From an uncultured Eisenbergiella sp. (GTDB taxonomy: Bacteria; Bacillota; Clostridia; Lachnospirales; Lachnospiraceae), in the NCBI GenBank assembly GCA_947598825.1, contig CANQFM010000033.1, positions 1 to 34,196 of the forward strand: DNA of 34,196 nt, written 5' to 3'. Positions 1 through 34,196 of this stretch are shown here, piece after piece; the first letter of the stretch is position 1, and every line of letters begins with the position of its first letter. The notes under the pieces are model-generated. The model saw only the letters and a program-made list of their open reading frames with translations, made no database searches and was not told the origin of the DNA. The position numbers were made by a program, and so were the translations under genes.

Positions 1-6
1 TTTTCG

Positions 7-78
7 CAGGGCTACCAGGATTCGAACCTGGAAATGACGGAGTCAGAGTCCGTTGCCTTACCGTTTGGCGATAGCCCT
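7..78 (-). tRNA. tRNA-Gln (anticodon CUG)
   Basis: The reverse complement folds as a 72-nt cloverleaf. The 7-bp acceptor stem is AGGGCTA/TAGCCCT with discriminator G. The D arm is GCC/GGC, the anticodon stem ACGGA/TCCGT encloses loop CTCTGAC (anticodon CTG, reading CAG), and the T arm CCAGG/CCTGG carries loop TTCGAAT. The 3' CCA is not encoded, because CGA follows the discriminator, so CCA must be added after transcription. The gene has its own promoter (117..145). It sits about 120 bp downstream of glnN on the same strand. Its downstream context is cut by the window edge. Confidence 0.95.
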
Positions 79-116
79 AAATCTGCGCTTCTCTTATCTT
101 TCCCTCGCGCTCATTT

Positions 117-145
117 ACTATACCAAACTCCCAGGCAAAATGCAA
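117..145 (-). promoter_or_regulatory. Sigma-A-type promoter for tRNA-Gln
   Basis: On the minus strand, -35 TTGCAT (140..145), a 17-bp spacer and -10 TATAGT (117..122). The -10 lies about 38 bp upstream of the mature tRNA 5' end, leaving a short 5' leader for RNase P to remove. Confidence 0.8.
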
Positions 146-201
146 GCACTTTTTTTATTTTGTTGCGCCCCGACCGGATCCGCCCGCCGGCCGGCAGATC
201 C

Positions 202-2325
202 TCAGACCTCGAACAGCAGATCCGAATAGACCGGCACGGGCCAGTAGGATCGATCCACCATCGTTTCCAGCTTATCGATGGGAGCGCGCAGCTCCGCCAT
301 GGCAGGCACCACCGTATCCCGGTAGAAGAAAGCCTGCTGTTTCACATCGCCCTTTATGACCTGCCCTTCCTTCTCCTTCCATTTCAGCCCTTCCAGAGCG
401 CCGGTGGCCTTCGCCAGATATTCGTTGATATCCCGCAGCAGCACCGCTGCCACAGAGGCGTCCGCGCCCGCGGCTTTCGTAGCATTCACCGTTTCCGCCA
501 GTTCCCTGCTGTAGCCAAGGGCGGCAGGCAGCAGCTCCCGGGACGCCATATCGATCATGGTCAGCGCCTCAATGTTGATGGTCTTGATATAGGTTTCATA
601 CAGGATCTCCTTGCGGGACTCCAGCTCGGCCCGGTTATAGATCCCGAATCTCTCATAGAGGCGGATGGCCTTATCCGTGGTCAATGCTTCAATGGAATCG
701 ATCATGCTCCTGTAATTGGGCAGCCCTCTGCGCCTCGCTTCCCGGATCCATGCTTCCGAATAGCCGTCCCCGTTGAAAATGATGCGCTGGTGCTTCGTCA
801 TAAATTCCTTGATCACGTCATGGATAGCCTGTTCCTTGCCATCCTCTCCGGCCGCCTCTATCCGGTCCGCCGCCTCGCAGAAGGCCTCCGCCACGATGGC
901 GTTGATCGTAGTAGTGGGACTGCCGATAGAATCGGAAGAACCGACCATGCGGAATTCGAACTTATTGCCCGTAAAGGCGAAGGGCGAAGTGCGGTTGCGG
1001 TCCGTGGCGTCCATGTGCAGATCCGGCACAGTGGAAACGCCGGTATGTAAGGTGCTGGCTTCCAACAGGCTGCGGGCCTCTCCGGTTTCCACAAGCTGAC
1101 GCACCACATCCTCCAACTGGGATCCCAGAAAAATGGAAACGATCGCAGGCGGCGCTTCGTTTGCCCCCAGGCGCAGATCGTTGCCAACATTGGACGCGCT
1201 CCTCCTGAGCAGATCCGCATGGGTGTCCACCGCTTTCATGATGCAGGCCAACACCAGCAAAAACTGCACGTTTTCATTGGGGGTTTCCCCGGGATCCAAC
1301 AGGTTCATGCCGGTATCCGTGCTGATGGACCAGTTATCGTGTTTGCCAGATCCGTTGACCCCCGCGAAGGGCTTTTCGTGCAGCAGGCAGCGCAGGTTAT
1401 GGCGTTCCGCCACTTTCTTCATCGTTTCCATCACCAACTGGTTGTGATCCATGGCGATATTGGCCGTCTCATAGACCGGCGCCAGTTCGTGCTGTGCCGG
1501 CGCCACCTCGTTATGCTGGGTTTTAGCAGTCACGCCCAGCTTCCACAACTCGATGTTCAGATCCTTCATGAACGCGCCCACCCGCTCCCGGATAACACCG
1601 AAATAATGATCCTCCAGTTCCTGCCCCTTGGGCGCGGGGGCGCCGAACAGCGTGCGCCCGGAAAAGATCAGATCCTTGCGTTTGAGATATTTGCTGCGGT
1701 CGATGAGGAAATATTCCTGCTCCGCGCCTACGGAGGGAATGACCTTCGTGGCTGCGGTATCCGGATGGAAGATCCGCACGATGCGCATGGCCTGCTGGGA
1801 CAGCGCCTCCATGGACCGCAGCAGGGGCGTCTTTTTGTCCAGCGCCTCCCCTTTGTAGGAGCAAAACGCCGTGGGTACGCAGAGGATCACGCCGGTGGCG
1901 TCTTCCTTCAGAAAAGCCGGGGACGTAATATCCCATACCGTATATCCTCTGGCCTCAAAGGTGGACCGCAGGCCGCCGGAAGGGAAGGAGGACGCGTCCG
2001 CCTCGCCCTTGATCAGTTCTTTTCCGGAAAAATCCATGAGCATCCGCCCGTCCTCATCCGGGTGGGTCACGAAGGAATCGTGTTTTTCCGCAGTGATGCC
2101 GGTCAGCGGCTGGAACCAGTGCGTATAATGGGTGGCGCCATGTTCCACCGCCCAATCCTTCATCGCCCGCGCCACCACGTCCGCCGTCGCTGCGGAAAGC
2201 TGGCCGCCATGGGCCCTGACATGGGCTACTTCCTCATATGCCTTTTTGGGCAGGCGCTCCCGCATTTTTTCCATGGTAAAAACGTTTTGAGCAAAAATTT
2301 CTTCGATGTTCAGATTACCGCTCAT
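202..2325 (-). CDS. glnN: Type III glutamine synthetase
   Basis: ATP-dependent synthesis of glutamine from glutamate and ammonium in the cytoplasm. The 707-aa length is typical of the large GSIII family and much longer than GSI (about 450 aa). Visible motifs include GAEQEYFLID (about 200-209, a metal/glutamate-binding strand), HNEVAPAQHELAP (about 271-283) and KPFAGVNGSGKHDNWS (about 318-333). These match the GS catalytic barrel in its GSIII form. The ATG overlaps the 3' end of trhP by 11 nt and has an upstream AAAGGA ribosome-binding site. It is therefore probably the last gene of the ireB-to-glnN operon and translationally coupled. No convincing rho-independent terminator follows it. Confidence 0.96.
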   Translation of the reverse strand: MSGNLNIEEIFAQNVFTMEKMRERLPKKAYEEVAHVRAHGGQLSAATADVVARAMKDWAVEHGATHYTHWFQPLTGITAEKHDSFVTHPDEDGRMLMDFSGKELIKGEADASSFPSGGLRSTFEARGYTVWDITSPAFLKEDATGVILCVPTAFCSYKGEALDKKTPLLRSMEALSQQAMRIVRIFHPDTAATKVIPSVGAEQEYFLIDRSKYLKRKDLIFSGRTLFGAPAPKGQELEDHYFGVIRERVGAFMKDLNIELWKLGVTAKTQHNEVAPAQHELAPVYETANIAMDHNQLVMETMKKVAERHNLRCLLHEKPFAGVNGSGKHDNWSISTDTGMNLLDPGETPNENVQFLLVLACIMKAVDTHADLLRRSASNVGNDLRLGANEAPPAIVSIFLGSQLEDVVRQLVETGEARSLLEASTLHTGVSTVPDLHMDATDRNRTSPFAFTGNKFEFRMVGSSDSIGSPTTTINAIVAEAFCEAADRIEAAGEDGKEQAIHDVIKEFMTKHQRIIFNGDGYSEAWIREARRRGLPNYRSMIDSIEALTTDKAIRLYERFGIYNRAELESRKEILYETYIKTINIEALTMIDMASRELLPAALGYSRELAETVNATKAAGADASVAAVLLRDINEYLAKATGALEGLKWKEKEGQVIKGDVKQQAFFYRDTVVPAMAELRAPIDKLETMVDRSYWPVPVYSDLLFEV

Positions 2326-3580
2326 GTTCCGTATCCTTTCTCATACGCAGAATATCCCAGCGTCCGGCTTTTTCCGAGAGGGTCAGCCACAGGGCCTGCC
2401 TGGGATGCGGGGCGCTCTCTGCCGTATTCCCCTGCTCATCTTCTATTTTTTCCACTGTGGCCGTCACGTCGTTTCCCTGCGGCTTCATGATCTCGATCCG
2501 GTCGCCGACGCAGAATTTGTTCCGCTGTTCGATGCGGACGCGCCCGTGCCCGTCCGTTTCGCAGACCGTACCGAGATAAGTGTATTCGCTGATATAAGCG
2601 GCCGCATCATAGATCTGCATGGTATGATCCGGCTTCCCAAAATAAAACCCGGTGCCGAACTGCCTGTGGGTACATCTGCCCGTTTCCTCCCGATACCAGT
2701 CCAGATTGGCGCGGTATTTGTCAACGGACTGCAGGCAATCGTCGATGGCCCTCCTGTATGCCCTGGTCACAACAGCCACATATAAGGCGGTTTTCATCCT
2801 GCCCTCCACCTTGAAGCTGTCAATTCCCGCCTCCAACAGTTCCGGGATATACTCTATCATATTCAGATCCCTGGAATTGAACAGGTAGGTGCCCCGTTCA
2901 TTTTCCTCCACCGGCAGATATTCTCCCGGACGGCTCTCCTCCATCACCGCATATTCCCAGCGGCAGGGATGGGTACACTCCCCCTGGTTGGCGTCCCGGC
3001 CCGTAAAATAATTGCTCAGAAGGCAGCGGCCCGAATAGGAAATGCACATGGCGCCATGCACAAAACATTCCATTTCCATCTCCGGCGGGATCTTCTCCCG
3101 GATCTGCCGCAGCTCTTCCAGCGTGAGTTCCCGCGCGGCCACCACGCGCCTGGCGCCCAACCGGTGCCAGAACAGATACGTTTCGTAATTCGTATTGTTG
3201 GCCTGGGTGGAAATATGGATCTCCGCCTGCGGCCATACGCTTTTCGCCAGCGAAAACATCCCCGGATCCGATATGATCAGCGCATCCGGACTGGCCGGTT
3301 TTCCTGCTGCAGTTTTTAAACACCGCAGGGCTTCAAAATAAGAAGCAGCCTGGGAAAGATCCCGGTTATGGGCCAGGATATTGGCGGTAACATATACTTT
3401 CACGCCATGCTCGTGGGCAAACCATATCCCTTCCGCCATCTCCTCCAGGCTGAAATTTTTCGCTTTCGCCCGCAGTCCGAACACGTCCCCGCCGATGTAT
3501 ACCGCATCGGCCCCGTAAACGACCGCGGTCATGAGTACCTCCAGGCTGCCCGCCGGGATGAGAAGCTCCGGCTTTTTCAT
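2315..3580 (-). CDS. trhP: U32-family tRNA U34 hydroxylation protein (TrhP/YrrN-YrrO-like)
   Basis: A 421-aa member of peptidase family U32. The N-terminus KPELLIPAGSLE and GADAVYIGG (24-31) are the usual U32 barrel start. The cysteine-rich signature lies at about 171-206 (ECFVHGAMCISYSGRC, then C202 and C206), proposed to hold an Fe-S cluster. In B. subtilis and E. coli, U32 proteins TrhP/YegQ make 5-hydroxyuridine at tRNA position 34. The adjacent methyltransferase (trmR) acts on that product, so this assignment fits better than the older protease or collagenase label. The start overlaps the trmR stop in an ATGA. B. subtilis carries two copies (trhP1, trhP2) here, whereas this window shows one. 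Function is inferred from family and context. Confidence 0.85.
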   Translation of the reverse strand: MKKPELLIPAGSLEVLMTAVVYGADAVYIGGDVFGLRAKAKNFSLEEMAEGIWFAHEHGVKVYVTANILAHNRDLSQAASYFEALRCLKTAAGKPASPDALIISDPGMFSLAKSVWPQAEIHISTQANNTNYETYLFWHRLGARRVVAARELTLEELRQIREKIPPEMEMECFVHGAMCISYSGRCLLSNYFTGRDANQGECTHPCRWEYAVMEESRPGEYLPVEENERGTYLFNSRDLNMIEYIPELLEAGIDSFKVEGRMKTALYVAVVTRAYRRAIDDCLQSVDKYRANLDWYREETGRCTHRQFGTGFYFGKPDHTMQIYDAAAYISEYTYLGTVCETDGHGRVRIEQRNKFCVGDRIEIMKPQGNDVTATVEKIEDEQGNTAESAPHPRQALWLTLSEKAGRWDILRMRKDTEHER

Positions 3581-4230
3581 CTGTCCAAAACCTTTCTGAC
3601 CGAAACCGATACGCCGTCCCCCAGAGGAAGGATCACCGTCTCCAGAGCAGGATCGTGTTTCAGCGCATATAAGTATTCCCGCATCCTCGTATGGATCGTG
3701 CGGTCCCGGCGCGTTACTGCATAGCGGGATTCCAGCACATCCCCGCCCTGCAGCACATTATCGGAGATCAACAGCCCGCCCGGGTTCAGCAGCCGTATCA
3801 CCTGCGGCAGGAAATGCAGATATTGACCCTTCGCGGCATCCATAAAGATCAGGTCGAAGGGAGTCGTAAGCTCAGGCAGGATCGCCGACGCGTCCCCTTC
3901 CAGCAGCGTGATCTGTCCTTCCCTTTCGACCTGCCTGAAATTCCGCCGGGCGCAGGCGATACGTTTCCCATTTTTTTCTATGGTAGTGATATGACACCCC
4001 TCGGGCATATATTCGCTCATAAAAAGGGCGGAAAAACCGATGGCGGTCCCTACCTCCAGGATAGACGACGGGCGTTTTTCCGCCAGAAAAAACTTAAGCA
4101 GGCTTCCCGTTTCCCGCCGGATGACGGGCACGTTTTCCGCCTCCGAGTAAAGCCGCAGATCCTCCAGCCAATCCGAATCCCCGCTGTCCAGCGAATTGAG
4201 GAAAACCCGCATCCGTTCCTCTGCGATCAT
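3577..4230 (-). CDS. trmR: tRNA 5-hydroxyuridine methyltransferase (TrmR/YrrM-like)
   Basis: A 217-aa class I SAM-dependent O-methyltransferase of the COMT-like family. SAM-binding motif I is LEVGTAIGFSAL (about 58-69). An acidic motif, TIEKN (about 83-87), follows the second strand, and FMDAAKGQY is the metal/catalytic region. B. subtilis TrmR methylates 5-hydroxyuridine-34 to 5-methoxyuridine in tRNAs. The next gene, trhP, supplies the hydroxylated substrate. The gene overlaps both neighbours in ATGA stop-start junctions, indicating tight translational coupling. A generic O-methyltransferase annotation is the fallback. Confidence 0.87.
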   Translation of the reverse strand: MIAEERMRVFLNSLDSGDSDWLEDLRLYSEAENVPVIRRETGSLLKFFLAEKRPSSILEVGTAIGFSALFMSEYMPEGCHITTIEKNGKRIACARRNFRQVEREGQITLLEGDASAILPELTTPFDLIFMDAAKGQYLHFLPQVIRLLNPGGLLISDNVLQGGDVLESRYAVTRRDRTIHTRMREYLYALKHDPALETVILPLGDGVSVSVRKVLDR

Positions 4231-4667
4231 TCTTCCTCCCCGCCGCTGCCCGCCATGATGTCCATCAGTTCATCCGCCGTCATGGCAGTGGAAAGCGTAT
4301 AAGTCCCCGGCGTAAATCCGTCCTCCGCATAATTGGACAAATGCTCCTGGATCAGAAAAAGCGTCTTATCCCGCACCAGCCCGTTTTCGTACAAAGACTC
4401 CGCGATCCCGTCAAAATCCATGCCGTCGCTTATCGTCACTTCCACCTCGCGACCCGGCTCCACGGACACGGGCGGTTCCCCGAAGATCCGCACGCCGTAC
4501 TGGAAGGCCGTTACGGAGAACCGATAGACCAGCATGACCGCCACTACTACCAGCACCACATTAAACACAGTGCCTACCACGCCCCCGGCGACGTTTTGGA
4601 TCCTCGCCTTTTTGTGCCTTATGCTCTTTTTCATCCTGTGACCGTTTTGTCCGGCATGACTGCTCAA
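4227..4667 (-). CDS. MltG-like membrane protein lacking the transglycosylase domain
   Basis: 146 aa. A basic N-terminus (KKSIRHKKAR) precedes one transmembrane helix (about 27-49). A LysM-like region (about 75-138) follows, with the MltG/YceG pattern DFDGIAESLYENGLV and PGTYTLSTAMTADELMDIM. Full-length MltG continues for about 200 residues with the endolytic transglycosylase domain and its catalytic Glu. Here the protein ends at EEE, and the stop overlaps the trmR start in ATGA, so the short form looks native rather than frameshifted. The position matches mltG (yrrL) in Bacillus. TTG at 4667 has a GGAGG 9 nt upstream. ATG at 4634 is an alternative with no visible RBS. A non-catalytic peptidoglycan-binding or divisome role is inference. 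Confidence 0.75.
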   Translation of the reverse strand: MSSHAGQNGHRMKKSIRHKKARIQNVAGGVVGTVFNVVLVVVAVMLVYRFSVTAFQYGVRIFGEPPVSVEPGREVEVTISDGMDFDGIAESLYENGLVRDKTLFLIQEHLSNYAEDGFTPGTYTLSTAMTADELMDIMAGSGGEEE

Positions 4668-4723
4668 GATTTACCGCCTCCACAACAGATCAGCGCGATC
4701 CTGCGCCTCTCGCCAAAGATGCC

Positions 4724-6403
4724 TCAGGTTTCCATGATGATCGGAAGGATCATCGGGCTCCGTTTGGTCTTTTTCCAGATAAAATCGCTCAGGGAATCCT
4801 TGATGGACGTTTTGATCCTGCCCCAGTCCGTACAGCCTCTCGCCACGCAGTTATCCATCACGCTCTCCATCAGTTGACGGGCTTCTTCCATCAATTCATC
4901 GGACTCCTTGACATAAACAAAACCTCTCGACACCAGATCCGGCCCGCTGGCTATCTGTCCGGTCACGCCGTCCAGAGCCACCACAACGATCATGATGCCG
5001 TCCTCCGCCAAATGCTGCCGGTCGCGCAGCACCACATTGCCCACGTCGCCGACGCCCAGGCCGTCCACCAGGATCGCGCCCACCTGGACCTTGTCTGTGA
5101 CAGCCGCGTACTCGCCGCTCAATTCCAGCACATCGCCGGAGGTGAGCATAAAAATATTCTCCTTCGGGATCCCCAGTTCCGCCGCGATCTCGCCCTGGGC
5201 CTTGCGGTGCTTGTACTCGCCATGAATGGGCACCGCATATTTGGGCTGGGTCAGCGTATAGATCAGCTTGATCTCCTCCTGGCAGGCATGTCCGGAAACA
5301 TGGACGTCCTGAAAGATCACTTCCGCCCCTTTGATCTCCAATTCGTTGATGACCTTAGTCACCGCTTTCTCATTGCCGGGGATCGGATTGCTGGAAAAGA
5401 TGATGGTATCGTTGGGCCCGATGGTGACCTTTCTATGCATCCCGGAAGCCATCCGGCTCAAGGCCGCCATATTCTCGCCCTGGCTCCCTGTGGTGATGAT
5501 CACCGTCCTGTCGTCCGGATAATCCTTCAGCCGGTCGATCTCCACCAGCGTATTGTCGGGGATGCTGATACATCCCAGGTTCATGGCGGTTTCAATGATG
5601 TTCACCATGCTGCGCCCTTCCACCACGACTTTCCTGCCGTATTTATGGGCGGAATTGATGATCTGCTGCACCCGGTCCACGTTGGAGGCAAAGGTGGCGA
5701 TGATCAGCCGGGAACCCTGATGCTCATGGAAGATCGTATCAAAGGTATGCCCCACCGTCCGCTCCGACTGCGTAAAGCCCTTGCGCTCCGCATTGGTGGA
5801 ATCGCACATCAGGGCCAGAACGCCCTTTTTCCCCAGCTCCGCAAACCGCTGCAAATCAATGGCTTCGCCGAATACCGGCGTATAGTCCACCTTAAAATCT
5901 CCGGTGTGGATCACGATCCCCACAGGCGAATGGATCGCCAGCGCGGCGGCGTCCACAATGCTGTGATTGGTCTTGATAAACTCGATCCGAAGCTGCCCCA
6001 GGTTCACCGACTGCCCGAATTTCATCACTTTTCTCTTGGTGCTTTCCAGGAGCCCATGTTCTTTCAGCTTGTGTTCGATCAGCCCCATGGTCAGCCTGGT
6101 CGCATAAATCGGAACGTTGATCTGCCGCAGCACATAGGGCAGGGCGCCGATATGGTCTTCATGCCCGTGCGTGATCACGATCCCTTTTACCTTTTCCACA
6201 TTTTCTTCCAGATAGGTGATATCCGGTATGACCAGATCGATCCCCAGCATATCGTCATCTGGAAAAGAAAGGCCGCAGTCTACCACAACAATACTGTCGT
6301 CAAATTCAAACGCAGTAATGTTCATACCGATCTGTTCCAGTCCGCCCAGCGGGATCACTTTCAGACTTGGCCCTTCATAATTCAATTGTTTCTTTTTTTT
6401 CAC
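4724..6403 (-). CDS. rnj: Ribonuclease J
   Basis: A 559-aa metallo-beta-lactamase/beta-CASP nuclease acting as 5'-3' exonuclease and endonuclease in mRNA decay and rRNA maturation. The metal-binding motif THGHEDHIGALPY has H79, H81, D83 and H84. Further family blocks are HTGDFKVD, MCDSTNAERKG, TGSQGEN, SSNPIPGNE and HVSGHACQEE. The start is GTG with an AGGAGG RBS about 7 nt upstream. The length matches bacterial RNase J1/J2. It lies between DUF1292 and the mltG-like gene, as in many Clostridia. J1 and J2 cannot be told apart here. Confidence 0.95.
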   Translation of the reverse strand: MKKKKQLNYEGPSLKVIPLGGLEQIGMNITAFEFDDSIVVVDCGLSFPDDDMLGIDLVIPDITYLEENVEKVKGIVITHGHEDHIGALPYVLRQINVPIYATRLTMGLIEHKLKEHGLLESTKRKVMKFGQSVNLGQLRIEFIKTNHSIVDAAALAIHSPVGIVIHTGDFKVDYTPVFGEAIDLQRFAELGKKGVLALMCDSTNAERKGFTQSERTVGHTFDTIFHEHQGSRLIIATFASNVDRVQQIINSAHKYGRKVVVEGRSMVNIIETAMNLGCISIPDNTLVEIDRLKDYPDDRTVIITTGSQGENMAALSRMASGMHRKVTIGPNDTIIFSSNPIPGNEKAVTKVINELEIKGAEVIFQDVHVSGHACQEEIKLIYTLTQPKYAVPIHGEYKHRKAQGEIAAELGIPKENIFMLTSGDVLELSGEYAAVTDKVQVGAILVDGLGVGDVGNVVLRDRQHLAEDGIMIVVVALDGVTGQIASGPDLVSRGFVYVKESDELMEEARQLMESVMDNCVARGCTDWGRIKTSIKDSLSDFIWKKTKRSPMILPIIMET

Positions 6404-6460
6404 AAAAATCCTCCTGTTTCATTTTCACGTTTCTATTACACGCCGCGACAGGCGTATCGT

Positions 6461-6721
6461 TCATTCCTTTTCCAGATCCACGTCTTCCAGCAGATCCGAA
6501 AAGATGGCGGCCACCGCTTCAAGCTCTTCGTCGTCTTCCACGACCTCATAGACCGCCTCCTGCTCCTGGAGTGAGGAAGTGTCCTTTAAGATCAGCGCCT
6601 CTCCATCCCCTTCTTCGCTGTCCGTCACCAGGATGTAGTCGTTCCCTCCCAACCTGGTCTGTTCCAGTACAAAAAACTCCACGGCTTCCCCGTCATCGGG
6701 GCAAAATGTGATCCGTTCCAA
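6461..6721 (-). CDS. DUF1292 family protein (YrzB-like)
   Basis: An 86-aa acidic soluble protein of unknown function. The pattern [23 protein letters not shown] followed by [19 protein letters not shown] is the DUF1292/YrzB strand-rich core, and the C-terminus is very acidic. An ATG exists at 6784, but I prefer TTG at 6721. An AGGAGAGGGG RBS sits just upstream of the TTG, and the resulting length and N-terminus fit the family. The gene then overlaps the 3' end of ruvX by about 29 nt. This gene is conserved next to ireB and ruvX in Firmicutes. Confidence 0.8.
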
Positions 6722-7190
6722 AATCCGTTCCCCTCTCCTGCTGCTGATCCGCTTCTTCCCGTCGCTTTGCGTTTTGCTTCTCATCCAGATAATTCTGCAG
6801 GATCAGCACTGCGGCGATCTTGTCTACATGCTCCTTGCGTTCTTCTCTCCCAAGCCCGGCTTCCCTCATCGCCCTGTCAGCCGCTGCCGTCGTCAGCCTT
6901 TCATCCCGCAGCACCACCGGCAGGCCTGTCCTGCGGGCAAGCTTCTCCGCGAACTCCCTGGTCTTTTCCACGCGCTCTCCCTCCGTAGCGTTCATATGCT
7001 TCGGAAGGCCCAGCACGATCTCCTCCACGCCGTATTCCTGGATCAGTTCCTCGATCCTCGCCAACGTCCTGCGCTGCTTATTTTCCTCTTTTCTCCGTAT
7101 GATCTCGATTCCCAGGGCAGTAATAAGAAGCGGGTCGCTGATGGCAACGCCCACTGTCTTTGAACCGAAGTCCAGTCCCATGATCCGCAT
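6693..7190 (-). CDS. ruvX: RuvX/YqgF-type Holliday junction resolvase-like nuclease
   Basis: A 165-aa RNase H-fold protein involved in rRNA maturation (pre-16S processing) and proposed resolvase activity. Acidic catalytic positions are visible in [11 protein letters not shown] (N-terminus), [26 protein letters not shown] and [16 protein letters not shown]. The ATG at 7190 is chosen because MRIMGLDFG is the family N-terminus and GGGGA precedes it. The C-terminal ~25 residues (lysine/glutamine/glutamate-rich) extend past the usual family end and run into the DUF1292 gene. It follows ireB by 10 nt. Confidence 0.93.
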
Positions 7191-7200
7191 CCGTTTTCCC

Positions 7201-7464
7201 CTATTTCCAGTGATTGCTTCTGATATATTCCTTGAGCATCTCCTCCACCAGCTCGTCCCTCTCCACACGCATGATCAGCCCCCGCGCGTTCTTATGGCTG
7301 GTGATATATGTGGGATCCCCCGACATGATATATCCCACGATCTGGTTCACCGGATTATACCCTTTCTCGGAAAGCGCCTCATAGACCGCTTCCAGGATCA
7401 TCTTCACGCCGTTTTCCGGTTCAATATCCACTTTAAAAAACTGTGTATTGCCCAAATCCGTCAT
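7201..7464 (-). CDS. ireB: IreB/ReoM family regulatory phosphoprotein
   Basis: An 87-aa member of the IreB (YrzL, ReoM) family. In Enterococcus and Listeria this protein is a target of the PASTA Ser/Thr kinase and controls ClpCP-dependent MurA turnover and cephalosporin resistance. [10 protein letters not shown] begins the family pattern and contains the Thr-rich N-terminus that is phosphorylated in homologues. [20 protein letters not shown] and [11 protein letters not shown] are core blocks. The inner ATG (7464) is preferred over 7491. A GAGGG lies about 10 nt upstream, the length matches homologues, and the likely transcription start falls near 7502. It heads the long operon. Confidence 0.92.
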
Positions 7465-7508
7465 CTCTTTGCGTCCCTCGCCTTTCTTCATCCGGCACTG
7501 TTATTTCT

Positions 7509-7537
7509 ATCTTACCTTACTTTGGGAAAAAATTCAA
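7509..7537 (-). promoter_or_regulatory. Promoter of the ireB-glnN operon
   Basis: On the minus strand, -35 TTGAAT (7532..7537), a 17-bp spacer and -10 TAAGAT (7509..7514), immediately downstream of the mtaB stop. Predicted initiation near 7502 gives a leader of about 38 nt to the preferred ireB ATG. Confidence 0.65.
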
Positions 7538-7539
7538 CG

Positions 7540-8937
7540 TTATTCTATCAACAGAAGGTCATCGGTCAGCAGGGACGCCGCATACCCCTCTGCGGTCTGA
7601 TTCGGTTTTCCGCCTTTCTCCACCCTTATGGCTCCCTTGATATAGTTTTCCGTATGCCCGATCCAGTACGCAATTCCGTCGATGATCCTTTTCTCTTCGA
7701 TGAGGATCCGCACTCTTTTGCCTATGTAAAAAGACCGGTACTGCAGAGACTGGTCCGCCTCCAGAGTAAGCAGCCTGGCGCTGCGTTCCTGCTTAACGCG
7801 CTCGCTCAACTGCCCGGGCAGCCTGTCCGCCGCCGTACCTTTCCTTCTGGAATATTTGAATATGTGCATTTCAAAGAAACGCACTTTTTCCAAAAACGCC
7901 TTCGTCTGTAAAAATTCCTCCTCCGTTTCGCCGGGAAACCCCACGATCACATCCGTGGTGATGGCCGGATTGTCAAAAAAGCGGCGCAGGATCTCTACTT
8001 TTTCATAGTATTCCCCTGTGGTATAATGTCTATTCATCCGGCGCAGGGTCGCATCGCATCCGCTCTGCAGCGATAAATGGAAATGCGGGCAGATCTGCGG
8101 AATGGCCGCCAGTTGCTCTGCAAATTCTTCCGTCACGATCCTGGGTTCCAGCGAACCCAGGCGGATCCTCTCTATTCCGGGGATCTTCGCAACGTCTTTT
8201 AACAGCTCGATCAAAGGAGCGCTGTCCCGCCGCTGCCGCAGGATGCCCTTTGGAGTTTCCTCCTCCGGCTCTTTTTTTTCCGTTTCAAAATCCATCCCGT
8301 AGGAACTGACATGGATGCCCGTGATCACCACTTCGCGGTAGCCTTTTTGCGCCAGTCCCTCCACTTCCGACAGGACGTCCTGCGGCCTGCGGCTTCTGAC
8401 CCGTCCCCTCGCGTAAGGAATGATGCAATAGGAACAGAACTGGTTGCAGCCATCCTGTATTTTGATAAAGGCCCTGGTATGCTCCGTCGTCCGGGTCAGT
8501 TGCATCTGCTCATATTCCGCCGTATGGCCGATGTCGATGACATCCTCCGGGCAGGGCCGATGAACAGCGAAAGCCTCTCCCTTTCTCTCCCTTTCGGCCA
8601 GATACGCCTCCACGATCTGCACGATATCTTTTTTCCGGTTGTTGCCCACCGCCAGATCCACACAGGGATCCTGCCCTACCTTTTCCCTGCCGGTCTGGAC
8701 ATAACAGCCCACGGCCACCACTACCGCCGCAGGGTTTTGCTTCTTCGCCCTATGCAGCATCTGACGACTTTTGCGGTCCGCAATATTGGTGACGGCGCAG
8801 GTGTTTACCAGGTAAATATCCGCCGCCGAATCAAAGGGCACAATGTCATATCCGCTTTCCGCAAATCTTTGTTGCATAACTTCCATTTCATAGGCGTTCA
8901 CTTTACAGCCCAGGTTATGTAATGCTATACTTTTCAT
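7540..8937 (-). CDS. mtaB: tRNA t6A37 methylthiotransferase MtaB
   Basis: A radical-SAM methylthiotransferase that converts t6A37 to ms2t6A37 in ANN-decoding tRNAs. From ATG 8937 the protein is 465 aa. The N-terminal UPF0004 domain carries cluster cysteines C11 (LGCKVN), C47 (VNTCAVT) and C78 (GCY). The radical-SAM CxxxCxxC is C164/C168/C171 in DGCNQFCSYC, and a TRAM-like region lies near the C-terminus. ATG 8937 has a GGGGA just upstream and begins at the family N-terminus. An in-frame ATG at 8973 with an AGGA RBS would add 12 residues and overlaps the divergent promoter. The length agrees with B. subtilis YqeV (about 450 aa). Confidence 0.95.
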   Translation of the reverse strand: MKSIALHNLGCKVNAYEMEVMQQRFAESGYDIVPFDSAADIYLVNTCAVTNIADRKSRQMLHRAKKQNPAAVVVAVGCYVQTGREKVGQDPCVDLAVGNNRKKDIVQIVEAYLAERERKGEAFAVHRPCPEDVIDIGHTAEYEQMQLTRTTEHTRAFIKIQDGCNQFCSYCIIPYARGRVRSRRPQDVLSEVEGLAQKGYREVVITGIHVSSYGMDFETEKKEPEEETPKGILRQRRDSAPLIELLKDVAKIPGIERIRLGSLEPRIVTEEFAEQLAAIPQICPHFHLSLQSGCDATLRRMNRHYTTGEYYEKVEILRRFFDNPAITTDVIVGFPGETEEEFLQTKAFLEKVRFFEMHIFKYSRRKGTAADRLPGQLSERVKQERSARLLTLEADQSLQYRSFYIGKRVRILIEEKRIIDGIAYWIGHTENYIKGAIRVEKGGKPNQTAEGYAASLLTDDLLLIE

Positions 8938-8972
8938 ACGATTCCCCGTTAAATATTTGTCACCTTTATTCA

Positions 8973-9002
8973 TTGACTTTTCCTGCCGCTATTTGCTAAT
9001 AT
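8973..9002 (+). promoter_or_regulatory. Promoter of the Crh-like gene (divergent)
   Basis: Plus strand: -35 TTGACT (8973..8978), an 18-bp spacer and -10 TAATAT (8997..9002). A strong AAAGGAGG RBS at about 9025-9032 follows, before the ATG at 9040. Confidence 0.65.
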
Positions 9003-9026
9003 AAGGGCAGAAGCAATCAGCAGTAA
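8998..9026 (-). promoter_or_regulatory. mtaB promoter (divergent)
   Basis: Minus strand: -35 TTACTG (9021..9026), a 17-bp spacer and -10 TATATT (8998..9003). The -10 occupies almost the same bases as the plus-strand -10 of the Crh-like gene, so RNA polymerase binding in the two directions should be mutually exclusive. Confidence 0.5.
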
Positions 9027-9039
9027 AGGAGGTATCATC

Positions 9040-9270
9040 ATGAGAACAGTGCAGATTTCCTTAAACTCCATCGATAAAGTAAAATCCTTCGTAAATGATA
9101 TTAACAAATTCGACTATGATTTCGATCTGGTATCCGGACGCTACGTTATCGATGCGAAGTCCATCATGGGCATTTTCAGCCTGGATCTCTCCAAGCCCAT
9201 CGACCTGAACATCCATGTGGAAGAAAACGCGGACGCGGTTCTGGAAGCGCTGAAACCTTATATGATCTGA
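9040..9270 (+). CDS. HPr/Crh-like protein without the phosphorylatable histidine (copy 1)
   Basis: A 76-aa HPr-fold protein. The Ser46 block is clear: DAKSIMGIFSLDL, with S41 equivalent to HPr Ser46. Counting back the HPr spacing of 31 residues from S41, the position equivalent to catalytic His15 is Ser10, and the His-Ala-Arg-Pro motif is absent. It therefore cannot act as a PTS phosphocarrier on EI/EIIA. By analogy with B. subtilis Crh (Gln at position 15) it may be a target of HPr kinase/phosphorylase or a regulatory partner. It is monocistronic, with its own promoter and terminator, and diverges from mtaB. A similar protein lies at 29538..29765. The regulatory role is inference. Confidence 0.82.
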   Translation: MRTVQISLNSIDKVKSFVNDINKFDYDFDLVSGRYVIDAKSIMGIFSLDLSKPIDLNIHVEENADAVLEALKPYMI

Positions 9271-9295
9271 GGTTTATCCATAAAGGAAAAAGACT

Positions 9296-9337
9296 GGCGG
9301 TTTTTTGCCCTCACAGGTGGGAAACCGCCGTTTTTTT
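9296..9337 (+). terminator. Rho-independent terminator after Crh-like copy 1
   Basis: An 8-bp stem, GGCGGTTT (9296..9303) with AAACCGCC (9322..9329), can extend inward with CCC/GGG. It is followed by a T7 tract (9331..9337). Confidence 0.85.
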
Positions 9338-9411
9338 ATTCCATTATATATGCAGTCTGCGGGAAAGGCAAGCGGTGCCCCCAAAAAAGCGTGGCGCATC
9401 CGGACAGGATA

Positions 9412-9420
9412 TGTTATACT
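9412..9420 (+). promoter_or_regulatory. Extended -10 promoter for the GH26-like gene
   Basis: TGTTATACT: an extended -10 (TG, one base, TATACT at 9415..9420). No good -35 hexamer is seen 17 bp upstream. Initiation near 9427 would leave a leader of about 32 nt to the ATG at 9459. Confidence 0.5.
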
Positions 9421-9458
9421 TTCCCATATCAGGAAGAAAAATCAAAAAGGAGACAGCC

Positions 9459-10892
9459 ATGGAAGAACAAAAGGTATATTCCCTCCACATGGGAAAAGCA
9501 AACTGCGCCGTGGATCTGGGCGACGGCTCCGAGCGCGGGGAATATGTGGATCAGGATTATATCCTGCAGAAACTGGGGCGGCCCCACCGCAGCATCACCC
9601 TGATGTACTGCTATTATCCGCTGGACGAGGGCTGGCCGGGGCGTGCCAGCGTAGTACACGCCCATCCCGACGTATCCTTCGCCTGGGATTACCCCTACGA
9701 CGATTATTTCACCTATAAGGGGGGCTTAAACGGCAGCGCCGAGGAGGAACCCTTCCCCTATATGCGGGATGTCCGCCGCCACGGGCAGGACGTGACGCTG
9801 ACGCTGACCATCGATCCCCATGTGACCGACGATCACCTCATCGCCATCGCCAAAGACCTGCGGCCCTTCGGCCGCATGATGCTGCGCATCAACCACGAAT
9901 GCACAGGGGACTGGTTCAGCTTCAACAAACGCTGCACCTACCATGAGATCGGGGAATTTTACAGCCGTTTCTGCCGGATTTTAAAGGAACATGCCCCGAA
10001 CGTAAAGACCATTCTCTGCACCGGCGGCGTGGAGGAAGGCCAAACCGAGATCGAACGGGAAGAGGATTTCGCCCAGGCCGTCCGGGATACGGATATGTGG
10101 TCCATCGACAAATATTTCGCCCTGCATTGGGGATGGCCCTATAATGTTGCCGAGCGGGGCGGCACCTCTCACTCCCGCAGCAGGGTTTCCGACGTTTTCC
10201 AATATGCCCGGCGTTCCTACGAACGCTTCAAGGAGCTGTGCGGCGGCGCAGAGAAACCCATGATGATGAGCGAAGTAAACGCCGACGGCGATGTGGTGGG
10301 CCCTTACGATCAGGCCGCCATGATAAAGGAATTCTGCGATCTGCTAAGGACAGAAAAGCCCTCCTGGTTCACCAATTTTTCCCTGTACCAGTTCCGCGAC
10401 AGGGGACGGCTGGGACTGGAGATCGAGGATCCCAACAATGCCAATGTCGGCATTGAACAGCCCCTTCTTTCGACCTACCGAAAGATCATCCACGATGACT
10501 ACTTCCTGCCGTCCATGACCCTGGGGCAGGAGGTGACGCTTCCCGTGACGCTGCGCTGGGGCGGTGCGGAAGATGCGGAAGGACTTGCCCTCCCGCTGCA
10601 TTTTGATTCCAATCCCCATTTCTGCGAGGCGGTATTTGCGGACGACTCCAACCTGATGCTGGAGTTAAACGGCAGATGGTTTTACAAGTCGCCGAAAGCG
10701 ACGACCATCGACCTGATGAGCGCTTTCTATGAAAAGCCTCTGGACGGCCCCTGTGATCTGACTTTAAAGATTTTCGCGCCTCCCGCCTCCGGAGAAAACG
10801 ATCTGAGCCTGGAGGATGGGCTTTACAACAGCTATACCACGATCCGGACGCTTCCCAGACTGCGGATCCGGTTCGAGCCCGTGGAGCTGTGA
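9459..10892 (+). CDS. Cytoplasmic TIM-barrel glycosidase, GH26-like
   Basis: 477 aa without a signal peptide. The barrel motif MLRINHECTGDWFSF (about 141-155) resembles the GH26 acid/base region, making E147 the candidate acid. MMMSEVNADGD (about 268-278) supplies a candidate nucleophile, E272. A W/H-rich strand, FALHWGWPYN (about 220-229), lies between them. A beta-rich tail (about 350-477) follows the barrel and may be an accessory domain. The start at 9459 has an AAAGGAG RBS, and the in-frame upstream extension from 9375 has none. Substrate (mannan or xylan oligosaccharide, or a host glycan) is unknown. Convergent with the discoidin-like gene. The family call is from motif memory only. Confidence 0.6.
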   Translation: MEEQKVYSLHMGKANCAVDLGDGSERGEYVDQDYILQKLGRPHRSITLMYCYYPLDEGWPGRASVVHAHPDVSFAWDYPYDDYFTYKGGLNGSAEEEPFPYMRDVRRHGQDVTLTLTIDPHVTDDHLIAIAKDLRPFGRMMLRINHECTGDWFSFNKRCTYHEIGEFYSRFCRILKEHAPNVKTILCTGGVEEGQTEIEREEDFAQAVRDTDMWSIDKYFALHWGWPYNVAERGGTSHSRSRVSDVFQYARRSYERFKELCGGAEKPMMMSEVNADGDVVGPYDQAAMIKEFCDLLRTEKPSWFTNFSLYQFRDRGRLGLEIEDPNNANVGIEQPLLSTYRKIIHDDYFLPSMTLGQEVTLPVTLRWGGAEDAEGLALPLHFDSNPHFCEAVFADDSNLMLELNGRWFYKSPKATTIDLMSAFYEKPLDGPCDLTLKIFAPPASGENDLSLEDGLYNSYTTIRTLPRLRIRFEPVEL

Positions 10893-10922
10893 TCTGGCGC
10901 ATACTGCCGGAAAATCGCATGG

Positions 10923-10967
10923 AAAACCCGGAAAAGCTTCCCAAATACGGGATCTTTTCCGGGTTTT
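10923..10967. terminator. Bidirectional rho-independent terminator
   Basis: A perfect 14-bp inverted repeat, AAAACCCGGAAAAG (10923..10936) and CTTTTCCGGGTTTT (10954..10967), with a 17-nt loop. A tract on one side and T tract on the other let it serve the GH26-like gene (plus) and the discoidin-like gene (minus), whose stops flank it. Confidence 0.9.
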
Positions 10968-10974
10968 ATCGTCT

Positions 10975-11766
10975 TCATATTGGCTCTCTTCCGTACACCT
11001 CGATCTGCGTCAGCGCCGGAAACGGCGACGGCTCCTCCGACTTGATCAGGCGGCTCAGCTTTATCCAGGAAACGCGTTTTTTCTCCAGGCAAAGGCTGTG
11101 GGGACGGCTGCTCTTTTCCATTTCCCATTCGACCGCCGTGTCGTCCGAAAAGGTAACCGTCACCCTCCTCCACCAGTTATCGTGGGGGAAATCCGCCCTC
11201 GTATAAAGTACGATCCGGTCGATCTCCACCGCCCTTCCAAAATCCACCGTCAGCTCCGCATCCTCCCTGCGGTTGATCCCCCAGGACTCATAGGGCCATT
11301 CTCCGTGGGAGCAGGTAACGGTAACGCCGTCGATCGCATTCATGGCGGCAAAAACCGCTTCATTTCTCGTCTCCACGTTCGCAAAGGCGTGAGGATAACA
11401 ATTGGCTGCCCCATGCTGGTCCCAGACATTTAACGCCAGGTTCCGGTATTGGCCGATCTCAAATGCTTTCGCCCTCCTGACAAAAAGAAGGTGCCGGTCC
11501 CCCCAAAAGGTTTTGGGCGAAAGATTGCTTCGTTTCTCCCCAAAGGGGATCTCATAACGCATCTCTCCGGTCAGATAAACCAGCGAGCTTCCCCTCGCAT
11601 CGTCCAACTGCAGCCAGTAATAGCCCGGATATTCTTCTGCTTCCACCACGATCCGGTCGCCCTCCCGATAAGAAAAACCATATACCAGAAAGATCTCCGA
11701 CTCATCGCGGCCGGCGGCCAGGACCTTTCCGTCCCGATCCAGGATCTTTATGCCCACCTGCGGCAT
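10975..11766 (-). CDS. Discoidin-like (F5/8 type C-like) carbohydrate-binding protein
   Basis: 263 aa, without a signal peptide or membrane segment. The N-terminal half is strand-rich (GIKILDRDGKVLAAG, DRIVVEAEE). The C-terminal half (about 130-263) resembles an F5/8 type C or CBM32-like jelly roll: AMNAIDGV, ELTVDFGRAVEIDRIVLYTR, HDNWWRRVTVTFSD and a terminal ALTQIEVYG. The start at 11766 is chosen because AGGAGG lies 9 nt upstream. The upstream ATG at 11790 lacks an RBS. It follows thiI by about 40 nt and is convergent with the GH26-like gene. It probably binds a sugar, but its cytoplasmic location makes the role unclear. Confidence 0.6.
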   Translation of the reverse strand: MPQVGIKILDRDGKVLAAGRDESEIFLVYGFSYREGDRIVVEAEEYPGYYWLQLDDARGSSLVYLTGEMRYEIPFGEKRSNLSPKTFWGDRHLLFVRRAKAFEIGQYRNLALNVWDQHGAANCYPHAFANVETRNEAVFAAMNAIDGVTVTCSHGEWPYESWGINRREDAELTVDFGRAVEIDRIVLYTRADFPHDNWWRRVTVTFSDDTAVEWEMEKSSRPHSLCLEKKRVSWIKLSRLIKSEEPSPFPALTQIEVYGREPI

Positions 11767-11806
11767 ACGCTGCTTCCTCCTCTCCGTCATATTTTTCCAG
11801 TCCGCG

Positions 11807-12991
11807 TCATACCTCTGCGACGATCAGCTCCGCCGTCTCCACGGCCTGCCTGACCATCTCTTCTATGCCGTCCTTCAGATTTTCCTCATGTCGTTTGATC
11901 ACGCCCAGATTCGGCTTCGTCACGGGATGCTTCGCCACGAAGATCGTGCAGCAGTCCTCAAACGGCAGGATCGACGTCTCATAGGTGCCGATCTTCTCCG
12001 CGAGTTCGACGATCTCCTGCTTATCCAGACCGATGCAGGGTCGATATACCGGCATCGTACATACTTCGTTGGTGACTGCCAAGGATTGCATGGTCTGGCT
12101 GGCCACCTGTCCGATGCTCTCTCCCGTCACCAGGCCGAGACATTCCGTTTTTTTCGCGATCTGCTCGGCAATCCGCATCATATACCGGCGCATGATGATG
12201 GTCAGCTCGTCGTGGGGGCATTTTTCATAGATCGCCAGTTGGATCTCAGTGAAGTTGACCACATGCAAATAGATAGGGCCGCTGTAGCGCGCCACCAGCC
12301 GGGCCAGATCCACCACCTTCTGCTTCGCCCGCTCGCTGGTATAGGGCGGCGCGTGGAAATACACCGCGTCGATCTTCACGCCCCGCTTGGCCACCATGTA
12401 GCCCGCCACCGGCGAATCGATGCCGCCGGAAAGCAGCAGCATGGCTTTTCCGTTGGTGCCCACCGGCATCCCGCCGGGGCCGGGGATCTCGATGGAATAA
12501 ATATAGATCTTTTCCCGCACCTCCACATGGATCATCACCTCCGGCTTATGCACATCCACCCGAAGCTGTGGAAACGCATCCAAAAGCTTCTCTCCCAGCA
12601 GAGCGTTTATCTCCATGGAATTTAACGGATAATTCTTCTGCGCCCTTCTGGCATCCACCTTAAAGGTAAACCGCTTTTCCGGATACTGGGCGGCCACATA
12701 GTCCACCACGTCCTGACAGAGCTTTTCCACCCCTTCGTCTTTCGCCTGCACCATGGGGCAGATCGAGGAAATGCCGCATACGGTCTTTAGATTTTCCACC
12801 GTTTCCTCAAAATCGAACGCCGACAGCGCTTCGATATAGATCCGCCCCCGGTTGCGCCGGACGGCAAACTGCCCTTCGCAGCGCCGGAGCGCGTATTTGA
12901 TCTGCTGCGCCAGGGCCGCCTCAAAAAGATCCCGGTTTTTCCCCTTGACGCCGATTTCCGCAAATTTGATCAAAAAAGCCTTGAACATCAT
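11807..12991 (-). CDS. thiI: tRNA 4-thiouridine synthase ThiI (rhodanese-less)
   Basis: 394 aa. An N-terminal ferredoxin-like region is followed by a THUMP domain (about 60-165) and a PP-loop ATPase domain with LLLSGGIDSPVAGYM (SGGIDS 188-193). It adenylates U8 and inserts sulfur to make s4U8 in tRNA. The C-terminal rhodanese domain of E. coli ThiI is absent, as in Bacillus, where the partner NifZ donates sulfur directly. The EDCC motif (about 345-348) holds a candidate reactive cysteine. The start is ATG 12991 or 12988 (ATGATG). The longer upstream ORF has no family similarity. It follows nifZ by 79 nt. Confidence 0.95.
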   Translation of the reverse strand: MMFKAFLIKFAEIGVKGKNRDLFEAALAQQIKYALRRCEGQFAVRRNRGRIYIEALSAFDFEETVENLKTVCGISSICPMVQAKDEGVEKLCQDVVDYVAAQYPEKRFTFKVDARRAQKNYPLNSMEINALLGEKLLDAFPQLRVDVHKPEVMIHVEVREKIYIYSIEIPGPGGMPVGTNGKAMLLLSGGIDSPVAGYMVAKRGVKIDAVYFHAPPYTSERAKQKVVDLARLVARYSGPIYLHVVNFTEIQLAIYEKCPHDELTIIMRRYMMRIAEQIAKKTECLGLVTGESIGQVASQTMQSLAVTNEVCTMPVYRPCIGLDKQEIVELAEKIGTYETSILPFEDCCTIFVAKHPVTKPNLGVIKRHEENLKDGIEEMVRQAVETAELIVAEV

Positions 12992-13070
12992 ACACCACCA
13001 TCTTCCGTCAACGATAACGGGCCTGCATCTCTGCGCCGGGCCGGCGCTTTTCACCCGTCTTTTCTTTGCC

Positions 13071-14231
13071 TTACCTTCTGGTAAACCGCCGCAGGGCCGG
13101 CACCAGCTCATACAGCGCCTGCAGCGTATAGTCGATCTCCTCCTCCGTGGTGAACACGGAAAAGCTGAAACGGACCGTGGAGGAAAGCAGCTCCTTTTTC
13201 AAACCGATGGCCCGCAGCGTAGCCGAACCAGCCGTATCCGGATGGTTGGAGGCGCAGGCGCTTCCCGCCGAAACATAGACGCCCTTTTCCTCCAGCGCGT
13301 GCAGAAGCACCTCGCTGCGCACGCCTTCAAAGGAAGCGCTCACGATATGGGGCGCGCCGTCCCTTCCCCGGGAACCGTTTATGGACACGCCGTCCAGCCG
13401 CGCCAGCCCTTCCGTAAACCTCTGCCGCAGGGCGTAAAGCCGCTCCACGTCCTCGTCCAGATTCCGGTAGATCTCTTCTGCCGCTTTCGCCATACCGGCG
13501 ATCCCTGGCACGTTTTCCGTACCGGAACGAAGCCCCCGCTGCTGGCCTCCGCCGAACAGGACAGGGCGGATCTTCACGCGTTCGCCCACATAGAGAAAGC
13601 CGACGCCCTTGGGTCCATGGATTTTATGTGCGGAAACGGACAGCATATCGATCCCGATCCGTTTCGGATAAATACGGAACTTCCCATAGCCCTGCACCGC
13701 ATCCACATGGAACAGGATGTCGGGGTTGTAACGGTGCAGCAGCTCTCCGATCTGCGCTAAGGGCTGTACGGAACCGATCTCGTTGTTTACATGCATCACG
13801 GATACCAGGATCGTATCCGGTCGCAGCGCCTTTTCCAGATCCTCCGTCCGCAGTCTGCCGCAGGAATCCACCGGCAGATAAGTGACCTCGAATCCCTGTT
13901 CCTGCAAATACTGCATGGTCCTTAAGACCGCCGGATGCTCGATCGCCGTCGTGATCAGATGTTTCCCCCGGCGGCAGTTGGCGTAGGCCGCGCCGCGCAG
14001 CGCCAGATTATCCGACTCCGTTCCACCGGAGGTAAAAAAAATCTCCTTCGGCGTCACCTTAAGGCTCTTTGCGATCACCTCTTTCGCATTTCGGACATAC
14101 GCCTCCGCCTCCACGCCCTTTTGATGCAGGCTGGACGGATTTCCGTAATCCTTGCACATGATCCTGGCCGTCAGCTCCGCCACGCTGTCGAAGCACCGCG
14201 TTGTCGCCGAGTTATCCAAATAGCAATTCAT
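13071..14231 (-). CDS. nifZ: NifZ-type cysteine desulfurase partner of ThiI
   Basis: A 386-aa PLP-dependent class V aminotransferase-fold cysteine desulfurase. PLP-stacking H99 lies in IEHPAV, the Schiff-base lysine K203 in SAHKIHGPKG, and catalytic C326 in SAGSACASNH. The short active-site loop is of the NifS/IscS type rather than SufS. Its position directly upstream of thiI matches B. subtilis nifZ-thiI, so it probably supplies persulfide sulfur for s4U8. The ATG at 14231 with AGGTGA about 6 nt upstream is chosen over GTG 14240. A housekeeping IscS role is possible if no other desulfurase exists. The 125-nt gap upstream holds no clear promoter or ORF. Confidence 0.93.
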   Translation of the reverse strand: MNCYLDNSATTRCFDSVAELTARIMCKDYGNPSSLHQKGVEAEAYVRNAKEVIAKSLKVTPKEIFFTSGGTESDNLALRGAAYANCRRGKHLITTAIEHPAVLRTMQYLQEQGFEVTYLPVDSCGRLRTEDLEKALRPDTILVSVMHVNNEIGSVQPLAQIGELLHRYNPDILFHVDAVQGYGKFRIYPKRIGIDMLSVSAHKIHGPKGVGFLYVGERVKIRPVLFGGGQQRGLRSGTENVPGIAGMAKAAEEIYRNLDEDVERLYALRQRFTEGLARLDGVSINGSRGRDGAPHIVSASFEGVRSEVLLHALEEKGVYVSAGSACASNHPDTAGSATLRAIGLKKELLSSTVRFSFSVFTTEEEIDYTLQALYELVPALRRFTRR

Positions 14232-14356
14232 ACCTTTCACCTACTTTTTCAAATCGTATGAAGCTCCCGTCGCAGGGCGCGCTGCCCGTCGCCGGGGAAA
14301 AAATCTTCTCCTATATGATATGACGCGCCCAACCGGCGGGTCACATCAAACGCAGC

Positions 14357-15097
14357 TCAGCTCTCCTGATGGTACGACAGCCACGCCATCACCACAAGGC
14401 CCGCCGTCTCCGTGCGCAGGATACGCCTGCCCAGGGTCACCGCCTCAAAGCCCGCCTCTCTGGCCCGGTCGATCTCGCTTTCCTCAAAACCGCCCTCCGG
14501 CCCGATGAAAACGGCCACCTGCTGGCCCGGCTTCACGGCTTCGATCAGACGCCTCGTCCGCGCCATCCCTTCCGAAAGTTCATAGGGGATCAGCTTTACG
14601 TCCATTCCCGCCGCCTGGTTTAACGCCTCTGTAAAAGAACAGACCTCTCCCACCTGCGGCACGATGCGCCGCCTGCTCTGCTTTGCCGCTGCCTCTGCAA
14701 TGGACTGCCACCTCTCTGCTTTGGCCAGCGCCTTCTTCCCGTCCAGCTTTACGACCGAGCGTTTTGTCTCCACGGGCACGATGGCATGAACGCCCAACTC
14801 TACCATCTTCTGCACGATCCATTCCATTTTATCCGCTTTCGGCAGCCCCTGGAACAGCGTCACACGGACAGGAAGCTCCACGCCCTCCTCCTTGATAAAG
14901 CGAAGGGAACAGCGCACCTGCTTTTCCCCGATCTCTTCGATGCCGCAGCGGTATTCCCTGCCGTCCAGGCCGTTTGATACGGCAATCTCCTCTCCCGGCT
15001 TCATGCGAAGCACATTTTTAATATGATTGACGTCGCCGCCCGTAATGATAATCTGCCTGCCCTGGATCTGGGAGGGATCCACAAAAAACTGATACAT
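14357..15097 (-). CDS. rsmE: 16S rRNA m3U1498 methyltransferase RsmE
   Basis: A 246-aa SPOUT-superfamily methyltransferase for N3 of U1498 (E. coli numbering) in 16S rRNA. The N-terminal PUA-like domain includes GGDVNHIKNVLRMKPGE (about 20-36). The SPOUT knot carries FIGPEGGFEESEI (about 197-209) and LGRRILRTETA (222-232), which form the SAM pocket. The start lies 9 nt downstream of the prmA stop. The prmA-rsmE pair is common in Firmicutes. Confidence 0.95.
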   Translation of the reverse strand: MYQFFVDPSQIQGRQIIITGGDVNHIKNVLRMKPGEEIAVSNGLDGREYRCGIEEIGEKQVRCSLRFIKEEGVELPVRVTLFQGLPKADKMEWIVQKMVELGVHAIVPVETKRSVVKLDGKKALAKAERWQSIAEAAAKQSRRRIVPQVGEVCSFTEALNQAAGMDVKLIPYELSEGMARTRRLIEAVKPGQQVAVFIGPEGGFEESEIDRAREAGFEAVTLGRRILRTETAGLVVMAWLSYHQES

Positions 15098-15106
15098 CCC
15101 GTTTTC

Positions 15107-16096
15107 TCACGCTTCCTTTCGCGCTGTCACGCTGACCCATTCGCCCTGATGCGTCACTTCCAGTACGGTCAACCCGGCCTTCTTTACCGCGTCCACTACG
15201 GTCTGCTCTTTGTCGTCGATAATGCCGGAGGTGATATAAACGCCGCCCGGTTTCATCTGTCCCACGATCACCGGCGTCAGCGCTACCAGCACGTCCGCCA
15301 GGATGTTGGCCACCACGATATCGTACTTTTCATAGCCCACCCTGTCCTGCACCGCTTTATCCGTGATGATGTTGCCGATCATCATTTCAAACTGCTCCGG
15401 ACGGATATGGTTATTTCGCATATTATCCGCCACCGCGTCCACGCTGCAGGGATCCAGATCCGTTCCCACCGCGTGACTGGCTCCGTACATCAGCGACAGA
15501 ATGGCCAGGATGCCGCTTCCCGTCCCCACGTCCAAAAGCTCCGTCTGCGGCGTGATGAACTTTCTTAGCTGGCGGATGCAAAGCTGGGTCGTCTCATGCA
15601 TGCCCGTGCCAAAAGCCGTCCCCGGATCGATATGCAGCACCATTTTCCCTTCGTCCTCCGGCTTCACATCCTCCCAGGACGGGATGACCAGCAGATCGTC
15701 GATATAGAACTGGTGAAAATACTGTTTCCAGTTGTTGATCCAGTCGATATCCTCCGTCTCGTCCACGGCGATGCTGCCCTCCCCGATCTCGCAAAAAGGG
15801 CGTAGGCCGTCCAATTCCCTTTTTACGCTGTCCAGGATCTGTTCTTCCGTCACCGTTTCCCCGTTTAAGACCAGCCGCCCGCCGTCGTCCTCTTCCACAA
15901 AAAAACTCAGATAGGCCACGCCGTCATCCTCCGGGCCCTCCGGCAGAATGTCCACGAACATCTGCTCCTTTTCCAGCGCCGTCAGAGGCACCTTGTCCTC
16001 AATCTGGGCCCCTTCCAGTCCGATGTCATAGAGCGTACTGATAATGATATCCTCTGCCTCCGTGACGGTTTTGATCTGAAACTTCTTCCACTTCAT
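15107..16096 (-). CDS. prmA: Ribosomal protein L11 methyltransferase
   Basis: A 329-aa class I SAM methyltransferase that methylates L11. The N-terminal substrate-recognition region begins MKWKKFQIKT and includes EAEDIISTL-type residues. The catalytic domain has LLDVGTGSGILAILSL as SAM motif I, GTDLDPCSVDA as motif II and VANILADVLV as the active-site strand. GTGMHETTQLC precedes motif I as in other PrmA proteins. The ATG at 16096 follows a GGAG RBS at 5-nt spacing. The ATG at 16108 lacks one. It begins the translation-related block downstream of azlD. Confidence 0.95.
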   Translation of the reverse strand: MKWKKFQIKTVTEAEDIIISTLYDIGLEGAQIEDKVPLTALEKEQMFVDILPEGPEDDGVAYLSFFVEEDDGGRLVLNGETVTEEQILDSVKRELDGLRPFCEIGEGSIAVDETEDIDWINNWKQYFHQFYIDDLLVIPSWEDVKPEDEGKMVLHIDPGTAFGTGMHETTQLCIRQLRKFITPQTELLDVGTGSGILAILSLMYGASHAVGTDLDPCSVDAVADNMRNNHIRPEQFEMMIGNIITDKAVQDRVGYEKYDIVVANILADVLVALTPVIVGQMKPGGVYITSGIIDDKEQTVVDAVKKAGLTVLEVTHQGEWVSVTARKEA

Positions 16097-16162
16097 CTTT
16101 TTCTCCATTTCTAAAGGAGCTGCGCCTGACGTTTTGCAGGCCCAAAGCCCTTTGCCCGTTTA

Positions 16163-16495
16163 TCAGAATGCGCCAAACTGCCGGATCAGCACCATATAGA
16201 GCGCCGTCCCGCCCAAAATGCTCAGCAGCGTATTCCTTTTCCACAGATGCAGCCCGGCCACCAGCGCGATGGAAACAATCTCCGGCAGCCCATAGGGACA
16301 CTCCAGGAAAGACACGTCCTTTAAACAGTATACCACCAACATGCCGATGATCGCATAGGGAAGCGTATCCCCCAGGTAGGAAATAAAAGGCGACGGTTCC
16401 CCTTTGCGCCCGAACAAAAACAAGGGCAGGAAACGGATCGCCGCCGTCACTAGGGCGATGACGGCTACCAGCAATACAGCGTGTACCTCTCCCAT
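16163..16495 (-). CDS. azlD: AzlD small subunit of branched-chain amino acid exporter
   Basis: A 110-aa membrane protein with about four predicted helices: AVLLVAVIALVTAAIRFLPL, YAIIGMLVVYCL, IVSIALVAGLHLW and LLSILGGTALYMVL. The early TAAIRFLPLFLF motif is typical of AzlD. AzlC/AzlD together export branched-chain amino acids. The ATG begins 1 nt after the azlC TGA, with a GGGAGG RBS, so the two genes are coupled. Confidence 0.9.
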   Translation of the reverse strand: MGEVHAVLLVAVIALVTAAIRFLPLFLFGRKGEPSPFISYLGDTLPYAIIGMLVVYCLKDVSFLECPYGLPEIVSIALVAGLHLWKRNTLLSILGGTALYMVLIRQFGAF

Positions 16496-16496
16496 C

Positions 16497-17186
16497 TCAC
16501 CGCGCCTCCCCTCTTTGCTTCCGTTTCCGATACAGCGCCAGTCCGGCGGCGGTAAGAAGCATGGTCGGGATCAGAAAATACTCCCCGCCAAAAAGCAGCA
16601 GGCAGAGCGCAGAGATCCCAATTCCCATCAGGGCCGGGCCATGCTCCTTTCCTCCCATCCACTGCTCGAGAAAAACGGTCACAAACAGCGCCGTCATGGA
16701 GAACTCGATCCCCGCGGAATCAAACGCAAAGGCCGAACTTAAGAGCGATCCTGTAACGCAGCCGCAGACCCAGTAACTCTGATTCAGGGCGGACAAAAGA
16801 AGATAATATCTCTTCCTGTCCGCTTCCTGCAGTTCATCGTCCGTACAGACCAGGGAATAGGTTTCGTCCGTCAGCGCAAAAAACAGATACGGCTTTGCTT
16901 TCCCCGTCTCCCGGTAGCGTCCGATCATGGAAATCCCGTAAAAAAAATGTCTCACATTGACCGTAAAGGTAGTGAAAGCGGCGGACAGCAAAGATACGCT
17001 CGACGCCAGCAGCCCCACCGCCACATACTGCATGGCTCCCGCATAGATAAAGACGCTCATCGCCAGCGCCCACCACACGCCGAAGCCGTTTTTTTCCAGC
17101 AACATGCCAAAGCCGATCCCCAGCGTCACATAGGTACCCATCACGGGGATCGTTTTTTTCAGCGCCAAAAGGCCGATCCGTTTCAT
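16497..17186 (-). CDS. azlC: AzlC large subunit of branched-chain amino acid exporter
   Basis: A 229-aa integral membrane protein of the LIV-E/AzlC family. Family blocks are PVMGTYVTLGIGFGMLL, FIYAGAMQYVAVGLL (the usual SGAAQF-type region) and VNVRHFFYGISM, followed by the FALTDETYSL motif. The start is ATG 17186, with GGAG about 6 nt upstream. It exports branched-chain amino acids or analogues, although the substrate in this organism is not shown. It lies 57 nt after the acyltransferase gene. Confidence 0.9.
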   Translation of the reverse strand: MKRIGLLALKKTIPVMGTYVTLGIGFGMLLEKNGFGVWWALAMSVFIYAGAMQYVAVGLLASSVSLLSAAFTTFTVNVRHFFYGISMIGRYRETGKAKPYLFFALTDETYSLVCTDDELQEADRKRYYLLLSALNQSYWVCGCVTGSLLSSAFAFDSAGIEFSMTALFVTVFLEQWMGGKEHGPALMGIGISALCLLLFGGEYFLIPTMLLTAAGLALYRKRKQRGEAR

Positions 17187-17243
17187 CCTTCGCTCCGTTC
17201 CTTTTCTTTTTCAGATACGCCTTACAGACCCGACAGGCAGGCT

Positions 17244-18368
17244 TCATCCCGTCGTCAGTTTCCTGACCACGGGGATTTTTTCCAGGATCAGCGTCGCTGC
17301 GAAAGCGGGGACGATAAGGACGATATTTTTGAGCAGGTTCGTCCAGACGCCAAAAGAGATCCCGTGGGAAACCAGCCACCCGGCCAGGGGATTTGTCAGC
17401 ATCCACCCGAAGATCCAGTGGATGTAAAAAATGCCCAGCGTCCTGGAGGCCACCGCGCGGATACTGGCGGACAGCCATTTCTGCCGGATCCGAACATCCT
17501 GGCAGATCCAGAACAGGCCCACCGCCATCAGGATCACTGGGATATGCCGGTATCCCTCCTGCAACAAAACGCCGTCCCATTCCGGCCTCCGGCTCAGAAA
17601 CCATTTGACGCCCCAAAGGGAAAACAGGCCTACCGCCAGCAAAACCGTCCCGAGGACGCGCCGGGCCAAAGGGGAGCGCCGCAGCCTGCCCTGCCCGCTT
17701 TCCATCAGCGCCCCCAGCAGAAAGAATCCCAGCATATTTCCGTATTTGCCAAAGGGTTGGAACGCCGCCAGGGCGTCAAAGGACAACCCAAAAGAAATCC
17801 CGGTCCTTCTCAGCATCTCCCCCAGCACGCTTAAGCTATACAGCCCGTTGGTGCAAAGCAGGCTTAAGACGGCCACCATCCACAGCAGCTTCCTGCCGTT
17901 TCCCCCGGCTGCGCTGCCTTCCTCCTGCCGTCCCAAAGGCCAGTCGCCGGCGGCCCGCAGCAGCGGGAACACCAGATAGACTGCCAGCAGCGCCTCAATG
18001 AACCAGAGGTGTCCGTTGATGATCTCCGGCAGTTCCCCGAACAGGAACAGATAGTTCAGTATGGCCCAGATCCCGTTCCCACGGATATTTCCCCCCGTCA
18101 GGGGCGGAATGGCCAGCAGATAGACGCATTTCCAGGCGACCAGCACCAGATAAACGCCCACCGTTTTTTTCACATGCTTTCCAAGATCCAACGGCCGCTT
18201 AAAGAGCAGAGCGCCATTTACCATGAAAAAGACGGGCACCGCTGCCCAGCAGGCGGACATACAGAGATTTGCCCCCACCGTCTCCGACAGCAGCACAAAA
18301 TGGCAGAACACCACCAGAAAAATGGCCGCCGCTTTCAGGATATCCAGATACTCCACCCTTTCCTTCAT
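17244..18368 (-). CDS. Acyltransferase-3 family membrane protein
   Basis: 374 aa with about ten hydrophobic helices. The N-terminus EYLDILKAAAIFLVVFCHF has the acyltransferase-3 pattern, with D9 and H23 as the likely catalytic region. FFMVNGALLF and GHLWFIEALLAVYLVFPLL are further family blocks. Members O-acylate surface sugars, peptidoglycan or small molecules, and the target here is unknown. The ATG overlaps the MATE stop as TGATG and has an AGAGGGG RBS. The longer in-frame ORF from 18473 has no family similarity upstream of this Met. Confidence 0.85.
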   Translation of the reverse strand: MKERVEYLDILKAAAIFLVVFCHFVLLSETVGANLCMSACWAAVPVFFMVNGALLFKRPLDLGKHVKKTVGVYLVLVAWKCVYLLAIPPLTGGNIRGNGIWAILNYLFLFGELPEIINGHLWFIEALLAVYLVFPLLRAAGDWPLGRQEEGSAAGGNGRKLLWMVAVLSLLCTNGLYSLSVLGEMLRRTGISFGLSFDALAAFQPFGKYGNMLGFFLLGALMESGQGRLRRSPLARRVLGTVLLAVGLFSLWGVKWFLSRRPEWDGVLLQEGYRHIPVILMAVGLFWICQDVRIRQKWLSASIRAVASRTLGIFYIHWIFGWMLTNPLAGWLVSHGISFGVWTNLLKNIVLIVPAFAATLILEKIPVVRKLTTG

Positions 18369-19729
18369 CAGACCCCTCTTTTCTGTCCTCCCGGCGATCT
18401 TCTCCGGTCCGACCATAACACATAGCCCAGCGTATAGACCGCCATCAGCCCCGATACGGCGGGCGCGATACAACCGATCAAAAACAGGTCGTCCGGACGG
18501 TACGAATAGGCCAAAAAGATCAACGGCATACGCAGCGCCAGGGCCCCGAAGCAGCAGCTTATCATCGTAAAGATCGTCTGGGAACGGCCGTTTAAATACC
18601 CGTTCAGGGTAAAGACAAAGGCCACCGCCAAATAATCATAGCTGCAGGACGTAAAGAAAGGAATGCCCGCCGCGATCACCCGGCTGTCCCGATCGAAGAT
18701 CCCGATCATCGATTCCGGCGAGATCTGGGCCCAGGCCCAGAAACAGGACGAAGCCAGAAACGCAAAGGCCAGGCCGGCCGCCAGGGACTGCTGTGCCCGC
18801 CGGGGCTTCCCCGCGCCGTAGTTCTGCGCTGTGATGGCCGCCAAGGCGCTGGCAATGGAGTTGGCCGGCAGCATGGCGAACACATCATATTTGCTGGCAA
18901 TCCCCACTGCGGCGGCGGCAAAAACCCCGAGGCGGTTCGTCACCGAAGTCAGGAACAGAAACGAAAGCCGCACCATGCACTCCTGCAGGGAAATGGGGAT
19001 CCCCACCCGGGCCAGTTCCCCCGCCAGACGCCTGTCAACCCGGAAGCTGGACGGCCGGAAATCGAAAATGAACCGCTTATGATTCAGATAGACCACCGCG
19101 CAGACCATGCTGATCCCCTGGGAAAACACGGTGGCCAGGGCGGTGCCGGAAACGCCCATTTTCACATAACGCACCAACACGATATCCCCGATGATATTGA
19201 GTACACAGGCGAGGGCCACAAAATACATGGGCCTCCTGGAATCTCCGTACCCCCGCAGGATGGCGCTGATCGCGTTATACCCGCAGATGAAAAAGATCCC
19301 GCAAAAACAGATCGTCACATACTGTTTCGCATAGGCCAGGCTCTCCGGAGGCGTCTGCAGGGCCTTCAGGATCGGATCCGCGCAGGCCAGCATGAGAAAG
19401 GTGAGCAGCACAGCGATCGCGGCAAACAGCGTCAACGTAGTGCCGATGGCCTTTTTTGTCTCCTCCTGCTTACGCATACCGGTATATTTCCCCACCAGAA
19501 TGGTCCCGCCCAGCGTCAGCCCGGAAACCATGCTGGTGATGATCTGCGTCACCTGGGTGCCGGTGGAAACCGCCGCCACGCTCTCCGGCGGACAGTACCG
19601 GCCGATCACCATCAGATCCACCGCTCCATAGAGGGCCTGTATGATATTTGCAATCAGATAGGGAACGGAAAAGGTCAAAAGCACCCGGAATACGTTTCCT
19701 TCTGTCAACATATGCTGTTCCTGTTTCAT
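18368..19729 (-). CDS. MATE family efflux transporter
   Basis: 453 aa with about 12 transmembrane segments in two homologous halves. The N-terminus has the MATE signature (TEGNVFRVLLTFSVPYLIANIIQALYG, followed by DLMVIGRY and AAVSTGTQ). LRGYGDSRRPMY in the first half and ALAAITAQNYGAGKPRRAQQ in the second are typical NorM/DinF-type blocks. It is probably a cation-coupled exporter of an unknown substrate. The RBS before ATG 19729 is weak. It lies 41 nt after the MBL gene and overlaps the acyltransferase gene by one base. Confidence 0.92.
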   Translation of the reverse strand: MKQEQHMLTEGNVFRVLLTFSVPYLIANIIQALYGAVDLMVIGRYCPPESVAAVSTGTQVTQIITSMVSGLTLGGTILVGKYTGMRKQEETKKAIGTTLTLFAAIAVLLTFLMLACADPILKALQTPPESLAYAKQYVTICFCGIFFICGYNAISAILRGYGDSRRPMYFVALACVLNIIGDIVLVRYVKMGVSGTALATVFSQGISMVCAVVYLNHKRFIFDFRPSSFRVDRRLAGELARVGIPISLQECMVRLSFLFLTSVTNRLGVFAAAAVGIASKYDVFAMLPANSIASALAAITAQNYGAGKPRRAQQSLAAGLAFAFLASSCFWAWAQISPESMIGIFDRDSRVIAAGIPFFTSCSYDYLAVAFVFTLNGYLNGRSQTIFTMISCCFGALALRMPLIFLAYSYRPDDLFLIGCIAPAVSGLMAVYTLGYVLWSDRRRSPGGQKRGV

Positions 19730-19770
19730 GCTTCAAACACTCTCTCTTGACGGTATATTCGGCCGTTCTT

Positions 19771-20553
19771 CTACAGCAGGATCGGCCTTCCTGCTTTCGG
19801 CTTCGCCACGGGGACCTGCAAGCGTCTTTTTCGCAGTTCCCTTTTCAGCCCCCTGGTGTCCACGCTCTGGGACACCGGCGGAAAGGCGTCGTCAAAATGA
19901 TCCAGCAGGACGCGTTTGGGTGCCAGCCTCTCGATGATGCGCAGGGCGTCCTCCTCCAGATGGGCGCTCCCCTGGTAGGGCAGGATCAGAAGATCTACCC
20001 CTTTTGGATAGCAGATCCCCTCCTGCAGCCCCATACTTCCCATCACCAGCACGCACTTACCCTCCGCCTGCACCTCGTACAGATAGGTCTGCTTTTTTTC
20101 CGGGAAATGAGGATGCAGCCAGAGCAGCGCAAGGGTATTTTTCCAATAACGAAGCCTGGTCCAGGAACACAGCGCCCTCAAAGTCTGGCGCAGCCCCGGC
20201 GCCGCATGCTTTCCTTCCCAGACCCGTACCGTCACCTCTCCGATCCGGATCCTGGTCCCCGGCCTGACCTCCACCACATTGCCGGTATCCTCCGCCATGC
20301 CGGACAGCGTCCCGGCCGCGACGCTGCCGCAGTATACGGTCGCCTGAAAAACCGAATCTTCCTCTAAAAAGGCCGGGATCTCCATCAGGTGATCCAGATG
20401 CCCGTGGGTGATGAAAATATCCTCATCCTCTCTAAAATCCTCCCCACAGTTGGGGTTTTCCCCGCCGATAAGCTGCACAAAGGGATCGAACAGAATCCTC
20501 TCCCCCGATGCTTCTATCCTCACGCTCGCCGTTCCAAGCCAGGTGATCTTCAT
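19771..20553 (-). CDS. UlaG-like metallo-beta-lactamase-fold hydrolase
   Basis: A 260-aa single-domain MBL protein. MKITWLGTASVRIE and ERILFDPFV match the UlaG-like start. The metal motif THGHLDH has H50, H52, D54 and H55, with further ligands possible at H116 (GKHAAPG) and H219 (LDHFDD). The residue that is usually the bridging Asp (a GDT-type motif after the VLV strand) is Ser173 in VLVMGSMG, so metal binding may be altered. The start at 20553 has GGAGG 5 nt upstream. It lies 17 nt downstream of the helicase stop, which suggests a functional pair. The substrate is unknown. Confidence 0.8.
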   Translation of the reverse strand: MKITWLGTASVRIEASGERILFDPFVQLIGGENPNCGEDFREDEDIFITHGHLDHLMEIPAFLEEDSVFQATVYCGSVAAGTLSGMAEDTGNVVEVRPGTRIRIGEVTVRVWEGKHAAPGLRQTLRALCSWTRLRYWKNTLALLWLHPHFPEKKQTYLYEVQAEGKCVLVMGSMGLQEGICYPKGVDLLILPYQGSAHLEEDALRIIERLAPKRVLLDHFDDAFPPVSQSVDTRGLKRELRKRRLQVPVAKPKAGRPILL

Positions 20554-20570
20554 CGCTTCCTCCATCCCTC

Positions 20571-23339
20571 TCAGAGCCGGTTGTATACCTGTTTCTGACG
20601 CCGGATCTCTCCCTCTGATGCCCGACGGGCTTCCTCCTGCATTCCGGCGGCCAGCAACGCCTTTCTTCCCTCCGGATTTTTCGTAAAGATCAGGCTGCAT
20701 TCCCCGATGCAGGGCGCCATCCGTAGGGCAAAAGCGCGCGCGTCCTCTTTTCTGCGGCCGAAGATCTCCGGCACCGGATACCAGGAACGGTCCTGTTCCT
20801 CCGGCTCCGCCACCCGCAGCAGATACCTCGGTTCTCCGATCTCCCCCATAAACTGCGCCATCGCGTCGGCAAAAAGATTTTTTTCCCGCTGCGTGCCGCC
20901 GGACAGGCTGGCAAAGCAGACGTCCTCCCGCCCTTTTCCTTCTTCTGCTGCGCCATCGCAGGGCAGCGTTTCTATGCGAATAAAGAGGCCGTCCCGGGAC
21001 AGCTCGCCAAGCTCCTGAAGCGCGGCCAGCATGGCGTTGGCCACCGCCTCCATAAAGAGCGCCGGCGTTTCAAAGACCGCCGCCCTCCTACGGCTCTTTT
21101 TCATATGGAAAAACCCGGCCACGGCCGCACAGGCCGCAGCGACCGTCAAAAGCGGATGCCCCAGGGCCGCCATGGCCACCGCTGCGGCTATCCCTACCGC
21201 CATCGCCAGCTTTCCTCCGACAGCGCGCTTCTGATATTTCTTCCTCTGGTTCTCGGCTTTCAGCCTGCCTTCGGGGCTTCCCACGCGCTCCGCCGTCTCC
21301 ATATCGTCGAGGTGTTCCAGCGCCCTCTCCCAACGTTTTCGCAAGCCTTCCCGGTCTGCGGACAAAGCCTCCATTTTTGCATTTATGGCGTCGAGCTGGC
21401 GGTTGCCGTAGGGCGGACGGATACAGGTCAGTCGGTCCAACCCGCTTTCGATCTGATCCTTCTCATAATTGACGCCCAAAAATCCCTCGAAGCGCCTGCG
21501 CAGCGTGGCAAAATCCGCCGATTTCCTCTCCAGGGCGCGGCCGTTTTTAACGCCGTCCTCTGTTTCCTGCCAGAGCGGTTCCATGCAGATCAGATGCCAG
21601 ATATTGCTGGCCTTCTCCGGATCTTCCTCCACCGTCCGGATCGCCCGGCCCCGCATCTGATTGCTCAGCATATAGGAGCCCACAAAAGAAGCAAGGATCA
21701 GCGAATTGATGCAGGGGGAATCCCAGCCCTCCCCCAACAGCGATTTGGTGCCCACCAGCATCCTGACCAGCCCTCTGCGAAACAGCTCCGTCAGATAAGC
21801 GGTCGGCCTGGGGCCGCTGCCGGATAAGGAGGCCTGATAATATCCCAAAGCGCTGCATTCCTTCAGCGCGGCCCGCTGTCCGTTTTCCTCTGCCATCCGC
21901 AAAAAATCATCTTTCGCCGATTCCGGCAGGATCACCACGCTCCCGGAAAGGGCGGCCAGCCGTGGCTCCCCCTGCAGGCTGCGCCGCAGAAATTCAAAAA
22001 TGGGAACCACGCCCAATTCCTCCATCGGCTTTTCCTCCTGGCCGATGGCGGACAGGTATTCTCCCCGGATAAAATCCGTCAAGATCAAAAGACGGAGTTT
22101 TTCGCCCAGATTCTCCTGTTCGACCTCCGCGATCCTGGCAATACTCAAAAGCTTGCCCCGGCTGTTGATCAGAAGCTTATCCATCTGCGAACTGGAAGAA
22201 AGCTCTACCTGATCCTTATGGATCAGGCCCCTGGCCCGGAGCCGTTCTGCCAGGGACTTCCGGAAATCCTCCCCGCAGTCATAGCTTTCCACATCGTCGA
22301 ACAAAAAGCCCTGGAGCAGTACCGCCAGCAGGCCAGCGTCCATGGGAGGAATCGAAATCTCTCCTGCCCCTTCCAGAAGCTTCCTGGGGATCCTTTCCCC
22401 TTTTTCCTGTAAAAAAGAAAGCAGCGCCAGCAGATAGGCCCTGTTTTCCGCAAAAAGCCCCTCGCAGTCCTCCGGCCGTTTCAGCCCCCGGTGCGTCGCC
22501 ACCGCCCGGGCAAAATCCCTGTCCGCCATCAGCATCCTGCAGGCTTTCCGAGACTCCGCATAAAACCGCTTCAACTGCGCCTCTTCCTCCGGCGTCGGCA
22601 TATTAAAATAGACAAAATCCTGATGGGGGCAAAGGCTCCCCTCTTTCACCAGCTCCGGCACGCTGATCTCTTCATCGATGGGGCCGCAAAGACCGATATA
22701 ACGATCCCACTGGGAGGGCGTGGAATCATAGGGCGGCGTCGCGGTCAGGGAAATGATCGTACAGCCTTCGTACCGGCCCACGACTTCCTCCAGCGCCTTC
22801 TGCCATTCGCTGCGCAGATGATGGGCTTCATCCAGACAAAAAGTGCCGATCCCTGCCCGATCCAGCGCGTCGTAGAGGTCGAAGGTACGGTAATCGGTTT
22901 CCTCGCTCCTGCCGTCCTCATCCTCTTCCACATTTTTCCTGCGGCGCAGGCAGCTATGCAGCGCCTGATAGGTGATGGCCGTGATCGCCGCCGGCTGCCG
23001 GATGTCGTTGGACAGAAGCTCCTCCGGCGCGCCAAACCCTTCCCGGATCCGGGACAGCCATTGCTCCCGGATCGTGATGCTGGGAGCCAAAATCAGGCAG
23101 GGCGCGTCCGCCCTGCCGATCAATTCGATCCCCAGCGTCGTCTTGCCGGAGCCCGGAGCCGCCACCACATGGATCCGCCCGTCCTCCAGATACCGGCTGG
23201 CATTGTCCAGCACCCTGGCCTGATAGCTGCGCCAGGTTCCCCGGAACTTAAGGCAGCGCCGCACCGTCCCGGCCTGTCTGGCCCCATGCCGCGCTGTCCG
23301 GCCGGTCTTTCCCTGCCCTGCGGCCTGTTTTTTCTCCAT
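20571..23339 (-). CDS. SF2 DEAH-type helicase with internal membrane hairpin
   Basis: 922 aa. SF2 motifs run in order: Q-like YQARVLDNA (39-47), Walker A APGSGKTT (61-68), DEAH (D170-H173), motif III LTATPP (198-203), motif V GEGWDSP (536-542) and motif VI QMRGRAIR (561-568). About 230 residues lie between motif III and the C-terminal RecA lobe. A coiled, charged segment (about 650-705) leads to two hydrophobic helices (about 711-728 and 729-744), then a basic KKSRRR stretch and a C-terminal domain (about 750-922) of unknown function with GEIGEPRYLLRV. The helices imply membrane anchoring, which is unusual for a helicase. Both soluble parts should face the cytoplasm. It lies 39 nt after the PTS gene and 17 nt before the MBL gene. 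A role in DNA restriction, RNA handling or defence is speculative. Confidence 0.85.
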   Translation of the reverse strand: MEKKQAAGQGKTGRTARHGARQAGTVRRCLKFRGTWRSYQARVLDNASRYLEDGRIHVVAAPGSGKTTLGIELIGRADAPCLILAPSITIREQWLSRIREGFGAPEELLSNDIRQPAAITAITYQALHSCLRRRKNVEEDEDGRSEETDYRTFDLYDALDRAGIGTFCLDEAHHLRSEWQKALEEVVGRYEGCTIISLTATPPYDSTPSQWDRYIGLCGPIDEEISVPELVKEGSLCPHQDFVYFNMPTPEEEAQLKRFYAESRKACRMLMADRDFARAVATHRGLKRPEDCEGLFAENRAYLLALLSFLQEKGERIPRKLLEGAGEISIPPMDAGLLAVLLQGFLFDDVESYDCGEDFRKSLAERLRARGLIHKDQVELSSSSQMDKLLINSRGKLLSIARIAEVEQENLGEKLRLLILTDFIRGEYLSAIGQEEKPMEELGVVPIFEFLRRSLQGEPRLAALSGSVVILPESAKDDFLRMAEENGQRAALKECSALGYYQASLSGSGPRPTAYLTELFRRGLVRMLVGTKSLLGEGWDSPCINSLILASFVGSYMLSNQMRGRAIRTVEEDPEKASNIWHLICMEPLWQETEDGVKNGRALERKSADFATLRRRFEGFLGVNYEKDQIESGLDRLTCIRPPYGNRQLDAINAKMEALSADREGLRKRWERALEHLDDMETAERVGSPEGRLKAENQRKKYQKRAVGGKLAMAVGIAAAVAMAALGHPLLTVAAACAAVAGFFHMKKSRRRAAVFETPALFMEAVANAMLAALQELGELSRDGLFIRIETLPCDGAAEEGKGREDVCFASLSGGTQREKNLFADAMAQFMGEIGEPRYLLRVAEPEEQDRSWYPVPEIFGRRKEDARAFALRMAPCIGECSLIFTKNPEGRKALLAAGMQEEARRASEGEIRRQKQVYNRL

Positions 23340-23378
23340 TCCTCTCCCTGCCCCCAGGCTTTCCAGCCATACTATTCC

Positions 23379-24455
23379 TTATTCCAGTTTCAGATCGCCC
23401 TCTTTGATCCATCCGATCCTTCTGAGCATCGCGCCAAACGCAAGGCTCAATATAGCCGGAAGCACAAAGCACACAAGGATCAGCCCAATCCAGTCCATCG
23501 CCGTGACCGCCGCTTTGCTCCCCGCCTCGATATCCGCCAGCCACCCGGTATAGACGCCGATCTGCCCCACCAGGCCGCAGGTGCCCATACCGGAAGAAAC
23601 CGCAGGCCCGTTCATCTGCAGTCCGAAAAGGCAGGTGGCCACAGGCCCCGTGATGGCGGACGCCAGCGTGGGCGGGATCCATATCCGGGGATTTTTAAGG
23701 ATATTCCCCATCTGTAACATACTGGTCCCCAATCCCTGGGAAACCAGGCCGCCCCATTTGTTCTCATGAAAACTCATCACGGCGAATCCCACCATCTGCG
23801 CGCAGCAGCCGGCTACCGCCGCGCCGCCCGCCAGGCCGGTCAGCCCCAGCGCAGCGCAGATCGCCGCGCTGCTGATCGGCAGCGTCAGGGCTATCCCTAC
23901 CAGCACGGAAACGAGGATCCCCATAAAGAAGGGCTGCAGTTCCGTCGCCCACATGATGAGCTGCCCCACGGCGCTGGCCGCCGAACCGATGGCCGGCGCG
24001 CAGGCCATTGACAAAAGCACCCCGATCAGGATCGTCACCAGCGGCGTTACCAGAATATCCACCTTCGTCTCCTTGGAAACCGCCTTGCCGCACTCGCTGG
24101 CTACGATCGCCACCACCAGCACGGCCAGCGGCCCGCCGGCCCCGCCCAATGCGTTGGCCGCAGACCCTACCGCCAGAAGGGAAAACAATACCAACTGCGG
24201 CGCCTGCAGCGCATAGCCGATGGAAATGGCCATGGCAGGCCCCGATACCGCCTTGGCATAGCCGCCGGCCTCCACCAGAAATTCGCTGCCGATCTGCTCT
24301 CCCAGCGTGCCGATGATGGTGCCGATCAGCAGGGATGCGAACAACCCCTGGGCCATGGCCCCCAGGGCGTCGATCCCATATCTCTTTGCGGAAAATACAA
24401 TGTTCTTTCTTTCTAAAAAGCGTCTCACGGCGCCCGTCGTCTTTTCCTGTTCCAT
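23379..24455 (-). CDS. PTS EIIC-like sugar permease (PTS_EIIC_2 type)
   Basis: A 358-aa membrane protein, very rich in Gly and Ala, with about nine or ten helices. Blocks such as AKRYGIDALGAMAQGLFASLLIGTI, SIGYALQAPQLVLFS and HENKWGGLVSQGLGTSMLQMGN resemble the stand-alone PTS EIIC family (PF13303-like). No EIIA or EIIB gene is adjacent, so energy coupling by phosphotransfer is not evident and it may be a facilitator or regulator. ATG 24455 has an AGGAGGAG RBS. The in-frame upstream start at 24503 has none. A clear promoter (24515..24543) precedes it, making it the likely head of the run down to azlD. Confidence 0.8.
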   Translation of the reverse strand: MEQEKTTGAVRRFLERKNIVFSAKRYGIDALGAMAQGLFASLLIGTIIGTLGEQIGSEFLVEAGGYAKAVSGPAMAISIGYALQAPQLVLFSLLAVGSAANALGGAGGPLAVLVVAIVASECGKAVSKETKVDILVTPLVTILIGVLLSMACAPAIGSAASAVGQLIMWATELQPFFMGILVSVLVGIALTLPISSAAICAALGLTGLAGGAAVAGCCAQMVGFAVMSFHENKWGGLVSQGLGTSMLQMGNILKNPRIWIPPTLASAITGPVATCLFGLQMNGPAVSSGMGTCGLVGQIGVYTGWLADIEAGSKAAVTAMDWIGLILVCFVLPAILSLAFGAMLRRIGWIKEGDLKLE

Positions 24456-24514
24456 TCTGAAATCTCCTCCTGTGCCAACGATGCGGATTTTGAGATATCG
24501 CATCTGTTCGTCTT

Positions 24515-24543
24515 AAAATAGCACATAAGGACAGATATTTCAA
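24515..24543 (-). promoter_or_regulatory. Promoter upstream of the PTS EIIC-like gene
   Basis: Minus strand: -35 TTGAAA (24538..24543), a 17-bp spacer and -10 TATTTT (24515..24520), inside an AT-rich gap. The leader to ATG 24455 is about 50 nt. No terminator was seen between this point and azlD, so the transcript may cover 24.4 to 16.2 kb. Confidence 0.65.
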
Positions 24544-24562
24544 TAAGAAATGTGCCGATTTT

Positions 24563-24814
24563 CTATCCCTGCAGCCCGCGGCTCTGCCGATCCATATCCT
24601 CAATGACAATATCGTAAATTTCTCCCCGGGTGGCGCAGTATTCCAACACCTTCCATGGCTCGTTGGTGTGAAAATGAATCTTGATGAGTTCCTCGTCTCC
24701 CACGGCCAACAGGCAGTCGCCCTGAAAATGCTCCGTGATGTAATCGCTGATCACATCCTCGTCCAGATCCTCCCCTTCGATCAAAAGCTGGGTATCATAC
24801 CGAAATTCCAACAT
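24563..24814 (-). CDS. Stand-alone FakA/DAK2 C-terminal-domain protein
   Basis: 83 aa. The whole protein resembles the C-terminal region of FakA/YloV-type fatty acid kinases: a DTQLLIEG strand, then GDCLLAVGDEELIKIHFHTNEPWKVLEY and a GEIYDIVIEDM ending. The kinase (DAK2) and middle domains are missing. An AAAGGAGGAG RBS precedes ATG 24814 and the reading frame is clean, so it looks like a real small gene rather than decay. Databases often carry the label kinase to dihydroxyacetone kinase for such proteins. It lies 56 nt after sbcC. A role in binding a FakB-like partner or a phosphorylated ligand is inference. Confidence 0.65.
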   Translation of the reverse strand: MLEFRYDTQLLIEGEDLDEDVISDYITEHFQGDCLLAVGDEELIKIHFHTNEPWKVLEYCATRGEIYDIVIEDMDRQSRGLQG

Positions 24815-24870
24815 CTCTGTCTCCTCCTTTTTTCTATGGCAAAATCCCCAGGGCATTGCGCCCGCCGGGA

Positions 24871-27800
24871 TTATACGCCTTCCAGTGCAACGACGCTTCC
24901 GATCCCGCCGTTTCCCCGCCGTTTGCTCACGACGATCCGGCGTTCGATCCGCTCCTTCAGTTCGCTCACATGGGAAATGATGCCGACCATACGGTCCCCT
25001 TCCGTCAGTCCCTCCAGCGCCTTCATGGCCTGCCGGAGCGCGTCTTCGTCCAGGGAACCGAACCCCTCGTCCACGAACATGGCGTCCAGCCGTATCCCGC
25101 CGGCCCGCGCCTGGACCTCGTCGGACAGCCCCAGGGCCAGCGACAGCGAAGCCTGGAAGGATTCCCCTCCGGACAACGTACGGACGCTGCGCACCGTCGC
25201 GTTATAGTGGTCGATCACATCCAGCTCCAGCCCCGCTTTTCCTTTGATATCGCCTTCCTCCTGGCGTTTCAGCTCGTACTGTCCGCCGCTCATCGTAAGC
25301 AGCCGCAGGTTGGCCCGCCGCAGGATGCGGTCAAAATAGGCCGTCTGGACATACGTTTCCAGTTCGATCTTCCGCTTGCCCGCCAGCGTCCCGTTGGCAG
25401 TTTCCGACAGGGAACGCAGGGAGACATAGGTTTCCTCAACGCGCTTCAGCTCGTCCTGCCGGCCCTTTACCGCCTGCCGGATGTCCCGGTTCTGCCGCAG
25501 TGCGGCATACAGCTCGCTGCGCCGTTTTGCCGTCTCCCCCTTTTTGCTTTCCAGTTGCTCCCGCCTTGTAAGCAGCTCATCTTCCGTCAGGGCAGGGCTG
25601 TTTTGCTGCTGATCCCGCAGCGTTTCCAGCGAAGCCTGCAGCGCGTCCCGCCTGCGGCAAAGCTCCTGAAATGCCCCGGTCAGACGGAGCCTGTTTTCTT
25701 CCTGTTTCCGAAGCTGCTCCCGGTCCGCTGTGAGCCATTCTTCTGCCGCAGCCGCATCCATCTGCCCTGCGTCCTTTTCCCGCTTCTCGATCGACGCTTT
25801 CAGATACTCCTCTTTCTCCTGAAACCGCGCCTCTAAAAGTTCCTGTTCCCGGATCCGGTCCTCCAATTCCCGGATCTGTACTTCTCCCTTTTGGATCTGC
25901 GCCTCCAGCAATTCCCGCTGCCGCAGCCTTTCGCGGTTTTCTGCAATGGCTTTTTGGATCTTTTGGCGTTCACGGCTCAGGACGGCGGCGGTTTCGTCTG
26001 CCCTCTCCAGCAGGCGCCGCCAATCCTCGTCGTCTTTCGCCCTACCGGCGTTTTCGCCGTCCCCGGGCGCCGCTTCATAGGACAGGCACGCGGTCAGCCG
26101 TTTCCGGGCATCCGCCTGCCGGCTTTCCAAAACAGCGATGGCATTTTTCGCCTCTTCCTGTCGGCGCAGGACGTCGGTCATTTCCTTCTGTAGCGTTTCT
26201 TCCCTCCGCACCAGCTCCTGCCGCAGGCCGATCCCGCTGCGGATCTCTTCCAGCCGTCTCTCTGCAGCTTTTCGTTCTGACGAAAGCTGGGCCCGCGCCT
26301 GGCCAACGGCAGTCTCCAGCAAAGCTTCCCGGTCGCCTTCCTGTTCTGCTTTCAGACAGATCTTATTTAAATCCGCCCAAAGCTGTGTTTCCCTCTCTTC
26401 GATCCGCCGTTTCCAAAAGCCCGCGTCGGCGCTCTTTTGCTCCGCTTCTGCCTCTAAGGCGGTCACTTCCTTTTTCTTTTGCTGCAACTGTTGAGCCGAC
26501 ACCATTTCTTCGGTGCAGGCTGCCGGATGCGGATGCTCTGGGGAACCGCAGACCGGACACGCCTTTCCCGGCTTTAACCGAAGCGCCAATACGCCGGCCT
26601 GTCCGTCCAGAAAAGCCTGTTCCAGCCTTTCATACTGTTCTCTCGCCAGATCCCTGTCCCGGCGTGCCCGGCAGTATGCGTCCTGGCACAGAGAAAGGGT
26701 CCGGTAGTCTGCCCGAAGCTGCTTAATGTCCTCCTCCAGCCGTTTTGCCCGTTCCAGCCCTTCGTTAAGCTCCGCCTGACAAAGAACCTGTTGGGCATCC
26801 AGGCCCTGCAGCGCTTCGGCCTGCTGCCGGGTCTGCGTCAGTTGTGCCCGGCAGCCAGCCTCCTGCGCCTGGGCGTCCTCCAAACGCAGGCGGGCCTCTT
26901 CTTCTTTCGCTTTGACCTCTTTGAGCGTATCCCGCAACGCACCGATCTGTTCCGCTGCCCCCTCTGTCCGCTCCCTTTGGCGATCCAGCCGTTCTTTTTC
27001 TTCTCCTGCGTCCCGCAGGGCAAGCAGCTCCTCCCGGCTCTGATCCATCGCCTCCTGCAATACGGATCTCTGGGTCTTTCCCTCTGCGATCCGGCGGCCG
27101 GCCCGGGCGCTTTCCTCTTTCAGCCGGAGCGCTTCCTTTCGCTCCTGTTCCAGCGCCGCATACTGTTTCAACCGCTCTTCCTCTTCGGCGATCCGCGTCT
27201 TGAGCGCTTCTTCCAGGCCGATCTCTTCCTGGGCCTTCTGATACGCCTTTTTGGCCTCATCCAGTTCAGGACAGAGGGCCTCGGCCTGCTGCGCAAGCTC
27301 CTGCTGCCGCAGGCTCAACTGCCGCTGTTGGTGCCAGATCCCCAGAAGCCGGTCCGTCTCCCGAAGCTGCCCCTCCGTCTTTTCCAATTCTGCATCCAGC
27401 CCGGTCAAAAGGCCGTCCTGGGTTTCGATCACCCTCTCCAGAAGCTCCAGCCCCCGGACGGCAGTCCCCGCAAAACCCGCCGCTTTCAACGCCTCCAGCT
27501 CCTGCGACAGAGCCGGGGCCTCCAGGCAAACCGCTCCGTTTAAATACTGCCGGATGCTCTTTTGCAGTCCCTCATACTCTTTCCCACATTCCCTGGCTTC
27601 GTCCCGAAGCCTGTCCTGCAGCGCCTGATACAGCCCGGTATGGAAGATCTGCCGGAAGATCTCGCTGCGCTCCCCGGTGCCTGCCAGCAAAAGCTTCTGA
27701 AAATCCCCCTGGGCGATCATCGCAATCTGGGAAAATTGCCTGCGGTCCAGCCCGATCAGCTCGGTCACCGCTCGGGTCACTTCCCGGGATTTGGTCACGG

Positions 27801-28173
27801 GCGCCCTGCCGTCCGGAAAGGTGAGCAAAGCGTCCCCTTTCTTCAGCGTCATTCCCTGACCCCGCTCCTTTGGCCTCAAATATTCCGGGCTGCGCCGCAC
27901 CGTATAGCGTTTGGCCTGATACAGAAACGTCAGCTCCACCCAGGTATCCGTCTTATCGTCCGCATATTTGCTGCGCAGCATTCCCGCCTGGCGCACCTCT
28001 CCGCTGGCCTCTCCGTACAGCGCAAAGGCGATGGCGTCAAAAATCGTGGTCTTTCCGGCGCCGGTATCGCCGGTGATCAGATACAGTCCCCGATCCCCCA
28101 GACGCGTAAAATCGATCTCTGTCTTTCCTGCATAGGGCCCAAAGGCACTCATGACCAGCTTCTGTGGTTTCAT
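24871..28173 (-). CDS. sbcC: Nuclease SbcCD subunit C
   Basis: A 1100-aa SMC/Rad50-like ATPase. Walker A GDTGAGKTT (35-43) follows the family N-terminus KPQKLVMSAFGPYAGKTEIDF. Long Glu/Arg/Gln-rich coiled coils (about 190-900) flank a zinc hook, CPVC (539-542). The C-terminal signature LSGGESFQASLSLALGLSDEV and Walker B/D-loop DAMFVDEGFGSLDED complete the split ATPase. With SbcD it cleaves hairpins and blocked DNA ends. ATG 28173 has a GGGAGGGG RBS. The in-frame ORF upstream to 28272 lies in the sbcD tail. It follows the sbcD stop by 58 nt. Confidence 0.96.
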   Translation of the reverse strand: MKPQKLVMSAFGPYAGKTEIDFTRLGDRGLYLITGDTGAGKTTIFDAIAFALYGEASGEVRQAGMLRSKYADDKTDTWVELTFLYQAKRYTVRRSPEYLRPKERGQGMTLKKGDALLTFPDGRAPVTKSREVTRAVTELIGLDRRQFSQIAMIAQGDFQKLLLAGTGERSEIFRQIFHTGLYQALQDRLRDEARECGKEYEGLQKSIRQYLNGAVCLEAPALSQELEALKAAGFAGTAVRGLELLERVIETQDGLLTGLDAELEKTEGQLRETDRLLGIWHQQRQLSLRQQELAQQAEALCPELDEAKKAYQKAQEEIGLEEALKTRIAEEEERLKQYAALEQERKEALRLKEESARAGRRIAEGKTQRSVLQEAMDQSREELLALRDAGEEKERLDRQRERTEGAAEQIGALRDTLKEVKAKEEEARLRLEDAQAQEAGCRAQLTQTRQQAEALQGLDAQQVLCQAELNEGLERAKRLEEDIKQLRADYRTLSLCQDAYCRARRDRDLAREQYERLEQAFLDGQAGVLALRLKPGKACPVCGSPEHPHPAACTEEMVSAQQLQQKKKEVTALEAEAEQKSADAGFWKRRIEERETQLWADLNKICLKAEQEGDREALLETAVGQARAQLSSERKAAERRLEEIRSGIGLRQELVRREETLQKEMTDVLRRQEEAKNAIAVLESRQADARKRLTACLSYEAAPGDGENAGRAKDDEDWRRLLERADETAAVLSRERQKIQKAIAENRERLRQRELLEAQIQKGEVQIRELEDRIREQELLEARFQEKEEYLKASIEKREKDAGQMDAAAAEEWLTADREQLRKQEENRLRLTGAFQELCRRRDALQASLETLRDQQQNSPALTEDELLTRREQLESKKGETAKRRSELYAALRQNRDIRQAVKGRQDELKRVEETYVSLRSLSETANGTLAGKRKIELETYVQTAYFDRILRRANLRLLTMSGGQYELKRQEEGDIKGKAGLELDVIDHYNATVRSVRTLSGGESFQASLSLALGLSDEVQARAGGIRLDAMFVDEGFGSLDEDALRQAMKALEGLTEGDRMVGIISHVSELKERIERRIVVSKRRGNGGIGSVVALEGV

Positions 28174-28231
28174 TTTCCCCTCCCTGCCGCGGGCGCAAAA
28201 CGCAGAGCGTCCCCCAGCGGTCCGGAACCCT

Positions 28232-29371
28232 TTATCCTCCTGCCTTGAGTTCCTCCACCAGCTTTTGCACATGGCTGCGCTGGCTGTCGCTCATAGGCCG
28301 GTTATTCTGGCGTTCAAAAAATTCCTCAAACAGTTCCGATTCCGTCCTTTTTTCCGGCTCCAACACAACATCCAGGTCTCTGTCCTCTTTCGTCCGCCGG
28401 TTGTCGTAGGTAAGCCGCATCAGGTTCGGATAAATGACGCGCAGCTTCTGCATTCCGTCCGGGACATCCTCCTCGTCCGTCAGCGTCACTTCGAGATAAT
28501 CCTCCGTATGGGATCCCTCATAAAAAGAACGGGCGGTGACTTCCAGATAGCTGCCCCGGACCGCGCGCATATCGCGCAGCGGGACCAGCGGAACCAGACG
28601 GATCTCTACCGTCCCTTTTTCCCGCAGTTCCACCATCGTCACGGACTTCTCCTGTCCGCACTCCGAAAAGGAATATTTTAAAGGCGTGCCGCAGTAGCGA
28701 ACCTCCGGGCGTCCGATATGCTGCGGGCTGTGGATATGACCCAGCGCCACATAATCGAAAGCGTCGAAAACGGCTGCGTCCACCTGATCGATCCCGCCCA
28801 CGAAAACCTCTTCCGACTCGCACCGCCCCGCGCCGGTCACGAACTGATGGGCGAGAAGCACATTCCTCCTGTCTTTGGGAATCTCCATCTGCTCTATCGC
28901 TTTTTGCAGGGCGTCCTGGCAGTTCTGAATGTCCTCCGCCTGTTTTGGCAGGGCGTGCCGCACCGTAGACGGGCGGAGGAAAGGAAGCAGATAGATCCCT
29001 GCCTCGCCCCACCGGTCCTTCAGGATCACAGGCTTGGTCTTTCCTTCATAGACCTGGGCGATATAGATTTTCCTGCTGTGAAGAAGCTGCGCCAGAAAGG
29101 ACATCCGCTCCGGGGAATCGTGATTCCCGCTGATCAGAAAGACCGCCGTCCCCAGCTCTGCAAGCGCGGTCAGGAAAAAATCCAGAAGCTGCACCGCTTC
29201 GGCGGCGGGCACCGCCTTATCGTATATATCCCCCGCCAGAAGCACGCCGTCCGGCTTCTCCTGTTTTGCCAGCTCCAGGATCTGTCCCAGTATATACCGC
29301 TGATCCTCGATCATGGAGAAGCCGTACACCCGCTTCCCCAGATGAAGATCCGACAAATGCATCAGTTTCAT
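28232..29371 (-). CDS. sbcD: Nuclease SbcCD subunit D
   Basis: A 379-aa Mre11-like metallophosphoesterase exonuclease. Metal motifs are HLSDLHLGKR (near the N-terminus), LLAGDIYDKAVP, SGNHDSPERM, LAHQFVTG and LGHIHSPQ, in the expected order. The C-terminal capping and SbcC-binding region follows. ATG 29371 is chosen because MKLMHLSDLHLG is the family start and GGGGA precedes it. The ORF to 29413 contains only non-family residues. It is the first gene of the sbcDC unit and has its own promoter at 29404..29412. Confidence 0.96.
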   Translation of the reverse strand: MKLMHLSDLHLGKRVYGFSMIEDQRYILGQILELAKQEKPDGVLLAGDIYDKAVPAAEAVQLLDFFLTALAELGTAVFLISGNHDSPERMSFLAQLLHSRKIYIAQVYEGKTKPVILKDRWGEAGIYLLPFLRPSTVRHALPKQAEDIQNCQDALQKAIEQMEIPKDRRNVLLAHQFVTGAGRCESEEVFVGGIDQVDAAVFDAFDYVALGHIHSPQHIGRPEVRYCGTPLKYSFSECGQEKSVTMVELREKGTVEIRLVPLVPLRDMRAVRGSYLEVTARSFYEGSHTEDYLEVTLTDEEDVPDGMQKLRVIYPNLMRLTYDNRRTKEDRDLDVVLEPEKRTESELFEEFFERQNNRPMSDSQRSHVQKLVEELKAGG

Positions 29372-29403
29372 GTCATTCCCCAGGCCCTTCCTCATTTTCC
29401 ATA

Positions 29404-29412
29404 AGTATAACA
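29404..29412 (-). promoter_or_regulatory. Extended -10 promoter of sbcDC
   Basis: Minus strand TG-T-TATACT (-10 at 29404..29409). The -35 position 17 bp upstream (TTTCGC) is poor. The site sits between the upstream terminator and sbcD. Confidence 0.5.
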
Positions 29413-29448
29413 CGTTCCTGCCAATGGCGAAAGAGCTTCCTTTTATGC

Positions 29449-29492
29449 AAAAAAACCCTCCTGCCTGAAGGGGGGAGGGTGGCAGAAGGGTT
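29449..29492 (-). terminator. Rho-independent terminator after Crh-like copy 2
   Basis: On the minus strand, AACCCTTCTGCC (29492..29481) pairs with GGCAGGAGGGTT (29465..29454): 12 bp with one G-U, a 15-nt C-rich loop, then a run of seven T that begins within the stem. Confidence 0.9.
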
Positions 29493-29537
29493 CAAAAGGG
29501 GGGTATAAGTATATAAAAAGAGGGGTAAGCTGGTTCG

Positions 29538-29765
29538 TTACGCGACCGCGAACTTGCTGATCGCATTAAAGAATTCCACGCTTTCGCCGTGGCACTGGAT
29601 GATGACCGTCTTGGCCAGCCCCAGGCTGATCACGCCTAAAATGGATTTGGCATCCACAAGGGTGGAATCGCATTTGACGTCTACGTCAAATTCACATTTC
29701 TTGGCAGCCCGTACGAGCTCCCTGACATCTTCCGCTTGGTTCAACTTAATTCTCATCTGACTCAT
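29538..29765 (-). CDS. HPr/Crh-like protein without the phosphorylatable histidine (copy 2)
   Basis: A 75-aa HPr-fold protein. The Ser46 block DAKSILGVISLGL is intact (S41). The residue 31 positions earlier, equivalent to HPr His15, is Gln10, the same substitution as in B. subtilis Crh. The Ala-Arg-Pro part of the active site is also gone. It is about as similar to copy 1 as to HPr in the Ser46 region, and otherwise diverged. It is monocistronic, with a strong promoter and terminator. The ATG at 29765 is used. An inner ATG at 29756 is possible. Catabolite-type signalling through Ser phosphorylation is inferred and not shown. Confidence 0.82.
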   Translation of the reverse strand: MSQMRIKLNQAEDVRELVRAAKKCEFDVDVKCDSTLVDAKSILGVISLGLAKTVIIQCHGESVEFFNAISKFAVA

Positions 29766-29847
29766 GATCGTCTCAACCTCTCTGTCTCTCTGTCAACATT
29801 AAAAGAAATTAAGTTCAATTAGACTGTAAATGTCGTTTGTTGGTTTT

Positions 29848-29875
29848 ATTTTATTCAAATTCAAAGATTTGTCAA
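29848..29875 (-). promoter_or_regulatory. Promoter of Crh-like copy 2
   Basis: Minus strand: perfect -35 TTGACA (29870..29875), a 16-bp spacer and -10 TAAAAT (29848..29853). The predicted leader is about 75 nt. Confidence 0.7.
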
Positions 29876-29952
29876 CAGGGCTCAAAAACGTTAAAAAAAA
29901 GGTTTTTTTGTCATTTTTGCAGGATGCGTCCGGCGAAATTCCGAGGGCAATT

Positions 29953-30008
29953 TGTGAAAATCACATTTTCCTATGAACTTTCTGTGAAAATATGGAATCG
30001 TTCTCACA
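29953..30008. promoter_or_regulatory. Possible operator: paired TGTGA/TCACA half-sites
   Basis: A perfect 13-bp palindrome, TGTGA-AAA-TCACA (29953..29965). It is followed by TGTGAAAA (29983..29990) and TCACA (30004..30008), the latter two separated by 16 bp. All lie 60-115 bp upstream of the SGNH -35. This is a position typical for activator or repressor sites. The AT-rich context makes chance occurrence possible. Confidence 0.3.
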
Positions 30009-30067
30009 TATTTTGCATAAAATTTTATTTTCCTACCAAAAAAGTTTGTTAAAAATTTTTTCCGCCG

Positions 30068-30096
30068 TTGACACGGCTGTTTTCCCAGAGTACACT
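30068..30096 (+). promoter_or_regulatory. Promoter of the SGNH hydrolase gene
   Basis: Plus strand: perfect -35 TTGACA (30068..30073), a 17-bp spacer and -10 TACACT (30091..30096). A GGAGGG RBS (30115..30120) and ATG (30127) follow after a short leader. Confidence 0.85.
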
Positions 30097-30126
30097 GACC
30101 ATATAAAGCAGATTGGAGGGCTTGCC

Positions 30127-30774
30127 ATGAAAAGGACGATCCTGTGTTTCGGCGATTCCAATACCCACGGTTACTGCGCCGCCACCGGCGGCCGTTTCGA
30201 CGAGACAAAAAGGTGGACCGGCCTTCTGCAGACGTATCTGGGCGATTCCTGCCGGGTCATCGAAGAGGGGCTAAACGGACGCACCACGGTTTTTGAAGAT
30301 CCTCTGGAAGAGGGGCTGTGCGGCCTGTCCGCCATCTGTCCCTGCCTAAAGAGCCACAAGCCTATAGATCTGTTGATCATCATGCTGGGCACCAACGACA
30401 CCAAAGCGCGTTTCTGCGCCAGCGCCCAGAACATCGCCCAGGGCCTGGAACGGCTCACACAAAAGGCGTTGTCCGCCACGGGCGTATGGCAAAACGGCCC
30501 CAATATCCTCCTGATCGCCCCCGCCCCTATCGATCCCGGCTATGAGGACACCTTTGCGGCAGGCGAAATGGGAAGCGGCTGCGCGGCAAAATCCGCAGAG
30601 CTGGCCGACTGGTATCTGGATGTGGCTGATCGTCTGGACTGCCATTTTCTGGACGCCGGGGCGCTGAATCTGACCATGCATCCCACGGACTACATGCACC
30701 TGGACGCCTACAGCCACCAGAAGCTGGCGCATCATCTGGCCGGCCTGATCCCGACCCTGTTTAATCCGGACTGA
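30127..30774 (+). CDS. SGNH/GDSL family esterase
   Basis: 215 aa, no signal peptide. Block I is ILCFGDSNTHG with nucleophile S11. Block III is MLGTNDTK with N90. The C-terminal D188-x-x-H191 in TDYMHLD completes the triad. The N-terminus resembles cytoplasmic SGNH acyltransferase/arylesterase proteins rather than secreted lipases. It probably deacylates a small ester or sugar. The substrate is unknown. It is monocistronic, with a consensus promoter and a terminator. ATG 30127 has GGAGGG. The longer in-frame ORF from 29992 covers the promoter and is not real. Confidence 0.88.
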   Translation: MKRTILCFGDSNTHGYCAATGGRFDETKRWTGLLQTYLGDSCRVIEEGLNGRTTVFEDPLEEGLCGLSAICPCLKSHKPIDLLIIMLGTNDTKARFCASAQNIAQGLERLTQKALSATGVWQNGPNILLIAPAPIDPGYEDTFAAGEMGSGCAAKSAELADWYLDVADRLDCHFLDAGALNLTMHPTDYMHLDAYSHQKLAHHLAGLIPTLFNPD

Positions 30775-30792
30775 GCTTTCATCAGGCGGACC

Positions 30793-30827
30793 AAAAAAAG
30801 GAGCGGTAATGCCGCTCCCGTTTTTTT
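30793..30827. terminator. Bidirectional terminator between convergent genes
   Basis: A tract (30793..30799), stem GGAGCGG (30800..30806), loop TAATG, stem CCGCTCC (30812..30818), then a T7 tract (30821..30827). It serves the SGNH gene (plus) and the MraY-like gene (minus). Confidence 0.85.
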
Positions 30828-30844
30828 ATTTCCTTATTATTTCC

Positions 30845-31795
30845 TTATTTTAAGAACCAGTACGCCAGAACCACCAGCAGCGACTGCAGGATAATATACC
30901 GGCTCACCACCTGGGCGTCCGACCATCCCAGGTTCTTACGGGCGTGGTCGTGAAGCGGCGTCCTGGTCTTTGTCAAGATGCAGATCTTCAGATAACGCTT
31001 TAAAAATACCTTCACCAGGCCGATGCCGCCGTCTGCGATCGTCACCCCGGCCAGCAGCAGATAAGCAAAGGGATCCTGCGATTTCATGGCGACGATGCCG
31101 ATGAAAAATCCCAGCGCCCGGGAACCCGCGTCCCCCATCAGCATACTGCTGGGAGAGGCGTTGAAATACAGATAAGCGAACAGCACAGCGATGAACAGAA
31201 AGCCCGCCATGGCATACAAACCCAGCGTCTCGCTGAACAGCAGCGCAAACCCGAGCAGCGTCACGCTGCTGACGCTGGCGCACAGGCCGTCCACGCCGTC
31301 GGAGCAGTTGGTCACATTGACCGCGCCCCACAGCAGGATCACCGCCAGCACGAAATATAACGCCTTCGGGATCAGAAGCTCCAGCGGGCCGATCCAGACC
31401 GTCGTGTCGTTAAAGTTCAGGAAGGTGGCCGCCGCCATTACGGAAATGATCAGATCCAGAAGCCCTTTGACATATTCATTCCAGGGCTTGTCCGACGCGT
31501 CGTCCAGATAACCGCTCATCATCATGGAAAACAGCAGGATGGCATAGATCACATATTCCCTGTCCACAGGCAAAAACAAAAGGCTGCCCACAAGGAAACA
31601 GAGTACGAAAGTCAGGCCCACTCCGCGCAGCTTGCCTCTGGAAAGCGTCCCGTTCACCGCAAAGGCCCTTCCGTGATCGCTGGGCAGAAAGGGGAAGGGA
31701 TGTTTCAGCAGGATAAAGGTCATGGCAAACGTCGCCGCCATGCCCAACATCAGGATTTGATTTACCGTTAAATATCGTTCCCAGAAAAAATACAT
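30845..31795 (-). CDS. mraY: MraY-family phospho-sugar polyprenyl-phosphate transferase
   Basis: A 316-aa polytopic membrane protein with about ten helices. Cytoplasmic-loop motifs are SGYLDDASDK (DD at 98-99), NVTNCSDGVDGL (160-171) and MLMGDAGS (218-225). The C-terminal loop is TPLHDHARKNLGWSD (279-293). The last is the MraY TPLHHHFE loop with the central His replaced (H282-D283-H284) and the E/K part changed. MraY makes lipid I from UDP-MurNAc-pentapeptide. The overall fit is MraY rather than WecA or TagO, but the gene is outside a dcw cluster and the altered loop may change the substrate. ATG 31795 has an AAGGA RBS. It lies 41 nt after the P-II-like gene. Confidence 0.75.
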   Translation of the reverse strand: MYFFWERYLTVNQILMLGMAATFAMTFILLKHPFPFLPSDHGRAFAVNGTLSRGKLRGVGLTFVLCFLVGSLLFLPVDREYVIYAILLFSMMMSGYLDDASDKPWNEYVKGLLDLIISVMAAATFLNFNDTTVWIGPLELLIPKALYFVLAVILLWGAVNVTNCSDGVDGLCASVSSVTLLGFALLFSETLGLYAMAGFLFIAVLFAYLYFNASPSSMLMGDAGSRALGFFIGIVAMKSQDPFAYLLLAGVTIADGGIGLVKVFLKRYLKICILTKTRTPLHDHARKNLGWSDAQVVSRYIILQSLLVVLAYWFLK

Positions 31796-31836
31796 CGTCG
31801 TTTCCTTTTCTGTTCCCCGCCGCAGCGGGGAGCCTC

Positions 31837-32547
31837 TCATGCCTCTTCCTTTTCGCCCTGTTTTTCTTCGTCCTCTTCGATCAGACGCATGCCGGCGGTC
31901 TCCGTCACCGGCAGGGAAAATACGATGGCCCTGGCCTTGCTGTCCAGGCCGTTCTGCTGCATGATGGCCTTCATGATCGCATTTTTATCCTTTTTCCTGA
32001 CAACCATGAAGATCATCTCCTTTTCCGCAGCCAGGGAAACGCCCAAAAACTTTTCCGCCTTTTTGGCCCCCGTTCCCTTTGCATGGATCACGGTGCCGCC
32101 CGGCGCGTTGGCCTGCCGTGCGCTGTCCATGATCGGCTCGATATATCCCTGATTGGCGATCACCACGAGAAGTTCATATTTCGTATCCTTCAAGGCGCTT
32201 TCCTCCCCCTTTTCAAACCCACGCCCTTCCGTGAGATATTGAAGCTGTTTTTTCCCGCCGATGCTGCTCACGGGAACGATAAATGCGATCCCCGTGCCGG
32301 GGATATCGATCCGCATCTGCCGCTGCAGCCCGTTTTTGATCCTTTCCCATTCTTCCCCTAAAACAAAGGCGAACAGGAGCGCTTTCTCTACCGCCTCCAG
32401 CCCGAAGGAGTCCAACACCTCAGATGCGGCGGTGCCCTGACCCAGGGTCACCAGCAGCATATCGATCCCATATTCTTTATAGAAGGCCTGGAACCTGCGC
32501 ACCTGGTTCCGGTCGCTGATCGTCGCCATCATATATAATTCGCTCAT
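31837..32547 (-). CDS. Tandem P-II-like regulatory protein
   Basis: 236 aa with two P-II-type ferredoxin-like units. The second (about 122-215) has YELLVVIANQGYIEPIMDSA, a T-loop-like GGTVIHAKGTG (150-160) and EKEMIFMVVRKKDKNAIMKAI. The first (about 3-100) has a degenerate pattern: MMATISDRNQVRRFQAFYKEYGIDM and GTGIAFIVPVSSIGG. No uridylylatable Tyr of the GlnB T-loop type is seen. The C-terminal tail is Glu/Lys-rich. It lies 21 nt downstream of DUF1538 and probably regulates that membrane protein, as P-II proteins do for AmtB or SbtA. The ligand is unknown. Confidence 0.75.
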   Translation of the reverse strand: MSELYMMATISDRNQVRRFQAFYKEYGIDMLLVTLGQGTAASEVLDSFGLEAVEKALLFAFVLGEEWERIKNGLQRQMRIDIPGTGIAFIVPVSSIGGKKQLQYLTEGRGFEKGEESALKDTKYELLVVIANQGYIEPIMDSARQANAPGGTVIHAKGTGAKKAEKFLGVSLAAEKEMIFMVVRKKDKNAIMKAIMQQNGLDSKARAIVFSLPVTETAGMRLIEEDEEKQGEKEEA

Positions 32548-32568
32548 AGCCGCTTTTTCATTCCTCCG

Positions 32569-34098
32569 TCACAGTTCAATGATCGCGTTGTCATCCAGCA
32601 TATCGAAAGCCTGTGCCGATTCCTGGATCGATTTCCTGCGCAAAGACATCAGGATCCGGGAGGCAAGCCCCATGGCCTGTATCGTAATCAGCGGCGTCAT
32701 CGCCACCATGGCCACCACGCCGAAAGCATCGGTGACGATATCGCCGCCCAGCGCGATGCAGGCCCCCTGGGCCAGAGGCAGCAGAAAAGCCGCCGTCATA
32801 GGGCCGGAAGCCACACCGCCGGAATCAAAGGCGATGGCCGTATAAATCTTCGGGACGAAGAAAGAGATCCCCAGCGCGACCGCGTAACCCGGCAGCAAAA
32901 ACCAGAGTATGGAAATCCCCGTCAGCACCCGCACCATAGCCAGCCCCAGGGATACGGATACGCCGATAGAAAGGCCGGTCCCCATGGCGCGCGCGGAGAT
33001 CGCGCCGTCAGTGATCTCTTCCACCTGCTTATTGAGTACATAGACAGCCGGTTCCGCTTTTACAATGAAGAATCCCATCACCATGGCGATGGGGATCAAT
33101 ATCTGCGGATGCCTCAGTCCGGCCAATACCTGGCCCAGATAGTTGCCTGCCGGCATAAACCCCACGTTCGCGCCGGTCAGAAAAAGCACCAGCCCTGCAT
33201 AAGTATAGACCAGGCCGATCAGGATCCTGGTCAGCTTGCGCCGGGAAAGCTTAAGCACCAGAAACTGAAAGAGCAGAAAAAACAGAAAGATGGGGAGAAG
33301 CGAAACGGCGATCTCCCGCATATAGGTGGGCAGTTCTATCACAAAAAGACGCCAAAGCTGCATGGAGTCTTCCACCACCGGAATGGAAGGGGCCACATAG
33401 GCGCTGCTGCCGGGATGATAGATCAGCCCCAGCGCCATAACCGCCAGGATCGGCCCCACCGAACAGAGGGCCACCAGGCCGAAGCTGTCGTCCGCAGCGT
33501 GGCGGTCGCTTCGGATGGCGGAAATACCGACGCCCAGCGCCATAATAAAGGGCACCGTCATGGGGCCGGTGGTCACGCCGCCGGAATCGAAGGCCACGGC
33601 CAAAAAATCTCTGGGGACGAAAGCGGCCAGGATAAATACCGCCCCATAGGACACAAGCAGAAGATGCGGCAGCGGAACCCTGAACAGCATACGCAAAAGC
33701 GCCACCACCAGAAAAAGGCCGACGCCCAGCGCGACGGACAGTATGATCACTCTATTGGGAACTGAGGGGACCTGACCGGCCAGCACCTGCAGATCCGGCT
33801 CCGAAATGGTCACGATAAACCCGATCAAAAACGCGATCCCGGCGATCACAAAAAGATTGCGGCTTTTGGACATGCTGGAGCCGACGCTCTGGCCCATGGG
33901 CGTCATGGCGGTCTCGGCCCCCAGGGTGAACAGCATCATCCCGGCCATGACCAGCACCGTTCCCAGCAAAAAACAGAGCAGAATGCTGGGGGAAACAGGC
34001 GCGAACCCAAAACACAGGATCAGCACGATGGCCAGGATCGGCAGCACCGCCTGTAAAGCCTCATACCATTTTTCCAGCAGTTTTTTCCGAATCCTCAC
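32569..34098 (-). CDS. DUF1538 membrane protein with internal duplication
   Basis: 509 aa, polytopic (about 12-14 helices). It is built from two repeats. AFDSGGVTTGPMT (169-181) recurs as AFDSGGVASGPMT (423-435). The Glu-Pro pair in TISEPDLQVLAGQV (97-110) recurs in VKAEPAVYVLNKQV (346-359). Conserved acidic and glycine motifs inside helices suggest a transporter or channel core with two-fold pseudosymmetry. The function of DUF1538 is not established to my knowledge. The start is GTG 34098, with GGGAGG 11 nt upstream. It is first in the operon with the P-II-like and MraY-like genes. Confidence 0.85.
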   Translation of the reverse strand: MRIRKKLLEKWYEALQAVLPILAIVLILCFGFAPVSPSILLCFLLGTVLVMAGMMLFTLGAETAMTPMGQSVGSSMSKSRNLFVIAGIAFLIGFIVTISEPDLQVLAGQVPSVPNRVIILSVALGVGLFLVVALLRMLFRVPLPHLLLVSYGAVFILAAFVPRDFLAVAFDSGGVTTGPMTVPFIMALGVGISAIRSDRHAADDSFGLVALCSVGPILAVMALGLIYHPGSSAYVAPSIPVVEDSMQLWRLFVIELPTYMREIAVSLLPIFLFFLLFQFLVLKLSRRKLTRILIGLVYTYAGLVLFLTGANVGFMPAGNYLGQVLAGLRHPQILIPIAMVMGFFIVKAEPAVYVLNKQVEEITDGAISARAMGTGLSIGVSVSLGLAMVRVLTGISILWFLLPGYAVALGISFFVPKIYTAIAFDSGGVASGPMTAAFLLPLAQGACIALGGDIVTDAFGVVAMVAMTPLITIQAMGLASRILMSLRRKSIQESAQAFDMLDDNAIIEL

Positions 34099-34140
34099 TC
34101 CGCTTTCTGCCTCCCTCTTCCCTGCGTTCCTGCTTATTTT

Positions 34141-34169
34141 AGTATATCATATCGGGAGACAATACCCAA
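34141..34169 (-). promoter_or_regulatory. Promoter of the DUF1538 operon
   Basis: Minus strand: -35 TTGGGT (34164..34169), a 17-bp spacer and -10 TATACT (34141..34146). The predicted leader to GTG 34098 is about 37 nt. Confidence 0.6.
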
Positions 34170-34196
34170 ATACTTTTTCCCAAATATTTGCAAACT

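Follow-up and report, generated by a model that had tools for sequence, protein, structure and literature searches.

The gene for a duplicated DUF1538 membrane protein and that for a tandem P-II-like protein form a self-contained two-gene module, the best reading of which is that a P-II-type protein probably gates a cation/proton antiporter, where we infer antiport, binding and gating alike. Pairing of P-II proteins with cation antiporters has hardly been described before, and nothing in the literature that we searched pairs a P-II protein with DUF1538 or UmpAB. What is new here, if the reading holds, as we think rather likely, is that P-II-gated transport applies to a family of cation/proton antiporters. 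The window, by which we mean the whole stretch of DNA analyzed, is an entire contig of 34,196 bases from the genome (3.05 Mb across 110 contigs) of a gut-type bacterium. According to the list of open reading frames (ORFs), the genes for DUF1538, the P-II-like protein and an MraY-like protein follow one another in this order on the minus strand at the contig end, with these features:

32569..34098, minus strand: DUF1538 membrane protein, 509 aa, GTG start, two fused repeats; putative cation/proton antiporter
33421..34038, minus strand: first DUF1538 repeat (PF07556, E 1.4e-69)
33556..33594, minus strand: motif AFDSGGVTTGPMT, residues 169-181, in the first repeat at a half-helix break (176-180 in the model)
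32665..33291, minus strand: second DUF1538 repeat (PF07556, E 2.4e-70)
32794..32832, minus strand: motif AFDSGGVASGPMT, residues 423-435, at the matching place in the second repeat (break 430-432 in the model)
31837..32547, minus strand: P-II-like protein of 236 aa with two domains in tandem; candidate regulator of the DUF1538 transporter
32227..32538, minus strand: N-terminal P-II-like domain, residues 4-107 (aligns to separate P-II genes; profile match to 9p1x)
31885..32172, minus strand: C-terminal P-II domain (PF00543, E 5e-9)
30845..31795, minus strand: MraY-like glycosyltransferase-4 paralogue, from the likely start MYFF; neighbor outside the module
30799..30819, minus strand: terminator-like hairpin, 3' of all three genes (consensus match only)

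The original prediction placed the three genes in a row on one strand with gaps of 21 and 41 nt, and this layout is borne out. The gap between DUF1538 and the P-II-like gene is 21 nt, and that between the P-II-like and MraY-like genes comes to 41 nt with an enzyme start at MYFF (31795), which is about where the MraY-like proteins of congeners begin to align; the longest MraY-like ORF (30845-31840) would instead overlap the P-II-like gene by 4 nt. The single promoter proposed for all three genes was not recovered, as the promoter scan returned no sigma-70-like site upstream of DUF1538. The scan for terminator-like hairpins gave a weak signal, with 7 sites against 4.4 expected. By eye, TTGGGT-17-TATACT can be seen upstream of DUF1538 (8/12, under the limit of the promoter scan).

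The 509-aa protein matches PF07556 (DUF1538) over two stretches, at 457.9 bits against a gathering threshold of 22.6 (E 4e-138), and its internal duplication covers 195 residues at 32% identity (E 6e-28). A duplicated membrane protein with two AFDSGGV..GPMT motifs is thus confirmed, with AFDSGGVTTGPMT and AFDSGGVASGPMT at matching sites of the repeats. Across 27 aligned sequences, the window's included, F170, D171, G174 and T176-G178 are invariant in the first-repeat motif and F424, D425, G427-A430, G432 and M434 in the second, and the charged pairs E100/E349, R136/R390 and D171/D425 are likewise invariant. AlphaFold2 models the protein with confidence (pLDDT 87.3, pTM 0.85), giving half-helix breaks at 99-100 and 176-180 in repeat 1 and at 349 and 430-432 in repeat 2, and the conserved motifs sit at or beside these breaks. 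Comparison with solved structures found no convincing match.

DUF1538 had been taken to be of unknown function and its solute likewise. The one functionally tested relative that we found is UmpAB of Halomonas zhaodongensis, in which two DUF1538 proteins form a hetero-dimer that exchanges Na+, Li+ and K+ for protons, as described in the available part of its report (PMC5484666); given this Na+(Li+,K+)/H+ antiport, the family has a functional precedent and the solute need not be unknown. The likeness takes in a common Pfam family, two homologous halves and conserved Asp, Glu and Arg residues (PMC5484666, same part), the last counted in the 27 aligned sequences. UmpAB consists of two subunits, whereas the window's protein carries UmpA-like and UmpB-like halves in one chain. 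Unlike UmpAB, the window's protein precedes a P-II-like gene and scores under the NCBIfam equivalog cut-offs for UmpA (NF041627; 150.2 bits, cut-off 490) and UmpB (NF041628; 136.2 bits, cut-off 500), and because these cut-offs are not reached, its solute may differ from that of UmpAB. The terms P-II, PII and nitrogen regulatory are absent from the main text of the UmpAB paper (PMC5484666).

The second gene was predicted to encode a two-domain P-II-like protein, and both halves agree with this, the C-half through Pfam and the N-half through alignment to separate P-II genes. Residues 126-221 match PF00543 (P-II) at 41.8 bits against a gathering threshold of 25 (E 1e-10), and the C-domain has the expected P-II (ferredoxin-like) fold. 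At loci with two P-II genes, each gene aligns to a different half of the protein (e.g., L020, L035 and L036). The N-half profile matches the solved P-II structure 9p1x (E 3e-8), and the N-domain, which lies outside every listed fold match, has the predicted order strand-helix-strand-strand-helix-strand. The best fold matches of the protein include SbtB structures, and the PII-like PotN of Lentilactobacillus hilgardii (7o4x) is among the fold matches listed, with a weak profile match (E 0.09). Canonical GlnB and GlnK proteins carry GDGK in the B-loop, [RK][IV]R.G in the C-loop and YRG in the T-loop. Each of these motifs occurs in 0 of 302 distinct P-II-like domains (RTG alone in 3/302), whereas the host genome's own GlnK matches all three (GDGK, KVRTG and YRG), so that the motifs give no support to the sensing of adenylates or 2-oxoglutarate that had been suggested.

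The pair is conserved as a module. In 163 of 169 loci, a P-II-like gene is the same-strand neighbor of DUF1538. The set combines 139 loci that matched the query best or are related to it with 30 loci from 32 genomes chosen for weak or single matches, and some of its loci overlap (L013 and L117 are apparently the same contig). Five of the six loci lacking such a neighbor are contig ends, and the other has a decayed DUF1538 with six stops (L172). When 245 genomes of the class were surveyed, DUF1538 was found in 86, the P-II-like gene in 85 and both in 82 (Fisher p 5e-56, only a guide given kinship among the genomes). All four DUF1538 genomes without a P-II-like match have DUF1538 at a contig end; in the three genomes with the converse pattern, a PF00999 exchanger adjoins the P-II-like gene in two and neither adjoins it in one. 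Among the 97 P-II-like places, 11 have no listed DUF1538 next to them: four adjoin an unlisted DUF1538, two are at contig ends, two adjoin a PF00999 exchanger, one adjoins a ZIP transporter and two are alone. Nine plasmid records contain DUF1538, and in the four inspected an annotated P-II gene adjoins it (4/4); two of these four, from the Alphaproteobacteria Chelativorans and Methylocystis, have DUF1538 as two genes next to a lone P-II gene. Adjacency at 163/169 loci, co-occurrence in 82/86 DUF1538 genomes and the alphaproteobacterial plasmids together take the predicted association well beyond close relatives. Clustering of the genes around the module grouped the pair itself in 74/80 and 64/80 loci at the thresholds used, and no third gene family recurs beside it, the next cluster reaching only 9/80 loci.

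The architectures of the two partners differ among loci. Where DUF1538 is a double chain, there are two or more P-II domains, as a tandem protein (108) or two genes (11, two of which have one longer gene), with one exception, L149, which is cut by a contig end. Two-gene DUF1538 loci have a single P-II gene (15), a tandem (11) or two genes (7). A complete single-repeat DUF1538 gene (231-234 aa) stands with a single P-II gene at L144, L145, L146, L150 and L157, and the remaining one-ORF loci (L009, L041, L168-L171 and L173) lie on short contigs or at contig ends. Six genomes encode a single polypeptide of 608-641 aa with the order DUF1538-DUF1538-P-II. The P-II domains of these fusion tails rest on BLAST and custom profiles (profile E 1e-18 to 1e-24); Pfam, run on three of five of these proteins, reported no P-II domain up to E 1, and for the sixth it gave E 0.14; the motif QPEKE is kept in five tails. 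Nothing hints at contact between the two proteins more strongly than this fusion.

That P-II-like proteins serve cation transporters is independently supported by a second subgroup, which lies directly before a cation/proton exchanger unrelated to DUF1538 in 24 of 30 loci, the two that gave the lead among them. Two of these exchangers match PF00999 in Pfam (E 6e-35 and 5e-35), and the remainder match these two at 45-70% identity. One of the six loci without an exchanger, L259, is a contig end. At L238, two P-II-like genes precede a ZIP transporter. It is a tentative extension, close to evenly balanced in our estimate, that a branch of P-II proteins has specialized as gates of cation/proton antiporters, with a DUF1538/UmpAB subgroup, often tandem to match the duplicated transporter, and a PF00999 subgroup. 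Such a gate branch, its canonical P-II site lost, may read another signal, such as a nucleotide second messenger, pH or an ion.

P-II proteins are best known for the control of nitrogen and carbon uptake, PotN is linked with a polyamine transporter, and PII-NG, a single-domain P-II protein, stands beside CusABC among other transporters. In the available text of a P-II review, known P-II gates are encoded with, or fused to, their transporters, as in GlnK-AmtB; the partners named are AmtB, Amt1, Nrt, Urt and SbtA, these partner transporters act as trimers, and the words DUF1538 and UmpAB are absent by word search (PMC10710835). The host genome itself has a fusion of canonical GlnK with an Amt ammonium transporter (L003). 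As far as the cited text goes, GlnK-AmtB and this Amt-GlnK resemble the present pair in the linkage or fusion of a P-II gene to a transporter, but Amt is an ammonium channel of a family other than that of DUF1538, and the trimeric state of SbtA-SbtB and AmtB-GlnK counts against the analogy. Cyanobacterial SbtB, a PII-like protein, shares an operon with the bicarbonate transporter SbtA and binds it, according to the available sections of PMC8352866, and is thus a non-canonical P-II-fold protein in an operon with a Na+-linked transporter. SbtA differs in family from DUF1538, and SbtB has one domain per chain whereas the protein here is a tandem; control of SbtA without need of SbtB, reported in work cited in those sections (PMC8352866), calls for caution. 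PII-NG adjoins CzcABC metal/proton antiporters in the accessible text of PMC7726332 and so likewise places a divergent P-II protein beside a proton-driven cation exporter, although that transporter belongs to a different superfamily than DUF1538.

Under the antiporter-gating reading, the DUF1538 protein would be a one-chain version of the two-subunit UmpAB Na+(Li+,K+)/H+ antiporter, in which the two AFDSGGV..GPMT motifs and the helix-break glutamates E100 and E349 would make up matched half-sites along the transport path. If it behaves like GlnK and SbtB, the tandem P-II-like protein would dock on the cytoplasmic face of DUF1538 and, once docked, could switch ion exchange up or down as those regulators do with AmtB and SbtA, presumably in response to a ligand that the canonical P-II motifs do not read. 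We infer control of the exchanger by the P-II-like sensor because the pair persists in distant bacteria and is sometimes fused. The proposal of a P-II-type gate on a membrane transporter, made in the original prediction, draws its support from near-universal adjacency, the six natural fusions and the P-II fold of the C-domain.

A wider unit had also been proposed, with the P-II-like protein linking transport, through the MraY-like enzyme, to the synthesis of lipid-linked cell-wall precursors. The family of this third gene is as predicted (PF00953, Glycos_transf_4; 92.2 bits, E 5e-26), and the three genes are indeed consecutive and co-oriented both in the window and in four congeners, with P-II/MraY gaps of 11, 35, 410 and 427 nt in the latter. 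Against the unit, the protein falls short of the mraY equivalog TIGR00445 (86.8 bits, cut-off 192.05), the genome has its own canonical mraY elsewhere, on contig C15, with the usual HHHFE, and the gene in the window is a divergent paralogue. The MraY-like gene is kept in 11/12 congeners and DUF1538 in 10/12; the P-II-like gene adjoins DUF1538 in all ten of the latter and the MraY-like gene in four, the other six having it on a different contig (four), ~97 kb away (G633) or ~20 kb away (G638). No MraY-like relative was found at any of 80 other DUF1538 loci with flanks up to 8 kb. Because linkage amounts to 4/10 congeners and 0/80 other loci, the cell-wall link is unsupported, the MraY-like gene was rejected as a part of the module, and the three-gene unit, largely refuted, is very improbable. 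In G633 and G639, HPr-like genes lie beside the MraY-like gene, and SbcD-like genes are near it in G638 and G632.

Two further explanations keep the pair and change its meaning. The P-II-like protein could mainly control an enzyme or transcription factor, adjacency reflecting shared regulation only, and a few P-II-like genes do occur without DUF1538 or another antiporter (in G559 and on contig C8 of G525). The fusion in six genomes and the 163/169 adjacency are nevertheless hard to explain without contact, which leaves this explanation quite improbable. A stronger contender is a P-II-gated transporter that moves a different solute, such as bicarbonate, an organic anion or a metal, with the antiport of UmpAB a side activity or specific to halophiles. 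The sole tested DUF1538 proteins that we found, however, exchange Na+, Li+ and K+ for protons, the second P-II-like subgroup accompanies cation/proton exchangers, and no solute-linked gene recurs beside the module in 80 loci. We consider this alternative unlikely, and P-II-type gating of a cation/proton antiporter remains the favored reading.

The occurrence of DUF1538 in 86 of the 245 sampled genomes of the class, about a third, makes the pair of P-II-type protein and putative antiporter widespread. If the gating reading is true, ion and pH balance come under a metabolic gate of the P-II kind, and an antiporter-gating P-II branch would tie metabolism to the intracellular balance of Na+, K+ and H+. 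A little-studied transporter family and its sensor become directly testable as a pair, for which the natural DUF1538/P-II fusions are ready constructs for structure work.

Not every DUF1538 locus carries the full-length module. At five loci from other contigs or genomes (L144, L145, L146, L150 and L157), a single-repeat DUF1538 gene of 231 to 234 amino acids is accompanied by one single P-II gene, and this combination is a half-size form of the module. Decay is apparent at another locus, L172, where a DUF1538 remnant interrupted by six stops is found without a P-II-like gene; intact DUF1538 is retained in G095, a sampled genome of the same genus. At a further DUF1538 cluster, a c-di-AMP riboswitch (L011:2913-3085) lies on the same strand, right after the two P-II genes.

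The MraY-like gene at window positions 30845-31795 is a divergent paralogue, with HDH replacing HHH close to the C-terminus. It is kept across the genus, and in some congeners it adjoins HPr-like genes or has SbcD-like genes nearby.

P-II domains also occur with other transporters. In the window's own genome, a canonical GlnK domain is fused to an Amt ammonium transporter (L003:1-1848), and elsewhere two P-II-like genes immediately precede a ZIP-family metal transporter (L238:2953-4606). Two P-II-like genes stand apart, at L192:3730-4443 and L237:3145-3444, with neither DUF1538 nor an antiporter found close by. A distinct single-domain P-II-like subgroup, for whose pairing with a PF00999-related exchanger we found no account in the literature searched, is found at the following loci.

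L241-L270, P-II-like subgroup gene, at most loci paired with a PF00999-related exchanger
L234:2889-4396, the same pair
L235:3200-4715, the same pair

The PF00999-related Na+/H+ exchanger directly follows the subgroup gene at 24 of 30 loci.
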